Source: Geomonas agri
Lineage (GTDB): Bacteria > Desulfobacterota > Desulfuromonadia > Geobacterales > Geobacteraceae
Length of the DNA: 64,000 nt
NCBI RefSeq assembly: GCF_020179605.1
Contig: NZ_JAINZO010000001.1
Location: 1,958,799 to 2,022,798 of the forward strand
Direction of reading: 5' to 3'
Part shown: piece by piece, positions 1-64,000 of the stretch
Layout: every line of letters starts with the position of its first letter
Position numbering within the stretch: position 1 is the first letter of the stretch
The notes under the pieces: generated by a model
Databases searched by the model: none
What the model was told of the DNA's origin: nothing
What the model saw: only the letters and a program-made list of their open reading frames with translations
Translations under genes and position numbers: made by a program

Positions 1-1
1 C

Positions 2-1225
2 GTACGCGGCGATGCGGCAGCGTTCCAGGGGGCCTGGGGTGAGCTCCTTACCGGGCAGAACCGGCTGATCGAGGCGTTCGTGCAGCCGATCGACGTCACC
101 TCGCGCCACCTCGCCCGTATCTCCAAGGGGGACATCCCCGCCAAGATCACCGACACCTACTACGGCGATTTCAACGACATCATCAACAGCCTCAACCTGC
201 TGATCGACGCCAACAACGACGCCACCAATCTCGCCAAGGAAATCGCGGAGGGGAACCTGCTCCTCGAGGTGAAGCAGCGCTCGGAAAACGACGGGCTTAT
301 GCAGGCGCTGTCAGCCATGGTGCGCAACCTGACCCGCGTGGTCTCCGACGTCAAGATCGCCGCCGACAACGTCACATCCGGGAGCCAGGCGCTCAGTTCC
401 ACCTCCGAGGAAATGTCCCAAGGGGCGAGCGAACAGGCAGCCTCGGCGGAAGAGGCGAGCTCGTCCATGGAGCAGATGACCTCCAACATCAGGCAGAACG
501 CGGACAACTCGATGCAGACGGAAAAGATCGCGGTTAAGTCGGCGACCGACGCCAGCGAAAGCGGCCAGGCGGTGGCGAGAACGGTGGCGGCCATGAAAGA
601 GATTGCCTCCAAGACCTCGATCATCGAGGAGATCGCGCGCCAGACCAACCTCTTGGCCCTGAACGCAGCCATAGAGGCGGCGCGGGCGGGGGAGCACGGC
701 AAGGGATTCGCCGTGGTGGCCTCAGAGGTGAGAAAGCTCGCCGAACGGAGCCAACGGGCAGCCGGAGAGATCGGCGATCTTTCCCTCACCTCTGTCGAGG
801 TGGCGGAGCACGCCGGAGCCCTGCTGGAGATGCTGGTCCCCGACATCCACAAGACGGCGGAACTGGTGCAGGAGATTTCAGCCGCCTGCAAGGAACAGGA
901 CACCGGCGCCGAGCAGATCAACCGCGCCATCCAGCAGCTGGACCAGGTGATCCAGCAAAACGCCAGCGCGTCCGAGGAGATGGCCTCCACGGCCGAAGAA
1001 CTCGCCTCCCAGGCCGAGCAGCTGCAGGGCACCATCGCGTTCTTCAAGGTCGGCGCATCAGCCGTTGAACAGAGACGGCCCAGCAAGCCGGCGGCGGCGA
1101 CGCAAAAGCGGGGGCAGCAGAAGCTGACCCGTTCCGGAAGCGTATTGCCGGGGCTGACCGGAGTCGAACTGAACATGGTGGCCAACGAGGAGAGCCTGCT
1201 GCAGGCGGGATTCGAGAGGTACTAG
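2..1225 (+). CDS. Methyl-accepting chemotaxis protein, C-terminal part (5' end outside window)
   Basis: The frame is open from base 2, so the gene starts upstream of the window and only the last 407 residues are visible. A HAMP-like segment at the left is followed by the long cytoplasmic signalling coiled coil with the hairpin-tip motif [19 protein letters not shown], then the [14 protein letters not shown] stretch. This tip binds CheA and CheW in the receptor family. After the coiled coil there is a flexible tail of about 50 residues rich in Pro, Lys and Gln, ending in GFERY. That ending fits the x-aromatic-x-x-aromatic pentapeptide that tethers CheR and CheB in some receptors. The signalling domain is very close in sequence to that of the 1094-residue receptor at 10004-13288, so the two are paralogues. 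The sensor domain and ligand cannot be seen. Confidence 0.93.
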
Positions 1226-1248
1226 CAGACCATCTACAGCGTGACGAG

Positions 1249-1278
1249 AAAGGCGGCCCAACGCGGCCGCCTTTTCTT
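1249..1278. terminator. Bidirectional intrinsic terminator
   Basis: A GGCGGC...GCCGCC hairpin flanked by A-rich and T-rich runs lies between the convergent receptor and rtcA genes and can serve both. Confidence 0.75.
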
Positions 1279-1280
1279 TG

Positions 1281-2321
1281 TCACGAAGTCGGGGTGATGG
1301 CCACCGCGCCGGGTCCCCCTTCCCTCCCTTCCACGCGGCAGGAAAGCTTCAGGAAGTAGCCCGTCACCAGAAGGTTGATGGCAAGGTGGCTGGTGATGCG
1401 CGAGGTGCGAAAGAGCGAGGCCCCCGTGCCACGGGCGAGGTAGAGCACTAGCTGGTCGGCGAGGTGGGGGTCGACCGCTTCGCCGCTTTCATGGTGCTCG
1501 AGAAACTCGCTGGCCGCCTCGGCCCCGACCGTTTCCGCGGGCTTGCCCCGCTCCCCCAGGGCGGTGAACCCGGCCACGGCGTGCTCGTACTCTGCCTTGA
1601 TGAAGATGAAGGTCCCCTGCCCGAAGATGGTCAACTCCCGCGTTTCTATGTCCATGGGCAGACCGCGCTCCAGCTTACCCTTGAGGCCGGTGAGGGCTGA
1701 CTGGATCTGCCGCTCGGCGATGGTCCTCGGGAGGTTGCCGACGGCAGAGACGATGCGCAGTCGGGTGAGCTTCCCCCTCTCCCGGGGGAGGTACGGGGCC
1801 AGCACTTCGGCTGGTTCCACCGTGCACTCCACGCGCCCTCCCCCCTTGGGGTAGAAGCCGAAGGAGCGGGCGGTGGTTTCGCCGCGCACCCCGAGCCGTG
1901 CGATGCTGGGCCAGAAGATTTCCTCGAAGTAGTTCCAGGAAGGGCTGAAAGGGACGTGGGTGCTGCCAATGACGGTGACCCTGCTTGCCTTGCGGGCGGC
2001 AAGCAGGGGGGGAATCACGGTCTGGAGCACGAGCGTTGCGGAACCGGCGGTGCCGATGTCGAAGCTGTACTCTCCGGCGGTGATGCGATCGGGTAGGAAG
2101 CTCAATTCCGGTGAGCCGAGCCGGTCGCCGGCCACGTTGGCCGAGGAGATGCGCGCCGCAGCCTGCACCGCCATCAGGTGCTGGCGCATCAGGCCCGATT
2201 TGGAACGGTTCTTCCTGATGTTGTAAATGTGGAAGCCTTCGCCGGTAAGGCAGGACAGGCTCAAGGCGCTGCGCAGCACCTGCCCTCCCCCTTCCCCTAC
2301 GCTGCCGTCAATCTCGATCAT
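1281..2321 (-). CDS. rtcA: RNA 3'-terminal phosphate cyclase
   Basis: A 346-residue protein of the usual RtcA length. The family converts RNA 3'-phosphate ends to 2',3'-cyclic phosphates using ATP through an enzyme-AMP intermediate. The N-terminus carries the family signature around GSVGEGGGQVLRSAL (residues 6-20), followed by GTAGSATLVLQT, FYPKGGGRVE, and near the C-terminus TSHLAINL, whose His corresponds to the adenylylated histidine of the family. It lies 13 bases downstream of the phosphofructokinase gene on the same strand, so co-transcription is likely, although no metabolic link is obvious. No rtcB or rtcR is seen in the window. A GGGA-type ribosome site precedes the ATG. Confidence 0.93.
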   Translation of the reverse strand: MIEIDGSVGEGGGQVLRSALSLSCLTGEGFHIYNIRKNRSKSGLMRQHLMAVQAAARISSANVAGDRLGSPELSFLPDRITAGEYSFDIGTAGSATLVLQTVIPPLLAARKASRVTVIGSTHVPFSPSWNYFEEIFWPSIARLGVRGETTARSFGFYPKGGGRVECTVEPAEVLAPYLPRERGKLTRLRIVSAVGNLPRTIAERQIQSALTGLKGKLERGLPMDIETRELTIFGQGTFIFIKAEYEHAVAGFTALGERGKPAETVGAEAASEFLEHHESGEAVDPHLADQLVLYLARGTGASLFRTSRITSHLAINLLVTGYFLKLSCRVEGREGGPGAVAITPTS

Positions 2322-2334
2322 GGCTGTCCCGCTT

Positions 2335-3507
2335 TCAGTACAGGAACATCGGCTTGCCCAGCACGTGGCGCACCTTGGGCCGGTACTCGGCGGCGTCGTA
2401 CAACTCGGCCACGTCCACCCGCTTTTCCCCCTGCATGATGGTGCTGATCGGGATGTGCCGGTAGGTTCCCCCCTGCATGGCGACCATACGCCCCGACATC
2501 CCCTCGGTGATCAGGTCCATGGTCATGTTGGCATAATTGTAGGCCACCATCAGGTCGAGCGAATCGGGGGCACCGCTACGCATGAGATAGGAGAGCTGCT
2601 GGTAGATAATGTGGGACCCAGTCAGCTGCTTGATCGCCTCGCTCACCACCACGCCGATGCCGCCCAGCTTCTTGTGCCCGTAGGCATCCTCCTGGCCATA
2701 CTCGACGATCTGCCCGCCGACCATGGAGGCCCCTTCCGAGATGGTCACCATCGCGTAGTTGCTGCGGTTGGATTTCTTATCCTCCTGCAGGAGCAGCGAA
2801 AGCTTCTCCACGTCGAAGGGGACCTCGGAAATAATGGCGCGGTCCACCCCGGCCAGGTACGCGGAGATGAGCGAGGTTTCCCCGGAGTTCCTGCCGAAGA
2901 GTTCCACAACCGCGATCCGCTCATGCGAGCCGGCGCTGGTGCGCAGGTTGTGGATGAAGTTGACGCTCCTTGTGACCGCCGTGGAGAAGCCTATGCAGTA
3001 GTCGGTGCCGAAGACGTCGTTGTCCATGGTCTTCGGGATGGCCACGATGGGGACACCCTCGCGGTTCAGGCGCTCGGCATAGCTCAGGGTGTCGTCCCCG
3101 CCGATCGGTATCAGCACGTCGATGCCAAGGTGCTCCAGGTTGGCGAGGATGTGCGAGGTGAAGTCGTGATTCCCCTCCGCGGACGGGTCGAACTCGGCGC
3201 CGCGCAGGAAGGTGGGAACGTCGCTGCCGGCCACCTTGCCGGGGTTGGTACGGCTGGTGTGCAAAAAGGTCCCGCCGGACCGGTCCACGGTGCGCACGGT
3301 GTGGCGATCAAGCGGCATGATGGTGTCGTCCCAGCTGTCCGGGTCGTCGCGGTTGTAGGCCAAGAGCCCGCCCCAGCCGCGCCGGATGCCGACCACCCGG
3401 TACCCGTTTTCCGAGGCGCGCGCCACCAGGGTCTTCAGGGCGGGATTGAGCCCCGGCACGTCACCACCGCCGGTCAGAACGCCTATGGTCTTCTGCCTGT
3501 CTGCCAT
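2335..3507 (-). CDS. pfkA: 6-phosphofructokinase family, probably PPi-dependent
   Basis: A 390-residue phosphofructokinase-family protein acting on fructose 6-phosphate / fructose 1,6-bisphosphate. The nucleotide-loop [10 protein letters not shown] lies near residue 13, followed by IGGDDT and PKTMDND. In this family Asp in GGDD and Lys in PKTxDND are the residues associated with pyrophosphate as phosphoryl donor, whereas ATP enzymes usually have GGDG and PGTIDND. The visible residues therefore favour a reversible PPi-dependent enzyme; this is inference from signature residues. The start is supported by an AAAGGAG ribosome site. It is the first gene of the pair with rtcA. The symbol pfkA is the usual label, but pfp would suit a PPi enzyme. 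Confidence 0.9.
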
Positions 3508-3656
3508 GGCAATCTCCTTTAATGATCAGCATTAAAAAACTTTCACATTATACAGGAGCGGGTTTTCATTTCAAGGTGACCTGAGATCTCCATTTTAGGA
3601 ATGTTATTCGGGAATTGTGGGGGGCTTGGTAAGACAAATTGCAATCCAGACAAAGA

Positions 3657-3707
3657 GCAAATCCCCCCTGCCCCCCCCTTTCACAAAGGGGGGACCTGGA
3701 TCCCCCT
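3657..3707 (+). repeat. Dispersed palindromic intergenic repeat, copy 1
   Basis: This element lies in the 308-base gap between the phosphofructokinase promoter side and a small hypothetical gene. It begins GCAAATCCCCCC and contains CCCTTTCACAAAGGGGGG, a hairpin-forming palindrome. Related copies are at 18726-18787 and, inverted, at 42656-42703. Nothing else recognisable was found in 3508-3815. Confidence 0.6.
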
Positions 3708-3815
3708 ACTCTTCCCGTTTGGCCGGGGCGAGGCGGAAGATGAAGAGGGACATCTCGGACGGGAGCATGGGGCCGCCGTAGCAGCCTTGCATGAGGCGGC
3801 GTTCGGTTGGCGCTT

Positions 3816-4115
3816 TCAGGTGGTGAGGTAGTAGGTGATCTCGTTGTGCCCGACCAGGAGTTCCAGCCCGGAGAGAGCGGGAGGGGCGCAAGGGGTCGCG
3901 CCGCTTTCCTGCAGCATGGACCAGGCGTGCTGTTCGCACTCGGGGGTGAAGTAGAGGTCAGTGCCCCCGTCTTGTACCGGTTTGCGGAATAAAGCCATGG
4001 TGCGGGGACCGCCCGCCGAGCGGAACAGCGCGGTGAAGGCGTCCTGGATCGCGGTCGACCTCCCCGCTGAGACCTCGACGGCGCTCAGGTGAAGATGGTG
4101 CCATTGCATACTCAT
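3816..4115 (-). CDS. Hypothetical protein, 99 residues
   Basis: A small cytoplasmic-looking protein without signal peptide or membrane segment. I do not recognise a family. Its ATG overlaps the stop of the preceding DUF2889 gene in an ATGA arrangement, which points to translational coupling and is the main support that it is real. The sequence is mixed in composition with a Cys-containing centre (FTPECEQHAWSM) and a C-terminus LVGHNEITYYLTT. Confidence 0.6.
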   Translation of the reverse strand: MSMQWHHLHLSAVEVSAGRSTAIQDAFTALFRSAGGPRTMALFRKPVQDGGTDLYFTPECEQHAWSMLQESGATPCAPPALSGLELLVGHNEITYYLTT

Positions 4116-4579
4116 ACTCCCTCCCCGCCTTTACTTTCCGGGGGCGCAACGTAGCCGGCGCAGGTGCCGACCAGTTTCTCGTGAATCGCGTCCAGCATCT
4201 CCGCCTCGTCGGTGAAACCAGCGGCGGCACCCAGATTCAGGGCCAGAGGCAAGAGTCCCATGAGCAGGTTGCGCATGTTACCGCACCCCGTCGAGCCGCC
4301 CAAGGCTTCGGAGACCTTGCGCTGCAGGCCGCGCCCGATGACGAAGCCGTTCAACTCTGCCATTCGCGCCGATACGTTGCGGCAGTCCGGAGTGGGGGAC
4401 TTACGGAAATCGGCTTCCGCCGAGATGATCTTCATAGTGGCTACCTCGACCCGCACCTCCAGGAGCACGTCGTGGAAGCGGTCCTTCATGGTGGCGGTGA
4501 GCAGCGCCGTACCGTCGCCCTGCTTCAACAGGCGGTACGAAATGTCCCTCTGGAAATCTTCCATGCTGTTCAGTTGCAT
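4112..4579 (-). CDS. DUF2889 domain protein
   Basis: A 155-residue protein starting MQLNSMEDFQRDISY. I chose the ATG at 4579 because the conserved region starts there and the longer upstream reading is Arg/Pro-rich and overlaps the thiolase gene. Recognisable blocks are LLTATMKDRFHDVLLEVRVE near residues 20-40, a DCRNVSARM segment, and CGNMRNLLMG in the second half, which fit DUF2889 proteins of Geobacter relatives. The biochemical role is unknown. It overlaps the downstream 99-residue gene by four bases, so the two form a coupled pair. Confidence 0.75.
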   Translation of the reverse strand: MQLNSMEDFQRDISYRLLKQGDGTALLTATMKDRFHDVLLEVRVEVATMKIISAEADFRKSPTPDCRNVSARMAELNGFVIGRGLQRKVSEALGGSTGCGNMRNLLMGLLPLALNLGAAAGFTDEAEMLDAIHEKLVGTCAGYVAPPESKGGEGV

Positions 4580-4730
4580 CGACACTACCTTTCTGCGTTG
4601 GATGTCCGTCCCTGGAGCCGCAAGGCGGCCGGTCCGTCGGGGGGTGAGTTTCGCCGCTCGGGCAGGATATGTCAAGCGAAACTGGGGAGGGCTCCCGCCG
4701 CGCCGGCCAAGCGCGCAAGGAGAACGCCCG

Positions 4731-5906
4731 CTACACCCGCTCGAAGATCGCCGCCACCGCCTCACCGCCACCGATGCAGAGGGAGGCGAGGCCATAGCGC
4801 TTGCCGCTGCGGCTCAACTCGCGCACCAAGGTGGCGACCAGTCGGGCGCCGCTGGCCCCGATGGGATGGCCGATGGCGCAGGCGCCCCCGTTGACGTTGA
4901 CCTTGCCGGCGTCGAGCCCCAGCTCCCTGATCGCTATCAGGGGTACGGCGGCGAAGGCCTCGTTGATCTCGAACAGATCGATCTGTGCCAAGTCCACCCC
5001 CGCCCTGGCACAGACGGCCTTGATGGCGCAGACCGGCGCGTCGGTGTAGTGGTCGGGATGCATGCTGCAGGTGGCATAGGCGACCAGGCGCGCCTTGGGC
5101 GCGAGGCCGAGGCGCTGTACCGCCTCCCCTCCGGCAAGGAGGGCAAAGGCGGCGCCGTCGTTGATGGTGGAGGCGTTGCCGGCGGTGATGGTCCCCTCCC
5201 GGCCGAAAGCAGGCTTCAGGTCCGCCATCCGCGCGATATCGGAGCGGAACGGCTCCTCGTCCTCGTCGACCACCTCCTTGCCGTGGTGCACCTTTTTCAC
5301 GACCGGCACGATCTCGTCGGCGAAGATCCCCTCGCTCACCGTCTCCTGCGCCAACCGGTAGGAGCGTAGCGCAAACTCGTCCTGCGCCTCCCGCCCGAGC
5401 GCATGCCGCTTCACCGCCTCCTCGGCTATCTCCCCCATGTGCCGCCCCGAGTACGGGTCCTGCAGGCCGTCGTACAGCATCAGGTCCAGGAGCTGCCCGT
5501 GCCCCATGCGATAGCCGTAGCGCGCCTTCTTCAGGATGAAGGGAGCCAGGGACATGCTTTCCATGCCGCCGGCAATGACGATTTCTGCATCGCCCAGGGC
5601 AATGGATCCCGCGGCCAACATGATCGCCTTCAAGCCGCTGCCGCAGACCTTGTTGATGGTCATGGCGTTGGTGCTGTCCGGGATCCCGGCTCGCCGCATC
5701 GCCTGGCGCGCCGGTGCCTGCCCACAACCGCCGGACAGGACCTGCCCCACGATCACCTCGTCTACCGCCTCCGGGGTGACGCCGCTGCGCTCCAGGAGGG
5801 CCTGCAGCACCGGGGCGGCCAGGGCCGGCGCCTCCACATCGCACAACGCCCCGCCGAAGGAACCAAACGGTGTCCGCAACGCTTCGACCACGAATATGTC
5901 TTTCAT
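4731..5906 (-). CDS. Thiolase, acetyl-CoA C-acetyltransferase family
   Basis: A 391-residue thiolase of normal length. The family condenses or cleaves acyl-CoAs (2 acetyl-CoA to acetoacetyl-CoA and back). The catalytic set is complete: nucleophile Cys88 in NKVCGSGLKA, the His of GHPIGASGAR near residue 345, and the second Cys in CIGGGEAVA close to the C-terminus. MESMSLAPF and NEAFAAVP are also family-typical. A G-rich ribosome site precedes the ATG. Sequence alone does not separate a biosynthetic acetoacetyl-CoA thiolase (AtoB/PhaA-like) from a beta-oxidation 3-ketoacyl-CoA thiolase. No neighbouring beta-oxidation genes are seen to decide this. Confidence 0.92.
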   Translation of the reverse strand: MKDIFVVEALRTPFGSFGGALCDVEAPALAAPVLQALLERSGVTPEAVDEVIVGQVLSGGCGQAPARQAMRRAGIPDSTNAMTINKVCGSGLKAIMLAAGSIALGDAEIVIAGGMESMSLAPFILKKARYGYRMGHGQLLDLMLYDGLQDPYSGRHMGEIAEEAVKRHALGREAQDEFALRSYRLAQETVSEGIFADEIVPVVKKVHHGKEVVDEDEEPFRSDIARMADLKPAFGREGTITAGNASTINDGAAFALLAGGEAVQRLGLAPKARLVAYATCSMHPDHYTDAPVCAIKAVCARAGVDLAQIDLFEINEAFAAVPLIAIRELGLDAGKVNVNGGACAIGHPIGASGARLVATLVRELSRSGKRYGLASLCIGGGEAVAAIFERV

Positions 5907-6005
5907 GCCCCGTCCCCCTCACGCCACAGTCGATAAGAGAATAAAATGTACCCGCTTTTGGTCACATCTCCAGTGGCCGCTGACAAAACCGTGCTGGCTT
6001 CAAAA

Positions 6006-6036
6006 GAAAAAGGGCAGCCCGGTGTGGGCTGCCCTT
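6006..6036 (-). terminator. Intrinsic terminator of the M24 peptidase gene
   Basis: The arms AAGGGCAGCC and GGCTGCCCTT are followed by a T-rich tract on the minus strand, just after the peptidase stop codon. Confidence 0.8.
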
Positions 6037-6059
6037 GATGAGAAAGTCTGTGCCTATGC

Positions 6060-7229
6060 TCAGAGGTAGACGATGTCGTCAGGAAGGTCACTCAACCTGA
6101 CGCCACCGTCGTCGCTCACTGCGAAGGTGTTTTCTATGCCGATGACCCCCATGCCGGGAAACACGAACTTCGGCTCTATGGCCAGGGTCTGCCCAGCCTG
6201 AAGCGCCACCTTGAACCCTTGTGCCAGTACCGGGAACTCGTCCAGCTCAAGCCCCACGCCGTGCCCAACAAACTTCGCATTCTCGCCTGGAGCTCCCATG
6301 AAGTGGTCGGAGAGCCCGGCAGCCTGCGCCATCTCGGCAGCCTTTAGGAACAGCTCCTCGCAGATCGCCCCCGGCTTCAGGTTCAGCGCCAGGTACTCCT
6401 GGATCGAGAGCGCCGTATGGAAAGCGTGCTCGAGCTCGGGGGCAAGCTTGCCGATCACAAAGAACCTGGTCATGTCGATGATGTAGCCGTTGAAGACCCC
6501 GGTGTAGTCAATGAGGATAGGAGCGTTGACGGGGATGAGGGCAGCGGAGGCGCCGTGCGGCGAGGCGCTGGACATCCCCTGCCCGGTGACCGCGCCGTCG
6601 AAGAAGCCGGTGTCGCCTGCGGTGGCCGAGGAGACCGCCAACCCCTGGAACAATTCCTGGTTGAAGGCGCGCATGCGCACGTACCCTTCTCCCCCAGCTT
6701 TCCTGAGCCGGTACTCGAACTCGGCAGCGAGGTCCACCTCGCGCATCCCGGCTTTGAGAAACCCGGGCACCTCGCGGAAGACGCCGGCCAACTGCGTGCC
6801 GCAGTAGCGGATCTGTTCCAGTTCCCAGGGCGACTTTACCGACCGAATCTCGCGGTTAACTGCGGAGACGTCGACGAAGTTACGGCCGGGGAGCAGCTTT
6901 TGATAGTAGTTCAACTGCTGTACCGGTGCCACGTCGAAGGTGAAGCCGATAGTAGTCAACTCGGCTCCGAACTCCCCGGGGAATTCCTTGCTGGAGGGAA
7001 AGGGGCGAGTGTCGTCGATGCAGCTTTCCTGCTTCCCCCTGATGAAGCTTTTGCGCACCCAGAGGCGCGGCTGGCCCGTGGCTGGGACCCATAGGGTCGA
7101 GTTCTGCCGGGTGCCAGAAAAATAGTAGACGTCGATCGGGTGGATGAAGAGGGCGCCGTCCATCCCCTTGTCCCGCAGCGCCTCTTGCAGCCTCGTGATT
7201 CTCTGTTGCGCTTCCTGCCTGGTCAGCAT
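6060..7229 (-). CDS. M24 family metallopeptidase (Xaa-Pro aminopeptidase-like)
   Basis: A 389-residue protein with an N-terminal creatinase/prolidase-type domain (about residues 8-140) and a C-terminal pita-bread metallopeptidase domain. Metal ligands are visible in order: Asp in LIDYTGVFNGYIIDMTRF (two Asp), His in KFVGHGVGLELDEFPV, Glu in LAIEPKFVFPG, and Glu in GVIGIENTFAV. The family removes N-terminal residues adjacent to proline or cleaves X-Pro dipeptides in the cytoplasm. Because all ligands are present it should be catalytically competent. The sensor kinase gene ends 21 bases upstream on the same strand, so read-through from it is likely. A G-rich ribosome site precedes the ATG. Confidence 0.9.
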   Translation of the reverse strand: MLTRQEAQQRITRLQEALRDKGMDGALFIHPIDVYYFSGTRQNSTLWVPATGQPRLWVRKSFIRGKQESCIDDTRPFPSSKEFPGEFGAELTTIGFTFDVAPVQQLNYYQKLLPGRNFVDVSAVNREIRSVKSPWELEQIRYCGTQLAGVFREVPGFLKAGMREVDLAAEFEYRLRKAGGEGYVRMRAFNQELFQGLAVSSATAGDTGFFDGAVTGQGMSSASPHGASAALIPVNAPILIDYTGVFNGYIIDMTRFFVIGKLAPELEHAFHTALSIQEYLALNLKPGAICEELFLKAAEMAQAAGLSDHFMGAPGENAKFVGHGVGLELDEFPVLAQGFKVALQAGQTLAIEPKFVFPGMGVIGIENTFAVSDDGGVRLSDLPDDIVYL

Positions 7230-7250
7230 CGGTCCCCCCTGGTTGCGGCC

Positions 7251-8840
7251 TTAGCCGAGCGTGAAGAAAAATGTGGCGCCACTGCCGGGCTCGGACTGTG
7301 CCCAGATGTGGCCGCCATGGCGCTGGATGATGCGCTGCACACTGGCCAGCCCGATGCCGGTCCCCTTGAAATCATCCGAGTCGTGCAGGCGCTGGAATGG
7401 CTTGAAGAGGACCGAGGCCCGGCTCATATCGAACCCGGCGCCGTTGTCCCGCACGAAAAAGGCGTCCCGCCCCTGGTGCGACACGATGCCGAATTCCAGC
7501 CGGGTCTCCTCCTTCTTGGCTGAGTACTTCCAAGCGTTGCCCAAGAGGTTGTCCAGTACCACCCGCAGCAACTGGGGGTCAGCGTCGGCCACAATGCCGG
7601 GCTGGATCACGCACTCCACGCGGCGCTGCGGGTCGGAAAGCCTCAACTCGGTGAGGATCTCCCCGGCCAGTTCGCTCACATCCACCAGCTCCCTATTCAA
7701 GGATACGCTGTAGCGGCGCGAGAAGTTGAGCAGGGTGTCGATCAGGTGGTTCATCTTTAGGCTGCCGTTGATGATCTCCTGAACGTAGTCCTTGCACTGC
7801 GACTCCAACTGTTGCCCGTACAGTTCCATGATCACCTGTGCGAAGCCGTAGATGGCGGTGAGAGGGCGCCGCAGGTCGTGGGACACCGTGTAGTTGAAGG
7901 CTTCCAGTTCCTCGTTGGCCGTCTCCAGTTCGAGGGCGCGAGCGGAGAGATAGGTATGGAGCACCTCGATCTCCTCCGCGGCCTGCTTTCTGCGGGTGAC
8001 GTCGGAGATCATGGCGAAGGAGCCCTGGAATGTGCCGCTTGCATCGTGAATGGGCATGGCCGATACGCTGGCCCAGACCCTGGAGTTGTCCTTGCGCACC
8101 AGGATGGTTTCGTAGTGTTCGGAGACGCCGTTCTCGCGGCTTCTCTGGCGGTCGGCGGTTTCGTCGTGCAGTGCCTGGTCGACGAACTCCAGGAAGGGAC
8201 GCCCCAGCAGCTCGATAACCTCGTATCCCAGCATCTCGGCGAACTGGCGGTTCAGGTAGGAGAGGCAACCAGTGCGGTCGGCAGCGACGATAGACTCCTG
8301 CGCGGTCTCCACGATCATGCGGAAACGAGCCTCGCTCTCCTTGAGCGCCTTCTCGGCCGCCTTCCACTCGGTGACGTCGATCATGACGGCCATGGAGCGG
8401 ACGATGGTTCCCTGCGCGTCCCGCTCGGCAGCGGCGCTCAGCAGGACGTCGATCACCGCCCCGTCCTTCTTGACCAGCTGGTATTCGACGTTGCGGCAGT
8501 AACCGACGCGGAAAAATTCCGGCAGCACCGTTTCCACGGCGTAACGACGCGAAGCGGGGGTAAGAAAGTCGATGGACGGGCGCCCCAAGACCTCGTCGCG
8601 GCCATAGCCCAGCACCTCGCACCAGTAGTTGCTGACCCCGAGCAGCAGACCGTTGCGGTCGATGGAGTGCAGCATGACCGGGGTGTCGTTGTAGAGGCAG
8701 CGGAAACAGCGCCCCCCCTGGTCCTCCCCTTGCAGAGCCTCCTGCTGTTCCTTCAGGATCAGACGCAAAGCGGCATTTTCAGCCTGCAGCCTGGCTACCT
8801 CGGCCTGGAGATCGCCTCCGGTTGTCACTTCGCCTTTCAT
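7251..8840 (-). CDS. PAS-domain sensor histidine kinase
   Basis: A 529-residue soluble kinase. The ATG at 8840 has a GGAG ribosome site seven bases upstream, so I prefer it over an earlier start that would add 29 residues. The order is an N-terminal coiled coil (about 5-40), two PAS domains (about 50-165 and 170-300; the second is followed by FAMISDVTRRKQ), a coiled-coil linker, the dimerisation domain with the phosphoacceptor His in YTVSHDLRRPLTAIYGF, and an ATPase domain with NAWKYSAKKE, DNGAGFDMS and GTGIGLASVQRII. No membrane segments are seen, so it senses a cytoplasmic signal. No response regulator is adjacent. It is divergent from the thioesterase gene at 9089. Confidence 0.9.
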   Translation of the reverse strand: MKGEVTTGGDLQAEVARLQAENAALRLILKEQQEALQGEDQGGRCFRCLYNDTPVMLHSIDRNGLLLGVSNYWCEVLGYGRDEVLGRPSIDFLTPASRRYAVETVLPEFFRVGYCRNVEYQLVKKDGAVIDVLLSAAAERDAQGTIVRSMAVMIDVTEWKAAEKALKESEARFRMIVETAQESIVAADRTGCLSYLNRQFAEMLGYEVIELLGRPFLEFVDQALHDETADRQRSRENGVSEHYETILVRKDNSRVWASVSAMPIHDASGTFQGSFAMISDVTRRKQAAEEIEVLHTYLSARALELETANEELEAFNYTVSHDLRRPLTAIYGFAQVIMELYGQQLESQCKDYVQEIINGSLKMNHLIDTLLNFSRRYSVSLNRELVDVSELAGEILTELRLSDPQRRVECVIQPGIVADADPQLLRVVLDNLLGNAWKYSAKKEETRLEFGIVSHQGRDAFFVRDNGAGFDMSRASVLFKPFQRLHDSDDFKGTGIGLASVQRIIQRHGGHIWAQSEPGSGATFFFTLG

Positions 8841-9052
8841 AACAACTCCGGCACTTGCACGTAACGTTGGGGTGAGGATCTGTTTACGCTTTGTGGAGCG
8901 AAGTGTCAACCTGATTTGTGCCAGCAAAATCGCTGGAATTGGTCAGGCAACCTCGCGATTCGACAGGGATGAGGCATCGTCACAGGTTTTTTTGTATACG
9001 ACATGCGACGCGCCCTTTATTTCCAGGAAAAACTCTGCTAAGGTAACCCTGC

Positions 9053-9068
9053 TTTACGTGCACGTAAA
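9053..9068. promoter_or_regulatory. 16-base perfect palindrome, probable operator
   Basis: TTTACGTGCACGTAAA ends 20 bases before the thioesterase start codon, between a plausible -10 region and the ribosome site, a typical place for a repressor. It resembles TTTACGT-type operators reported for regulators of acyl-CoA and branched-chain catabolism, but no such regulator is encoded nearby. Confidence 0.5.
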
Positions 9069-9088
9069 CCAGATGAGGAGAAACTAGA

Positions 9089-9571
9089 GTGTCCAATTCA
9101 ACCGTACTGAAAGCTTGTGAGCAGACCGAGATCGATCTCAGCGGCGCACCGGACTGGGTTCCGTTCGACGCACCGGCCCTGGTGGGAGACTCCCTGCGTT
9201 TCGTCTCCGGCGACTCCCGCGGCGACCGTTTCCGCGCCCGCTACTACCGGGACGCCGAACAGCACCTGCACGCCCGTTTCTGGCTGGGCCCCGAGGCGGA
9301 GGGGCCTCCAGGACATGCCCACGGCGGCGCCGTTGCGGCCATCATGGACGAGGCCCTTGGGCTTGCCGCGTGGGCAGCCGGCTATCCTATCGTGGTCGGC
9401 AACCTCAATGTGAGCTTCCGTAACATGCTGCCGCTCAGGAAGGTAGTGACCGTGGAAAGCAGGGTCGTTTCGGTTGAGGGAAGAAAAATCATGGTACACG
9501 GCCGTATCTTCCGCGGCGAGAAAACCTTCGCCGAGGCCCAGTGCCTGTGCATCACCATCCCCGGCAAGTGA
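9089..9571 (+). CDS. PaaI-type hotdog thioesterase
   Basis: A 160-residue single-domain hotdog protein starting at GTG with an AGGAG ribosome site. The active-site region GHAHGGAVAAIMDEALG lies near residue 77 and carries the HGG...DE pattern of PaaI/YbgC-like acyl-CoA thioesterases. The later NLNVSFRNMLPLRKVVTVE strand is also typical. It probably hydrolyses an acyl-CoA, but the substrate cannot be read from sequence. The palindrome just upstream suggests control by a dedicated transcription factor. Confidence 0.85.
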   Translation: MSNSTVLKACEQTEIDLSGAPDWVPFDAPALVGDSLRFVSGDSRGDRFRARYYRDAEQHLHARFWLGPEAEGPPGHAHGGAVAAIMDEALGLAAWAAGYPIVVGNLNVSFRNMLPLRKVVTVESRVVSVEGRKIMVHGRIFRGEKTFAEAQCLCITIPGK

Positions 9572-9655
9572 GCCCGCTCCACGATTCCGCGGCGGCGTAG
9601 CCGCCGCGGGTCTCCGCCCGCCCTCGCGCTGGCCTGCGGGGCCCGCGGGCCGGCG

Positions 9656-9715
9656 CCCCCCCCCCCGCCCCCTCCGCCCCCCCCCCCCGGGGGGGGGGGG
9701 GGGCCCCCCCCCCCC
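9656..9715. repeat. Homopolymer tract C12-G15-C12
   Basis: A run of 11 C and mixed C-rich sequence precede 12 C, 15 G and 12 C in direct succession. The 432-base gap 9572-10003 otherwise holds strongly pyrimidine-rich plus-strand sequence to about 9850 and the leader of the next gene. I see no gene in it. The tract could form a G/C hairpin or G-quadruplex, or be a sequencing or assembly artefact. Confidence 0.7.
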
Positions 9716-9886
9716 GGTTCTCCTCCCCCCCTCCATCTTCCCTTACGCTCCAGCTGCCCTTCCCCCCGCACCTGCTTCCCTTTCACTCGCACTCCTCTCC
9801 TCGCTGCTGGCGCGCTGCCGCTGCTGGCGCGCACCTGCGCCGACGAGCCCCCTCTTTTTCGCAAAAGTCAGGTCCCAATTTCCCAT

Positions 9887-9913
9887 TCACATTCCCGCAC
9901 ATGTTGCCGATAA
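9887..9913 (+). promoter_or_regulatory. Possible sigma-28 (FliA) promoter of the large chemoreceptor gene
   Basis: GCCGATAA at 9906-9913 is an exact match to the -10 box of flagellar sigma-28 promoters, and TCACATTC, 11 bases upstream, is a partial match to the -35 box. It lies about 90 bases before the start codon. Confidence 0.45.
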
Positions 9914-10003
9914 ACCACAATGAGTATGTCATAGCACCTCGGCAACTCTATCTGATCCGCAACCTGCAAGCCATAGGCACCGGGCTGCAAAGGGAGAAAC
10001 TGA

Positions 10004-13000
10004 ATGAGCATAAAACGGTTCAAAGACTGGAGCATCGCGGCAAAGGTGCTGAGCATCTCGCTGGCCACTGTGGTTATCATAGCGGCTGTGAACTTCTTCT
10101 ACCTGCTGCCCACGATGCAGGACAGGATTTTAGCCGAACGGGAAGACACCCTGAAAGCGGTGGTCGACCTGCCGGTCGAGTTGGTCGCGGAATACGACCA
10201 GAGGGTCCAGAAAGGGGAATTCACCCTGGAGGAGGCGAAGAAGCGCGCCATGGAGCGCATCAGGAACATGCGCTACGGGGATAACGAGTACTTCTGGATC
10301 AACGACGTGAACGCGGTCATGCTCATGCACCCCCTCAAGCCGGAGTTGAACGGCAAGGACCAGAGTGGCACCAAAGACCCTACCGGCAAGACGCTCTTTG
10401 CGGAGATGGCCAACGTAGCCAAAAATAACGGAAGCGGCGTGGTTGAGTACCGCTGGCCCAAGCCGGGCTCGACCGTCCCGGTGGCGAAGCTCTCCTACGT
10501 GAAGCTGTACAAGCCCTGGGGGTGGATCATCGGCACCGGTCTCTACATGGATGACCTGCACCAGGTGATCGCGGATATGCGGTGGAAGATGGCGGGGATC
10601 ACTCTGGCCATCGCGGTGGCGGTGCTGCTGCTGGGCTACCTTGTGGCGTCGCGGATCAGTAAAAACATCAACAAGCTGATCAAGGTCGCCGACCAACTGG
10701 CAGTGGGCAACGTGGACCTGGTCATCGAGAGCGATTCGCAGGATGAGGCAGGGAACCTGGCCCACGCCTTCAGCAAGATGGTCGACAACATAGCCGAGGC
10801 TGCCAGGGCAGCTGAGAAAGTGGCTGCCGGAGACCTGTCGGTCCAACTGCAGCCCAAGTCCGAGAAGGATGTCCTGGCCGTGAACCTCAACGTCACCATC
10901 GCCGCCGTACAGGCCATGGTCGCCGACGCCAACATGCTGGCCCAGGCCGCCATGGAAGGAAGACTCACCGAGCGCGCCGACGTCACCCGGCACCACGGCG
11001 ACTACCGCAGGATCATCGAGGGGGTCAACGCCACCATCGCGCGACTGGTCGGTCTGCTGGACGCCATGCCGGCGCCGGCCATGATCGTGGACCGCGACTT
11101 CAGCGTCATGTACATGAACGAACTGGGCGCAAAGGTGGGGGGCAAGACCCAGGCCCAGGTGGTCGGCACCAAGTGCTACGACCACTTCAAGACCAGCGAC
11201 TGCGGCAGCACCAACTGCGCTTGCGGCAGGGCAATGCAGACCGGCACCATGGCCAGTTCGGAGACCGACGCGCACCCGGCCGGGCTCAACCTCGATATCG
11301 CCTACACCGGCCTCCCTCTCCACGACAACAGTGGCCGCGTCATCGGCGCCTTCGAAGTGGTCACCGACCAGACCGCGGTCAAGCAGGCGGCCCGGCTGGC
11401 GAACAAGATCAGCGACTACCAGGAACAGGAGACCAGGAAACTTGTGCACGGCCTGGACAAACTGGCAAAGGGCCAGGTCGACTTTTCCATCACCACGGCC
11501 GAGGCGGATGCCGACACCGCCGACGCCAAGCAGATCTTCGATTCCCTCGCCGCCGCGGTGAACGGCTGCGTCGACGTGATCAAGACCCTCAACGCCGACA
11601 CGGCGCAACTGTCCCAGGCGGCGCTGGAAGGGAGACTCACCGCCCGCGCCGAAGCACAGAAACACCAGGGGGCCTACCGCGATATCGTGCAGGGGGTGAA
11701 CGACACGCTGACCACCATGGTCGGGTTTATGGACAACATGCCGGCGCCCGCCATGGTCATCGACAAAGACTTCAACGTCCTGTACATGAACCAGTTGGGC
11801 GCCAAGGTAGGCGGCAAGAGCCAGGCCCAGGTCATCGGCACCAAGTGCTACGACCACTTCAAGACCGGCGACTGCAGGACCGCGAACTGCGCCTGTGCCC
11901 AGGCCATCACTTCCGGCCTCGAGGCGACGCGTGAGACTGACGCCCACCCCTCCGCCGGCCTCGACCTCGACATCAGCTACACCGGCGTCCCCATCAAGGA
12001 CAAAGAAGGCAAGGTGATCGGCGCATTCGAGGTGGTCACCGACCTCACCTCGGTGAAAACGGCGGCGCGCCAGGCCAAACGGATCGCGGACTACCAGGAG
12101 AACGAGACCAGGAAGCTCGTGGAGGGGCTCGGGCGGCTGGCTTTGGGCGACGTCAACATTTCGCTTTGCACCGAGCCCGCCGACAGCGACACCGCGGAAG
12201 TGAAGCACACCTTCGACACGCTGGCCCAGGCAGTGAACAGCTCCGCACAGGCCAACCGCAATATCTCCCAGGTCGCCCAGCAGATCGCGGCCGGGGACCT
12301 GACCCTGAAGCTGGTCGAGCGCTCCCCCGAGGACCAGCTCATGATCGCGCTCAAGGCGATGCTGGCCAAGCTGAACGAGGTGGTCACTGACGTCAAGGGT
12401 GCCGCGGACAACGTGGCGTCCGGCAGCCAGGAACTCTCCTCCAGTTCCGAGCAGATGTCGCAGGGTGCCAGCGAACAGGCGGCGGCAGCGGAGGAGGTCT
12501 CCTCCTCCATGGAAGAGATGACGTCGAACATCAGGCAGAATGCGGACAACGCACTGCAGACCGAGAAAATCGCCTCTAAGTCGGCCAAGGACGCCAAAGA
12601 GGGTGGCGAGGCGGTGACCCACACGGTTGCAGCCATGAAGGAGATCGCGGGCAAAATCTCCATTATCGAGGAGATCGCACGCCAGACCAACCTGCTCGCT
12701 CTGAACGCGGCCATCGAGGCGGCCCGCGCCGGCGAGCACGGCAAGGGGTTTGCGGTGGTGGCGAGCGAGGTGAGGAAACTGGCCGAGCGTAGCCAGCGGG
12801 CGGCAGCGGAGATTTCGGACCTCTCCTCCAGCAGCGTCGAAATCGCGGAACGTGCCGGCAACATGCTGAACCAGATGGTCCCGGACATCCAGAGGACGGC
12901 GGAACTGGTCATGGAGATCTCCGCCGCCTGCCGCGAGCAGGATACCGGCGCAGAACAGATCAACAAGGCCATCCAGCAACTCGATCAGGTCATCCAGCAG

Positions 13001-13288
13001 AATGCTTCCGCCGCAGAGGAGATGTCGTCGACCGCAGAAGAACTGTCGAGCCAGGCGGAACAGTTGCAGGGCTCCATCACCTTCTTCAAGGTGGAGGGCG
13101 CCCATGCCCAGCCCCCACTGCACGGGCTGAAGCAGGAGCCGGTACAGCACAAAGCCAAGCCGGCACCTCGTAAGAAGACCCTGACGCAGGCGGTGCCGCG
13201 GGTATCGGTGCAGTCCAAGCGCTCAGTCGTGGCGAGTGGACTGGCACTGGAGATGGACCAGGACGATTCCGACTTCGAAAAATTCTAA
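10004..13288 (+). CDS. Methyl-accepting chemotaxis protein with Cache and two Cys-cluster PAS domains
   Basis: A 1094-residue receptor. In order: TM1 (about 12-32), a periplasmic Cache domain (about 35-185, with [12 protein letters not shown] and [16 protein letters not shown]), TM2 (about 198-215), HAMP-like helices, PAS 1 (about 350-460), PAS 2 (about 575-690), another HAMP-like segment, and the signalling coiled coil with tip [19 protein letters not shown]. Each PAS domain contains C-x8-C-x4-C-x-C in [11 protein letters not shown]....NCAC, and the whole HAMP-PAS unit is duplicated. Four closely placed cysteines suggest a metal, Fe-S or redox centre; this is inference. The tail after the coiled coil is Lys/Pro-rich and ends DFEKF, fitting a CheR/CheB tether pentapeptide. 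A GGGAG ribosome site precedes the ATG. Confidence 0.93.
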
Positions 13289-13306
13289 TAAATTAGCTAC
13301 AATAAT

Positions 13307-13345
13307 AAGGCAGCACCGACAGTAACGGTGCTGCCTTACTTTTTT
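13307..13345 (+). terminator. Intrinsic terminator after the large chemoreceptor gene
   Basis: The arms AAGGCAGCACCG and CGGTGCTGCCTT surround a seven-base loop and are followed by a T run. Confidence 0.85.
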
Positions 13346-13438
13346 GAAGTTTTTGCTTCAGTAAAAACGGCCGACGCCGATAACTGAAACTATTGTGCAA
13401 ACTCTGAAAGGACGCCCAGCGCGGGCCCACCCCCATCC

Positions 13439-13756
13439 ATGGAAAAAACTCCCTTCGTCGTGCTGCTGTTCGTCGCCATAACAGCCCTTTTCGCGTTGAA
13501 CCCAGGAATCCGCAAGGCAAGCCAGCAAGGCCGCAGCGAAATATCCGGCTACCAATACTCACAATTACATTCCGCGATGCAGCGCTACCCCGAGATCGCC
13601 GACAAGGCGCTCAATGAACTGACAGGAGAGCGGGTCAACCTGTCTCAGTACAACAGGATCATGCAGATAGTGGACCTCATCAAGCTCAGGGACGCACGAC
13701 GCATGACGGCACACAACGGTGCAGTTCTACCAGTCAAAGCACTAGCCAAAAATTAG
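13439..13756 (+). CDS. Small membrane-anchored hypothetical protein
   Basis: A 105-residue frame with one N-terminal hydrophobic segment (TPFVVLLFVAITALFAL, residues 4-20) and a polar helix-rich remainder, suggesting a signal anchor with the body outside the cytoplasm. No family is recognised. The ribosome site is poor, which lowers confidence, but the composition is protein-like and nothing competes on the other strand. Confidence 0.45.
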   Translation: MEKTPFVVLLFVAITALFALNPGIRKASQQGRSEISGYQYSQLHSAMQRYPEIADKALNELTGERVNLSQYNRIMQIVDLIKLRDARRMTAHNGAVLPVKALAKN

Positions 13757-13903
13757 AGTGATTTTTTATTGATTATTTTTAATTGTATCGGTATTATTTC
13801 CGCGCTGGATCTAAAGCCGAAACTCCTGGGGCCACTTTACGTCGCCTCCCAGTAACTCTCAGCCTCGACCCCGTGGTCGCATTACTCATAAAAAGGAGAC
13901 ACC

Positions 13904-14380
13904 ATGAGCAAAAAGATCCGCAACATCATTCTCGCAACAGCGGCTGTCGCAGCATTCGCCGTTCCGGCCCTGGCCGAAAGCACCAACTGCACGGTAACTG
14001 CCCCCGAAATCCGCCTGCGCAAGAGTGCCAGCAAGAAGGCGAAGGTGATCGCGGTCCTTAAAAAAGACGCCAAGGTCACCGCGGAGAGCTGCTCGGGAGG
14101 GTGGGTCAAAGTCTCCTCAGCTGACGGCAAGCTCAATGGTTACGTGGGTGGGTGGTCGCTCGCCTCGGCCGCTCCGGTCATGGTCGCCTCGACCGAACCG
14201 GTGCCCATCCCCTCCAATGCAGCACCGGCGGCAGAAGCTGCCAAGGAAGTCCCCAGCAACGAGAAGCTCGCCATGCAGATCACCGACCTGCGCCTCAAGG
14301 TGCTCAACGTCGAGCGCGACGTGGCCATGATGCGTAAGGACATCCGCAAAATCAAGGTCGCTATGAAGCACAAGAAATGA
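13904..14380 (+). CDS. Exported SH3b-domain protein
   Basis: A 158-residue protein with a clear Sec signal peptide (about residues 1-25, cleavage after VPALAES-type sequence) and a bacterial SH3 domain at about 28-85 (APEIRLRKSASKKAKVIAVL ... GGWVKVSSADG ... GYVGGWSL). The C-terminal third is a Lys-rich predicted coiled coil (LRLKVLNVERDVAMMRKDIR). SH3b domains usually bind peptidoglycan or peptides, so a periplasmic role is likely. An AAAAGGAGA ribosome site sits eight bases before the ATG. It appears to be a single-gene unit ended by the following terminator. Confidence 0.8.
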   Translation: MSKKIRNIILATAAVAAFAVPALAESTNCTVTAPEIRLRKSASKKAKVIAVLKKDAKVTAESCSGGWVKVSSADGKLNGYVGGWSLASAAPVMVASTEPVPIPSNAAPAAEAAKEVPSNEKLAMQITDLRLKVLNVERDVAMMRKDIRKIKVAMKHKK

Positions 14381-14387
14381 TCCACGT

Positions 14388-14412
14388 GGGGACCGGAAAC
14401 GGTCCCCATTCC
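14388..14412 (+). terminator. Terminator-like hairpin after the SH3b gene
   Basis: GGGGACCG and CGGTCCCC form a compact hairpin directly after the stop codon; the T run is weak. Confidence 0.55.
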
Positions 14413-14477
14413 CTCCCTCCCGCCGTCTTCCCCCAGTATCTCCCTTAGTCACGTCTCTAAGCCTGCCGACCCGCGCA

Positions 14478-14618
14478 ACCTCCGGAAGCATCCAGCAGAC
14501 CAGCTACGACGTGCAGCAAACGACCCGGGCGGCACATGACTCCGCGGAAGCGGCTTCGTTACTGAACCAGAACACGATGCAGCTCCAGGCCAGGGTGCGA
14601 CAGTTCAGCATCGATTAG
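14478..14618 (+). pseudogene. Remnant of a chemoreceptor C-terminus
   Basis: One frame without a start codon reads TSGSIQQTSYDVQQTTRAA, continues through SAEAASLLNQNTMQLQARVR and ends QFSID-stop. The Gln/Ala-rich coiled coil finishing in a ..LQ..V..F.. pattern is typical of the last helix of methyl-accepting chemotaxis proteins. The upstream sequence degenerates and contains no tip motif, so I read it as a decayed fragment. Its last bases overlap the end of the convergent DUF454 gene. Confidence 0.5.
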
Positions 14619-15073
14619 GGGATTGTTGAATCGGGATCGCGTTGCCTGGCGGCGCGTCCTTTGCTGCGCCGCGGCACCGTCCGCAGCGCAAGCAGGTACA
14701 GGGTCGCGCATGCGGCAACGGAGAAGAGCAGGACTCGCAGCCAGAGTGCTTCGACAACGACCAACGCGGTAACGGGGAAGGAAACCCAGATAGCGGCAAG
14801 AGCCAGGCATTTGGCGCGAAGCGGGACTGAGCCGTGCGCTAGGTACTCCTTCAGTACCGGGCCGAAATGCCTGTGTTCGACCAGCCAGGTGTGGAAACGT
14901 TCGGAGCTCCGGGAAAAGCAGATGACCGCCACCAGGAGAAACGGGACAGTCGGTATGAGAGGCAGGAACAACCCCACCACCCCGGCAAGAAGCGACAACA
15001 GGCCCGTCGCAATGAGCAGGTAGCGCAGCCATTCGCTTTTTACCAGCCTGACCTTCAGATGCCGATGCCGCAT
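14615..15073 (-). CDS. DUF454 (YbaN-like) inner membrane protein
   Basis: A 152-residue membrane protein. The ATG at 15073 has a GAGGG ribosome site five bases upstream and is preferred over a TTG 15 bases earlier. The sequence shows the DUF454 pattern: hydrophobic segment YLLIATGLLSLLAGVVGLF, then PLIPTVPFLLVAVICFSRSS, then RFHTWLVEHRHFGPVLKEY, and two further hydrophobic stretches. The basic C-terminus is cytoplasmic by charge. The function of the family is not established. Confidence 0.85.
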   Translation of the reverse strand: MRHRHLKVRLVKSEWLRYLLIATGLLSLLAGVVGLFLPLIPTVPFLLVAVICFSRSSERFHTWLVEHRHFGPVLKEYLAHGSVPLRAKCLALAAIWVSFPVTALVVVEALWLRVLLFSVAACATLYLLALRTVPRRSKGRAARQRDPDSTIP

Positions 15074-15148
15074 TGTACCCTCGGACAAGAACGGTCGCAG
15101 TGAAACTGCACGCCGAATCCACGTAAGACGAAATAACTCCCGTCTTAA

Positions 15149-15246
15149 TTGTAAGCGAGGCGGACCGGTTTTAATATGGTATTTGTGCCAGGGTCAGGGA
15201 CGCTGCAGCAGGAGAAGCTCGCGCTGTGCAAGCAGAAAGCGTCCCT
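15149..15246 (+). promoter_or_regulatory. Promoter and leader hairpin before the DUF1992 gene
   Basis: TTGTAA (15149-15154), a 17-base spacer and TAATAT (15172-15177) form a good sigma-70 promoter. Shortly downstream AGGGACGC (15196-15203) and GCGTCCCT (15239-15246) can pair as an 8-base stem in the transcript. The rest of the 354-base gap 15074-15427 shows no gene. Confidence 0.5.
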
Positions 15247-15427
15247 CGGAGCCGAAGTCCCAGCGCTCAACCGTGCAGCATGGCGGGTCATCGTAGGCTA
15301 AGCGGCGACGGCGAGATCGAGCACATCCTGACAGCACAAAGAGAGGAGTTTAACACAATACGGGAGGGGAACAGGGTCGCTAAGAGGGAAGTTGACTATC
15401 TGCTGCCGGTTCTGCCACAATCGCGGA

Positions 15428-15799
15428 ATGGAAATATTCGCATTGATAGCAGAAAGACGAATCAAGGAAGCGATGGAGCGCGGCGAGTTCGACAACCTTC
15501 CCGGGCGCGGCAAGCCGCTGGTGCAGGAAGACCTCTCGGCGGTCCCCGAAGAGTTACGCATGGCGTACAAAGTGCTCAAAAATGCCGGCTGCGTGCCTCC
15601 GGAGGTGGAGTTGACCAACGAGGTAGCTTCGCTACGGCGGCTGGTCTTGGATATGGAGGAGAGCGACGAGAGGGTTAAAAAGGTACGCGAACTCAACTTC
15701 AAGCTGATGAAGCTGGAGATGACCCGCAAGCGCCCTCTTTCCCTGGACCTGCTCCCCGAGTACCAAGGTAAGCTGCTCGACAAGCTGCACGGGGAATAG
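15428..15799 (+). CDS. DUF1992 (DnaJ-C28-type conserved region) protein
   Basis: A 123-residue cytoplasmic protein. The family core is clear: EIFALIAERRIKEAMERGEF, then DNLPGRGKPL and ELRMAYKVLKNAGCVPPEVE. I place the start at the ATG where this core begins; a TTG 36 bases upstream with a GAGGG site is an alternative that would add 12 Cys-rich residues. The family is widespread as a single domain in bacteria and occurs as a conserved region in DNAJC28, but its role is unknown. A good promoter lies about 250 bases upstream. Confidence 0.8.
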   Translation: MEIFALIAERRIKEAMERGEFDNLPGRGKPLVQEDLSAVPEELRMAYKVLKNAGCVPPEVELTNEVASLRRLVLDMEESDERVKKVRELNFKLMKLEMTRKRPLSLDLLPEYQGKLLDKLHGE

Positions 15800-15899
15800 A
15801 TCGTTTTATCTTTATCCTTGAAATGATCTGCCCCGTTCGGTATGGTGCCAGTGGAGACCACTACTAACCCCGCCCATTACATTCCCAAAGGAAACCCAG

Positions 15900-16310
15900 A
15901 TGGAAAAACTAGACGAGGCGCTGGTAAGCATGCGCGAGAACACGACGGACGGCAAGAAGCAGTCCGCATTCTATGATCTCTTTCTCAACTCTTCCTTTTT
16001 CGTACCCATTATCGAGGATGGTGAGAAGCAAGACGAACAGGGCGGCGTCATGCCGCTGATCGCCGAGGCTGACGGCAAGGACTACTTGATGCTTTTCAGC
16101 TCGGTAGAGCGCCTCCAGGCTTGGGAAGCCACAGCCCCGTATATCGAGGTTCCTGGTCACCTACTCGCGTTGAGCACGGTCGAGCCGCTGAACTGGGCAC
16201 TTAACGTCGGCACGGAGTATTCCAAGGAATTCCATTCTGAGGAAATCGCCTGGCTCAGAGACGCGGTCGAGCGATGCAACGCCGAAGCTGCGGCTGGCCA
16301 ACAAGCTTGA
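15900..16310 (+). CDS. SseB N-terminal domain protein
   Basis: A 136-residue soluble protein. The sequence NSSFFVPII ... VMPLIAEADGKDYLMLFSS ... PYIEVPGHLLALSTVE.LNWALNVGT follows the SseB-like fold, in which a short domain ends with a Leu-Asn-Pro/Gly type turn. An AAAGGA ribosome site precedes the ATG. No effector or secretion genes lie nearby, so the SseB name should not be taken to mean a virulence role. Confidence 0.75.
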   Translation: MEKLDEALVSMRENTTDGKKQSAFYDLFLNSSFFVPIIEDGEKQDEQGGVMPLIAEADGKDYLMLFSSVERLQAWEATAPYIEVPGHLLALSTVEPLNWALNVGTEYSKEFHSEEIAWLRDAVERCNAEAAAGQQA

Positions 16311-16397
16311 TGATCTTTCCGGGCGGGGTCCCGCCCTTTACAGCAAAAAATTGATCTCGAAGGGGCAGCGACGCCGGCTGCCTCTTACTAAACAGGA

Positions 16398-16426
16398 AAG
16401 GGGCAGCCATAACGGCTGCCCCTTTC
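16398..16426. terminator. Bidirectional intrinsic terminator
   Basis: AAAGGGGCAGCC and GGCTGCCCCTTT flank a five-base loop between the convergent SseB-domain and SPOR-domain genes. Confidence 0.85.
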
Positions 16427-16453
16427 TCATTTCACTACTGTCTAAAAACGAGC

Positions 16454-17764
16454 TTACTTCGAACGTTGTACCACGGCAGCCTTGACGCCGAGCTTCTCAA
16501 GTTCGGTCCCCTTCCGGGCGGCCTCCTCTTCGCTTTTAAAAGAACCGGCCGTGAGACTGAAGGTCGGAACCTGAACCGCTATCGGCCTGAGCTCCGTGGT
16601 GATACCGAAACGTGCCAACCGCAATTGTTCGTCCACCGCACTGATCTTGTCGAAGTAGGAGCCGGCATACACGTTGAACTTGCCACTCTTGTCCTGAAGC
16701 ACGAAGTGATCAGCCTTGGCTTTACGCAGTTTCTGCAGCATTTTCTCTGCGGCCTGCGGATCAATGTACTCGCCGGCATGGATCCGGTTCATCTGCTCTT
16801 TTCGCTTGGGCCCACGCACCACGACTGCCTTGATACCGGCATTCTTGATCTTCTTCTTGACCTGGGCCACCTCGGACTTCAAGACAAAATTCCCGAAGTC
16901 GAGACTATAGCCACCAGCAGAAGCTGCACGTGCCGGTGCCTGCGGTTGGGATTGCGCTGCAACTACAGGTGCGGCAGCAGGTGCCGTAGCGTTGACCGCA
17001 GCATCGGTGCTGGTCTTCGCAGCGGCCTTGGCTACTAATTTCTCTGCAGCGGCCTTTTCCGCAGCAGCTTTCTTCGCGGCGGCTTTCTCTTCAGCCGTCT
17101 TTTTGGCAGCGGCTTTGTCAGCAGCAACTTTGTCAGCAGCGGCTTTCCTGGCAGCCGCCTTGTCGGCGGCGGCCGTTCCCGCAGCAGCTTTCTTAGCAGC
17201 GGCCTTCTCTTCTGCAGCTTTCTTGGCAGCGGCTTTGTCTGCAGCAGCTTTTTCCACAGCGGCTTTCTTGGCAGCGGCTTGGTCAGCAGCGGTCTTTTCG
17301 GCAGCAGCCTTCTTGGCGGCCGCCTTGTCGGCAAAGGCTTTCTCTGTAGCTGCTTTCTTGGCTGCAGCGTACTCAGCAGCGGCTTTCTCGGCAGCGGCTT
17401 TGTCAGCAACAGCTTTTTCCGCGGCGGCTTTCTCGACTGCTGCCTTGATGGCCGCGGTTCGCTTAGCAACCGCTTCCTCGATAGTCACCGGTCTTGCAGC
17501 AGATGCCTTGGGGGCAGCAGCTTGATCTGCAGACCCTTTTCCTGCGGCAGCCTCTTCAGCAGCTACTCTCTGAGCAGCCACCCTGTCCGCTGCCAGTTTC
17601 TCGGCTATCGCCTTGTCTACAGCAGCGTGCTCCGTTACTGCTTTCTCGGCGGCGGCCTGGTTCTTGGCTTGGGCAAACATTTCGTCTGAGTCTGCGAATG
17701 AGATGGAAGGAACAATTAGACAGGCCAGTACGAGTGCCACAAACAGGATGCGCATGGTGCTCAT
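16454..17764 (-). CDS. Exported Ala/Lys-rich protein with C-terminal SPOR repeats
   Basis: A 436-residue protein with a signal peptide ([20 protein letters not shown], ending about residue 25). Residues about 35-255 are a TolA-like low-complexity helix built from short units such as [14 protein letters not shown]. The C-terminal part (about 285-436) contains SPOR-type segments with [39 protein letters not shown] and [24 protein letters not shown] domains bind denuded glycan strands at division sites, and the helix would span the periplasm; both are inferences from family knowledge. A GAGG site precedes the first ATG. A pentanucleotide tandem repeat lies in the upstream intergenic region. Confidence 0.8.
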
Positions 17765-17920
17765 TCAAAACCTCACTTGTTTCAATAGAGTCCCCAGTTT
17801 TGGTGCGGTTGAGACAGAAGCAGGGAATGTTTCTGAACTTTTTGCAAGATTAGTGTACACGAAGGTCAATGTCAAAGAATAATTTAATATCATATTAGAA
17901 GAAGCCTGTAAGACTCTCCT

Positions 17921-17950
17921 GTAGAGTAGAGTAGAGTAGAGTAGAGTAGA
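17921..17950. repeat. Pentanucleotide microsatellite (GTAGA)6
   Basis: Six perfect GTAGA units lie between the divergent SPOR-protein and YkgJ-type genes, 69 bases before the latter's ATG. Copy-number change could alter promoter spacing. Confidence 0.9.
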
Positions 17951-18018
17951 TCGTCCCACTACTGTTTGGCACAATCTCATTGCGTGACAGGTGCATTTCT
18001 TTTAGTACAATCTGCGGT

Positions 18019-18699
18019 ATGAAAAGCATCGAATCATGGAATGAAGAGGAATTCCGCTCCGGTTTGACGGCTACGGTAGTGGAGGCTTTGCGAAAAGGCG
18101 CCGACCCTGCAACCGTGGCGCGTATGCTGGAGTCCTGTGCGGATGCTGCACAAGGCCTCTGCAACGATCGCCCCTACGCCTGTGCTGCCGGCTGCCCGCA
18201 CTGCTGCGTGCTCAACGTAGCGGTTTTACTACCAGAAGCGATGACCATAGCGCTTTGGCTACGAGAAAGGCTCTCCGGTACGGAACTGGCCGGGCTGCAA
18301 ATGCAGCTAGCCACGCATCGCTCCTGGGCCCGCTGGATGGACGACGACGAGCGGATCCTTAAGCAGATGTTCTGTCCACTGCTCGACCGTTGGGAGGCCT
18401 GCAGCGTCCACCACGTGCGTCCCCTCTCCTGCCGGGCGATAACCTCGCTGGACAGCCAGAGTTGCAAGGACGCGTTCTTCCCGACCGTCACGGATGAGGA
18501 CCGTATGGTTCCTGCAGACCTGTTCCGCAAGGTGGTCTTCGACGCCGCCTTCACCGCCCTCGCCTCGGGGTTGTGCCAGGTCGGGCTGGACGACCGCAGC
18601 ATCGAACTAGGCACGGGGGTTCTTGCCTTTTTGGAGCATCCTGAATTCGTGGAGAGGTTCCTGGCGGGGGAGAGGCTACCGCAGGCACTTTGGTTGTAA
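18019..18699 (+). CDS. YkgJ-type cysteine cluster protein
   Basis: A 226-residue protein. The N-terminal half holds ACAAGCPHCCVLNVAV, the CxxGCxxCC cluster of the YkgJ family, and downstream are CPLLDRWEACSVHHVRPLSCR and a further Cys (SQSCKDAFF). The family is described as metal-binding (Zn or Fe) and is often linked to Fe-S or protein modification functions, but the role here is unknown. The ATG at 18019 lies very close to a TACAAT -10-like box at 18005, so the transcript may be leaderless; a TTG further upstream is a weaker alternative start. Confidence 0.8.
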   Translation: MKSIESWNEEEFRSGLTATVVEALRKGADPATVARMLESCADAAQGLCNDRPYACAAGCPHCCVLNVAVLLPEAMTIALWLRERLSGTELAGLQMQLATHRSWARWMDDDERILKQMFCPLLDRWEACSVHHVRPLSCRAITSLDSQSCKDAFFPTVTDEDRMVPADLFRKVVFDAAFTALASGLCQVGLDDRSIELGTGVLAFLEHPEFVERFLAGERLPQALWL

Positions 18700-18725
18700 T
18701 CCACCTAACCGCGGCAAAGGTTGAG

Positions 18726-18787
18726 GCAAATCCCCCCTATCCCCCCTATCCCCCCTATCCCCCCTATCCCCCCTTCGCAAAATGTGA
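18726..18787 (+). repeat. Dispersed repeat copy 2 expanded into a 9-base tandem array
   Basis: The element starts GCAAATCCCCCC, as copy 1 does, then repeats TATCCCCCC about four times before CCCTTCGCAA. The right arm of the palindrome seen in the other copies is lost. It occupies the 375-base gap between the YkgJ-type gene and metE. Confidence 0.65.
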
Positions 18788-18829
18788 GACCTCGTGATCT
18801 GGATCTATTGGGCAGATGCTCTGCAAAAG

Positions 18830-18859
18830 GGGCCCAGGCCATGGCCCTACCCTTTTTTT
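18830..18859 (+). terminator. Possible terminator or attenuator upstream of metE
   Basis: GGGCC and GGCCC pair around a nine-base loop, followed shortly by seven T. It could end the YkgJ-type transcript or lie in a metE leader. No SAM or cobalamin riboswitch was recognised in 18700-19075. Confidence 0.45.
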
Positions 18860-19075
18860 ACGGCAGGACACGCTTATATTGGATGGCTGGTGTAGTCAAT
18901 GACAAATTGCTCCAACAGGTTATGATACGCAGCTGTACCGGCGATTCCAATTCCGAAGTATGTCGCAGAGGCAAGACAAGCTGCACAACCAAAGGAAGCT
19001 GTTACAATTGTCAACTTGTCGTCGAGAACAGCGACACCCAGCTCACTTTACCAAAGTATGCGAAGGAGAAGCACT

Positions 19076-21379
19076 ATGCCAGTTCTTGCCACAGTGTTAG
19101 GCCACCCCAGGATCGGTATCGCGAGAGAGTTGAAGAAGGCGCTCGAGGCTTACTGGAGCGGCGCATCCCCAGCAGAATCGCTTCTGGCGACAGCGCAGGA
19201 GATCCGCACCCGGCACTGGTCCATGATGAAGGAGGCCGGGCTGGACCAGGTCCCGTGTAACGACTTCTCCCTCTACGACCACATGCTGGACATGGCCGTT
19301 GCCGTCGGAGTCATCCCCGAGCGGTTTCGCAGCATCGCCAATCCCTTGAACCGCTACTTCGCCATGGCCCGCGGCGTCCAGGACAGGGGTGCCGGTATAG
19401 ACCTCTCTCCCCTGGAGATGACCAAGTGGTTCGACACCAACTACCACTACATCGTTCCGGAGTTGGCTGCGGACCAGTCTTTCGCGCTGGACCCGACTAA
19501 AATCGCCGGCGAACTCGCCGAGGCACAGGCCCTGGGCGTGACGCCGCGCATGGTGCTCCCGGGCCCGGTAACCTTCCTGAAGCTGTCCAAGTTTGCCGAC
19601 AACGTCTCCGGGTTAGACACCCTGGACCTGCTGCCGCGCCTGCTCCCGGTCTACGAGGAGTTGCTGGCGCTGCTCGCCGGCCACGGTGTGACTTGGGTCC
19701 AGCTCGACGAACCATGCCTGTGTTTCGACCTGGACACGCGTAGCGTGCAGGCGTACCGCACCGCCCTGGGCCGCCTGGCGACCACTGCCAAACGTCCTGC
19801 CCTGCTGGTGGCCGGCTACTTCGGGTCCATCGGCGATAACCTCGCCCTGGTCGCCGAGTCGGGATGCGACGCGCTGCACGTGGACCTGGTGCGCGCACCG
19901 GCGGACCTGGAAGCGGTACTGACCGGGCTCCCGGCTACCATGAAGCTGTCGCTTGGGGTGGTCGACGGTCGCAATATCTGGCGCGCGGACCTGGAAGCGG
20001 CGCACGGCATGGTCCGGCGTGCCGTCTCTACCCTCGGCAGCGAACGGGTCATGGTCGCCAGTTCCTGTTCGCTGCTGCATGTCCCGGTGGACCTGGATGC
20101 CGAGACCAGGCTCGACGCAGAGTTGAAGAGCTGGATGGCCTTCGCGGCGCAGAAGGTCGCCGAGGTGCGCCTTCTGGCCGACGCCGCCGAGCAGGAGCAG
20201 CCCCAGGGCGCGGTCTTCGAACAGGGCACCGCGGCGCTCGCCCGGCGCCGGGCCGCTGCAGCCGCCGACAACCCCACCGTCCGCCATCGGGCGGGACAGG
20301 TGACCGAGGCCATGATCAGGCGTAGCGCCCCCTTCGCGGAGCGGAGCGTCAAGCAGAAGCAACGCTTCAACCAGCCCCTGCTTCCTACCACCACCATCGG
20401 CTCTTTCCCGCAATCAAAGGAGGTGCGTGAGGCGCGCTCGAAGTGGCGTAGCGGCGCGCTCGACGCCCAGGGGTACCAGGATTTCCTGCGCGCCGAGATC
20501 AAGCGCTGCATCGAGAGACAGGAACAGCTCGGGCTAGACGTGCTGGTGCACGGCGAATTCGAGCGCACCGACATGGTGGAGTATTTCGGCGAGCAGTTGG
20601 ATGGCTTCGCCTTCACCCAAAACGGCTGGGTGCAGAGCTACGGCTCGCGCTGCGTCAAGCCACCGGTGCTCTACGGCGACGTGGCACGCCCCCGCCCGAT
20701 GACTGTCGAATGGAGCAGCTACGCCCAGTCGCTCAGCCAGCGCCCGGTGAAGGGCATGCTGACTGGTCCCGTCACCATCCTGCAGTGGTCCTTCGTGCGT
20801 AACGACCAGCCCCGCTCCGAGACCTGCCGCCAGATCGCACTGGCCCTGCGCGACGAGGTGGCCGACCTGGAGCGGGCCGGCATTGCCATGATCCAGGTCG
20901 ACGAGCCCGCCATCCGTGAGGGGCTGCCGCTGCGTCGGCGCGACTGGGACGAGTACCTGGAGTGGGCCGTCGCCGCCTTCTGCCTCGCAACCGCCGGGGT
21001 GAGCGACGGGACCCAGATTCACACCCACATGTGCTACTCGGAGTTTGGCGACATACTCCCCGCCATAGTCGCCTTGGACGCCGACGTCCTCTCCATAGAA
21101 TCCTCGCGCTCACGCATGGAACCGTTGGAGCATTTCCGCCAGTATGGCTATCCCAACGACGTCGGCCCCGGCATCTACGACATCCACTCACCCCGGGTGC
21201 CTACCGTGGAGGAGATGACGACGCTCTTGAAACTCGCCGCCGAGGTCCTGCCGGTGGAGCGCCTCTGGGTGAACCCCGACTGTGGTCTGAAGACCCGCGG
21301 CTGGCCTGAAATCGAGGCCTCGCTGGCCAACATGGTACAGGCGGCGCGGCAGGTCCGTCTCCAACTCGCCGCCGGTTAA
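19076..21379 (+). CDS. metE: Cobalamin-independent methionine synthase
   Basis: A 767-residue protein, the normal MetE length. It transfers the methyl group of 5-methyltetrahydropteroyl-triglutamate to homocysteine, the last step of methionine synthesis. I chose the ATG at 19076, which has an AAGGAGAA ribosome site and begins MPVLATVLGHPRIG, the conserved N-terminus. The C-terminal barrel carries the zinc ligands: His and Cys of QIHTHMCYSEFGD, Glu of SIESSRSRMEPL and Cys of VNPDCGLKTRGW. IGSFPQSKEVREAR marks the start of the catalytic half near residue 440. It is monocistronic, ending at a strong terminator. No metH is visible in the window. Confidence 0.95.
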   Translation: MPVLATVLGHPRIGIARELKKALEAYWSGASPAESLLATAQEIRTRHWSMMKEAGLDQVPCNDFSLYDHMLDMAVAVGVIPERFRSIANPLNRYFAMARGVQDRGAGIDLSPLEMTKWFDTNYHYIVPELAADQSFALDPTKIAGELAEAQALGVTPRMVLPGPVTFLKLSKFADNVSGLDTLDLLPRLLPVYEELLALLAGHGVTWVQLDEPCLCFDLDTRSVQAYRTALGRLATTAKRPALLVAGYFGSIGDNLALVAESGCDALHVDLVRAPADLEAVLTGLPATMKLSLGVVDGRNIWRADLEAAHGMVRRAVSTLGSERVMVASSCSLLHVPVDLDAETRLDAELKSWMAFAAQKVAEVRLLADAAEQEQPQGAVFEQGTAALARRRAAAAADNPTVRHRAGQVTEAMIRRSAPFAERSVKQKQRFNQPLLPTTTIGSFPQSKEVREARSKWRSGALDAQGYQDFLRAEIKRCIERQEQLGLDVLVHGEFERTDMVEYFGEQLDGFAFTQNGWVQSYGSRCVKPPVLYGDVARPRPMTVEWSSYAQSLSQRPVKGMLTGPVTILQWSFVRNDQPRSETCRQIALALRDEVADLERAGIAMIQVDEPAIREGLPLRRRDWDEYLEWAVAAFCLATAGVSDGTQIHTHMCYSEFGDILPAIVALDADVLSIESSRSRMEPLEHFRQYGYPNDVGPGIYDIHSPRVPTVEEMTTLLKLAAEVLPVERLWVNPDCGLKTRGWPEIEASLANMVQAARQVRLQLAAG

Positions 21380-21414
21380 CCTACCGAACAGCCCCAACCG
21401 ACGAAGTGAAACGC

Positions 21415-21452
21415 AAAAAAGGGATCAGCCGGTATCGGCTCATCCCTTTTTT
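21415..21452. terminator. Strong bidirectional intrinsic terminator
   Basis: AAAAAAGGGAT...ATCCCTTTTTT with an inner AGCC/GGCT stem lies between the convergent metE and the DUF3553-like gene. Confidence 0.9.
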
Positions 21453-21485
21453 CATGCGCGGGGCGCGGCACGTGCCGCGACAGTA

Positions 21486-21758
21486 TCAGTCCAATGAGCG
21501 CGCCGCAGTTTTGCGCGTTCCCTTCTTCACCTTCGATACCGGTGCCCGGTGCGGCAGCTTCTGCTCGTCCACAGCCAGCGGCAGGAACGACGCCGGATCC
21601 GCCGGATGCAGTTCACTTAGGTGTGAGCTGGCAATCTTCCTGACGATCCCATCGTTGAAGTGGATTGCGACCCAGGCCGCGCTGATCTCCATGACCTTAC
21701 CGGCACCCCACTGGCTCGCTCCGCCGTGACTTATTACATCACCTCGTTTGATGGACAT
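21486..21758 (-). CDS. DUF3553-like small protein
   Basis: A 90-residue protein starting MSIKRGDVISHGGASQWGAG; the ATG at 21758 follows an AGGGAA site and matches the conserved start. The pattern GDVxxHGGASQWGAGKVMEI resembles DUF3553, an SH3-like barrel also found near DNA-binding helicases. The C-terminal 30 residues are basic (KVKKGTRKTAARS), which could help nucleic-acid binding. No function is established. Confidence 0.65.
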   Translation of the reverse strand: MSIKRGDVISHGGASQWGAGKVMEISAAWVAIHFNDGIVRKIASSHLSELHPADPASFLPLAVDEQKLPHRAPVSKVKKGTRKTAARSLD

Positions 21759-21939
21759 ATGGTTCCCTTCCTTGGTTAGCAGCATGAAAGGTGGCGCACC
21801 GGCAGGAACAGATGCGATGGTGAGCAGTGGGGAGGGGGATTTAGGAGGTGCCCCTTGATGTGTTCAAGAGGGGGCGCGTTCTGGAGCTGTACGGGGCGCG
21901 TCAGGCAGAACCTGGACGCCCCGCACAGGGATGCTTCAG

Positions 21940-22140
21940 TTACACCCTTGTTACATTGGCAGCCTGGAGGCCTTTGGGCCCTTTGACTACGTCGAAGGTC
22001 ACGCTATCACCTTCAGCCAAGGATTTGAATCCGTCGCCGCTGATAGCGGAGAAGTGGCAGAATACATCCTCACCGTTCTCCTGCTCCAGAAAACCAAACC
22101 CCTTGCTGTCGTTAAACCATTTCACAGTACCGTTTGCCAT
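21940..22140 (-). CDS. Cold shock protein, CspA family
   Basis: A 66-residue single cold shock domain. RNP1 is visible as KGFGFL and RNP2 as DVFCHF, preceded by NGTVKWFND. The family binds single-stranded RNA or DNA as an RNA chaperone. The ATG at 22140 is the canonical start; the longer upstream reading is 5' leader. A GGAGA site lies about ten bases upstream. Long leaders are usual for cold shock genes, and the 358-base gap 22141-22498 upstream is AT-rich and shared with the divergent 52-residue gene. No other element was recognised there. Confidence 0.93.
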
Positions 22141-22498
22141 GTCTTTTCGATCTCCAAAAATGTGTTGCGAATATGTCCGGAAAATCCGGAACTTTTGCCA
22201 CCGTAACAGCTTGGTATTCACAAAGCAAGCTATTTAAATGTAACACACACACTTTCAATACCCAGTTTTTTGCTTTTTGCCGGTTCAGCGGCGGGTAAAA
22301 AAAGTATTCAAAAAAACCTGCTTATGCAACGAGTTCGGCAACTTATCTTATAGTGTCATTATAAATCCCCAAGCTCAGTAATTGTTGTTGCTATTTAAAT
22401 GATGGAGGTTCAGCATTACGTGTGTTTTTGACTGGATAAAAAAGTAAGGCTAAGGGAACTATATCTGAATAGGCCGGTTTTTTTAAGAGGGAGGTCTG

Positions 22499-22657
22499 AT
22501 GGCACAAATCAATTTTAAGTTTCAAAAGCGCCAGAAGGAACTGGATCGTAAGAAGAAGCAAGAGGAGAAGGCACTGCGCAAACAAGACAAAACGGGCCAG
22601 ACACTCGAAGACGAGGCCGACCAACAGGATGCACTGACCGGGGCGGTCGAGCCGTAA
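22499..22657 (+). CDS. Small basic coiled-coil protein, 52 residues
   Basis: A short gene that begins MAQINFKFQKRQKELDRKKK and continues with a Lys/Glu-rich helix to an acidic C-terminus ending GAVEP. An ideal GGGAGG ribosome site lies five bases before the ATG, and a terminator follows. Similar short 'FKFQKRQKEL' proteins exist in Geobacter relatives, from memory; no function is known. The charge pattern suggests a helical RNA- or ribosome-associated protein, which is speculation. Confidence 0.7.
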   Translation: MAQINFKFQKRQKELDRKKKQEEKALRKQDKTGQTLEDEADQQDALTGAVEP

Positions 22658-22716
22658 GGCTCCCTGCGCTGGAGCGGAAACGGACAGGAGAGGCGAGCGT
22701 GTGAAGCTTTGACGAA

Positions 22717-22752
22717 AAAGGGATCAGCCCGCCGGCTGGTCCCTTTGCTTTT
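22717..22752. terminator. Intrinsic terminator
   Basis: AAAGGGA-CAGCC...GGCTG-TCCCTTT hairpin with a T-rich tail between the 52-residue gene and the convergent cupin gene. Confidence 0.8.
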
Positions 22753-22781
22753 CTACTGATTGTATTGTTTGCTACGCCCGC

Positions 22782-23243
22782 CTACTTGGCGCCTGTTACC
22801 GGGTGCATGCTCCACGGCCCGCGCGTCGATATCTGCAGGACGGTTTCCTCGTCCACCCAGCCGTTGTGCACCGTCTTGGGCGGGATCGCAAAGTAGCTTC
22901 CCGCCGGAAGCACGGTCGGATTGTCCTGGGTCACTCCCATGGCCAGCTTCACGGTGCCGGAGATCACCGTCACCCGTTCCATCTTGCCATGGTAATGAGG
23001 CGCAATCTTGGCGCCTGCGGGGAGCTTGATCCTTGCCACGAAGAACCCGGGCTTGGTCAAATCCCCATCCAGAACGGCCATCTGCGCGCCGGGTATCGCC
23101 GGGGGACCGGCATGCCACTTGACTTGATCAGGCAGTACTATCACCTGTTGCACCGCTGCCTTGCTTACCTTCTTCTCCGCCGCAACCCCGACGACGGCCA
23201 GGGAGAAGAAGACCATCACCAGGAGCATCATCGTCCGTTTCAT
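22782..23243 (-). CDS. Exported cupin-domain protein
   Basis: A 153-residue protein with a signal peptide (MKRTMMLLVMVFFSLAVVGVA) and one cupin barrel. Metal ligands of the cupin motif appear in KIAPHYHGKMERVTVISG (His, His, Glu) and PPKTVHNGW (His). A GGAGG ribosome site lies just upstream of the ATG. It is likely a periplasmic metal-binding enzyme or binding protein; the substrate is unknown. Its promoter region adjoins that of the divergent Lrp gene. Confidence 0.8.
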   Translation of the reverse strand: MKRTMMLLVMVFFSLAVVGVAAEKKVSKAAVQQVIVLPDQVKWHAGPPAIPGAQMAVLDGDLTKPGFFVARIKLPAGAKIAPHYHGKMERVTVISGTVKLAMGVTQDNPTVLPAGSYFAIPPKTVHNGWVDEETVLQISTRGPWSMHPVTGAK

Positions 23244-23377
23244 GTCTTTGCCTCCTCAACAGCCTGATTACCCTGTTATTCCACTTGCCTGACCTCTATT
23301 GTACGGCCCCCTCCCCCGCCAGCACCAGACAATTCTCCGGGAGCACCGGGCGTACCCGGCCCTTCCGAAAATAATTC

Positions 23378-23406
23378 TTTACATCGTATGACAATATGAA
23401 TAAAAT
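23378..23406 (+). promoter_or_regulatory. Sigma-70 promoter of the Lrp-type regulator
   Basis: TTTACA, a 17-base spacer and TAAAAT lie 25 bases before the start codon. The AT-rich spacer could also hold an autoregulatory Lrp site. Confidence 0.6.
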
Positions 23407-23430
23407 TCGCATTGAAAGGTGTAAACGAGA

Positions 23431-23901
23431 ATGTTTGACGAAATAGACATTCACATACTGGAGATTCTTCAGGAGAAGGCGAGGATCCCCAACGCGGAGG
23501 TCGCCCGGCAGGTAGGGATGGCTCCTTCGGCAGTACTGGAGCGCATCCGCAAGCTGGAGGAGCGGGGCATCATCGAGGGGTACGAGGTGAGGCTGAACCC
23601 CGCCTGTTTCCACCAGGGGCTCTCTGCCTTCGTGCAGGTCGAAACGGACGGGGCCGACGCGCAGACCGCGACCGCGCTGGCCGCCATCCCGTCGGTGCAG
23701 GAGGTGCACCAGGTGGTAGGTCCCGACGGCTTTCTGGTAAAACTGAGGACCGCAGACCACACCACCCTGTCCCGCATCTTGCAGCAGATCAGGCCTCTGC
23801 CGGGGGTGAAGTCGATCCGGACCCAGGTGGTGCTGGAAACGGTGAAGGAAACCAGGCGGGTGGATCTCACGGACCACAACGGCAACGGCCGTCACAGCTA
23901 A
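23431..23901 (+). CDS. Lrp/AsnC family transcriptional regulator
   Basis: A 156-residue protein. The N-terminal winged helix-turn-helix spans about residues 1-60 (FDEIDIHILEILQEKARIPN, VARQVGMAPSAVLERIRKLE, RGIIEGYEVRLN). The C-terminal RAM ligand-binding domain spans about 65-145. The family senses amino acids or their derivatives. The decarboxylase gene starts 41 bases downstream on the same strand, so the regulator probably controls it and itself. Confidence 0.92.
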   Translation: MFDEIDIHILEILQEKARIPNAEVARQVGMAPSAVLERIRKLEERGIIEGYEVRLNPACFHQGLSAFVQVETDGADAQTATALAAIPSVQEVHQVVGPDGFLVKLRTADHTTLSRILQQIRPLPGVKSIRTQVVLETVKETRRVDLTDHNGNGRHS

Positions 23902-23942
23902 TCACGCTAAGCAGCTAACACTATAGAAGGAGAATTAAAGTC

Positions 23943-25202
23943 ATGCCGATGTCCGCTTCTTTCAAAGATCGTCTGTTCCCCCGGATCCCTGAAATTCAGC
24001 AGCATTTCCAGACCCCGTTCCACATCTACGACGAGGCGGGCATCAAGGAGACCGGCTCGCAGCTAAAACAGGCCTTCTCCAGCATCCCCGGCTTCCGCGA
24101 GTTCTTCGCGGTGAAGGCACTCCCCAACCGGGAGATCCTGAAGCTCATGAAGGAGATGGGTTTCGGCTTCGACTGCAGCTCTATCCCCGAGTTGATCCAG
24201 GCCCGCCAGCTGGGCGCCAAGCCGGAAGACATCATGTTCACCTCCAACAACACCAGCCCCGAGGAGTTCGAGTTCGCGGCCCAGGACGGCGGCTGCATCC
24301 TTAACCTGGACGACATCTCGCTGATCGACAAGGTGCCGGTCTTCCCGGAACTGATCTGCTTCCGCTACAACCCCGGCCCGCGCCGCACCGGCAACGTCAT
24401 CATCGGCAACCCCGAAGAGGCGAAATACGGCGTTTCCCACGAGCAGGTAGTCGAGGCGTACCGCAGGGCCAAGGAGCGCGGTGCCAAGCGGTTCGGCCTG
24501 CACACCATGGTGGCTTCCAACGAGCTGGACTACACCTACATCGTGGAGACCGCCCGCATGGTGCTCGAGGTGGCCGAGGAGGTCGAGGCGGCACTGGGCA
24601 TCCAGTTCGAGTTCGTCAACATCGGCGGCGGCTTCGGCATCCCCTACCGTCCCGAGCAGAAGGCGCTCGACCTCTCCACCATGTCCAAGGAGATCACCGC
24701 CATATTCGACGGCTTCCGCGCCCGTCACGGCCACGCCCCCGCCATGTTCATGGAGAGCGGCCGCTTCATGACCGGCCCGCACGGCGCCCTGGTGGCAACC
24801 GCCATCAACAGCAAGGACACCTACAGGAAGTACATCGGCCTGGATGCGTGCATGTCGTCTCTGATGCGCCCGGCGCTGTACGGCTCCTACCACCACATCG
24901 ACGTCGTGGGCAAGGAAGGCGTGGAGCGTAGCGAAGTCTACGACGTGGTCGGCTCGCTGTGCGAGAACAACGACAAGTTTGCCATCCAGCGCGAGCTCCC
25001 CCCCATCGAGGACGGCGACCTGGTGGTGATCCACGACTCTGGTGCCCACGGCCACGCCATGGGCTTCCAGTACAACGGCAGGCTGCGTCCCAAGGAGCTC
25101 ATGCTGCGCGCCGACGGCCGGGTGGAGCTGATCCGCCGCGCCGAGACCGTCGAGGACTACTTCGCGACCTACAACTTCGAGCCCAACGTGCTCAAGCCGT
25201 AG
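23943..25202 (+). CDS. lysA: Fold-III PLP decarboxylase, diaminopimelate decarboxylase-like
   Basis: A 419-residue alanine-racemase-fold decarboxylase. The PLP lysine is K58 in FFAVKALPN. The glycine-rich phosphate loop NIGGGFGIPY, the ESGRFM segment and the substrate-site block GSLCENNDKFAIQRELP are all present. These fit meso-diaminopimelate decarboxylase, which makes lysine, but the pairing with an Lrp regulator and the lack of other lysine genes leave room for another amino-acid substrate. GGAG lies ten bases before the first ATG; a second ATG two codons later is possible. A strong terminator follows. The symbol is tentative. Confidence 0.8.
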   Translation: MPMSASFKDRLFPRIPEIQQHFQTPFHIYDEAGIKETGSQLKQAFSSIPGFREFFAVKALPNREILKLMKEMGFGFDCSSIPELIQARQLGAKPEDIMFTSNNTSPEEFEFAAQDGGCILNLDDISLIDKVPVFPELICFRYNPGPRRTGNVIIGNPEEAKYGVSHEQVVEAYRRAKERGAKRFGLHTMVASNELDYTYIVETARMVLEVAEEVEAALGIQFEFVNIGGGFGIPYRPEQKALDLSTMSKEITAIFDGFRARHGHAPAMFMESGRFMTGPHGALVATAINSKDTYRKYIGLDACMSSLMRPALYGSYHHIDVVGKEGVERSEVYDVVGSLCENNDKFAIQRELPPIEDGDLVVIHDSGAHGHAMGFQYNGRLRPKELMLRADGRVELIRRAETVEDYFATYNFEPNVLKP

Positions 25203-25252
25203 TGATTGGTTCAAGGTAGGGCGGTGGTCACGCCCTGTCTGCGGAAAATGAG

Positions 25253-25288
25253 AAAGGCACCCAGTCTCACGGCGGGGTGCCTTTTTTT
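25253..25288 (+). terminator. Intrinsic terminator of the decarboxylase unit
   Basis: AAAGGCACC and GGTGCCTTTTTTT form a hairpin with a long T tail. Confidence 0.9.
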
Positions 25289-25398
25289 AATTTCTAGTTT
25301 TGCCCACTACCAGTACACCTGCCCAAGAGTTCCCCCCATTTCTCCACCCCCGGCGTTCACCAATGGTCTCTCACACGCTCCCGACCTTCATTGTTTGT

Positions 25399-25460
25399 CC
25401 CTCACAAGCTCCCCTTCGCCCCGCACAAGCGCCCTTCGGCCCTCACAAGTTCTCCCCTTT
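25399..25460. repeat. Three degenerate 21-base tandem units at the 3' end of the GGDEF-EAL gene
   Basis: CCCTCACAAGCTCCCCTTCG recurs twice with small changes. The copy at 25440-25460 contains the stop codon and last codons of the GGDEF-EAL gene; the other two lie beyond the stop. Confidence 0.6.
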
Positions 25461-27953
25461 CCCTGCTCCCGCCTCGGCGCGGGCGAAGGCATCCTGCAGG
25501 AAGGCAGCGGCCTGGGGGGGGGGCATCGGCCTCGCATGCAGGTACCCCTGGACCTGGTCGCACTTGCACAACAGGAGTTTCTCCTGCTCCTCCTGGCTCT
25601 CCACACCCTCGGCGATGACCTGGAGCCCCATGCTGTGCCCGATGGCGACGATGGCCTTGATGATCCCGACGGCGTCGTCCCGGGCGGTGACGTCCCTGAC
25701 GAAGGACTGGTCGATCTTGATCCGGTCCACCGAGAAGTTCTTCAGATAGCTCAACGAGGAATACCCGGTGCCGAAGTCATCGATGGAAATCTGTACCCCG
25801 AGTGATTTGAACATGCGCAGCATGGCCACAGATTCAGCCGCTTTCTCCATGAGCATGCTCTCGGTCAACTCCAGGTCGAGGAACTTCGGCTCCAGCCCTG
25901 CCTCGAGGAGCGTCCCCACCACCATCTCGGAGAATCCCTCCTGCATCATCTGCTTGATGGAGACGTTGACGCTGACGGTTACCTGGTAGCCTTTCTGATG
26001 CCAGCGCTTGCACTGAACGCAAGCCTCGCGCAGCACCCAGGCCCCTAGTTCGTGAATCAACCCTGTCTGCTCGGCGATTGGGATGAAGCGCGCCGGCGAG
26101 ACTTCCCCCAAGGTGTCGTCGTGCCAGCGGGCCAGGGCTTCCATGCCGAGCCCCCTCCCCCCCGGCAACTCGAGCTGCGGCTGGTAGTGCAGCGTCAGCC
26201 GGTCGTTTTTGAGCGCCTCGCGCAAGGCCGCCTCGAGCGCCACCCGCTCCAGCGCCTGCTGGTTCAGCCCTTTTGAGAAGAACTGGTACCGGTTCCCCCC
26301 TGCGCTTTTGGCGGCGTACATGGCCAGGTCGCCGTTCTTGAGCAGGGTGGCGATGTCTCCGCCATCCTCGGGGAAGAGGACGATGCCGATGCTGGCGCCG
26401 GAATAGATCTGACGGTTCTCCACCTCGAAAGGCTGCTTGCCCAGGTCAAGCAGCTTCTCGGCCAGCTTGGTTACGCCGTCCACCCCCGACACCTGACAGC
26501 ACAGCAGGGCGAATTCGTCTCCCCCCAGGCGGGCGAAGGTGTCGCTCGCCCTGATGATCGTCCGGAAACGCTGCACCACAAGTTGCAGCAACTGGTCGCC
26601 GGCATGGTGCCCCAGTGTGTCGTTGACGTCCTTGAAATGGTCCAGGTCGAAGAAGAGGATGGCGAACATCTCACCGTAGCGCTTGGCGCGGGCGAGCGCC
26701 TGGGAACAGCGGTCGTAAAACAGGGTCCGATTGGCCAGGCCGGTCAACTGGTCAAAGTACGCGAGGTTGTGGACCTCCTGCTCCGCCTGTTTGCGCAGCG
26801 TGATGTCGTGGCTCAGGCAGAGGAAGCGGTCCCTGTTTTCGCTCGACTCCAGCATGGTCGCTGACAAGTGAACGTGGATGGCGCGGCCGTCCTCGGTCGT
26901 CAGGCTGGCCTCCCGCTCCACCAGCCCTTCCTGGCGCAGCACCGCGGCGATGAAATCATCACCCAGGTTCGGATCGACGAACAGCCCGGCAAAGTCGCGG
27001 CCCACCATGTCCTTCCTGGCAAAGCCGAACACCTCCTCGGTCGCCCGATTCACGTCGAGGATGGCCCCTTCGCGGGAGACCACGGTGAGCGCTTCGGGCA
27101 TGGTGGCGATGATACTGTCCAGGTACTTGTTGGTCGAACTGAGCCGTTCCTCAGATTCCCGCAACCGCTGCACCATGGTGTTGAAGGAGGCCGACACCGC
27201 CGTGATCTCGTCATGCTCGGTTACCGGGACGACCACGTCGCGCTTGCCTGCGGCGACCGCGGCGGCGGCATCCTTAAGGATCCCGATACGGCGGGAAATC
27301 TTGTAGGGAACTGTCACGCTTAGAAAAAGGGCAGCGGTCAATGCCACCACGGAGAGCACCACCGCTGAAACGATGGCGCTGGAGACGTTTTGCAGTGTTG
27401 CGGCGAGGTGCAGGTTCAGGTCGGCCATCTCCCGGTCATGCGCCTCGTTGACGACCTGAAGAAAATCCCTCTCCGCCTGCTCGAAGCGCTCCTTGGCTGC
27501 GATCAACTGGGAGCTGCTCCCCCGCGCATCGACAAGGGCGATGTAATTTCGCGACTCCTTGAGCAGGTCCTGGCCGCCACTCTCCAGCGCCTTGGGCATC
27601 GTTTCCGTACCGTGCACCAGGGTTTTGCTGCAGAGTTCGAGGTTGGCAGTAAAAGTGCTGCGGCCATCTTCGAGAAGCCGCGCCTCTTCTGCTTTGGCCT
27701 CCAAGTCCTCTTTACCTTCCCCTCCGGCAGGCTGCACCGAGGTAAGGAACGCGTACTCCATCGATGAAGAGACAATACGCAGCCCTGCATAGCGTAGATC
27801 CTTGAGCGCGAGCAGGTGGGGGATGACCTCCTTGTTGACTTTGTAAAAGCTGTCCCGCACCTTCTGTGCACCTGATATCCCCCCGATCGAGATCAGGACG
27901 GTGGCACAGATGATGGCGAGATAACTCAACAGCAATTTAAGCCAAAGTCGCAT
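25443..27953 (-). CDS. Membrane GGDEF-EAL protein with PAS and HAMP domains
   Basis: An 836-residue c-di-GMP enzyme. In order: TM1 (about 5-27), a periplasmic helical domain, TM2 (about 193-215), HAMP (about 215-270), PAS (about 280-395), GGDEF (about 400-565) and EAL (about 580-830). The cyclase site is intact (ARLGGDEFALL), with an RxxD inhibitory site (RASD) five residues before it. The phosphodiesterase domain keeps MEALARW, ELTESML, IDDFGTGYSSLSYL and EGVESQEEQ. Both activities are therefore possible, and net output cannot be read from sequence. The final ten residues lie in a tandem-repeat unit. Confidence 0.92.
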   Translation of the reverse strand: MRLWLKLLLSYLAIICATVLISIGGISGAQKVRDSFYKVNKEVIPHLLALKDLRYAGLRIVSSSMEYAFLTSVQPAGGEGKEDLEAKAEEARLLEDGRSTFTANLELCSKTLVHGTETMPKALESGGQDLLKESRNYIALVDARGSSSQLIAAKERFEQAERDFLQVVNEAHDREMADLNLHLAATLQNVSSAIVSAVVLSVVALTAALFLSVTVPYKISRRIGILKDAAAAVAAGKRDVVVPVTEHDEITAVSASFNTMVQRLRESEERLSSTNKYLDSIIATMPEALTVVSREGAILDVNRATEEVFGFARKDMVGRDFAGLFVDPNLGDDFIAAVLRQEGLVEREASLTTEDGRAIHVHLSATMLESSENRDRFLCLSHDITLRKQAEQEVHNLAYFDQLTGLANRTLFYDRCSQALARAKRYGEMFAILFFDLDHFKDVNDTLGHHAGDQLLQLVVQRFRTIIRASDTFARLGGDEFALLCCQVSGVDGVTKLAEKLLDLGKQPFEVENRQIYSGASIGIVLFPEDGGDIATLLKNGDLAMYAAKSAGGNRYQFFSKGLNQQALERVALEAALREALKNDRLTLHYQPQLELPGGRGLGMEALARWHDDTLGEVSPARFIPIAEQTGLIHELGAWVLREACVQCKRWHQKGYQVTVSVNVSIKQMMQEGFSEMVVGTLLEAGLEPKFLDLELTESMLMEKAAESVAMLRMFKSLGVQISIDDFGTGYSSLSYLKNFSVDRIKIDQSFVRDVTARDDAVGIIKAIVAIGHSMGLQVIAEGVESQEEQEKLLLCKCDQVQGYLHARPMPPPQAAAFLQDAFARAEAGAGKGENL

Positions 27954-28063
27954 GCTACTCCCTCTGGTAGAAAAACTGGCACAGTTCAGTCATACCTATC
28001 GGCACAATGCCAGAAATCCTGAGGGCGTTATGTGGGGAAAGGAGCTTGATTGAAGCAACGGGG

Positions 28064-28104
28064 AGAAAAGATGGCGGAGGGCGCTCAGTGTGCCCTCCGC
28101 CATC
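28064..28104 (-). terminator. Intrinsic terminator of hcp
   Basis: GATGGCGGAGGGC and GCCCTCCGCCATC form a perfect 13-base stem; the minus strand continues TTTTCTC. Confidence 0.88.
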
Positions 28105-28119
28105 TCATGCAAGTAAGGG

Positions 28120-29775
28120 TTATTGTCCAAGCGCGTGCTGCAGGTCCTGCTCTGGAGTGGTGATGGGGCCAAGGTCATAATTCTGCACCAGGACGTCGAG
28201 CACCGCCGGCGTCACGTAAGCGGGGAGTGATGGACCCAGGCGGATTCCCTTGATGCCGAGATGCAGCAGCGTCAGCAGGATCACGTGGGCCTTCTGCTCG
28301 TACCAGGACAGGATCATGGAAAGCGGCAGCTCGTTGACCTCGCACTGGAACGCGTCGGCCAGGGCGACCGCGATGCGGATTGCGGAGTAGGCGTCGTTGC
28401 ACTGCCCCACGTCCAGTAGGCGCGGGATGCCGCCGATGTCGCCGAACTCTATCCGGTTGAAGCGGTTCTTGCCGCAGGCGAGGGTCAGGATGACGCAGTC
28501 CTTGGGGACCTTCTCGGCGAGGTCGGTGTAGTAGTTGCGCCCGGTCTTTGCCCCGTCGCAGCCGCCGATCAGGAAGAAGTGCTTCACCGCGCCGTTTTTC
28601 ACCGCGTCAACCACGGTGCCGGCCACCTTGAACACCGCTTCGTGGCCAAACCCCACCAGGATTTCCTGTCCAGGGTTCTCGGGAAGGTCCGGCAGCGCCA
28701 GCGCTTTGTCGATAACGGGGGTAAAGTCGTACCCCTCCAGGTGTGGGATACCCGGCCACGCCACCTCGCCCCAGGTGAAGAGCCGGTCGGTGTAGCTCGC
28801 CTCGGGCTTCTGGATGCAGTTGGTGTTGAAGATGATGGCGCCGGGGAAGTCGGGAAGCTCGCGGGCCTGGTTCTGCCAGGCGGTGCCGAAGTGGCCTACG
28901 AAGTGGGGATATTTCCTGAGGCCAGGGTAGCCGTTGGCGGGAAGCATTTCGCCGTGGGTGTAGACGTTGATCCCCTTCCCTTCACTTTGCTTTAGGATCT
29001 CCTCCAGCATGGGGAGATCGTGGCCCGAGACCACGATCCCCTTGCCGCCTCGGGTGCCGAGGTTCACCTTCATCGGCTCCGGAGCCTGCAGCAGCTCTGC
29101 GTGTCCGTCGTAAAGCAGTTCCATGGTGCGCAGGTTCCACTTGCCGCACTCAAGCGACAGCCCGACGAAATCCTCCAGGCTCGCCTGCGGGTCGGTGGTC
29201 TTCGCCAGGGAGCGGTGGATGAACTCGTAGATGCCGTCATCTTCCTTTTCCATCTCGGCGGCGTGCCAGGCGAAGGCACCCATCCCGAGCAGGCCGTAGA
29301 TCAGGATCTCGATGGTGGAGAGAATGTTTTCGTCCTGGTGCCAGGTGCGGATCCCGTGGTGACGCCCCTGGTCGATGAGCGCCCGGGTGTCCCCCGCCGG
29401 CTGCCAGTTGGCCGCCTCCTCGGTCAGTTGTGTCGCATCGCCCCCCTTTTGCTGGCGATCGGCGTCCTCGTAAAGCGCCTTGGCCTTCTCTTTCATCCGG
29501 TGGCAGTTCTGCAACCGGCGCGCTATGTCGTCGGGGTCGAAGTTGACGTTGGTGACCCGGGTGAAGAGGCCGTCCAGCATGAAGCGATCGACTTCCTCGT
29601 CCGTCTTGCCCAGCTCGCGCGCCTTGCTCGCGTACAGCGCCACCCCTTGCAGCCCGAAGATCATCAGGTCCAAAAGCGCCGAGACCTCGGGGTTCTTACC
29701 GCAGTTCCCCATTACGTCGCACCCTACCCCGCGCGCCGCCTGTTCACATTGCCGACAAAACATCGCACTAGCCAT
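28120..29775 (-). CDS. hcp: Hybrid cluster protein (hydroxylamine reductase)
   Basis: A 551-residue class I Hcp. Cys7, Cys10, Cys19 and Cys25 form C-x2-C-x8-C-x5-C, the N-terminal cubane ligands of anaerobe-type Hcp. The hybrid-cluster blocks follow, including IIFNTNCIQKP, FLIGGCDGAK and ILTLACGKNRFN. The family reduces hydroxylamine in vitro and is linked in vivo to nitric oxide and nitrosative stress. A perfect AAGGAGG ribosome site precedes the ATG, and an inverted repeat lies 18 bases upstream of the start codon. No hcr reductase gene is adjacent, so the gene appears monocistronic. Confidence 0.95.
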   Translation of the reverse strand: MASAMFCRQCEQAARGVGCDVMGNCGKNPEVSALLDLMIFGLQGVALYASKARELGKTDEEVDRFMLDGLFTRVTNVNFDPDDIARRLQNCHRMKEKAKALYEDADRQQKGGDATQLTEEAANWQPAGDTRALIDQGRHHGIRTWHQDENILSTIEILIYGLLGMGAFAWHAAEMEKEDDGIYEFIHRSLAKTTDPQASLEDFVGLSLECGKWNLRTMELLYDGHAELLQAPEPMKVNLGTRGGKGIVVSGHDLPMLEEILKQSEGKGINVYTHGEMLPANGYPGLRKYPHFVGHFGTAWQNQARELPDFPGAIIFNTNCIQKPEASYTDRLFTWGEVAWPGIPHLEGYDFTPVIDKALALPDLPENPGQEILVGFGHEAVFKVAGTVVDAVKNGAVKHFFLIGGCDGAKTGRNYYTDLAEKVPKDCVILTLACGKNRFNRIEFGDIGGIPRLLDVGQCNDAYSAIRIAVALADAFQCEVNELPLSMILSWYEQKAHVILLTLLHLGIKGIRLGPSLPAYVTPAVLDVLVQNYDLGPITTPEQDLQHALGQ

Positions 29776-29793
29776 GTACGCCTCCTTAAAAGG

Positions 29794-29807
29794 TTGGAAT
29801 TTTCCAA
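29794..29807. promoter_or_regulatory. Inverted repeat upstream of hcp, possible operator
   Basis: TTGGAA-TT-TTCCAA sits just upstream of the hcp ribosome site. Further up the minus strand TTGAAA, 17 bases and AAACTC form a weak promoter. The 390-base gap 29776-30165 also holds a GC-rich inverted repeat near 29962-29998 (TCCGGC/GCCGGA) and the csbD promoter. Confidence 0.45.
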
Positions 29808-30102
29808 TCAGGAGAGTTTGTCAGATCCCGAACAATTTTCAACCGGAGACGTTAGAGGGCTCACACCCGGCACCGGTCAGACTCATTTGCCATCGTCCCC
29901 CGGGGGTATCGTATCGGGGTAAAGGAGCGTCTCCCCCAGACCCTGGCGGGGCGCCTTCACAACCGGTCCGGCTTTTGTAAGGCCGGAGGAGAACCGGTGA
30001 CCTTCAAAATCCGCCGCTGCCGCACAAGCACCACCGGCATTGCCTTCACATCGTTCAAATTTATATACTGTATTTCACAAGTTGATACGTGTTAAAATCA
30101 GC

Positions 30103-30131
30103 TTGTGGTCCGGTATTAACCCAAGTAATAA
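30103..30131 (+). promoter_or_regulatory. Possible promoter of the CsbD-like gene
   Basis: TTGTGG, a 17-base spacer and TAATAA lie 34 bases before the ATG in AT-rich sequence. Confidence 0.4.
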
Positions 30132-30165
30132 AATAGTAGCGTAGTTGTTTAAAAGGAGATCAGCC

Positions 30166-30375
30166 ATGAGATCCAGCAGCAGAGATACATCAAACGGCAT
30201 ACTCCACGAAACTAAGGGCAAAGTTAAGGAAACTACCGGCAAGGTATTCGGGAATGTTTCATTGGAAACCGAAGGCAAGGCCGAGAAGATAGCCGGCAAG
30301 GTGCAGAAAAACGTCGGCAAAGCTGAGAAAAATATCGAGGAGGATCCCAGCTTGCACCGTCACGGCAAATACTAA
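30166..30375 (+). CDS. CsbD-like stress protein
   Basis: A 69-residue hydrophilic protein starting MRSSSRDTSNGIL; the ATG at 30166 follows an AAGGAG ribosome site, and an upstream frame extension lacks one. CsbD-type repeats are visible: HETKGKVKETTGKVFGN and ETEGKAEKIAGKVQKNVGKA. Members are induced by general stress in several bacteria; their biochemical role is unknown. A terminator follows directly. Confidence 0.8.
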   Translation: MRSSSRDTSNGILHETKGKVKETTGKVFGNVSLETEGKAEKIAGKVQKNVGKAEKNIEEDPSLHRHGKY

Positions 30376-30401
30376 TCCGATCGGCCAACAGGTTTGACCA
30401 G

Positions 30402-30432
30402 AAGGGGACGGCGTCCGCGCCGCCCCTTTTCA
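30402..30432 (+). terminator. Intrinsic terminator of the CsbD-like gene
   Basis: AAGGGG-CGGCG...GCCGCCCCTT hairpin followed by T-rich sequence. Confidence 0.75.
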
Positions 30433-30469
30433 TTTGTGCAGGGGTGCCCTGGGCCTTTGCCGCGCGGGA

Positions 30470-30733
30470 TTACTCCGGCAGAGGAGTTCCGCAGTAGGGG
30501 CAGACATGGCAGGAGGGGTCGAGGTAACGACCACAGGGGGGGAAGGTGCACTGCTTGGGCGGCTTTCTCGCCGGGGGCACCGGCTGAAATTCCTCAGGAT
30601 CCTTGAGCGGCGTGCTCGGCAGCGGATCGCTCTGCGCGGCCTCCTTGAGAGGCAGGCATTCCAACGCTTCCTGCATCTGAATACGGCGCTTCTCCACGTT
30701 CTTTGCTTTCTTCAATTTGCCGTTTTTCGACAT
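30470..30733 (-). CDS. Small zinc-ribbon protein
   Basis: An 87-residue protein with a basic N-terminal helix (KLKKAKNVEKRRIQMQEAL), a Pro-rich middle and a C-terminal zinc ribbon with four cysteines in CTFPPCGRYLDPSCHVCPYC, that is C-x5-C-x7-C-x2-C. No family is recognised. A GGAAG ribosome site precedes the ATG. A T-tailed hairpin lies only about 20 bases upstream of the ATG, so transcription from upstream must pass a terminator. This makes a leader-controlled gene plausible (see 30752-31090). Confidence 0.65.
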   Translation of the reverse strand: MSKNGKLKKAKNVEKRRIQMQEALECLPLKEAAQSDPLPSTPLKDPEEFQPVPPARKPPKQCTFPPCGRYLDPSCHVCPYCGTPLPE

Positions 30734-30751
30734 CTCGACACTTCCAGACGC

Positions 30752-30780
30752 AAAAAGGGGTTACCTGGCTGGGTAACCCC
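30752..30780 (-). terminator. Intrinsic terminator between the structured leader and the zinc-ribbon gene
   Basis: On the minus strand GGGGTTACC and GGTAACCCC pair around a loop and are followed by five T. Confidence 0.85.
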
Positions 30781-31090
30781 TGCTTCGTAATTAGTGGGGC
30801 AATGTAAACCTGCACTCTCGGGGGATAGTGCCTCGGCACCTCCGCTTTCCAGGAGCCGGTAGTCCGCCAGCTATAACATACATCCAGCCGCAACGCAACT
30901 TCTGGCTCCCCCCCCTGCCGCCAAAGACACCGGATACTGCTGTAGCATCCAGGGTTCCCATTGGAACAGCGCATGGCAGTGATCTCACAGGCAACAATTG
31001 CTTGTCTACTTCAACGAGGCAATGACTTCCCCACACCCCACGTACGGGAATAGAGAAGTCACTTACGAAAACTCCCACAGTGAAACAATT
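30752..31090 (-). ncRNA. Candidate structured RNA or riboswitch-like leader, about 340 nt
   Basis: The 445-base gap 30734-31178 contains no convincing gene but shows dense pairing. A long-range stem joins 31015-31032 with 30820-30835 (GGGG/CCCC, AGU/ACU and GCCUCG/CGAGGC). Inside are hairpins 30932-30950 (GGATGCT/AGTATCC) and 30954-30967 (GTTCC/GGAAC), and a branch closed by 30852-30857 with 30904-30909 (GGAGCC/GGCTCC). A promoter lies at 31097-31125 and a terminator ends the unit. I could not assign it to 6S RNA, RNase P RNA, SRP RNA, tmRNA or a riboswitch class that I know. Confidence 0.5.
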
Positions 31091-31096
31091 ATTAGC

Positions 31097-31125
31097 ATGA
31101 TATAAACCACGAGATACCAAATCAA
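31097..31125 (-). promoter_or_regulatory. Sigma-70 promoter of the candidate RNA
   Basis: On the minus strand TTGATT, a 17-base spacer and TATCAT place the transcript start near 31090, just before the paired region. Confidence 0.55.
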
Positions 31126-31178
31126 AACCTAGTGGCACGAACGCACTATCCTAATCTAATCCTGCACAGGAGAACAGT

Positions 31179-34100
31179 TTGCCCGTGCCGCTTTACCATA
31201 AGCAACAGCGCTCCCTTCTGCTGGCAGCCCTCATCCTCGCCGGTCTAGCCGGCAACTACTTCAATTTCAGCATCTTCCTCAACATCGACTTCCTCTTCGG
31301 CAGCATCTTCGCCATGCTGGCCCTGCAAACCCTTGGCCTGGGCCGCGGTGTGCTCGCAGCACTGGTCATCGGCAGCTATACCTATTTTCTGTGGAACCAC
31401 CCCTACGCCACCCTGATCGTGGTCGCCGAGACCGCACTGGTCGGGCTTCTGGTGCAGCGGCGGCGTATCGGCCTGGTCGCTGCCGACGCGTTGTACTGGG
31501 CCGTAATCGGCATGCCCCTGGTCTTTTTGTTCTACCACGTGGTGATGCAGGTTCCCTTGAGCAACACCTACATCGTCATGACCAAGCAGGCCGTGAACGG
31601 CATCGCCAACGCGATCGTCGCCCGCCTCATCTTCACCGGCTTCGCACTCAGGTTGAAGTCTGCACGTATCTCGTTCGGAGAGGTAATCGCAACCCTGCTG
31701 GCCTGTTTCGTCCTGGTTCCCTCCCTGCTGCTGCTGGCCATCGGCTGCCGCTCAGAATTCACAGAAACCGATCGGATGATCAGGCAGGACCTGCTGCAGG
31801 GCATCGGGGTGGAAGCAAGGCGGCTGGAGACCTGGGTGGAGAACCGCAAAATTCCGCTGGTGCACCTGGCGGAACTGGCGGCTGCGTCCTCCCCGCGGCA
31901 GGTGCAGCCCTTCGTGGAGCAGACAGTCAAAAACGATCACAACCTCAAGCGCGCCGGCCTTTTGGACCGCGATGCCACGATCACCGCATATTGGCCCCTG
32001 CTAGACGACATGGGCCAACCCTGCATCGGCAAGAACTTCGCCGACCGCCCCTACATCCCGGAAATGAAGCGGACGCTCAAGCCCATGCTCTCGGAAGTAG
32101 TGATGGCGCGCATCGGGACACCGCACCCGATCGTATCGGTGTGTGCTCCGGTGGTAACGGCGGGAAAGTACAACGGCTACGCCATCGGGATTTTGAGCCT
32201 GGAGCAGGTCAAGGAACAACTGGACAAGGTGTCGGCTCATAGCGAGATGCTGTACACGCTGCTGGACAAAAACGGCAAAGTCATCATGAGCAACAGGCCG
32301 GGGCAGAAGGTGATGACCCCCTTGCACAGGGGTGAGGGAAGCCTGCGTCGCCTCGATGCCACGATCACCCAGTGGGTCCCCGTCGCGGCCCGCAACGTCC
32401 CGATATCGGAGCGGTGGAAGAAGTCCTACTACGTTGCCGAGGCGACCTTGGGCGATTTCGCCGAGTGGAAGCTGATCCTGGAGCAGCCGGTGGCCCCGTT
32501 CCAAAAGCGGCTCAACGACAGCTACACCGGCAAGCTCACAGTGCTCTTCGTGATCCTGCTCATGTCGCTGGCGCTCGCCGACCTGTTGAGCCGCCGCTTG
32601 ATGGGGACCTTCCAAAACCTGCGCAGGATCACCAGCGATGTCCCCGCAACCCTGGCATCGGGTGGCAGCGTGACCTGGCCGGAGAGCGGCATCACGGAAA
32701 CCAGCGACCTGATCGCCAACTTCAAGGAGATGAGCGGCAGCATCGAGCAGTACCTGGCCGAACTGAAACACCTGAACGATTCCCTCGAGCAGCGGGTCGA
32801 GGAGCGCACCCGCCAGGTGGAGAGACTGTCGAGCGAGCAGCGCACCATCCTCAGCACCATGCCGCTTGGCGCCTGCCTGATCATGGACCGCAAGATTCAC
32901 CGGACCAACCCCGCCTTCGACAGGATCATGGGGTACCAACCGGGGGAAACGGTAGGGCAGGAGACTTCAATCCTCTACGCCGACCCGGGGTGGCACCAGA
33001 GGGTGGGAGAGGCGGGGTACCAGGCGCTCGAGCGGGGGGAAATCTACTGCACGGATGCCCTGATGAAGCGCAAGGATGGCTCGCTGATCTGGTGCAATCT
33101 CATGGGACAGATGGTCAATCCCGGCGCGCCAGAGGACGGCTCCATCTGGATCATCCAGGACATCACGGAACGAAAGGCGATGGAGTCGCAGCTGCGCAGC
33201 AGCGAGAGCCACTACCGCCTGCTTACCGAGGACGTGGCCGACGTGGTCTGGAAGCTGGACGGGGAGTTCCGTTTCACCTACATCAGCCCCGCCGACCATA
33301 AACTGCGCGGCTTCAAGGCAACCGAGGTCCTCGGGCACACCATCTTCGAACAGACCAGCGAGGCCTGGCATGACGCCATAACCGTGGCGATGGGATCGCA
33401 CGACGCGGACCAGCCACCCGCCACGTCGCTCGAGATCCAGCAGCTTTGCAAGGATGGCTCGCAGATCTGGACCGAGATATCGATCACCGCCGAGCGCGGC
33501 AGGGACGGGGCGGTGACGGGGTACCACGGCATCACCAGGGACATCACCCAAAGAAAGCAGGCGGCCCAACTAGAACAGCAACTGCTGCACGCCCAGAAGC
33601 TGGAAAGCCTCGGCGTGCTGGCCGGCGGCATCGCCCACGACTTCAACAACATCCTCATGGCCATCATGGGCAACGCGGACCTGGCCCTGTTGCGCACGCC
33701 GGAGGGATCAGCCGTGGCGGACAACCTGCACAGGATCCAGGACTCGGCTGCACGGGCCGCGGATCTGACCAAGCAGATGCTCGCCTACTCCGGCAAGGGG
33801 AGGTTTGTCGTGGAGACGGTGGACCTGAACCGGCTCATCGAGGACCTGATGCACCTGCTGGAAGTCTCTGTCTCCAAGAAGGTCACCCTCACTCTCGACC
33901 TGCACCGGCCGTTACCGCTCATGGACGCCGACCCGACGCAACTGCGCCAGATCGTCATGAACCTGGTAATCAACGCCTCGGAAGCGATAGGGGACGCCAC
34001 CGGCCATATCGTCATCGCCACCGGCAGCGCGGAGGTCGAGCGGCAAAAGCTGCAAGGTGGGCAGGAGGTGGCGTTGCCTGACGGTACCTACGTTTACCTG

Positions 34101-34733
34101 ATGGTCTCCGACAACGGTTGCGGGATGGAGCAGGAAACGCAGGCGAGGCTTTTCGATCCCTTTTTCACCACTAAATTCACCGGCCGGGGTTTGGGTATGG
34201 CAGCAGTCCAGGGGATCGTCAAGGGACACAAAGGGGCCATCAGCATCGACAGCAAACCGGGCGAGGGGTCCATCTTCAAGGTCTTCCTGCCGGCAGGAGC
34301 AGTCGCAGCGCCGGTGGCGAAGAGCAGCCCGCCCCAGGCGGTCCGGCATCAGGGCGGCGGCACGGTACTGCTGGTGGACGACGAGGAGAACGTGCGCAGC
34401 GTAGGGACTCTCATGCTCAGGCAGATGGGGTATACCGTGCTGCAGGCAAAGGATGGCTATGAAGCGCTGGACGTCTTCCGGAAGACACCGGGGATAACCT
34501 TTGTCCTCCTCGACCTGGTCATGCCCCGGATGGACGGCAGGGAATGCCTGCGCGAGTTGCGCCGGCTCGCCCCGGACATCGCGGTCATCATGTCCAGCGG
34601 CTACGACGAGCAGGAGCTGGCACGGGAGTTCGACGACATCAGACCCAACGGGTTTTTGCAGAAACCCTACGACCTGGCGGTCCTTAGGGAAACGCTGGCA
34701 AGATCGCTGCCGGTGGAGGCTGTCACAACCTGA
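31179..34733 (+). CDS. Membrane hybrid sensor histidine kinase with receiver domain
   Basis: An 1184-residue protein. An N-terminal bundle of several membrane segments (about 12-195) is followed by a periplasmic Cache-like domain (about 205-440), another membrane segment (about 450-465), a coiled coil, two PAS domains (about 555-670 and 675-795), the phosphoacceptor domain [20 protein letters not shown], the ATPase domain ([20 protein letters not shown]) and a C-terminal receiver with DDEE and [13 protein letters not shown]. Transfer from kinase to its own receiver is expected, and no output domain is present. The start is a TTG with AGGAG six bases upstream; a GTG two codons later is an alternative. 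It overlaps the convergent chemoreceptor gene by 11 bases. Confidence 0.92.
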
Positions 34734-35901
34734 ACTGCCCTACCAGCCGCTCCAGTTCCTCCGACTGCAGCGCCAGGGTGGTGGCTGCGGCGGCCGTGTG
34801 ATTCACCCCGCGCGCGGTCTGCTGCACCACCTCGGTAATCTTCTGGATACTGCGGGTTATCTCGTCGGTGGTGGAGGTCTGCTGCTGGGCAGCGGCGGTG
34901 ATCTGGCCGATCTGGCTGTTCACCTCTCCCACCTGGGCCAGGATCTCCTCCAGGGCCTCTCCAGAGCGGGTCGAGGACTCGGCCCCCTTGCCCACCTCGG
35001 CCACCCCTTCCTCTATGGCGGCGATCGCGCCGCGTGTCCCCCCCTGGATTGCCTTGATCATCTCCCCAATCTCACGGGTGGCGCTGGTAGTCCGCTCCGC
35101 CAGCGCACGCACCTCGTCGGCGACCACGGCAAACCCCCTCCCCTGCTCCCCGGCACGGGCGGCCTCGATGGCGGCGTTGAGCGCCAGGAGGTTGGTCTGA
35201 TCGGCGATATCCTGGATGGTGCCGATGATCTGGTCGATCTGGTCCGAACGTGCGCCCAGTTCCGCCACGGTGGTAGCCGCCCCCTGCACCCGGCTCGCGA
35301 TCCGCTCCATCCCCTGCGTGGTCTGGCGCACCACCTCGGCGCCAAGGCCGGCGCTCTGGCTGGCACGCTTGGAGTTGTCGGCTGCATTCATGCAGTTGCG
35401 CGCGATGTCGCCGGAGGTTACCGCCATCTGCTCGCTGGCGACAGCCACAGCATTGGTCTGGGCGGCGGCGTCATCGGTGCCGGCGGAGATGCGCTCCGCG
35501 TTCTCCTGCAGCTGGTGCGAGGTGAGGGCCACCTGCTCCGAGTTCTGCTTGATCTGGCGGATGATGTCGCGCATTGTGCTTTGCAGTACGTCGATCGAGC
35601 GGATAATGGTGCTGATCTCGTTGTTACGCTTGGCGGCGATGGGCTGGGACAGATCCCCGTCAATCATGGTCTGCAGGATGGCGATGATGCGCCGCAGCGC
35701 GTCGTTGACCGACCAGAACAGCAGCGCGCTGAAGAATGCACCCAGTACCAGGAACACCGTGGTCGAGACTACCGAGAGGGCCAGCGAGAACGACCTTCCT
35801 GCGACCACGGCAAAGACAATGCAGAAGCTGTAACAGATACAAAGCAGAATGATACGAGTGCGAATGCGGAGGTGGAGGTAGAGATCGAGTAGAAAGTTCA
35901 T
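34723..35901 (-). CDS. Methyl-accepting chemotaxis protein without periplasmic domain
   Basis: A 392-residue receptor. Two hydrophobic segments (about 15-37 and 42-63) are separated by only a few residues, so there is no periplasmic sensor. A HAMP domain (about 65-118) and the signalling coiled coil follow, with the tip [19 protein letters not shown] and [14 protein letters not shown]. It belongs to a different signalling class from the two receptors at the left end and has no tethering tail, ending ERLVGQFRL. Without a periplasmic domain it may sense membrane or cytoplasmic conditions, such as redox or energy state; this is inference. Its 3' end overlaps the convergent kinase by 11 bases. 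Confidence 0.92.
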
Positions 35902-35970
35902 GACGGTCCCCGTTATTTCTTGCGACAGCAGACCGGCCTCAATGCCGTCTGCATCAGTTCCTGCAAAACC

Positions 35971-35997
35971 TCTTCGGTATGATAAAACGATGCTTTA
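35971..35997 (-). promoter_or_regulatory. Possible sigma-28 promoter of the chemoreceptor gene
   Basis: On the minus strand TAAAGCAT, exactly 11 bases, then ACCGAAGA resemble the FliA boxes TAAAGTTT and GCCGATAA, about 70 bases before the ATG. Confidence 0.35.
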
Positions 35998-36366
35998 GCG
36001 CTTTGTCACCCTTTTTTATCAAGAGCGGGCTCATAGTACTCAATTAAGTACCGACTGACTCAGCAGCGGGCGCACACTCTGCAACTTTTTTTATCCTCTA
36101 GATGATTCCGGAAACAACCGATAGAGTAGAGAAGAACGTTCCCTCCCTTTAACCGCAGATGCAAAGAGTGTGGCTGTGGCAGCGGCATTAATGCTTCCCT
36201 TTCCCTCACGGGAGACACAGCCCACTTTTGAGTACACAACTGAGTAGTAGTTGTAGTCACGTGTATGACAAAAGAAGCGCACCCAGGTACAGAATTAAAA
36301 ATTACCAACCATGAAAAACCTTGTTTTTTCGAAACTAGCACCCTCTCCGCCCGTATACGCTGCACA

Positions 36367-36382
36367 TGGCACGGTAACTGCT
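36367..36382 (+). promoter_or_regulatory. Sigma-54 (-24/-12) promoter of gltBD
   Basis: TGGCACGGTAACTGCT matches the consensus TGGCACG-N4-TTGCW with one mismatch, about 55 bases before the gltB ATG. The rest of the 535-base gap 35902-36436 is comparatively AT-rich and carries no gene that I can support. Confidence 0.7.
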
Positions 36383-36436
36383 CTTTAGCGTTAATCGAAT
36401 TGACCGAACAACTACCCCCCCGGCAAAGGTTGCATC

Positions 36437-41017
<4,581 letters not shown>

Positions 41018-41064
41018 AGACAGGTTGACAACCTCAACCTCAACCTGATTTTAAGGATAGAGCT

Positions 41065-42546
41065 ATGGGAAAACCTACCGGATTCATGGAATACAAACGC
41101 GAGCTCCCGGCCGACCGCGAGCCGCTTGAGAGGCTCAAGGACTGGAACGAGTTCCACCTGCACCTGCCGGAAGAGCACCTGCGTACCCAGGGTGCCCGCT
41201 GCATGGACTGCGGCATCCCGTTCTGCCACACCGGCATGCTGGTGAGCGGCATGGCCTGCGGCTGCCCCATCAACAACCTGATCCCCGAGTGGAACGACCT
41301 GGTATACCGCGGCCTGTGGAAACAGGCCCTGGCCCGGCTGCTTCGGACCAATAACTTCCCGGAGTTCACCGGGCGGGTCTGCCCCGCTCCGTGCGAGGGG
41401 TCGTGCACCCTGGGCTCCATCGACCCGGCGGTCACCATCAAGAACATCGAGGTGAGCATCATCGACCGTGCCTGGCAGGAGGGGTGGATCACCCCGAACC
41501 CGCCGCAGGTCAAGACCGGCAAGAAGGTCGCCGTGGTCGGCTCCGGCCCCGCCGGCCTCTCCGCTGCCGCCCAGCTCAACAAGGCCGGCCACCAGGTCAC
41601 CGTGTTCGAGCGCGCCGACCTCCCCGGCGGCTTGTTGATGTACGGCATCCCCAACATGAAGCTGGACAAGCGTGAGGTGGTACTGCGCCGCGTCAAGCTG
41701 ATGGAGCAGGAAGGGATCAACTTCGTCTGCAACACCGCCATCGGCGGCGCCGACTACCCGGTGGAGAAACTGCGCGGCGACTTCGATGCCGTCGTGCTCG
41801 CCACCGGCGCCACCCTCCCCCGCGACCTCCCCATCGACGGACGTTCGCTTAAAGGGATCCACTTCGCCATGGACTTCTTGACCGCCAACACCAAGGCGGT
41901 ATTGAACGAAGGGGCCGACTTCATCTCCGCCGAGGGCAAGGACGTCATCATCATCGGTGGCGGCGACACCGGTACCGACTGCGTCGGCACCTCGCTGCGC
42001 CACGGCTGCAAATCCGTTACCCAGCTGGAGATCATGCCGCGCTTCCCCGACACCCGCGCCGCCGACAACCCGTGGCCGGAGTGGCCGAAGGTACACAAGG
42101 TCGACTACGGCCAGGAGGAGGCAGCGGCCAAGTTCGGTGCCGACCCGCGCGTCTTCGTCACCACCGCGACCAAGTTCGAAGGGGATGCCCAGGGCAACGT
42201 GACCGCGGTACACACCGTCCAGGTGGAATGGAAGCAGAACGAGAAGGGGCAGTACATACCGGTTCCGGTGCCGGGCACCGAGCAGGTCCGTCCCGCCGAC
42301 CTCGTGCTGCTCGCCATGGGTTTCCTCGGCCCCGAGCAGGAACTGCCCGAGGCCCTCGGTCTCGAGCGCGACGGCCGCAGCAACATCAAGGCCGACTTCA
42401 ACCGCTACATCACCAACATCCCGGGCGTCTTCGCTGCCGGCGACTGCCGCCGCGGCCAGAGCCTCGTGGTCTGGGCCTTCAACGAAGGGCGCGGCGCCGC
42501 ACGCGAGTGCGACCGTTTCCTGATGGGAGAGACCGAGCTCCCATAG
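41065..42546 (+). CDS. gltD: Glutamate synthase small subunit
   Basis: A 493-residue NAD(P)H-dependent flavoprotein that feeds electrons to GltB. The N-terminus carries the 4Fe-4S cysteines ([30 protein letters not shown]). The FAD site is [17 protein letters not shown] and the NADPH site [17 protein letters not shown]. The C-terminus has the FAD-binding [16 protein letters not shown]. An AAGGA ribosome site precedes the ATG. It forms an operon with gltB and ends at a strong terminator. Confidence 0.97.
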
Positions 42547-42575
42547 TTCTGGTCAATACCGACGCAGCAACAGCG

Positions 42576-42609
42576 AAAAAGGCACCCGGGAAACCGGGTG
42601 CCTTTTTTT
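42576..42609 (+). terminator. Intrinsic terminator of gltBD
   Basis: AAAAAGGCACCCGG and CCGGGTGCCTTTTTTT form a hairpin with a T tail. Confidence 0.92.
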
Positions 42610-42655
42610 ATCCGCATCAGCGTTACGCGGGTTGCCACGAAGGGCAGCAGACGAA

Positions 42656-42703
42656 CCCGCGTCCCTCCCTTTGCGAAAGGGAGACAGAGGGAATTTGCTG
42701 CTG
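42656..42703 (-). repeat. Dispersed palindromic intergenic repeat, copy 3 (inverted)
   Basis: Read on the minus strand it starts GCAAATTCCCTC and contains CCCTTTCGCAAAGGGAGG, matching copy 1 in layout and much of its sequence. It lies in the 446-base gap 42547-42992, which otherwise holds the gltBD terminator and the leader of the CheR-like gene. Confidence 0.6.
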
Positions 42704-42992
42704 TGGCGTACCCCAAAATTGTGGCCGGCAGAGTGTGGCATGCCACAACTTAGCCCCCTTCATTAAACACCTCCCCCCTCCCCTTCACACCATACCGTGC
42801 ACGTCCTCCTCAATGTAATTCCATACAATTTCAGCATGTTAACGACGCACCATCATCAAAATTCTAAATTTTCCCCTCCGTTAACCCCAATGGGAACGAA
42901 TCATGTTTACGTAATACGACAAAGACCGACGCCAGGCACGCAAAGGTCTGGATCAGGCGACCAAGGGACAACAAGGCAAGGAGGGAGAAGCC

Positions 42993-43823
42993 ATGACTGC
43001 ACAGGCCAATTACACCAGCAACGATTTTCATCGTATCCGTCACATGTATCGCTCCTCTACCGGTATCACGCTGGGACATCACACCAGAGACCTGGTGTAC
43101 AACCGAATGTCACAACGGGTGCACGCCACCTCCGGGCAGAACTTCTCCCAGTACCTGGACCGTTTGGTCCTCGGCGACAAGAGCGAATGGAGCGCCTTCA
43201 CCAGCGCCCTCGGTTCGTCCCCAAGCTGTTTCTTCAGCGATGCACCCCATTTCGCCGCACTGAAGGAGTACCTGCAGGCCCTCCAAGGCCACGGGGCGCT
43301 GCTTTGGTCGTGTGCCACCGGTACTGGAGAGGAGGCATACTCGATGGCGATGACCGCCCATGATGCGCTGGGGGGCGATATCCGCTCTATCAAGATCCTC
43401 GCTACCGACATTGATCTCTCCGCCTTGGCAATTGCGGAAGACGGAGTCTACACTGCCGAACGGCTGCGTCACCTCCCCCAGCGCTACAAGGAGAAATACC
43501 TGGTCCGGCTCGCCTGCCGTGAAGAGGCATACCAGGTCGTGCCCGAGATTCGGCGCATGGTCTCCTTCCTCCCCTGCAACCTTGCGACGCGGGAGTGGGT
43601 GCTGAAAGGGAAGTACGACGCGATCTTCTGCAAGGAGGTCTGCGACCACTTCGATGCCGCGACGCAGCAGGAGTTGGTCGGGCGGATGGCGGGAATGCTG
43701 AAACCGGACGGGCTGCTCTTCCTGGGCAAAGCCGAACCGTCCCTCGTAGGTGATGCGCGCTTCGAGCGCAGAGGCGACAGGTCCTACGCCATGAAGTTGC
43801 GCTTCAATAACAGCGGCAGCTAG
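42993..43823 (+). CDS. CheR-like protein methyltransferase with altered active-site motifs
   Basis: A 276-residue protein with the CheR layout: an N-terminal helical domain (about 1-85) and a SAM-binding domain (about 90-270). Typical CheR motifs are recognisable but changed. TAFFRE-type becomes SCFFSDAPHF, so the usual arginine is absent. WSAxxSTGEEPYS becomes LWSCATGTGEEAYS. FCRNVxIYFD becomes FCKEVCDHFD, and the LGHSE region becomes LGKAEPSL. It is thus a CheR homologue that may have altered or lost receptor methylation. A strong AGGAGGG site precedes the ATG. No other che genes are adjacent. Confidence 0.85.
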   Translation: MTAQANYTSNDFHRIRHMYRSSTGITLGHHTRDLVYNRMSQRVHATSGQNFSQYLDRLVLGDKSEWSAFTSALGSSPSCFFSDAPHFAALKEYLQALQGHGALLWSCATGTGEEAYSMAMTAHDALGGDIRSIKILATDIDLSALAIAEDGVYTAERLRHLPQRYKEKYLVRLACREEAYQVVPEIRRMVSFLPCNLATREWVLKGKYDAIFCKEVCDHFDAATQQELVGRMAGMLKPDGLLFLGKAEPSLVGDARFERRGDRSYAMKLRFNNSGS

Positions 43824-43839
43824 CCTGGCACAGGAACCG

Positions 43840-43867
43840 GGCGCCATCGTACCAGCTACGGTGGCGC
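43840..43867. terminator. Terminator-like 12-base hairpin
   Basis: GGCGCCATCGTA and TACGGTGGCGCC pair around a five-base loop between the convergent CheR-like and HD-GYP genes; T runs are weak. Confidence 0.6.
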
Positions 43868-43946
43868 CTCTCTTAGGCTGTTACGACACTCCCAGCTAAG
43901 ACACTGGCCGTTCCCACACCGCACTCGTGTCTTCAACTACATCTGC

Positions 43947-45083
43947 TTAACTAGGGCTTGGGGTATTCAGGCCGGAAAGTATCTGGAAGAAATTGTGCGT
44001 CAGTACCGGATGCAATTCGGTGCCGGACATCTCGAGCATCATGCCCTTGATGCGCTCGAGTTCGATGGGGTCGCGGTAGCTGCGCCGGGTCCGGGTCGCA
44101 TCGAAGAAGTCAGAAACCATGGTCAGGTGGCTGCAGAGGTTGAGCCGCCAGGATGGGGGGAGCTTGGGGTAGCCGCTCAGGTTGAACTTGGCGTGGTGCT
44201 CGTAGGCGGCAATCACAGCCATTCGGGGGACTCCCGGGATATCCATGAGGTAGCGCGCGCCCCGGACCGGGTGCTGCTTGATCGCTTCGAATTCCTCGTC
44301 GGTGAGCCTGCCGTTCTTGTTGATGATCTCTTCGGGAACGAAGAGCTTGCCGATGTCGTGCAGCATGGCGGCCACCCCGACATCCTTGAGCTGCTGTCCC
44401 TCGATGCCGAGAGCCATCGCCTGGGCAAGATTCAAGATGCAGACATTGGCGCAATGGGTGAACGTGTACTCGTCGCTATCCCTTAGGGCGGCGAGAACGA
44501 CAAGAGGCATCCCTTCCTGGCGAAACAGCTCGACGAACCCGGCTACGATCTCGGCAATGCCGGAGACCTTGAACTTCTGGCGGCGCTGCACCGCCTGGTA
44601 GATTTCCGAGAACCGGTCCAGTTCCTGGCGGTTGAGTTCCTTGAGCACTTCCGCCGCACACCCCACTCCTGCCGCAGTTGCGGTGGAAGACTCCTCAGGG
44701 ACCTTGAGCCAGCCAAAGCGCAGGTGATCCGTCGATGCGGCCTCGTCCCCTTGTCCGGAACTCAGCAGGAGAATGAGGTCGGCCACCTCCTGCCGGGTGA
44801 TCCCCCGCAACAACTTGAGGGACTCGATGCCGCGCTCCTTGAGCATCAAGGTAAAGCGGTTCAGGAACAGGCTGTACTCCTGCGGGCGGCCGTCGATGAT
44901 GAGGTCGTTTTCCACCACGATCAGGTGCAGTTCGCCGCGGGTATCGAGCAGCGCACTTAGCTCCTCGAATAACTGGTTTCCCAACCGGACGACCTGAAGA
45001 TGCCCGCTCGAGTAAAGCGCGGCGCCGGCACTTGCCGACAGAAGCAGTCGGATGATACGGGATGTCGGGGTTGTACTGTTCAT
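43947..45083 (-). CDS. HD-GYP domain protein with an N-terminal module shared with its partner
   Basis: A 378-residue protein. The ATG at 45083 overlaps the stop of the HEAT-repeat gene (ATGA), which fixes the start. Residues about 20-120 form an uncharacterised module (LHLIVVENDLIIDGRPQEYS ... MLKERGIESLKLLRGITRQE). The C-terminal half is an HD-GYP phosphodiesterase domain with HCANV, MLHDIGK, HPVRGARYL, EHHAKFNLSGYP and SDFFDA. The catalytic residues are present, so c-di-GMP or a related dinucleotide is the likely substrate. A similar module occurs at the N-terminus of the upstream protein, suggesting that the two work together. Confidence 0.88.
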   Translation of the reverse strand: MNSTTPTSRIIRLLLSASAGAALYSSGHLQVVRLGNQLFEELSALLDTRGELHLIVVENDLIIDGRPQEYSLFLNRFTLMLKERGIESLKLLRGITRQEVADLILLLSSGQGDEAASTDHLRFGWLKVPEESSTATAAGVGCAAEVLKELNRQELDRFSEIYQAVQRRQKFKVSGIAEIVAGFVELFRQEGMPLVVLAALRDSDEYTFTHCANVCILNLAQAMALGIEGQQLKDVGVAAMLHDIGKLFVPEEIINKNGRLTDEEFEAIKQHPVRGARYLMDIPGVPRMAVIAAYEHHAKFNLSGYPKLPPSWRLNLCSHLTMVSDFFDATRTRRSYRDPIELERIKGMMLEMSGTELHPVLTHNFFQILSGLNTPSPS

Positions 45084-47239
45084 GAGGTACCGTCCACCCT
45101 GCCGCGCAGCATTGACGCAGCCTGCCGCCCGACCGCCCCCCTCTTGGCAGCGATCTTCTTCAGAAGTGGCAGGGCGGCATCCGCGGGGTACCGCCACAGC
45201 GTCATGACGGCATCGAGTTTCAACTTGGTCAGCCTGCTGCGGTACAGCAGGTTGACCGAGGCAAAGAGTTTCTCCAGCAAGGGGAGCGACTCTGGATTGC
45301 CTACCTCCCCCAGCGCCTGTACGACCTGCCTCTTCACCTGCAGCTCTTTGGTGGAGAAGCCCGGTGCCAGCAGCATGGCATGCAGGATCCCGAGGACCCT
45401 GGCCGACCCGGCCATTCCTGCGACCTCGAGCGCCGCGAGCACGGCCTGTTGGTTATCGCTCTCAAGATCCCTCACCAGCTTACCCTCCGCCATGGTATCC
45501 CCGAATTCGAGCAGCGCCCTGAGGGCTTCCTGGGCAACCCTACGGTCGGAATGACGGGCCAGCACGCGCAGCCTCTCCACGGTGTCGGAGAGTTTCATAC
45601 GCCGAACCAGTGTGATCAGGTTGCGCAGAAAATACCAGCGGCTATCGGAGAGCCGAGCGATGACGGAGGGAGCGGCCGGGGTACCGATCTCCACCAGACG
45701 GTCCATCATGAACCGTCTCAGCGACATGCTCTCGCTTTGCGCCAGGCCCTCCAGGAGGGCATCGCTAAAAGGTGCACCTACCGTTGCAATCACCTCGGCG
45801 ATCTCATCGAACCTGGGCTTTCCCCAGGTTTCCAGTCCGTCCAGTACCTCGCTGACGAACTCATCGCAGGCCAGAAGCTCCATGACGCGCTGGCGCACCT
45901 CGATGGGCACCTCGCCCCCGGTCACCTCGCGCAGAATCTTGATAAACTGCGGGTAGTCGCCCTCCCGCAGGAAATAGATCCCGATATCGTAAAGGTTCCT
46001 GGCATACCCGTCGATTTCCTCCCCCTCGCCCACGCCTGACTTCAGGAAGAGAAGCAGGAGCTCGCCGGTGCTCTTCTCAAGGCATGACTGTTCGAGGGTT
46101 ACCAGGAGATCACGCACACCTTCGCTCCCCAGGAGGGGCACCTGGCCCGGGTCCATCATCTTGTGCAGCTTGTCCTGATAACTTTGCGGGATGAACTCTT
46201 CGCTGGCGTGTTCCTTGAGGATGGTCTCGACCCGCGCCGACAACTCCGCCTCCGGCAGGACTGGCTGCAGGGACTCGCCGGAAGGAGGGGCGCTGGAACT
46301 GAGCTGCCGCAGCAGTTGCAGTACGAAGGGGGGGATGCTCTGCTGGCGCTCGCCAATTTCCTTCAGCGTGTCCCGCACCACGTTCAGTGGCATGTGCCGG
46401 ATGAGCGATTCCATTTCCGGTGCGGTGATCGCCTCGGACAACCATGCGGCGGCGAGAAACTGCTGACGCAAAACGGGGTTCAGCTTGGCGACAAAACCGG
46501 CGAAACTCCGGCCGATGACTTCTTTGGTGCGCGGAGCTGCGGTTTCTCCACGGGCAAAGGCATCCCCCAAGAGACGTGTGAAGTCCCCCAAAAGGCCACC
46601 TTGGCCGAATTGACAGTTGAGGGCTTCGGCTACCAGTTCCGGATCCAGCGCTCCTCCGGCGAGCACATCTCCCGCCTTCAGCCCGCTCTTCAAAACCAGG
46701 GCAAACCGTTCCCAGAGATCGAGAGCTTGACTCGCCACCTCCCCGGCCTGGGGTTGCGGTTCCTCTGTTGCAATGAACAGGTCGTAGCGTATCTCCCTGA
46801 TAGCGAGAGAGGTGATGCCGGACTTCTCCCAGACCGCACCGACCCCGCCGGCGGCATGAATCTTTTCGCGTTTGCTGCCCAGGATGATGATGAAACGGCG
46901 CAGCTCCTCCTTGCTGAGCCCCCGTTTCAGAACAAGCGTCCCTATCCCCCGTTCATGCAACGTCCGGGCGAAATCCCTCATGACCGGATTCGACTTGTCG
47001 ACTACCTGATCCGCCAGCACGAGAGTTGAACCGGCCACCCCAACGATGATCTCGTCGTGTTCGCCGAGGAATTCGGCGTAGCTGGTCAAGGCGCTGGCTA
47101 AAGAGGCGTCGATTATTTGATGCCCGGGCGGGTAAGCGGCCATGTTGCGGCGCGAAACATTGAGTTCACGCACCAGCCGCACCAATGACGGTGAGGACGC
47201 CGTGCTCAAGGGGGTAGTTTTTTTGGTTCGATTGCTCAT
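45080..47239 (-). CDS. HEAT-repeat protein coupled to the HD-GYP gene
   Basis: A 719-residue cytoplasmic protein. I place the start at ATG 47239 (MSNRTKKTTPL); an upstream extension is possible, but neither has a strong ribosome site. Residues about 35-140 resemble the partner's N-terminal module (IIVGVAGSTLVLADQVVDKS ... LHERGIGTLVLKRGLSKEEL). The C-terminal 250 residues are helical HEAT-like repeats (VIARLSDSRWYFLRNLITLV, VAQEALRALLEFGD, VLAALEVAGMAGSA). HEAT repeats mediate protein contacts, so it may be a scaffold or regulator of the HD-GYP enzyme. That link is inference from coupling and shared architecture. Confidence 0.82.
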   Translation of the reverse strand: MSNRTKKTTPLSTASSPSLVRLVRELNVSRRNMAAYPPGHQIIDASLASALTSYAEFLGEHDEIIVGVAGSTLVLADQVVDKSNPVMRDFARTLHERGIGTLVLKRGLSKEELRRFIIILGSKREKIHAAGGVGAVWEKSGITSLAIREIRYDLFIATEEPQPQAGEVASQALDLWERFALVLKSGLKAGDVLAGGALDPELVAEALNCQFGQGGLLGDFTRLLGDAFARGETAAPRTKEVIGRSFAGFVAKLNPVLRQQFLAAAWLSEAITAPEMESLIRHMPLNVVRDTLKEIGERQQSIPPFVLQLLRQLSSSAPPSGESLQPVLPEAELSARVETILKEHASEEFIPQSYQDKLHKMMDPGQVPLLGSEGVRDLLVTLEQSCLEKSTGELLLLFLKSGVGEGEEIDGYARNLYDIGIYFLREGDYPQFIKILREVTGGEVPIEVRQRVMELLACDEFVSEVLDGLETWGKPRFDEIAEVIATVGAPFSDALLEGLAQSESMSLRRFMMDRLVEIGTPAAPSVIARLSDSRWYFLRNLITLVRRMKLSDTVERLRVLARHSDRRVAQEALRALLEFGDTMAEGKLVRDLESDNQQAVLAALEVAGMAGSARVLGILHAMLLAPGFSTKELQVKRQVVQALGEVGNPESLPLLEKLFASVNLLYRSRLTKLKLDAVMTLWRYPADAALPLLKKIAAKRGAVGRQAASMLRGRVDGTS

Positions 47240-47428
47240 ATCAAGGCTTGTCTGAATCTGTCTGCAACCGTTGACGCCTTCTATCCAGGATAAGCGGAGG
47301 AGGACCGGACAATCACCCTGGCGAAGTCTATTAAACCAAGCTTTAAGTAGAGCGGCATATGTCCGGTAAAAGGGGAAGAACCAGACCGACACAACACAAG
47401 ATATCCTATTAACATCACGGAATATATC

Positions 47429-47562
47429 TTAAACATTCATCAAAGAAAAGTTTATTGTGTCGCAAAGAGGTTTGTCAGGAACTGTCACATCAGACATCCC
47501 AGGACCGCTACCACCTGCCCCCATAATATTATTGAATTCTGCACCTGTTAGTGGGGGCAAGT
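47429..47562 (-). other. Possible remnant of an AT-richer coding sequence after the MocR gene
   Basis: Downstream of the MocR stop one frame reads NLPPLTGAEFNNIMGAGGSG and ends PLCDTINFSLMNV-stop, with codon use more AT-rich than the neighbours. It has no convincing start or ribosome site. The rest of the 323-base gap 47240-47562 shows nothing recognisable. Confidence 0.25.
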
Positions 47563-48966
47563 TCAGGGTACCTTGAGGCAAAGTTCGGAAAGGAGCTTGA
47601 TGCCCGGATCTATCTCGGCAACGCTCATGCCCCCGAACCCGAGCATGAGGCGAGTCCATGCGGGAGTTCCTCCGATGCAGGTCACGCTGAAGGGGAACAG
47701 GTTGATCCCCCTTGCCGCGGCGTCGCGAATGATGGTGCTCTCGGCGCAGGGGGCGTTCTGCAACTCAAGGATGACATGCAATCCTGCTCCCGCACCGATC
47801 ACGGTCCCCCTGTCGCCGAAGTGTTGCTCGATCGCCTTGAGCATGGCGTCGTGCTTCTTGTGGTAAACGATGCGCATGCGCCGGATGTGGCGTTCCCAGT
47901 AGCCGTGCGCCATGAACTTCGCCATGGCCCTCTGTTCGAGGAGCGAGACGGTAGGGAAATAGTCGCCATACAAGGCGCGGAAACCCGCGAGCAAGGAGCT
48001 TGGCAGCACCATGTAGGAGAGGCGCAGCGCCGGCGAGAGTATTTTGGAGAAGGTTCCCAGGTAGATGATGTCCGCGTCCGGACGCAACCCCTGCAAGGAC
48101 GGGATCGGCTTGCCGTAGTAGCGCAGTTCGCTGTCGTAATCGTCCTCGATGATCACGTTACCGCCGGACATCGCCCAGTCGATCAGGTTCAACCGGTTGG
48201 CGACGGGCATCACCTGACCCAGCGGCATCTGGTGGGAGGGGGTAACGTAGGCGACGGTACTCCGGCTGGCGCGCAGTCCCTCCAGGTCCATCCCCCCCGA
48301 CCCGACCTCGACCGGCCGGATCTCGAAACCGTTGTTTTGGAACACTGCTCGCGGCAGATGGTACCCGGGGTTCTCGACCGCCAGTGCGGAATGACCTTTT
48401 CGCAGCAGGTGCGCCACCAGGTCAAGGCTTTGTTGCAGGCCGGCGCCGATGAAGATCCGTTCGGGGCCGCACATCACCCCGCGGGAACGCTCCAGGTACC
48501 TCTGGATGTTGCAGCGTAACTCCCAATCGCCCTGGAAACCTCCGTAATGGGAAAGCTCCGCCGGGCTCTCGCGCAGGGTTTCCAGAAGGGAGCTGCGCCA
48601 CTGCGCCATGGGAAAACCGTCGGGGTCGAGGCGTGCGGGATGGAAGTCAAACCTGAACCTGGGTTCGCGCTGGCGCGGGCGCTCACTCTTGCGTACGGCA
48701 CGGGACCGCGACACCGGTGCAACCGGCTGATCGATGGGGGATACGAAGTAGCCACTGCGTTGCCTGCTGTAGATGTAGCCTTCGGCGAACAGTTCCTGGT
48801 AGGCCCCCTCGACTGTGTTTCGGCTGGATTGCAGCTCTGTTGCCAGGTCCCTGACTGAAGGAAGCTTGGCATGCGCAGGGAGTTTCCCCGACAGCACCTG
48901 TTCCCTGATCTGGTTGTAAAGTTGCCTGTAAAGAGGGACTTTGTCTTTCACATCGAGAATAAACAT
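47563..48966 (-). CDS. MocR/GabR-type transcriptional regulator
   Basis: A 467-residue fusion of a GntR winged helix (about 1-75; VPLYRQLYNQIREQVLSGKL, LPSVRDLATELQSSRNTVEG) and a type I aminotransferase-like domain (about 105-460). The PLP lysine is in GTFSKILSPALRLSYMVLP, and IIEDDYDSELRY holds the PLP-contacting Asp/Tyr region. Such proteins use PLP or a PLP-amino acid adduct as effector and commonly regulate a divergent gene. Here the divergent neighbour is a PNPOx-like FMN protein 55 bases away, so a PdxR-like control of B6-related functions or of an amine pathway is plausible. Confidence 0.9.
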   Translation of the reverse strand: MFILDVKDKVPLYRQLYNQIREQVLSGKLPAHAKLPSVRDLATELQSSRNTVEGAYQELFAEGYIYSRQRSGYFVSPIDQPVAPVSRSRAVRKSERPRQREPRFRFDFHPARLDPDGFPMAQWRSSLLETLRESPAELSHYGGFQGDWELRCNIQRYLERSRGVMCGPERIFIGAGLQQSLDLVAHLLRKGHSALAVENPGYHLPRAVFQNNGFEIRPVEVGSGGMDLEGLRASRSTVAYVTPSHQMPLGQVMPVANRLNLIDWAMSGGNVIIEDDYDSELRYYGKPIPSLQGLRPDADIIYLGTFSKILSPALRLSYMVLPSSLLAGFRALYGDYFPTVSLLEQRAMAKFMAHGYWERHIRRMRIVYHKKHDAMLKAIEQHFGDRGTVIGAGAGLHVILELQNAPCAESTIIRDAAARGINLFPFSVTCIGGTPAWTRLMLGFGGMSVAEIDPGIKLLSELCLKVP

Positions 48967-49021
48967 AACGTCTTCCAGTCACACATTGGCTGTGCAAGAT
49001 CACTAACAGGAGGTAGAAGAA

Positions 49022-49393
49022 ATGATACCCGAAAAGCTGCTGGAAATTCTGAAACAGGATGGCGTGGTCGCCATCGCCACCCTGGGAGAGGATGGTCCTC
49101 ACCTGGTCAACACCTGGAACAGCTACATCCGCGTCTCCGCAGAGGGGCGCGTATTGATTCCCGCCGGCTACATGAACCGGACCGAGGCCAACGTCGCCTA
49201 CAACCCGGAGGTCCTGCTCACGGTGGGGAGCAGCAAGGTGCAGGGCCTGCACGGACCGGGCGCAGGTTTTCTCATCAAGGGGAAAGCCGCATTTATAACG
49301 TCCGGACCCGATTTCGATCAACTAAAATCCAAGTTCAGCTGGCTGCGCGCCACTTTGTCTGTCACCCCCGACACGGTCACCCAGACCTGGTAG
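49022..49393 (+). CDS. FMN-binding split-barrel (pyridoxamine 5'-phosphate oxidase-like) protein
   Basis: A 123-residue protein with the compact FMN-binding barrel: DGVVAIATLGEDGPHLVNTW, RVLIPAGYMNRTEANVAYNP and GFLIKGKAAFI. It is much shorter than PdxH, so a true pyridoxamine phosphate oxidase is unlikely; flavin-dependent reductase-like or detoxifying roles are typical for small members. An AGGAGG ribosome site precedes the ATG. The 55-base region shared with the divergent MocR gene includes CACA-N7-TGTG, a possible operator. Confidence 0.82.
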   Translation: MIPEKLLEILKQDGVVAIATLGEDGPHLVNTWNSYIRVSAEGRVLIPAGYMNRTEANVAYNPEVLLTVGSSKVQGLHGPGAGFLIKGKAAFITSGPDFDQLKSKFSWLRATLSVTPDTVTQTW

Positions 49394-49579
49394 ACCTGAA
49401 ACACCGACCAGCCCGATAAAGAAAAGGCAGCCCTTCACGCTTCACCTGTAATCACGTGGAGAGCTGCCTGCCCCCACCTCCCCCACCACCCACCAGCCTC
49501 TTCCCCTTTGAACTTCCCCGCTGCGACCGCATCGTTCCCCTCTACATCCCGGCTCGCGCTCTCTATCAAAATGGCCACA

Positions 49580-49609
49580 TTGACTTTTCATTTAGCCGCG
49601 ACATATACT
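49580..49609 (+). promoter_or_regulatory. Sigma-70 promoter of the sensor kinase/response regulator operon
   Basis: TTGACT, an 18-base spacer and TATACT place the start near 49616. This rules out longer upstream readings of the kinase and supports ATG 49684. Confidence 0.65.
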
Positions 49610-49683
49610 TTGAACTCTCGAAGCCTACCGCAAACCTCCACCTCGCTCAGAAGGACCAACTCCCTTTGATTCGTTCGCGGTAC

Positions 49684-51372
49684 ATGAAAGGTAGCATCCT
49701 CTTCACGCAGCACATCCTGCCGGCACTGCTTCTGCTGGCCCTGTGCCTGGTCATGCCGTACTCCGCCTGGGCGGCGGGTGGGACCATCGTCGTCGGCGGT
49801 GACCACAACTACCCCCCGTACGAATTCATCGACAAGGACGGCCATCCCGCCGGTTTCAACGTCGACCTGACCCGCGCCATCGCGGAGGTGATGGGGATGA
49901 CGGTGGAGATCCGCCTCGGCCGCTGGGACGAGATACGCAATGCGCTACGAACCGGCGAGGTGGACATCGTCCAGGGGATGGTCCAGGCGGACGTGCGTGC
50001 CAGGGATTACGATTTCTCGCCACCGCATTCCATCATCAACCAATCGGTCTTCGCCCGCCGCGGCACCAAGCCGGTCCGCGATCTGAGCGACCTCAAGGGG
50101 AAGGAGGTCTTAGTGCAAAACGGCGGCATGATGCACGACTACCTCCTGGGAAAAAACGTGGGGGCGCGCATCTTCCCGGTGGATACCCACATCGACGCGC
50201 TGCGACAACTCGCCGCAGGCAAACACGACTACGCCCTGGTCGGCAACCTGCCCGGACTCTACCTGAGCCGCGAGTTCGGGCTCTCCAATATCGTACCGGT
50301 GGGCAGGCTCTTCGCCGGCCAACCTTATTGCTACGCGGTCAGTAAAGGGAACGAGCAGATCCTTTCCCAGTTCAGCGAAGGGCTCGCCATCCTGAAAAAC
50401 ACCGGGCGCTATCAGAAGATCCACGACAAGTGGCTCGGCGCGCTGGAGCCTCCCACCGTCTCCTGGCGCAAGATCCTCACCTACGCGGCTATCACCGCGC
50501 TGCCGCTTTTGTTGCTGCTGAGCGCCATCGGCTACATCAACCGCAGGCTCGCCAAGGAAGTCGCCGTGCGCACCCAGGAGATGCAGTTGCAACAGCAGCA
50601 ACTGATCCAGGCGGACAAGATGGCGTCGCTCGGGGTCCTCGTGTCGGGTATCGCCCACGAGATCAACAACCCGACCGGGCTTTTGCTCTACAACCTGCCA
50701 GTATTGAAGAAGATCTTCCGCTCCACCGAAGAGCATCTGGAACAGAGGTTCCAAAAGGAAGGAGACTTCCTGATCGGCGGGCTGCGCTACTCGCAGTTTC
50801 GCGAGGACATCCCTCTGCTCATCGACGAGATGCAGGACGGTGCGACCCGCATCAAGCGCATCGTCGAGGACTTGAAGGACTTTGCCCGCAAGGACACCTC
50901 GCAGATGGACCAGTCGGTGCTCCTGAACGACGTGGTCCGGGCCGCCCTCAGGCTGGTGGAGAATTCCATCCGCAAGACCACCGGCAACGTCGTCACCACC
51001 CTTGCCGAAGGCCTACCGGCAGTGCGGGGCAACGCGCAGCGGATCGAACAGGTAGTGGTCAACCTGATCCTCAACGCCTGCCAGGCACTCCCAGACCCGA
51101 CCAAGGGGATCTTCCTCGCTACCAGTTATGACGCCGAACGAAACGAGGTCCTGCTGCTGGTCCGCGACGAGGGGGTGGGTATCGCCAGCGAGGATCTGCA
51201 TCGTATCGCGGACCCCTTCTTCACCACCAAGCGCGAGACAGGCGGGACTGGCCTGGGCCTCTCCGTATCGGCCTCCATCATCAAAGAACACAAGGGGACC
51301 ATGGCTTTCGACTCGCGACAGGGCGAGGGGACCACGGTACGGGTGGCGCTGCCCGCCCTGCAAGGAGCATGA
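49684..51372 (+). CDS. Sensor histidine kinase with periplasmic SBP-type ligand domain
   Basis: A 562-residue kinase. A signal anchor (about 8-30) is followed by a solute-binding-protein family 3 domain (about 32-255; VVGGDHNYPPYEFIDKDG, DIVQGMVQAD, GRYQKIHDKWLG), a membrane segment (about 262-285), a coiled coil, the phosphoacceptor helix LGVLVSGIAHEINNPTGLLL and the ATPase domain (NACQAL, DEGVGIASEDL, GTGLGLSVSASII). The binding domain belongs to a family that recognises amino acids and related acids. The next gene overlaps by four bases and encodes its probable partner, and the operon precedes a carboxylate/amino-acid symporter. A DctB-like or glutamate-sensing role is inferred. Confidence 0.9.
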   Translation: MKGSILFTQHILPALLLLALCLVMPYSAWAAGGTIVVGGDHNYPPYEFIDKDGHPAGFNVDLTRAIAEVMGMTVEIRLGRWDEIRNALRTGEVDIVQGMVQADVRARDYDFSPPHSIINQSVFARRGTKPVRDLSDLKGKEVLVQNGGMMHDYLLGKNVGARIFPVDTHIDALRQLAAGKHDYALVGNLPGLYLSREFGLSNIVPVGRLFAGQPYCYAVSKGNEQILSQFSEGLAILKNTGRYQKIHDKWLGALEPPTVSWRKILTYAAITALPLLLLLSAIGYINRRLAKEVAVRTQEMQLQQQQLIQADKMASLGVLVSGIAHEINNPTGLLLYNLPVLKKIFRSTEEHLEQRFQKEGDFLIGGLRYSQFREDIPLLIDEMQDGATRIKRIVEDLKDFARKDTSQMDQSVLLNDVVRAALRLVENSIRKTTGNVVTTLAEGLPAVRGNAQRIEQVVVNLILNACQALPDPTKGIFLATSYDAERNEVLLLVRDEGVGIASEDLHRIADPFFTTKRETGGTGLGLSVSASIIKEHKGTMAFDSRQGEGTTVRVALPALQGA

Positions 51373-52796
51373 CCATGATCGACTCACTTAATCCCACGTT
51401 CGAGATCCTCCTGGTGGACGACGAGGAGGCGTGGCTGCGCAGCATCAGCATGACCCTCGCCATGTCGGGCGGCATCAACAACGTGGTGCGCTGCTCCGAC
51501 AGCACCAAGGTCCTGGAGTTGCTCCGATCCCGCCCCATCGGCCTGGTCCTGCTCGACCTGAACATGCCGAACCTCTCCGGCCAGGACCTGCTCCCCGCCA
51601 TCATCGAAGAGCACCCGGAGGTCCCGGTGATCGTGCTGAGCGGACTGAACCAGGTATCCGTCGCCGTGGAGTGCATGCAAAAGGGCGCCTTCGACTTCTT
51701 CGTCAAGACCGTCGAGGAGGAACGCCTGATCCAGGGGATCCACCGCGCTATCCGGCTGATCGACCTGCAGCGGGAAAACAGCGAGATGAAATCCCGCATT
51801 TTGAGCGACCGGCTGGAGCACGCCGAGGCTTTCGCCGACATCCTCACCGCGGACCGGGCCATGCTTTCCATCTTCCGCTACATCGAGGCGGTGGCCGGGA
51901 GCAGCCAGCCGATACTGATCACCGGGGAAAGCGGGGTCGGCAAGGAACTGGTGGCGCGGGCGGTGCACAAGGTGAGCCGGCGCCCCGGACAGCTCGTCTC
52001 GGTCAACGTGGCGGGACTGGACGACCAGATTTTCAGCGACACCCTCTTCGGCCACACCAGGGGCGCCTTCACCGGTGCGGAACTCCCCCGCAGCGGCATG
52101 ATCGAGCGGGCGGCGGACGGGACCCTGTTCCTGGACGAGATCGGGGACCTGGCCATCACCTCACAGGTCAAACTGTTGCGCCTGCTGCAGGAGGGTGAGT
52201 ACTTCTCCCTGGGCAGCGACGTACCCAAGCGCATGAACGCGCGGGTGGTCGTGGCGACCCACCACGACTTGGCCGCCAAGCAGGCCGCCGGAGAGTTCCG
52301 CAAAGACTTCTACTACCGCCTGTGCGGTCACCACATCCACATCCCGGCCTTGCGCGAGCGTCCCGACGACATCCCTCTTCTCTTCGACCACTTCCTGGAC
52401 GAGGCGGCCCGGGAGCTCAACAAGAAGAAACCGACCGTCCCCAAGGAACTCCCCGTCCTGCTGACCAACTATTCCTTCCCCGGCAACGTGCGCGAGCTGC
52501 GCGCGCTGGTGTACGACGCCATGAGCCGCCACGAAGCGCACATGCTCTCCATGGACACCTTCAAGCGGGTCCTCGGTAAAGATCAGAGCCGCCCCGTGCG
52601 GCTGGACGAGCAGGGACAACGCAGTGTCTTCGTCCCCACCGAACCGCTCCCCGCCCTGTACGAGGTGAGCGATCTCCTGGTCGCCGAAGCGATGCGCCGG
52701 GCACAGGGGAACCAGTCCATAGCCTGCCGCCTTATCGGAATCTCCCAGCCGGCACTGAGCAAACGCCTTAAAAAGACAGGAGATTCCTTGTCGTAA
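51369..52796 (+). CDS. Sigma-54-dependent response regulator (NtrC/DctD type)
   Basis: A 475-residue regulator whose start overlaps the kinase stop (ATGA). The receiver domain (about 10-125) has the phosphoacceptor Asp in LVLLDLNMPNLSG and a Lys in FFVKTVEEE. The central AAA+ domain (about 150-385) has Walker A GESGVGKE, the sigma-54 contact loop GAFTGA, Walker B TLFLDEIGD and the FPGNVRELRAL sensor II region. The C-terminal Fis-like helix-turn-helix is AEAMRRAQGNQSIACRLIGI and following residues. It should activate the -24/-12 promoter located 270 bases downstream of its stop. Confidence 0.94.
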   Translation: MTMIDSLNPTFEILLVDDEEAWLRSISMTLAMSGGINNVVRCSDSTKVLELLRSRPIGLVLLDLNMPNLSGQDLLPAIIEEHPEVPVIVLSGLNQVSVAVECMQKGAFDFFVKTVEEERLIQGIHRAIRLIDLQRENSEMKSRILSDRLEHAEAFADILTADRAMLSIFRYIEAVAGSSQPILITGESGVGKELVARAVHKVSRRPGQLVSVNVAGLDDQIFSDTLFGHTRGAFTGAELPRSGMIERAADGTLFLDEIGDLAITSQVKLLRLLQEGEYFSLGSDVPKRMNARVVVATHHDLAAKQAAGEFRKDFYYRLCGHHIHIPALRERPDDIPLLFDHFLDEAARELNKKKPTVPKELPVLLTNYSFPGNVRELRALVYDAMSRHEAHMLSMDTFKRVLGKDQSRPVRLDEQGQRSVFVPTEPLPALYEVSDLLVAEAMRRAQGNQSIACRLIGISQPALSKRLKKTGDSLS

Positions 52797-52882
52797 CCGT
52801 CAACGCCCAACGCAGTTTTACCCTCTCGCGCCGCCTGCGCGGCGGCGAGGGCGTCCGTCGCTTCTCCTCCCCACACAACCCC

Positions 52883-52984
52883 TATAACCTGCGCCCCTGC
52901 TATAACCTCCGACTAACTCGCCTAACCTTTCTTGATTCCAGGACAAATCTCTCTTAAGCACCGCATTGGCGCCCACAGGTTATA
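52883..52984. promoter_or_regulatory. Repeated upstream sites, candidate activator binding (UAS)
   Basis: TATAACCT occurs at 52883-52890 and 52901-52908 (18 bases apart) and inverted as AGGTTATA at 52977-52984; a near copy CATAACTT is at 53020. They lie 80-180 bases upstream of the sigma-54 box, the usual distance for enhancer sites. The 376-base gap 52797-53172 contains no gene. Confidence 0.5.
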
Positions 52985-53063
52985 CCCCCCTGTGCATTCC
53001 CTCCCCCGCCTGCGCACCTCATAACTTGTGGAGTTTTCGCCACTTATCCTTTTGTAAACGAGT

Positions 53064-53079
53064 TGGCAATTGTCTTGCT
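53064..53079 (+). promoter_or_regulatory. Sigma-54 (-24/-12) promoter of the symporter gene
   Basis: TGGCAATTGTCTTGCT fits TGGCAxx-N4-TTGCW with the GG and GC doublets correctly spaced, about 94 bases before the symporter ATG. Confidence 0.75.
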
Positions 53080-53172
53080 ATCTCCGGGGTACTGCAGGAT
53101 GTAGAAAACTATTTTATGGGAAGCTGTGAGATTGGGGACAACAATGCAATTCAACCTGAAGGAGAGTGCAGC

Positions 53173-54459
53173 ATGAAAAAGAACAAATTGACCCTCTACA
53201 TCCTGGTGGCGATGATTCTCGGAATCGTCGTCGGCTACTTCTGTAACCTCAATGCACCGGACGCCAAGGCTGCCAAAGTGATTGCCGGATACTTCGACAT
53301 CATCTCGTCGGTCTTTCTGCGCCTGATCAAGATGATCATCGCGCCGCTGGTCTTCGGCACCATCGTCTCCGGCATCGCCGGCAACGGCGACTCCAAGGCC
53401 ATCGGCCGGATCGGAATCCGCGCCATGGGCTGGTTCCTCTGTGCATCGGTGATCTCCCTGGTGCTCGGCATGGTGTTCGTCAACCTGTTCCAGCCCGGCG
53501 TCGGCACCTCGCTACCCGCACCGGCGACAGGCGCAACCACCAACCTCAACGTCGCCGCCCTCAACTTCAAGGATTTCGTTACCAACATCTTCCCGACCAG
53601 CTTCCTCGATGCCATGGCGAAGAACTCCATCCTGCAGATCCTGATCTTCTCCGTCTTCTTCGGGTTCGCCATTGCCTCCTTCAAAGACGACGCCACCAAA
53701 ACCGTGGTCGCCTTCGTGAAGGAACTGGTAAACATCATGCTCAAGGTGACCGACTACGTCATGCAATTCGCCCCGGTAGGCGTCTTTGCCGCCATGGCGT
53801 CCTGCATCACCGTGCAGGGGCTCGGTGTGTTGACCACCTACGGCAAGTTCATCGGGAGCTTCTACATCGGCTTGATCGTGCTCTGGGCCGTGCTCATCGG
53901 CGCCGGCTACCTGTTCCTGCGTAACTCCACCTGGACCCTGCTCAAGCTGATCCGTGAGCCGATGCTGATCGCCTTCTCGACCGCGAGCAGCGAGGCCGCC
54001 TATCCGCAGACCCTGGAGTCCCTGGAGCGCTTCGGCGTGAAAGAGAAAGTCTCCGGCTTCGTGCTGCCGCTGGGCTACTCCTTCAACCTGGACGGCTCCA
54101 TGATGTATCAGGCCTTTGCCATCATCTTCATCGCTCAGGTCTACAACATCGAGCTTTCCATTTCCAAGCAGATCGCCCTGCTCCTGGTCATGATGCTGAC
54201 CAGCAAGGGTATGGCCGGTGTCGCCCGCGCCTCGCTGGTGGTTGTCGCCGCCACCCTCCCCATGTTCAACCTCCCCGAGGCGGGCCTGCTGCTCATCATG
54301 GGCATCGACCAGTTCCTCGACATGGGGCGCACCGCGACCAACGTCATCGGCAACAGCATCGCCACCGCCGTCGTCGCCAAGTGGGAAGGCGACCTCGGTG
54401 CCGAGCAAGAGGATGAGGCAGACGACGCGCTCCTCGTCGCGGTACCGGTACAGGAGTAG
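53173..54459 (+). CDS. Dicarboxylate/amino acid:cation symporter (DAACS family)
   Basis: A 428-residue membrane transporter. The ATG at 53173 follows GAAGGAGA; longer readings would run through the promoter. About eight membrane segments with two re-entrant loops are expected. Family motifs are IKMIIAPLVFGTIVSGI near residue 53, STASSEAAYPQTLESLERFG (serine-rich loop), GYSFNLDGSMMYQAFA and GIDQFLDMGRTATNVIGN. The last supplies the conserved Asp/Arg/Asn that bind the substrate. Substrates in the family are C4-dicarboxylates or glutamate/aspartate with H+ or Na+; the sequence alone does not separate DctA from GltP. The gene is probably activated by the adjacent two-component system. Confidence 0.94.
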   Translation: MKKNKLTLYILVAMILGIVVGYFCNLNAPDAKAAKVIAGYFDIISSVFLRLIKMIIAPLVFGTIVSGIAGNGDSKAIGRIGIRAMGWFLCASVISLVLGMVFVNLFQPGVGTSLPAPATGATTNLNVAALNFKDFVTNIFPTSFLDAMAKNSILQILIFSVFFGFAIASFKDDATKTVVAFVKELVNIMLKVTDYVMQFAPVGVFAAMASCITVQGLGVLTTYGKFIGSFYIGLIVLWAVLIGAGYLFLRNSTWTLLKLIREPMLIAFSTASSEAAYPQTLESLERFGVKEKVSGFVLPLGYSFNLDGSMMYQAFAIIFIAQVYNIELSISKQIALLLVMMLTSKGMAGVARASLVVVAATLPMFNLPEAGLLLIMGIDQFLDMGRTATNVIGNSIATAVVAKWEGDLGAEQEDEADDALLVAVPVQE

Positions 54460-54509
54460 TACGGCTAGCTACCGTCGAACTGCCGGCACACCCGGCTATT
54501 GAAAACAAG

Positions 54510-54542
54510 AAAGGCACCCGGTTCATGACCAGGTGCCTTTTC
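54510..54542 (+). terminator. Intrinsic terminator of the symporter gene
   Basis: AAAGGCACC and GGTGCCTTTT flank an imperfect stem-loop. The following 54543-54721 shows nothing recognisable. Confidence 0.8.
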
Positions 54543-54721
54543 TAGTTCATCTTCCATTATCGGATTGTTGAGAGTCAGTGATCACGAAGTTTCTTCGTCA
54601 CATTCTTCGCGACATCGGAGGGAGCCAAACCCGGTTCCAGACCAGTTTGCGCTTTCAATGAACTCGCCCCTCCGCTGCCATTTTGCCGCGCTGCTGACCC
54701 CGGACGTACCCCTTCCAAAGC

Positions 54722-55921
54722 CTATTTCACCGGGAACTGTGCCCTTTGTCCCTGGGGCGTATTCAATATCGTCACCAGCTCGTTGCGCAGTTGGTTGATC
54801 CTTTCCATGAGCGCCGCGGTGTTGGCATCGCTGTTGTTCTTGATGGAGGTGGCATTGTTGTTGTCGTTGCGTTGTATGTCGGCGTGCTGGGTATAAAGGG
54901 TTGCGAACCCGCTGTCGATGCTGCCGGCGGTGTGCTGCAGGCAGGAGAGCGTAGAGGTCTGCAGCGCCCCCTGTTCCGACTTGAGGATCTCATCCACCGT
55001 GGTGTAGGCGATCTCCAGCACGGAGGCTGCCGTCTCGAAGGCCAGACAGACGATAGCGCCGTTGCCGCCGAACCCCAGGGCGACCGCGGTCTGTTTGCAA
55101 CTGGCCCCCGCCATCCCCGCAAGTCCGCGCGCGGTGACCGATACCTGCCTCATTACCCCTGACGCGATGTCCAGGCCGGGGGTGCTGACCGGCGTATCGC
55201 ACCCAGCCGAAACGGTCTGAGCCGACATCGAGAAGAGTGCCTGCGGCGCGACGGCATTCAGTTCCTCGAGGTCCCCGTTTACCTTGTGCAGTTCCCCTTC
55301 CAGCGCACCGTAGGCCTGTTCCATCGGCTCGGCTTCCGCCTGCATATCCTGCCGCTCCGCGTCAGTCACACCGTCATCCGCGTTGCAGATCTGATCGCAC
55401 TCCAGGCCGTCCTGCCCTTTACCCTTGTTCTTCTTGAGCGGATTGCAGGCCTGCTTGTTCCCGTTGCTGTCAAGATCGATGGCAGCGCATTTCGCGCTCA
55501 GTGTGCCCTGGTCGTAGTCGCAGACGCCGTCGTTGTTCTGGTCATCCTGGGCCGAGAGCGGCACGCGGTAACAGGCGTTCTTGTTCGATTTTGCCCCGGT
55601 CTTGGCCAGTTTTTTGAACTCGCTGGCTCCGTTTTTGATCTTTGAGCGGCCAGTATTCATCTTCACCCCTTTAAGATGCTCGCGCTGCCCGGCCGTGAGC
55701 TTGTCGCCCAGCAGTGATCCCTCCTGGAAAAGACCAGTCATGAACTCGATCTGGTTGGCGACACCGTCGTGCTTGCACTTGAGCCTGTCGTAAATGTCCG
55801 TTTGATCACACGAAGCCGTGGCGGGTGGTGATGCCCATGCTGCGGTGTGGGAAGTGATGACCAGGACAGAGACAACGATGGCGCCAAACAACACAGGGGA
55901 GGCCAAACCGTTCAGTTTCAT
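54722..55921 (-). CDS. Secreted protein with calcium-loop-like motifs
   Basis: A 399-residue exported protein. The ATG at 55921 has an AAAGGAGAA ribosome site; the preceding in-frame stretch is leader RNA. The signal peptide is about residues 1-30. Acidic loops DDQNNDGVCDYD and DLDSNGNKQACNP, near residues 130-165, resemble thrombospondin type 3 or EF-hand calcium loops. Several cysteines are present. A coiled-coil stretch (about 195-230), a glycine/alanine-rich hydrophobic region (LGFGGNGAIVCLAFETAASV) and an Asn-rich C-terminal helix (NNNATSIKNNSDANTAAL) follow. I recognise no family. The attenuator-like leader suggests tight regulation of an envelope or extracellular function. Confidence 0.75.
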   Translation of the reverse strand: MKLNGLASPVLFGAIVVSVLVITSHTAAWASPPATASCDQTDIYDRLKCKHDGVANQIEFMTGLFQEGSLLGDKLTAGQREHLKGVKMNTGRSKIKNGASEFKKLAKTGAKSNKNACYRVPLSAQDDQNNDGVCDYDQGTLSAKCAAIDLDSNGNKQACNPLKKNKGKGQDGLECDQICNADDGVTDAERQDMQAEAEPMEQAYGALEGELHKVNGDLEELNAVAPQALFSMSAQTVSAGCDTPVSTPGLDIASGVMRQVSVTARGLAGMAGASCKQTAVALGFGGNGAIVCLAFETAASVLEIAYTTVDEILKSEQGALQTSTLSCLQHTAGSIDSGFATLYTQHADIQRNDNNNATSIKNNSDANTAALMERINQLRNELVTILNTPQGQRAQFPVK

Positions 55922-55989
55922 ACTTTTCTCCTTTTGGGCTGCGAGGTGTGGAGTGTCCGGTTCTGGAACAGACGGTATCGGTATGGGGC

Positions 55990-56122
55990 AGACAAAAAAA
56001 TGCCGGGCGCTGAACGCCCCCCGCAAAGGAGGCTCCGGCAGCCCGGCTGACTTGTTGGAAGTAAACCTCGAGGAAGTCCCGTGGTTTCCCGTGCCTCGGT
56101 CACCCGAGGTTCGGCTTTACCT
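55990..56122 (-). ncRNA. Candidate riboswitch with terminator, GEMM-like layout
   Basis: The transcript would begin right at this element. It holds a CCUCGG-GUGA-CCGAGG hairpin with a GNRA loop, then GGGAAACCACGGG, then AGCCGGGCUGCCGG, and ends in a branched hairpin closed by GCCGGGC/GCCCGGC followed by seven U. A competing pairing, AACCUCG with CGAGGUU, would disrupt the first hairpin. The order of parts recalls the c-di-GMP-I (GEMM) aptamer, but its most conserved blocks are not intact, so the ligand is uncertain. It controls the gene starting at 55921. Confidence 0.5.
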
Positions 56123-56128
56123 GATGCA

Positions 56129-56156
56129 ATGGTATTGCTGGAATCGGGAATGTCAA
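56129..56156 (-). promoter_or_regulatory. Sigma-70 promoter of the riboswitch-like leader
   Basis: On the minus strand TTGACA, a 16-base spacer and TACCAT place the transcript start near 56122. Confidence 0.6.
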
Positions 56157-56275
56157 AGTACGAAAGGTCCTACATCACAACCTAACAGACCACGCAACGA
56201 ATAATGCCACAGTGGATGTTTTTCCTGATCTTCTTGACTTGTATCAAAGGCGGGAGTCGACACGAGTGGCATCAT

Positions 56276-56611
56276 ATGATCATGATAGCTCCTCGAGTGA
56301 CCATAATGAGTATCGCACTCCTGCTGATGATCGTTTCTTTTGTCGGCACCGCTGCAGCTTCCGGCCACAGCCTTGAGTTCAACGCCACTTCCGACCTCAG
56401 CGCCTCTTCCCTTGAAAACCCGCACAATTGGGACGATCAACCCGCTGATGACGATCATGATGGAATCCGGTGTTGCCAACAGGATGTTCCTTACGGGACG
56501 CTTGAGGGTAACGGGTATGAACTGAAAATAACGGAGCGGAAACTTGCCTGGCATGTCTCCGCACGTGGACTTGACGGATACACCAGGCAAATCTATATAC
56601 CTCCACGGTGA
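56276..56611 (+). CDS. Small exported hypothetical protein
   Basis: A 111-residue frame with a signal peptide (VTIMSIALLLMIVSFVGTAAA) and a mature part of about 80 residues containing DDQPADDDHDGIRCCQQDVP and LKITERKLAWHVSARGL. The acidic Asp/His stretch and the CC pair suggest metal binding, but no family is recognised. The start is uncertain: ATG 56276 or a nearby in-frame ATG, with no strong ribosome site. An upstream ATG at 56204 would add 24 residues. Confidence 0.5.
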   Translation: MIMIAPRVTIMSIALLLMIVSFVGTAAASGHSLEFNATSDLSASSLENPHNWDDQPADDDHDGIRCCQQDVPYGTLEGNGYELKITERKLAWHVSARGLDGYTRQIYIPPR

Positions 56612-56695
56612 CCTCCCTACAGTGCTAACTTCCCCTCAGATGCACAACGACTGGGCACACTAGTGCCTGGGACACAAGGAGATGGAGATCTTTCC

Positions 56696-57325
56696 ATGAT
56701 GAGATTGGTAAAAATAACAGGGGCAGTAATTGCCACAGTAGCCACTGTTTCACTGGCAACGCCCGAGTTGGTGTCCGCACATTGCGACACGCTGGACGGC
56801 CCCGTGGTACAGGACGCGCGCAAAGCGCTGGGAACTAAAAGTGTCACCCCGGTTCTCAAATGGGTGCAGGCGAAGGACGAAAAGGCAATTAAAGTGGCAT
56901 TCGACAAGGCAGTTGCGGCAAAGGGGAGCAAATCCGAAGCCGCACATAAACAGTTCTTCGCCACCCTGGTGAAGGTGCACCGCGCCGGCGAAGGCGCCCC
57001 TTACACGGGTCTGAAGCCTGCAGGAGCCGTAGAACCTGCCGTAGCCGAGGCCGACAAAGCCTTGACGACCGGGTCGGCTGACAGCTTGGTGCGACTGGTC
57101 ACGGAGGATATCACCGCAGGTATCCAGAAACGCTTCGAGCGTGCCCAAGCGGCGTACACGCACAAGGACGAAAGTGTTGCCCAGGGCCGCGAGTTCGTTG
57201 AGGCCTACGTCGACTTCACCCATTTCGTGGAGAAGGTGCACCTTTCCACCACAGGCACCGCCCACGGTGAACACGCGGAGCACACCCGCCACGCCCCTGC
57301 CGGGCATGGCAGCGAAAAGCACTGA
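56696..57325 (+). CDS. Exported DUF6448 family protein
   Basis: A 209-residue protein with a signal peptide (about 1-28) followed by the family core AHCDTLDGPVVQDARKAL, then WVQAKDEKAIKVAFDKAVA, TLVKVHRAGEGAPYTGLKPA and a helical C-terminal half. The C-terminus is His-rich (HGEHAEHTRHAPAGHGSEKH), which may bind metal. The start ATG at 56696 follows AAGGAGATGGAG. The family is found in several anaerobes and has no known function. A perfect terminator follows. Confidence 0.82.
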   Translation: MMRLVKITGAVIATVATVSLATPELVSAHCDTLDGPVVQDARKALGTKSVTPVLKWVQAKDEKAIKVAFDKAVAAKGSKSEAAHKQFFATLVKVHRAGEGAPYTGLKPAGAVEPAVAEADKALTTGSADSLVRLVTEDITAGIQKRFERAQAAYTHKDESVAQGREFVEAYVDFTHFVEKVHLSTTGTAHGEHAEHTRHAPAGHGSEKH

Positions 57326-57331
57326 AAATGA

Positions 57332-57363
57332 CATTAAGGGGCTCCGTAAGGAGCCCCTTAATG
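57332..57363. terminator. Bidirectional intrinsic terminator
   Basis: CATTAAGGGGCTCC and GGAGCCCCTTAATG form a 14-base stem with a tiny loop between the DUF6448 gene and the convergent kinase gene. Confidence 0.85.
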
Positions 57364-57429
57364 TGTCGCAGCCCAAGCCAGGAAATCCGGGTGAGGATGG
57401 AGGCCGATCTGGAATCGGACAAAAGCACC

Positions 57430-59964
57430 TTATCGCTGTCGGCTTTTATCCAGGATCGCGTCTATCGCTTTGGTCAAAATAGCGAGGTTGAAAGGTTTTT
57501 CTACGAATCCGGCTAATCCCGAGCCGGCGAACTTCGGCGCAACTTCGTACTCGCTGTAGCCGCTTGCCATGAGTACCAGCACCTTCGGGTCCAACTGCCG
57601 CAGTTCACGGAAGCATTGTTCCCCGTCCATCTGCGGCATGGTGAGATCGAGGATCACCAAGGCAAGATCCGGGTGTTTTTTGAAGAGCTCTACGGCCTCA
57701 CGCCCGTTTTCGGCGGCGATGGGAGTGTAGCCGAGCAACTGGAGCATCTCGCAGCCGATCTTTCGCACCTCCTCCTCGTCGTCCACGAGGAGGACCTTTC
57801 CTTCGCTTTTGCGCCACTTCATTTCGGGGGCAGGAGACGCAGCGATCTCCGCAGCCTTGTCGCACGCCGGCAGGAGCACCCTGAATACGGTTCCCTTCCC
57901 GGGGGTACTGTCAACCTTGATGGTGCCCCTGTGCCCCCTGACGATCCCCAGTACGGCAGCCATCCCCAGCCCCCTACCTGTAAATTTGGTAGTGAAGAAG
58001 GGGTCGAAAATCTTTGCGGCCGTCTCTGGTGACATGCCGCATCCGGTGTCAGCGACTTCGACAAAGACATAGAGCCCTTCCGGGATGGCATCCACGAGCC
58101 AGGTCCCCTGGAGATACTTCTCGTCGCACTGGACGCTTCCCGTACCGATATCGATCACCCCTTCCTGCTCATCGAGGGCCTCAGAGGCGTTGATGACCAG
58201 ATTCATTACGATCTGGCGGATCTGCGTGGCATCGGCATCAACAGGTGGCAGCGGCCGGATGAGATTGTAGTTCACCACCGCCTTCTTGGAGACCGACACC
58301 TCCAGCATATGCTTCATCTCCTCGACCAAGCGGTTCAGGTCGGTTGGCTCGACGATGAACCTCCCCTTTCCAGAGTAGGCGAGCATCTGTTTGGCAAGGT
58401 CGGCGGCTCGTGCTGCTGATTTTTCGATGCGTTGCAGGTTCTCCATAACCGGCGACCGAGGTTCGAGTTGTGCCAGGGCCAGATCTGCATTGCCGATGAT
58501 GCTGGTGAGAATGTTGTTGAAATCGTGGGCTATGCCTCCCGCCAGGACGCCGAGGCTTTCCAGTTTCTGCGTGTGGAGCAGCTGCTGTTCCAGCCGGTTG
58601 CGCTCCTCCTCAGCCTCCTTGCGTTCCGTTATGTCACGTGCTGTCGCGTAAGTCATCCCGTCTTCCTGGTTATACACTGCGCTCCACGATAGCCAGCGGA
58701 TAGAGCCATCCTTGCGCACATATCGGTTTTCAAACCTAAACGAGTTCCCAGACAGCATCTGCTGTTCCATTTCCACAACGGTAAATTCCCTGTCCTCGGG
58801 ATGGACAAAGTCGATGAAAGGCTTAGCTACCAGTTCCTCCTCGCAATAGCCGAGGATTTCCGAGCAGGACGGATTGGTCTTGAGGAAGGCGCCTTTTGGA
58901 TCTGCGATGCACATGAGGTCGTCGGAGGTCATGAACAGGGTATGAAACTGTTCACGTTCTTTTTCCGCCCGCTTGGAGTCAGTGACGTCATGGGCTGAAC
59001 CGAAAAAACACTCCAGGGCACCCGGGTCGTCAAAGCAGGCGGTGGTTGAATCACGCAGCCAGCAGTACTCCCCATCAGCCCTCCGGAGACGGTACTCGAG
59101 GTCCAGGTTGACAGTTGGGCCGGTGCGATTAAGAAATGCCTGGTCAAGGGCGGCAAAAATGCGCACCCTGTCTTCGGGATGGAAGTAATCCTTGAGTGTC
59201 TCGAGACTGTTCTTTTGGAATTCTGCGACGGGATGGCCGGTTATCTGTTCGAAAGCGGGGCTCAGGTAGTCATACCTGCCTTGTGCTACGTTGAGGCGGT
59301 ACAGGACGTGATGACGGCTATTCAGGGCCTGGGTGAAACACTTGTTCGTGTAGTCAAGCTCAGCCAGTTGCTGCCTGCGCTTGGTAATGTCACGGGTCAG
59401 CGCAAGCGCGACCGGCACTCCCCCCAGGTTAAAAACCGAGGTTCGTATCTCGACCGGAAATCGTGTCCCATCCTTGCGCTGGTGCACAGACTCGAAGATA
59501 GCCGGCGGTTGCCCTATCAGTGAGGCGAAGTGGGCTGTGAAATCCTCCCTGCTGATCAGGGGATCAATATCAGTGATCTTCATTTTGAGGAGTTCGTCCC
59601 TGGTATAGCCCAGACAGTCGCTGGTGGCGCTGTTCAGGTCCAGGATCTCCCCTTGTACCCCTATCAGTTCAAAACCGTCTCCAGCCTGTTCTACTAAGGT
59701 ACGGAAGCGACGTTCGCTTTCGGCAAGTGACCGCGCAGCTTTCCGTGATTGGAGCATCTGGCGCAGCAGGACCATCAGGAGTATAACCAGGGCCACGATG
59801 GCAACGGACGCCGTGATGTGGTATGAGCCGTCCTCCCCAGGCAAGGCGCCCCCCCTTGCTCCCCCATCCGGAGTTGCAGCAGTTGCAGGCAACGGCACCT
59901 GCAGCACAAGGAACAGCAAAGCTCTGTGATAAAGCGAATTGAGCTGCAAGGAGATTTGGTTCAT
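57430..59964 (-). CDS. Hybrid sensor histidine kinase with PAS domains and receiver
   Basis: An 844-residue protein. An N-terminal hydrophobic segment (about 12-30), a short periplasmic loop and TM2 (about 50-70) lead to three PAS domains (about 80-195, 205-330 and 335-460), the phosphoacceptor domain [20 protein letters not shown], the ATPase domain ([21 protein letters not shown]) and a receiver ([23 protein letters not shown]). It has the same kinase-receiver core as the proteins at 31179 and 61252, with a different sensor half. No output domain is present. The ribosome site is weak (GGACAG). Confidence 0.92.
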   Translation of the reverse strand: MNQISLQLNSLYHRALLFLVLQVPLPATAATPDGGARGGALPGEDGSYHITASVAIVALVILLMVLLRQMLQSRKAARSLAESERRFRTLVEQAGDGFELIGVQGEILDLNSATSDCLGYTRDELLKMKITDIDPLISREDFTAHFASLIGQPPAIFESVHQRKDGTRFPVEIRTSVFNLGGVPVALALTRDITKRRQQLAELDYTNKCFTQALNSRHHVLYRLNVAQGRYDYLSPAFEQITGHPVAEFQKNSLETLKDYFHPEDRVRIFAALDQAFLNRTGPTVNLDLEYRLRRADGEYCWLRDSTTACFDDPGALECFFGSAHDVTDSKRAEKEREQFHTLFMTSDDLMCIADPKGAFLKTNPSCSEILGYCEEELVAKPFIDFVHPEDREFTVVEMEQQMLSGNSFRFENRYVRKDGSIRWLSWSAVYNQEDGMTYATARDITERKEAEEERNRLEQQLLHTQKLESLGVLAGGIAHDFNNILTSIIGNADLALAQLEPRSPVMENLQRIEKSAARAADLAKQMLAYSGKGRFIVEPTDLNRLVEEMKHMLEVSVSKKAVVNYNLIRPLPPVDADATQIRQIVMNLVINASEALDEQEGVIDIGTGSVQCDEKYLQGTWLVDAIPEGLYVFVEVADTGCGMSPETAAKIFDPFFTTKFTGRGLGMAAVLGIVRGHRGTIKVDSTPGKGTVFRVLLPACDKAAEIAASPAPEMKWRKSEGKVLLVDDEEEVRKIGCEMLQLLGYTPIAAENGREAVELFKKHPDLALVILDLTMPQMDGEQCFRELRQLDPKVLVLMASGYSEYEVAPKFAGSGLAGFVEKPFNLAILTKAIDAILDKSRQR

Positions 59965-60374
59965 GGTCGCTGTCCGGTATGGGATCTCTACTGCAAGGCC
60001 GCTATCAGCTCATCGGTGGGGGCGGTCTTCCTTATTTTACACAGCACCACGTTCTGCAGCCATCGTGTGCAATATAACAGAAAAACATAAAAAAGTAGGA
60101 CTGCGAGCACCCGACTCGGCTGCGAAAAAAGAAGCGGCGACTTCAAAAATGACTGGATATGTACTAGAGCAGAGCCGGCATGATCGATGATCGCACAGCT
60201 TTAGGCGGGTCATTACAGAAATCAAATAAGTTGTCGAGCAGGAGGAGGCTATCCTTTGGTGTCTTTACACCTGTCGCAGATCCTTACATCTTTTCCCCCG
60301 CGCATCCTTCGAAGCCCTTCATAGAACACCTCTACGGCGAGCCCCTCTACCGTAAATGGCTGATTTAACAGGAT

Positions 60375-60390
60375 CGGCACGCGAGTTGCC
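60375..60390 (+). promoter_or_regulatory. Sigma-54 (-24/-12) promoter of the PEP-CTERM gene
   Basis: CGGCACGCGAGTTGCC fits the TGGCACG-N4-TTGC pattern with correct doublet spacing, 40 bases before the ATG. The remainder of the 466-base gap 59965-60430 shows no gene. Confidence 0.65.
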
Positions 60391-60430
60391 TTACAATGGA
60401 CAGCTTCAAAATAACTACGAACAGGAGGGC

Positions 60431-60985
60431 ATGAGAATGAGAGCGTTTTTGGCAGGAATTCTGACCGTAGCGCTTATGCTTGGCGCGACCGGAATCGCCG
60501 GGGCAACATTCTACACGAGCACCACCGACCTGGACCGGATCCTGACCGGCATCGGCACGTTGTCTTGGCAGCAAGACATGCCGAGCGACTTCACGATGCC
60601 ATACGACACCATCAACAGCGCGCACTTGACGATCTACTCGAACTTCGTCAACGGCAGCAACGACTACGTGCAGGTAGAGAGTAACTTCATGGGGACGCTA
60701 AAGGATGACACCGGCTGGACCTGGTTCTGGAACCCGATGGAATCGACCAAGTTCGACGTTGCCTCGAGCATCACAGCACCATGGGGGCAGGGCCAGGACC
60801 TCGACGTATCCCTCATCTACAGAGAAATTGGCTGTCTTGATTTCCTCTACTTGGACAAGTCGGTGCTCTGCCTCAACTATGACAACGGAACCGCCCCGGT
60901 CCCTGAACCCGGCACCATCCTTCTTATGGGCCTTGGCCTGGCCGGGATTGCCATCTACGGGAAACGCCGCGAAAACCAAGCTTGA
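60431..60985 (+). CDS. PEP-CTERM sorting-domain protein
   Basis: A 184-residue exported protein. The ATG at 60431 follows ACAGGAGGG. A signal peptide (about 1-22) is followed by a beta-rich body (LTIYSNFVNGSNDYVQVESN) and the C-terminal sorting signal VPEPGTILLMGLGLAGIAIY with a basic end (GKRRENQA). The family is processed by exosortase and linked to exopolysaccharide-bearing surfaces; no exosortase is in the window. The sigma-54 promoter links its expression to a dedicated activator not seen here. Confidence 0.88.
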   Translation: MRMRAFLAGILTVALMLGATGIAGATFYTSTTDLDRILTGIGTLSWQQDMPSDFTMPYDTINSAHLTIYSNFVNGSNDYVQVESNFMGTLKDDTGWTWFWNPMESTKFDVASSITAPWGQGQDLDVSLIYREIGCLDFLYLDKSVLCLNYDNGTAPVPEPGTILLMGLGLAGIAIYGKRRENQA

Positions 60986-61010
60986 CCTTCTGTACGATCT
61001 GTTGAAGACC

Positions 61011-61044
61011 AAGGGGCTTTACATAAAGTGTAAAGCCCCTTTTA
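61011..61044 (+). terminator. Intrinsic terminator of the PEP-CTERM gene
   Basis: AAGGGGCTTTAC and GTAAAGCCCCTT with a T-rich tail. The region 61045-61251 shows nothing recognisable. Confidence 0.85.
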
Positions 61045-61251
61045 CACAAATCTGCACGTGCCCCTGGCCGAAGACGGGCCGGCGTTCCCTCCAGAAACAA
61101 AGTGCGTCCCCGTCCCCAGTCTCCCCCGGGGGGTGACTCACTTTTCTTGACGGTTCTAGATTAGAGGGAACTGGTCCCTGATGGGAATGAACTGGAACCG
61201 TTCAGGGCCTCACGGGCCTGCTTGTTGTGGCAGCGGCACCCTCAATTCGAC

Positions 61252-63756
61252 TTAGGCCTCTTTTGCATCGATGTTCAGGCCATGAATGCTCTCACGCAGC
61301 GCCGTCAACTTGTACGGCTTCTGAATAAATCCTGCCAGCCCTTTGCCGATGAACTTCTGTGTCACTTCCAGTTCACCAAATCCACTACTCATGATCACTT
61401 TAACGTTCGGATTCAGCGCCCGCAGCTCCCTAAAGCATTGTTCGCCATCCATGAAAGGCATGGTGAGGTCGAGGATGACGAAACTGATATCATGGCGTGA
61501 TCGGTAAGCCTCAATAGCTTCACGACCGTCGTTAGCGGTAAGGACGTTGAAGCCCATTTCCTGAAGCATTTTTGTTCCAATATCTCGAACGGTCTCCTCG
61601 TCGTCGACGAGCAGCACTGTCCCCTTAAAGCTTCCATGATCGCTCTTTGCAACGTGCTTGACCAGTTCGACGGCTTTGTCGCTCGCAGGGAGGAGAATCT
61701 TGAAGGTGCTCCCCTTGCCCAACTCACTGTACACTTTCACGGCTCCCTTGTGCCCGCGGATGATGCCGAGGACCGCTGCCATGCCGAGGCCCCTTCCGGT
61801 AAACTTCGTCGTGAAGAACGGATCGAAAAGCTTGGCGAGCGTATCTTTGCTCATGCCGCATCCGGTGTCAGCGATTTCGATAAAGACGTATTGCCCTTCC
61901 TTTACCTGCTCATCGAGCAGGGCATCTTTCAGATAGCCGCTGTCACAGTCCAAGCACCCAGTGGTGACGGCGATGACGCCGTTATCCTCGCCAATGGCTT
62001 CCGAGGCGTTGATGACCAGATTCATAATGACCTGGCGGGTCTGGGTGGCATCCGCCTCTACCGGAGGCAAGGGGCGGTTGAGATTGAGGTGCAATACTGC
62101 TTTCTTGGAAATGGACACTTGCAGGATGTGCAGCATTTCTTCCAGTAGATCGTTGATGTCGTGGTTACTGATGACGAATTTCCCCTTGCCGGAGTACGCA
62201 AGCATCTGCTTCGCCAGATCGGCGGCTCGGGCCGAGGCCTTTTCTATGCTGTGCAGATTGTCGATGGCAGGAGATTCAGGGTTGATACGCATAAGAGCCA
62301 GATCGGCATTGCCGATTATCGAAGTAAGGATGTTATTGAAGTCGTGGGCGATACCACCGGCCAGCACCCCGAGGCTCTCAAGCTTCTGGGCATGAAGGAG
62401 CTGCTGCTCCAGTTTCAGGCGTTCCTCCATGGCGCGCTTTCGTTCAGAAATGTCACGGGTGTATGCGAAATTGAATTCATGGTTGCCGAAATGAACGTAG
62501 TTGGCGTTGACCTCCACAGGAAATATCCGGCCGTCTTTGGTGCGGTGCCGGGTCTCCAGGATGATGTTGCCGCGGGTCCTGAGTTCTTCGAAGTGAAGAG
62601 ACCACACGCCAAGCTGGTATTCCGGATCCAGATCGAAAATGCTCATGCGAAGCAGTTCCTCACGGGAAAAACCAAGGCCCTCGCAGGTTGCATCGTTGAC
62701 GTAGAGGATGCGCCCTGCGCTGTTGATCCAGAACATGCTGTCGCCCGCATGGTCAACGCAAAACCGCATCATCTGCAACGACTCGGCAGCCGTTCTCTGT
62801 TCAGTAATGTCGTGAAAGGACCAAAAGCGGCCAACGATCTCATTGCCGACCTTCTGGGGCTGCGTGTAACGCTCGAAGATGCGGCCATCGGCAAGGTAGA
62901 GTGTTTCGGTACACGATGCGTCCGGGTGCTTATACAGCTCGGCGACATGGGCGGTAAACTCGTCGGGGTTGGCCATTTGGGACGCGGCATGGGCAAGCAG
63001 CAGCTTGTTGTCGGGCATCTCGAGCAGATGCTGTGGTACCCTCCAAAGTTCGACGAACCGTTGGTTCCAGCGGGTGACCATACCCTGCCGGTTCACGATG
63101 AGGATGCCATCGGGCGTCGACTCCAAGGCAGCTGTGGCTAGGGCGGTCGAGTAGAGAAGTTTCAGGTCCGCTTCACGGCGGTCTTCCTGCTTCTTCAAGA
63201 TCAAGCCGATGATGGTGGTGAGCACAGGATAGATGAGAAGGATAGGCAGGGCGATCTTCGCGAGGATGGCATTGCGCATTGGCGCCGGGAAGAGAAACAT
63301 GCAGGAGAGCATGGCCAACTGGACGACGATGCCGAAGAGGTACAACTGAATCCAGTTGGGCACCTTGGTGAACTTCCCCTTGAACCGCCTTCCGCCAAGG
63401 CCCACCAGTGCGGTCACCAAAATGACGACCGTTCCGACTATCCCCCCCGCCCCCCCCTGGTAGAGCCTGAAGGCTCCGGAGATCGCAACCGCAATCGCCG
63501 TTGGGATGGTGCCGAAAAAAAGGCCGCACAGGCTGAGGAGAACCCACCTGGTGTCGAAATACAATCCCTTCTCAAGGGACCAGGGGTTGAGCATGACCGC
63601 GATGCAAATGAAGCCGACCAGGGCACCGATCAGCCCCTCACGCAGTTGCTTGTTTGATATTTTGTGGATGCTGAACGTGTCATAGACGACGCAAAGGATA
63701 AGCATCAATGCAGCATTGTTCAAAAAAACAGTGAAGGTATCCAAAATCCCCCCCAT
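61252..63756 (-). CDS. Hybrid sensor histidine kinase with LytS-type membrane domain and receiver
   Basis: An 834-residue protein. I prefer the ATG at 63756 (MGGILDTFTVFLNNAALMLI), which starts at the membrane domain; an earlier ATG would add 30 polar residues. Five or six membrane segments (about 5-195) resemble the 5TMR-LYT sensor, with GLIGALVGFICIAVMLNPW and GAFRLYQGGAGGIVG. Two PAS domains (about 220-335 and 345-460), the phosphoacceptor domain [20 protein letters not shown], the ATPase domain ([21 protein letters not shown]) and a receiver (LLVDDEETV, FVILDLTMPFMDG) follow. The LytS-type domain is linked to envelope or small-molecule sensing in other bacteria. No output domain is present. 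Confidence 0.9.
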   Translation of the reverse strand: MGGILDTFTVFLNNAALMLILCVVYDTFSIHKISNKQLREGLIGALVGFICIAVMLNPWSLEKGLYFDTRWVLLSLCGLFFGTIPTAIAVAISGAFRLYQGGAGGIVGTVVILVTALVGLGGRRFKGKFTKVPNWIQLYLFGIVVQLAMLSCMFLFPAPMRNAILAKIALPILLIYPVLTTIIGLILKKQEDRREADLKLLYSTALATAALESTPDGILIVNRQGMVTRWNQRFVELWRVPQHLLEMPDNKLLLAHAASQMANPDEFTAHVAELYKHPDASCTETLYLADGRIFERYTQPQKVGNEIVGRFWSFHDITEQRTAAESLQMMRFCVDHAGDSMFWINSAGRILYVNDATCEGLGFSREELLRMSIFDLDPEYQLGVWSLHFEELRTRGNIILETRHRTKDGRIFPVEVNANYVHFGNHEFNFAYTRDISERKRAMEERLKLEQQLLHAQKLESLGVLAGGIAHDFNNILTSIIGNADLALMRINPESPAIDNLHSIEKASARAADLAKQMLAYSGKGKFVISNHDINDLLEEMLHILQVSISKKAVLHLNLNRPLPPVEADATQTRQVIMNLVINASEAIGEDNGVIAVTTGCLDCDSGYLKDALLDEQVKEGQYVFIEIADTGCGMSKDTLAKLFDPFFTTKFTGRGLGMAAVLGIIRGHKGAVKVYSELGKGSTFKILLPASDKAVELVKHVAKSDHGSFKGTVLLVDDEETVRDIGTKMLQEMGFNVLTANDGREAIEAYRSRHDISFVILDLTMPFMDGEQCFRELRALNPNVKVIMSSGFGELEVTQKFIGKGLAGFIQKPYKLTALRESIHGLNIDAKEA

Positions 63757-63913
63757 GTCAGACTTCAAGTACGGGCAGTTGCGAGAGCGGCATGATGCGT
63801 ATGAAGTATCTTCGATTATGGCAATGAAAGCAATGACTCCGCGCACAATCCTTCAGAAAGTTATGGCGACGACACATATTTGCCACCAATTTCGGGGAAA
63901 GTGCTTGACCCGA

Positions 63914-64000
63914 ATGGGGTGCAACCAGCTCCTGCCGACCTACGTGGAGCAGCACTTCCATCATGAAGAGACATTCCTGCGGTTCTTAGGAAGAATAACG
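63914..64000 (+). other. Partial hemerythrin-like segment at the window edge
   Basis: The frame from ATG 63914 reads MGCNQLLPTYVEQHFHHEET and runs off the window. The L..YV.QHF.HEE pattern resembles the HFxxEE iron-ligand helix of bacteriohemerythrins. The upstream in-frame sequence does not show the preceding WxxxxxxGxxxIDxQH helix, so it may be a fragment or a frameshifted gene. The rest of 63757-64000 shows no supported gene. Confidence 0.3.

Follow-up and report, generated by a model that had tools for sequence, protein, structure and literature searches.

The gene for a small zinc-ribbon protein in Geomonas agri is probably governed by a promoter-proximal attenuator that lacks an aptamer, and fed by transcripts that read through it, judging from the sequence of the locus and of its orthologues. 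The parts that the orthologues share under selection are best explained as a promoter and a terminator, the latter made of a hairpin and a T tract: the hairpin is conserved and covaries, promoter-like elements ahead of it are likewise conserved, and a conserved aptamer or antiterminator is lacking. The locus (Table 1) was analysed within a 64,000-nt stretch of DNA (referred to as the window in the rest of the text), for which the original prediction had described an RNA of about 340 nt with several stems, its own promoter and a terminator, read as an attenuation or riboswitch leader or, alternatively, as a free-standing small RNA.

Table 1. Features of the zinc-ribbon locus in the window; promoters and leader are predictions.
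Feature	Position	Strand	Description and basis
CsbD-like stress protein gene, convergent	30145..30375	+	ORF and Pfam
Zinc-ribbon gene, 87 aa	30470..30733	-	MSKNGK...CxFxxC...CPYCG; ATG at 30733
Intrinsic terminator	30752..30781	-	AGGGGTTACC-CAGCCA-GGTAACCCCT followed by TTTT(T); scan and conservation in 15/20 orthologues
Putative attenuated leader RNA, ~112 nt including the terminator (estimated)	30752..30863	-	Inferred from promoter and terminator
Putative proximal promoter of the zinc-ribbon gene	30870..30898	-	TTGCGT (30898-30893), 17-nt spacer, extended -10 TGT-TATAGC
Unconserved middle of the originally predicted RNA	30905..31062	.	24/158 columns invariant, mean identity 0.41 (four genomes)
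Conserved block with the originally predicted promoter	31063..31125	.	On the minus strand TTGATT, 17 nt, TATCAT
Hybrid sensor kinase gene (PAS, HisKA, HATPase, receiver), divergent	31179..34733	+	Pfam

The zinc-ribbon gene and its orthologues

The zinc-ribbon protein is encoded by 18 of the 19 genomes of the genus and by 21 of the 141 genomes of the order, our own genome being included in both counts. One of the 21 orthologues (G068) is a weak and partial match and was left out of later comparisons; upstream DNA was compared for 20 orthologues, own included. Thirteen named records contain the protein, 10 from Geomonas and one each from Citrifermentans, Geomesophilobacter and an uncultured Geobacter assembly. 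Pfam returned weak zinc-ribbon matches below the cut-off, NCBIfam a single weak match in one of 20 family members, and a search of solved structures one match with an E value of 0.92. We regard the protein as conserved and uncharacterised, and possibly dose-sensitive. Phage and plasmid collections searched with the leader gave no match, and the element is not described in the published literature among the matches listed. Near the convergent CsbD-like gene lies a gene coding for a hybrid cluster protein (Pfam Prismane; 28120-29775, minus strand).

A terminator hairpin is conserved upstream of the zinc-ribbon gene

An intrinsic terminator had been predicted about 20 bases 5′ of the zinc-ribbon ATG, and one is indeed present on the minus strand at 30781-30752, 18 nt before the ATG, with a stem of 10 bp including six G-C pairs and a T tract of TTTT(T). 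A scan of 1.5 kb found three terminator-like sites compared to 1.4 in shuffled sequences and would not by itself single out this one, which stands above the chance level because it is conserved in orthologues. Across four aligned relatives, 30 of its 31 columns are invariant (mean identity 0.98).

A hairpin of the form GGGGyTAyC...GrTAACCCC, or a variant of it, followed by a T tract was found upstream of 15 of the 20 orthologue starts, in Geomonas and one neighbouring genus. It accompanies all 14 proteins of the MSKNGK type (VSKNGK in G006) and one of the six of the MSKRGK type (G024), and was not found upstream of the orthologues in G023, G004, G016, G017 and G008 (5/20). The T tract comprises at least four T in 15/15 hairpin-bearing orthologues, most of which are close relatives. 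Among the 12 distinct hairpins, 97.5% of the cells are paired, compared to 40-67% in a control with the partner slid, and 4 of the 10 pairs changed on both sides, which was reached by 1 of 500 shuffles; further pair types were not above shuffles (341/500). Three hairpins carry a single mismatch (G010, G001 and G012). The terminator is thus kept by selection in the orthologues, with compensatory changes. Hairpin energies range from about −18 to −26 kcal/mol, stronger than the average of −16.5 given, by another method, for 5′ terminators (PMC2965389), and such strength would suit a simple stop no less than a switch.

As a background, we screened 464 kb of the same genome, made up of the window and 20 further stretches, in which 4 of 384 ORFs of at least 80 aa had a terminator at most 80 nt before a possible start. 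The same detector finds 8 of the 20 zinc-ribbon orthologues, and as these are related, the small binomial value of the comparison is no true probability. An earlier count on the window alone found no such terminator before any of 44 ORFs of at least 100 aa. A regulon sharing the hairpin was considered and rejected. A narrow pattern of the hairpin occurs once in our own genome. A wider pattern occurs at seven sites of the genus besides the zinc-ribbon gene, five of them within ~85 nt after the end of a same-strand ORF, the other two being L062 and L066.

A promoter-like element precedes the hairpin

The zinc-ribbon gene likely has its own proximal promoter (Table 1), which would lie within the RNA originally predicted and has TGTTATAGC as its extended -10 element (30878-30870, minus strand). 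Across four aligned genomes, 20 of its 29 columns are invariant (mean identity 0.81). A promoter-like element precedes the hairpin in all 15 hairpin-bearing orthologues: 11 genomes have TTGCNT, a 17-nt spacer (18 nt in G005), TGN and TATAGCT, and the other four have TTGACA, 17 nt and NTANNT. The -10 boxes were chosen by eye and the spacings were then measured; in G010, G001 and G012 an 18-nt spacer scores equally well, the 17-nt reading being our choice. With only 7 of 12 consensus bases, the proximal promoter of the window was missed by a consensus scan. Its pattern occurs once in the genome. An intrinsic terminator lies between this putative promoter, recognised by its sequence and conservation, and the start codon, on the same strand.

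We estimate the transcription start near 30863, 82 nt before the hairpin. In the 15 genomes, the estimated distances from start to hairpin are 82, 80, 73, 77, 77, 50, 53, 54, 29, 29, 29, 18, 3, 3 and 16 nt, the value of ~3 nt being that of G015 and G006, and the distance from the start of the hairpin to the ATG ranges from 45 to 104 nt. Since the leader varies from ~82 to ~3 nt, the orthologues are unlikely to have an aptamer, leader peptide or antiterminator in common. Once the terminator is removed, the leader of the window has a folding energy typical of shuffles (z −0.08), and its mean identity in four aligned relatives is 0.60. Thirteen of the 15 leaders were long enough for an antiterminator test, and in 12 of these 13 the pairing of the leader with the 5′ arm of the terminator was no better than in single-base shuffles (0.05 level); for the best pairing, the values were 0.49 in the window, 0.033 in G002 and 0.053 in G024.

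The long RNA lacks support as a unit

The predicted multi-stem RNA of ~340 nt did not hold up as a unit. Including the terminator, a 348-nt fold reaches a z of −2.24 (3 of 100 shuffles as good) or −2.14 (3 of 200), but without it the fold barely beats shuffles (z −1.55, 14 of 200 as good), and a z of −1.5 is attained by 3 of 40 stretches of 310 nt drawn at random from the window. The long-range stem proposed to close the RNA (31015-31032 with 30820-30835) amounts to 11 complementary bases in two blocks. All 11 pairs have a probability of 0.000, the minimum-energy fold lacks the stem and pairs 31032-31019 locally, and forcing the stem costs 15 kcal/mol; the sequence has seven perfect 6-bp helices whose arms are separated by more than 150 nt, compared to a shuffled mean of 4.3. 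Nor is the stem kept in three aligned relatives, in which 11 of 30 scorable cells pair after the window's own 11 are subtracted from 22/41.

RNAalifold on four sequences yielded double changes in 12 of 66 pairs, a covariation term of −0.94 and a structure from which the closing stem is absent. When the whole G000 fold was evaluated on four sequences, its paired cells and double changes were reached by 4 and 14 of 500 column shuffles, respectively, counts that we discount because the structure was derived from a single one of these sequences, terminator included; relatedness alone can produce such a signal, as the tool itself warns. Taken together, shuffles, RNAalifold and pair counts give the long RNA no structural support other than at the terminator.

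Among 58 genomes searched at the DNA level, ours being one of them, eight gave matches. The 3′ part of the query (215-391: proximal promoter, leader and terminator) was matched in G002, G007 and G013 besides our own genome, BLAST extended to the far end (2-68) in just G002 and G007 of these three, and G005, G011, G014 and G051 match from the hairpin onward only. The middle region is unconserved (Table 1) and, in G007, contains a copy of a dispersed repeat. This partly palindromic 29-nt repeat, GGGGACTGGCTCCGCAGGTGCCTGTCCCC, has 36 exact copies in G002, nine in G013, seven in G007 and two in G000, and in G002, G005 and G007 the repeat is present in the vicinity of the zinc-ribbon gene.

The sigma-70-like promoter predicted for the long RNA is a 9/12 match at 31125-31097, but one such site was found compared to 0.6 in shuffles, so that taken alone the match does not exceed chance. 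It falls in a block common to four genomes (Table 1), which BLAST aligned in G002 and G007 and to which G013 was added by alignment. Within these four genomes, mean identity is 0.83 for its -35 element, 0.92 for its -10 element, 0.54 between them and 0.79 for the following 34 nt. On the plus strand, the same block carries an extended -10 element, TGATATAAA, before the kinase gene (31179), and it could equally be a second minus-strand promoter or a promoter/operator of the divergent kinase. The original statement that the spacing is too tight for a separate promoter holds for the DNA downstream of the terminator, but within the proposed RNA there is a promoter-like element that is conserved in more genomes.

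The original prediction could match the RNA to no known class, and an Rfam covariance search gave no relevant match: there was none in the region at the gathering score, and at E values up to 10 only GHRLOS (on the opposite strand, 16.2 bits for a cut-off of 48) and sR1 (outside the region, 11.1 bits for a cut-off of 45) appeared. Elsewhere in the window, a c-di-GMP-I riboswitch scores over the Rfam cut-off at 56034-56125 (minus strand), and the ORF directly downstream of it (54722-56026, minus strand) has a putative secretion-signal-like start, judged by eye.

Genomic context and alternative readings of the hairpin

The longest frames upstream of the zinc-ribbon gene differ by group. They are divergent and kinase-like in G000, G007, G011 and G013, divergent in G010 and G001, and of a further divergent kind in G009, G015 and G006; G012 has a same-strand frame 448 nt away, and G014, G005 and G003 have an open frame on the strand of the zinc-ribbon gene that stops 113-162 nt short of its ATG. 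In G002, G005 and G014, the true upstream gene is probably other than the longest frame. Several of these changing neighbours look like signalling genes, the one in the window being a hybrid kinase by Pfam and those of relatives including frames that we take to be chemoreceptor-like, CheR-like and FIST-like. As the neighbours differ between groups and many are divergent, the hairpin appears to travel with the zinc-ribbon gene, and in G014, G005 and G003 it could also serve the same-strand upstream neighbour. In G051, which belongs to another family and gave no zinc-ribbon protein match in its genome, a similar hairpin with TTTTT (L008 1421-1531, minus strand) lies ~80 nt before an unrelated ORF, presumably shikimate dehydrogenase-like, and a same-strand gene ends ~240 nt upstream of that hairpin. 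The attenuator reading is slightly weakened by the same-strand neighbours and by the hairpin of G051.

The original proposal of a ~340-nt riboswitch or other aptamer-type leader is now highly improbable and already largely refuted. The terminator is correctly placed for it, the minimum free energy reaches a z of about −2.2 with the terminator, and the whole G000 fold beats most column shuffles on four sequences. Yet this score fades once the terminator is removed, the closing stem neither forms nor is kept in relatives, the middle is unconserved and holds a repeat copy in G007, and the estimated leaders of the 15 orthologues range from 3 to 82 nt; neither a structure nor a length is conserved upstream of the terminator, antiterminator pairing did not exceed shuffles in 12/13 leaders, and Rfam gave no relevant class. 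The leader reading survives as attenuation, carried by the terminator of 15/20 orthologues and its compensatory changes, and not as a riboswitch. We consider it unlikely that a free-standing small RNA, of ~110 nt from the proximal or ~330 nt from the distal promoter, ends at the terminator while the gene is fed by leakage. A promoter and a terminator around a non-coding body would suit a small-RNA gene, and the -35 and -10 elements of the distal promoter are better kept than the spacer between them. Against this, the body apart from the terminator is poorly conserved (0.60 for the leader, 0.41 for the middle, in four genomes), is reduced in G015 and G006 to an estimated 3 nt ahead of the hairpin, and belongs to an element that stays with the zinc-ribbon gene despite changing upstream neighbours. 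Such an RNA is thus unlikely as a shared function, although it is possible for the species of the window.

It seems rather unlikely that the hairpin, instead of terminating transcription, acts at the 5′ end of the mRNA on its stability or translation. Its position ~3 nt from the estimated start in G015 and G006, where termination may be poor, would be natural for a protective 5′ hairpin, but a stability hairpin would have no need of the T tract that is kept in 15/15 orthologues, and the distance from hairpin to ATG varies more than twofold. Very unlikely, too, is a hairpin that arose by chance or that terminates neighbouring genes and merely sits here. The seven other sites of the wider pattern, five of them shortly after a same-strand ORF, and the same-strand frames ending not far upstream in G014, G005 and G003 would agree with such an origin, whereas the occurrence in 15/20 orthologues with covariation, set against 4/384 background ORFs, and the divergent upstream gene in the window and several relatives argue against it.

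A model for attenuation of the zinc-ribbon gene

In the attenuator that we favour, transcription of the zinc-ribbon gene would start at its own promoter (30898-30870, minus strand), and RNA polymerase, after making a short leader, would run into a strong intrinsic terminator that lies 18 nt ahead of the start codon. A large share of transcripts would end there as an RNA of ~110 nt, and zinc-ribbon protein would be made from read-through alone. Since the RNA between promoter and hairpin is not common to the orthologues, control would most likely be exerted via the polymerase or the hairpin itself. A trans factor, possibly the zinc-ribbon protein, may act on either of them, or the terminator may simply impose a fixed damping of expression, which we consider as likely as a switch. 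Promoter activity, the start site, actual termination, the fraction of read-through and any regulation are predictions from the DNA. That the zinc-ribbon protein binds RNA or RNA polymerase and thereby controls read-through of its own terminator is distinctly unlikely; if true, it would constitute a self-controlling (anti)termination loop that needs nothing beyond the hairpin, because a leader of only a few nucleotides is enough in some relatives.

Comparison with known systems

A candidate new structured RNA is replaced here by a smaller, testable module of promoter, terminator and gene in Geomonas, without a visible aptamer. Leaders like GraL and rimP are not well understood, and the natural series of estimated leaders running from ~82 down to ~3 nt would be useful for asking what a promoter-adjacent terminator does.

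The rimP-leader (RF01770) is described as a terminator hairpin with a G-rich and a C-rich side and a T stretch, without a larger conserved element (PMC2965389). Both it and the element studied here are conserved terminator hairpins with a T stretch before a gene and no larger element, but the rimP-leader precedes rimP-nusA-infB, whereas here an 87-aa zinc-ribbon ORF follows. We rejected identity with RF01770, which scored over the cut-off in 0/19 genomes of the genus among the matches listed, with weak matches in 19/19; the model has little power as a test, since a match over the cut-off was obtained in just 1 of 14 control genomes, and gave no match at the window locus up to E 10. Anti-TRAP is described as acting on TRAP, with a T-box controlling the anti-TRAP gene; the likeness is that of a small zinc-binding protein involved in attenuation control (PMC11255114).

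The greA leader GraL of E. coli offers a parallel in architecture alone. By its description, its 5′ UTR contains an intrinsic terminator after a leader of 19 nt before the hairpin, about two thirds of the transcripts stop there, greA is fed by the roughly one third that read through, and GraL is hard to class as an attenuator or a riboswitch (PMC6829880). The two systems have in common a promoter, a very short leader, a terminator in the 5′ UTR and a gene that is, or here would be, fed by read-through; they differ in the gene concerned, and GreA-dependent autoregulation and a trans target are features of GraL in that description (PMC6829880).
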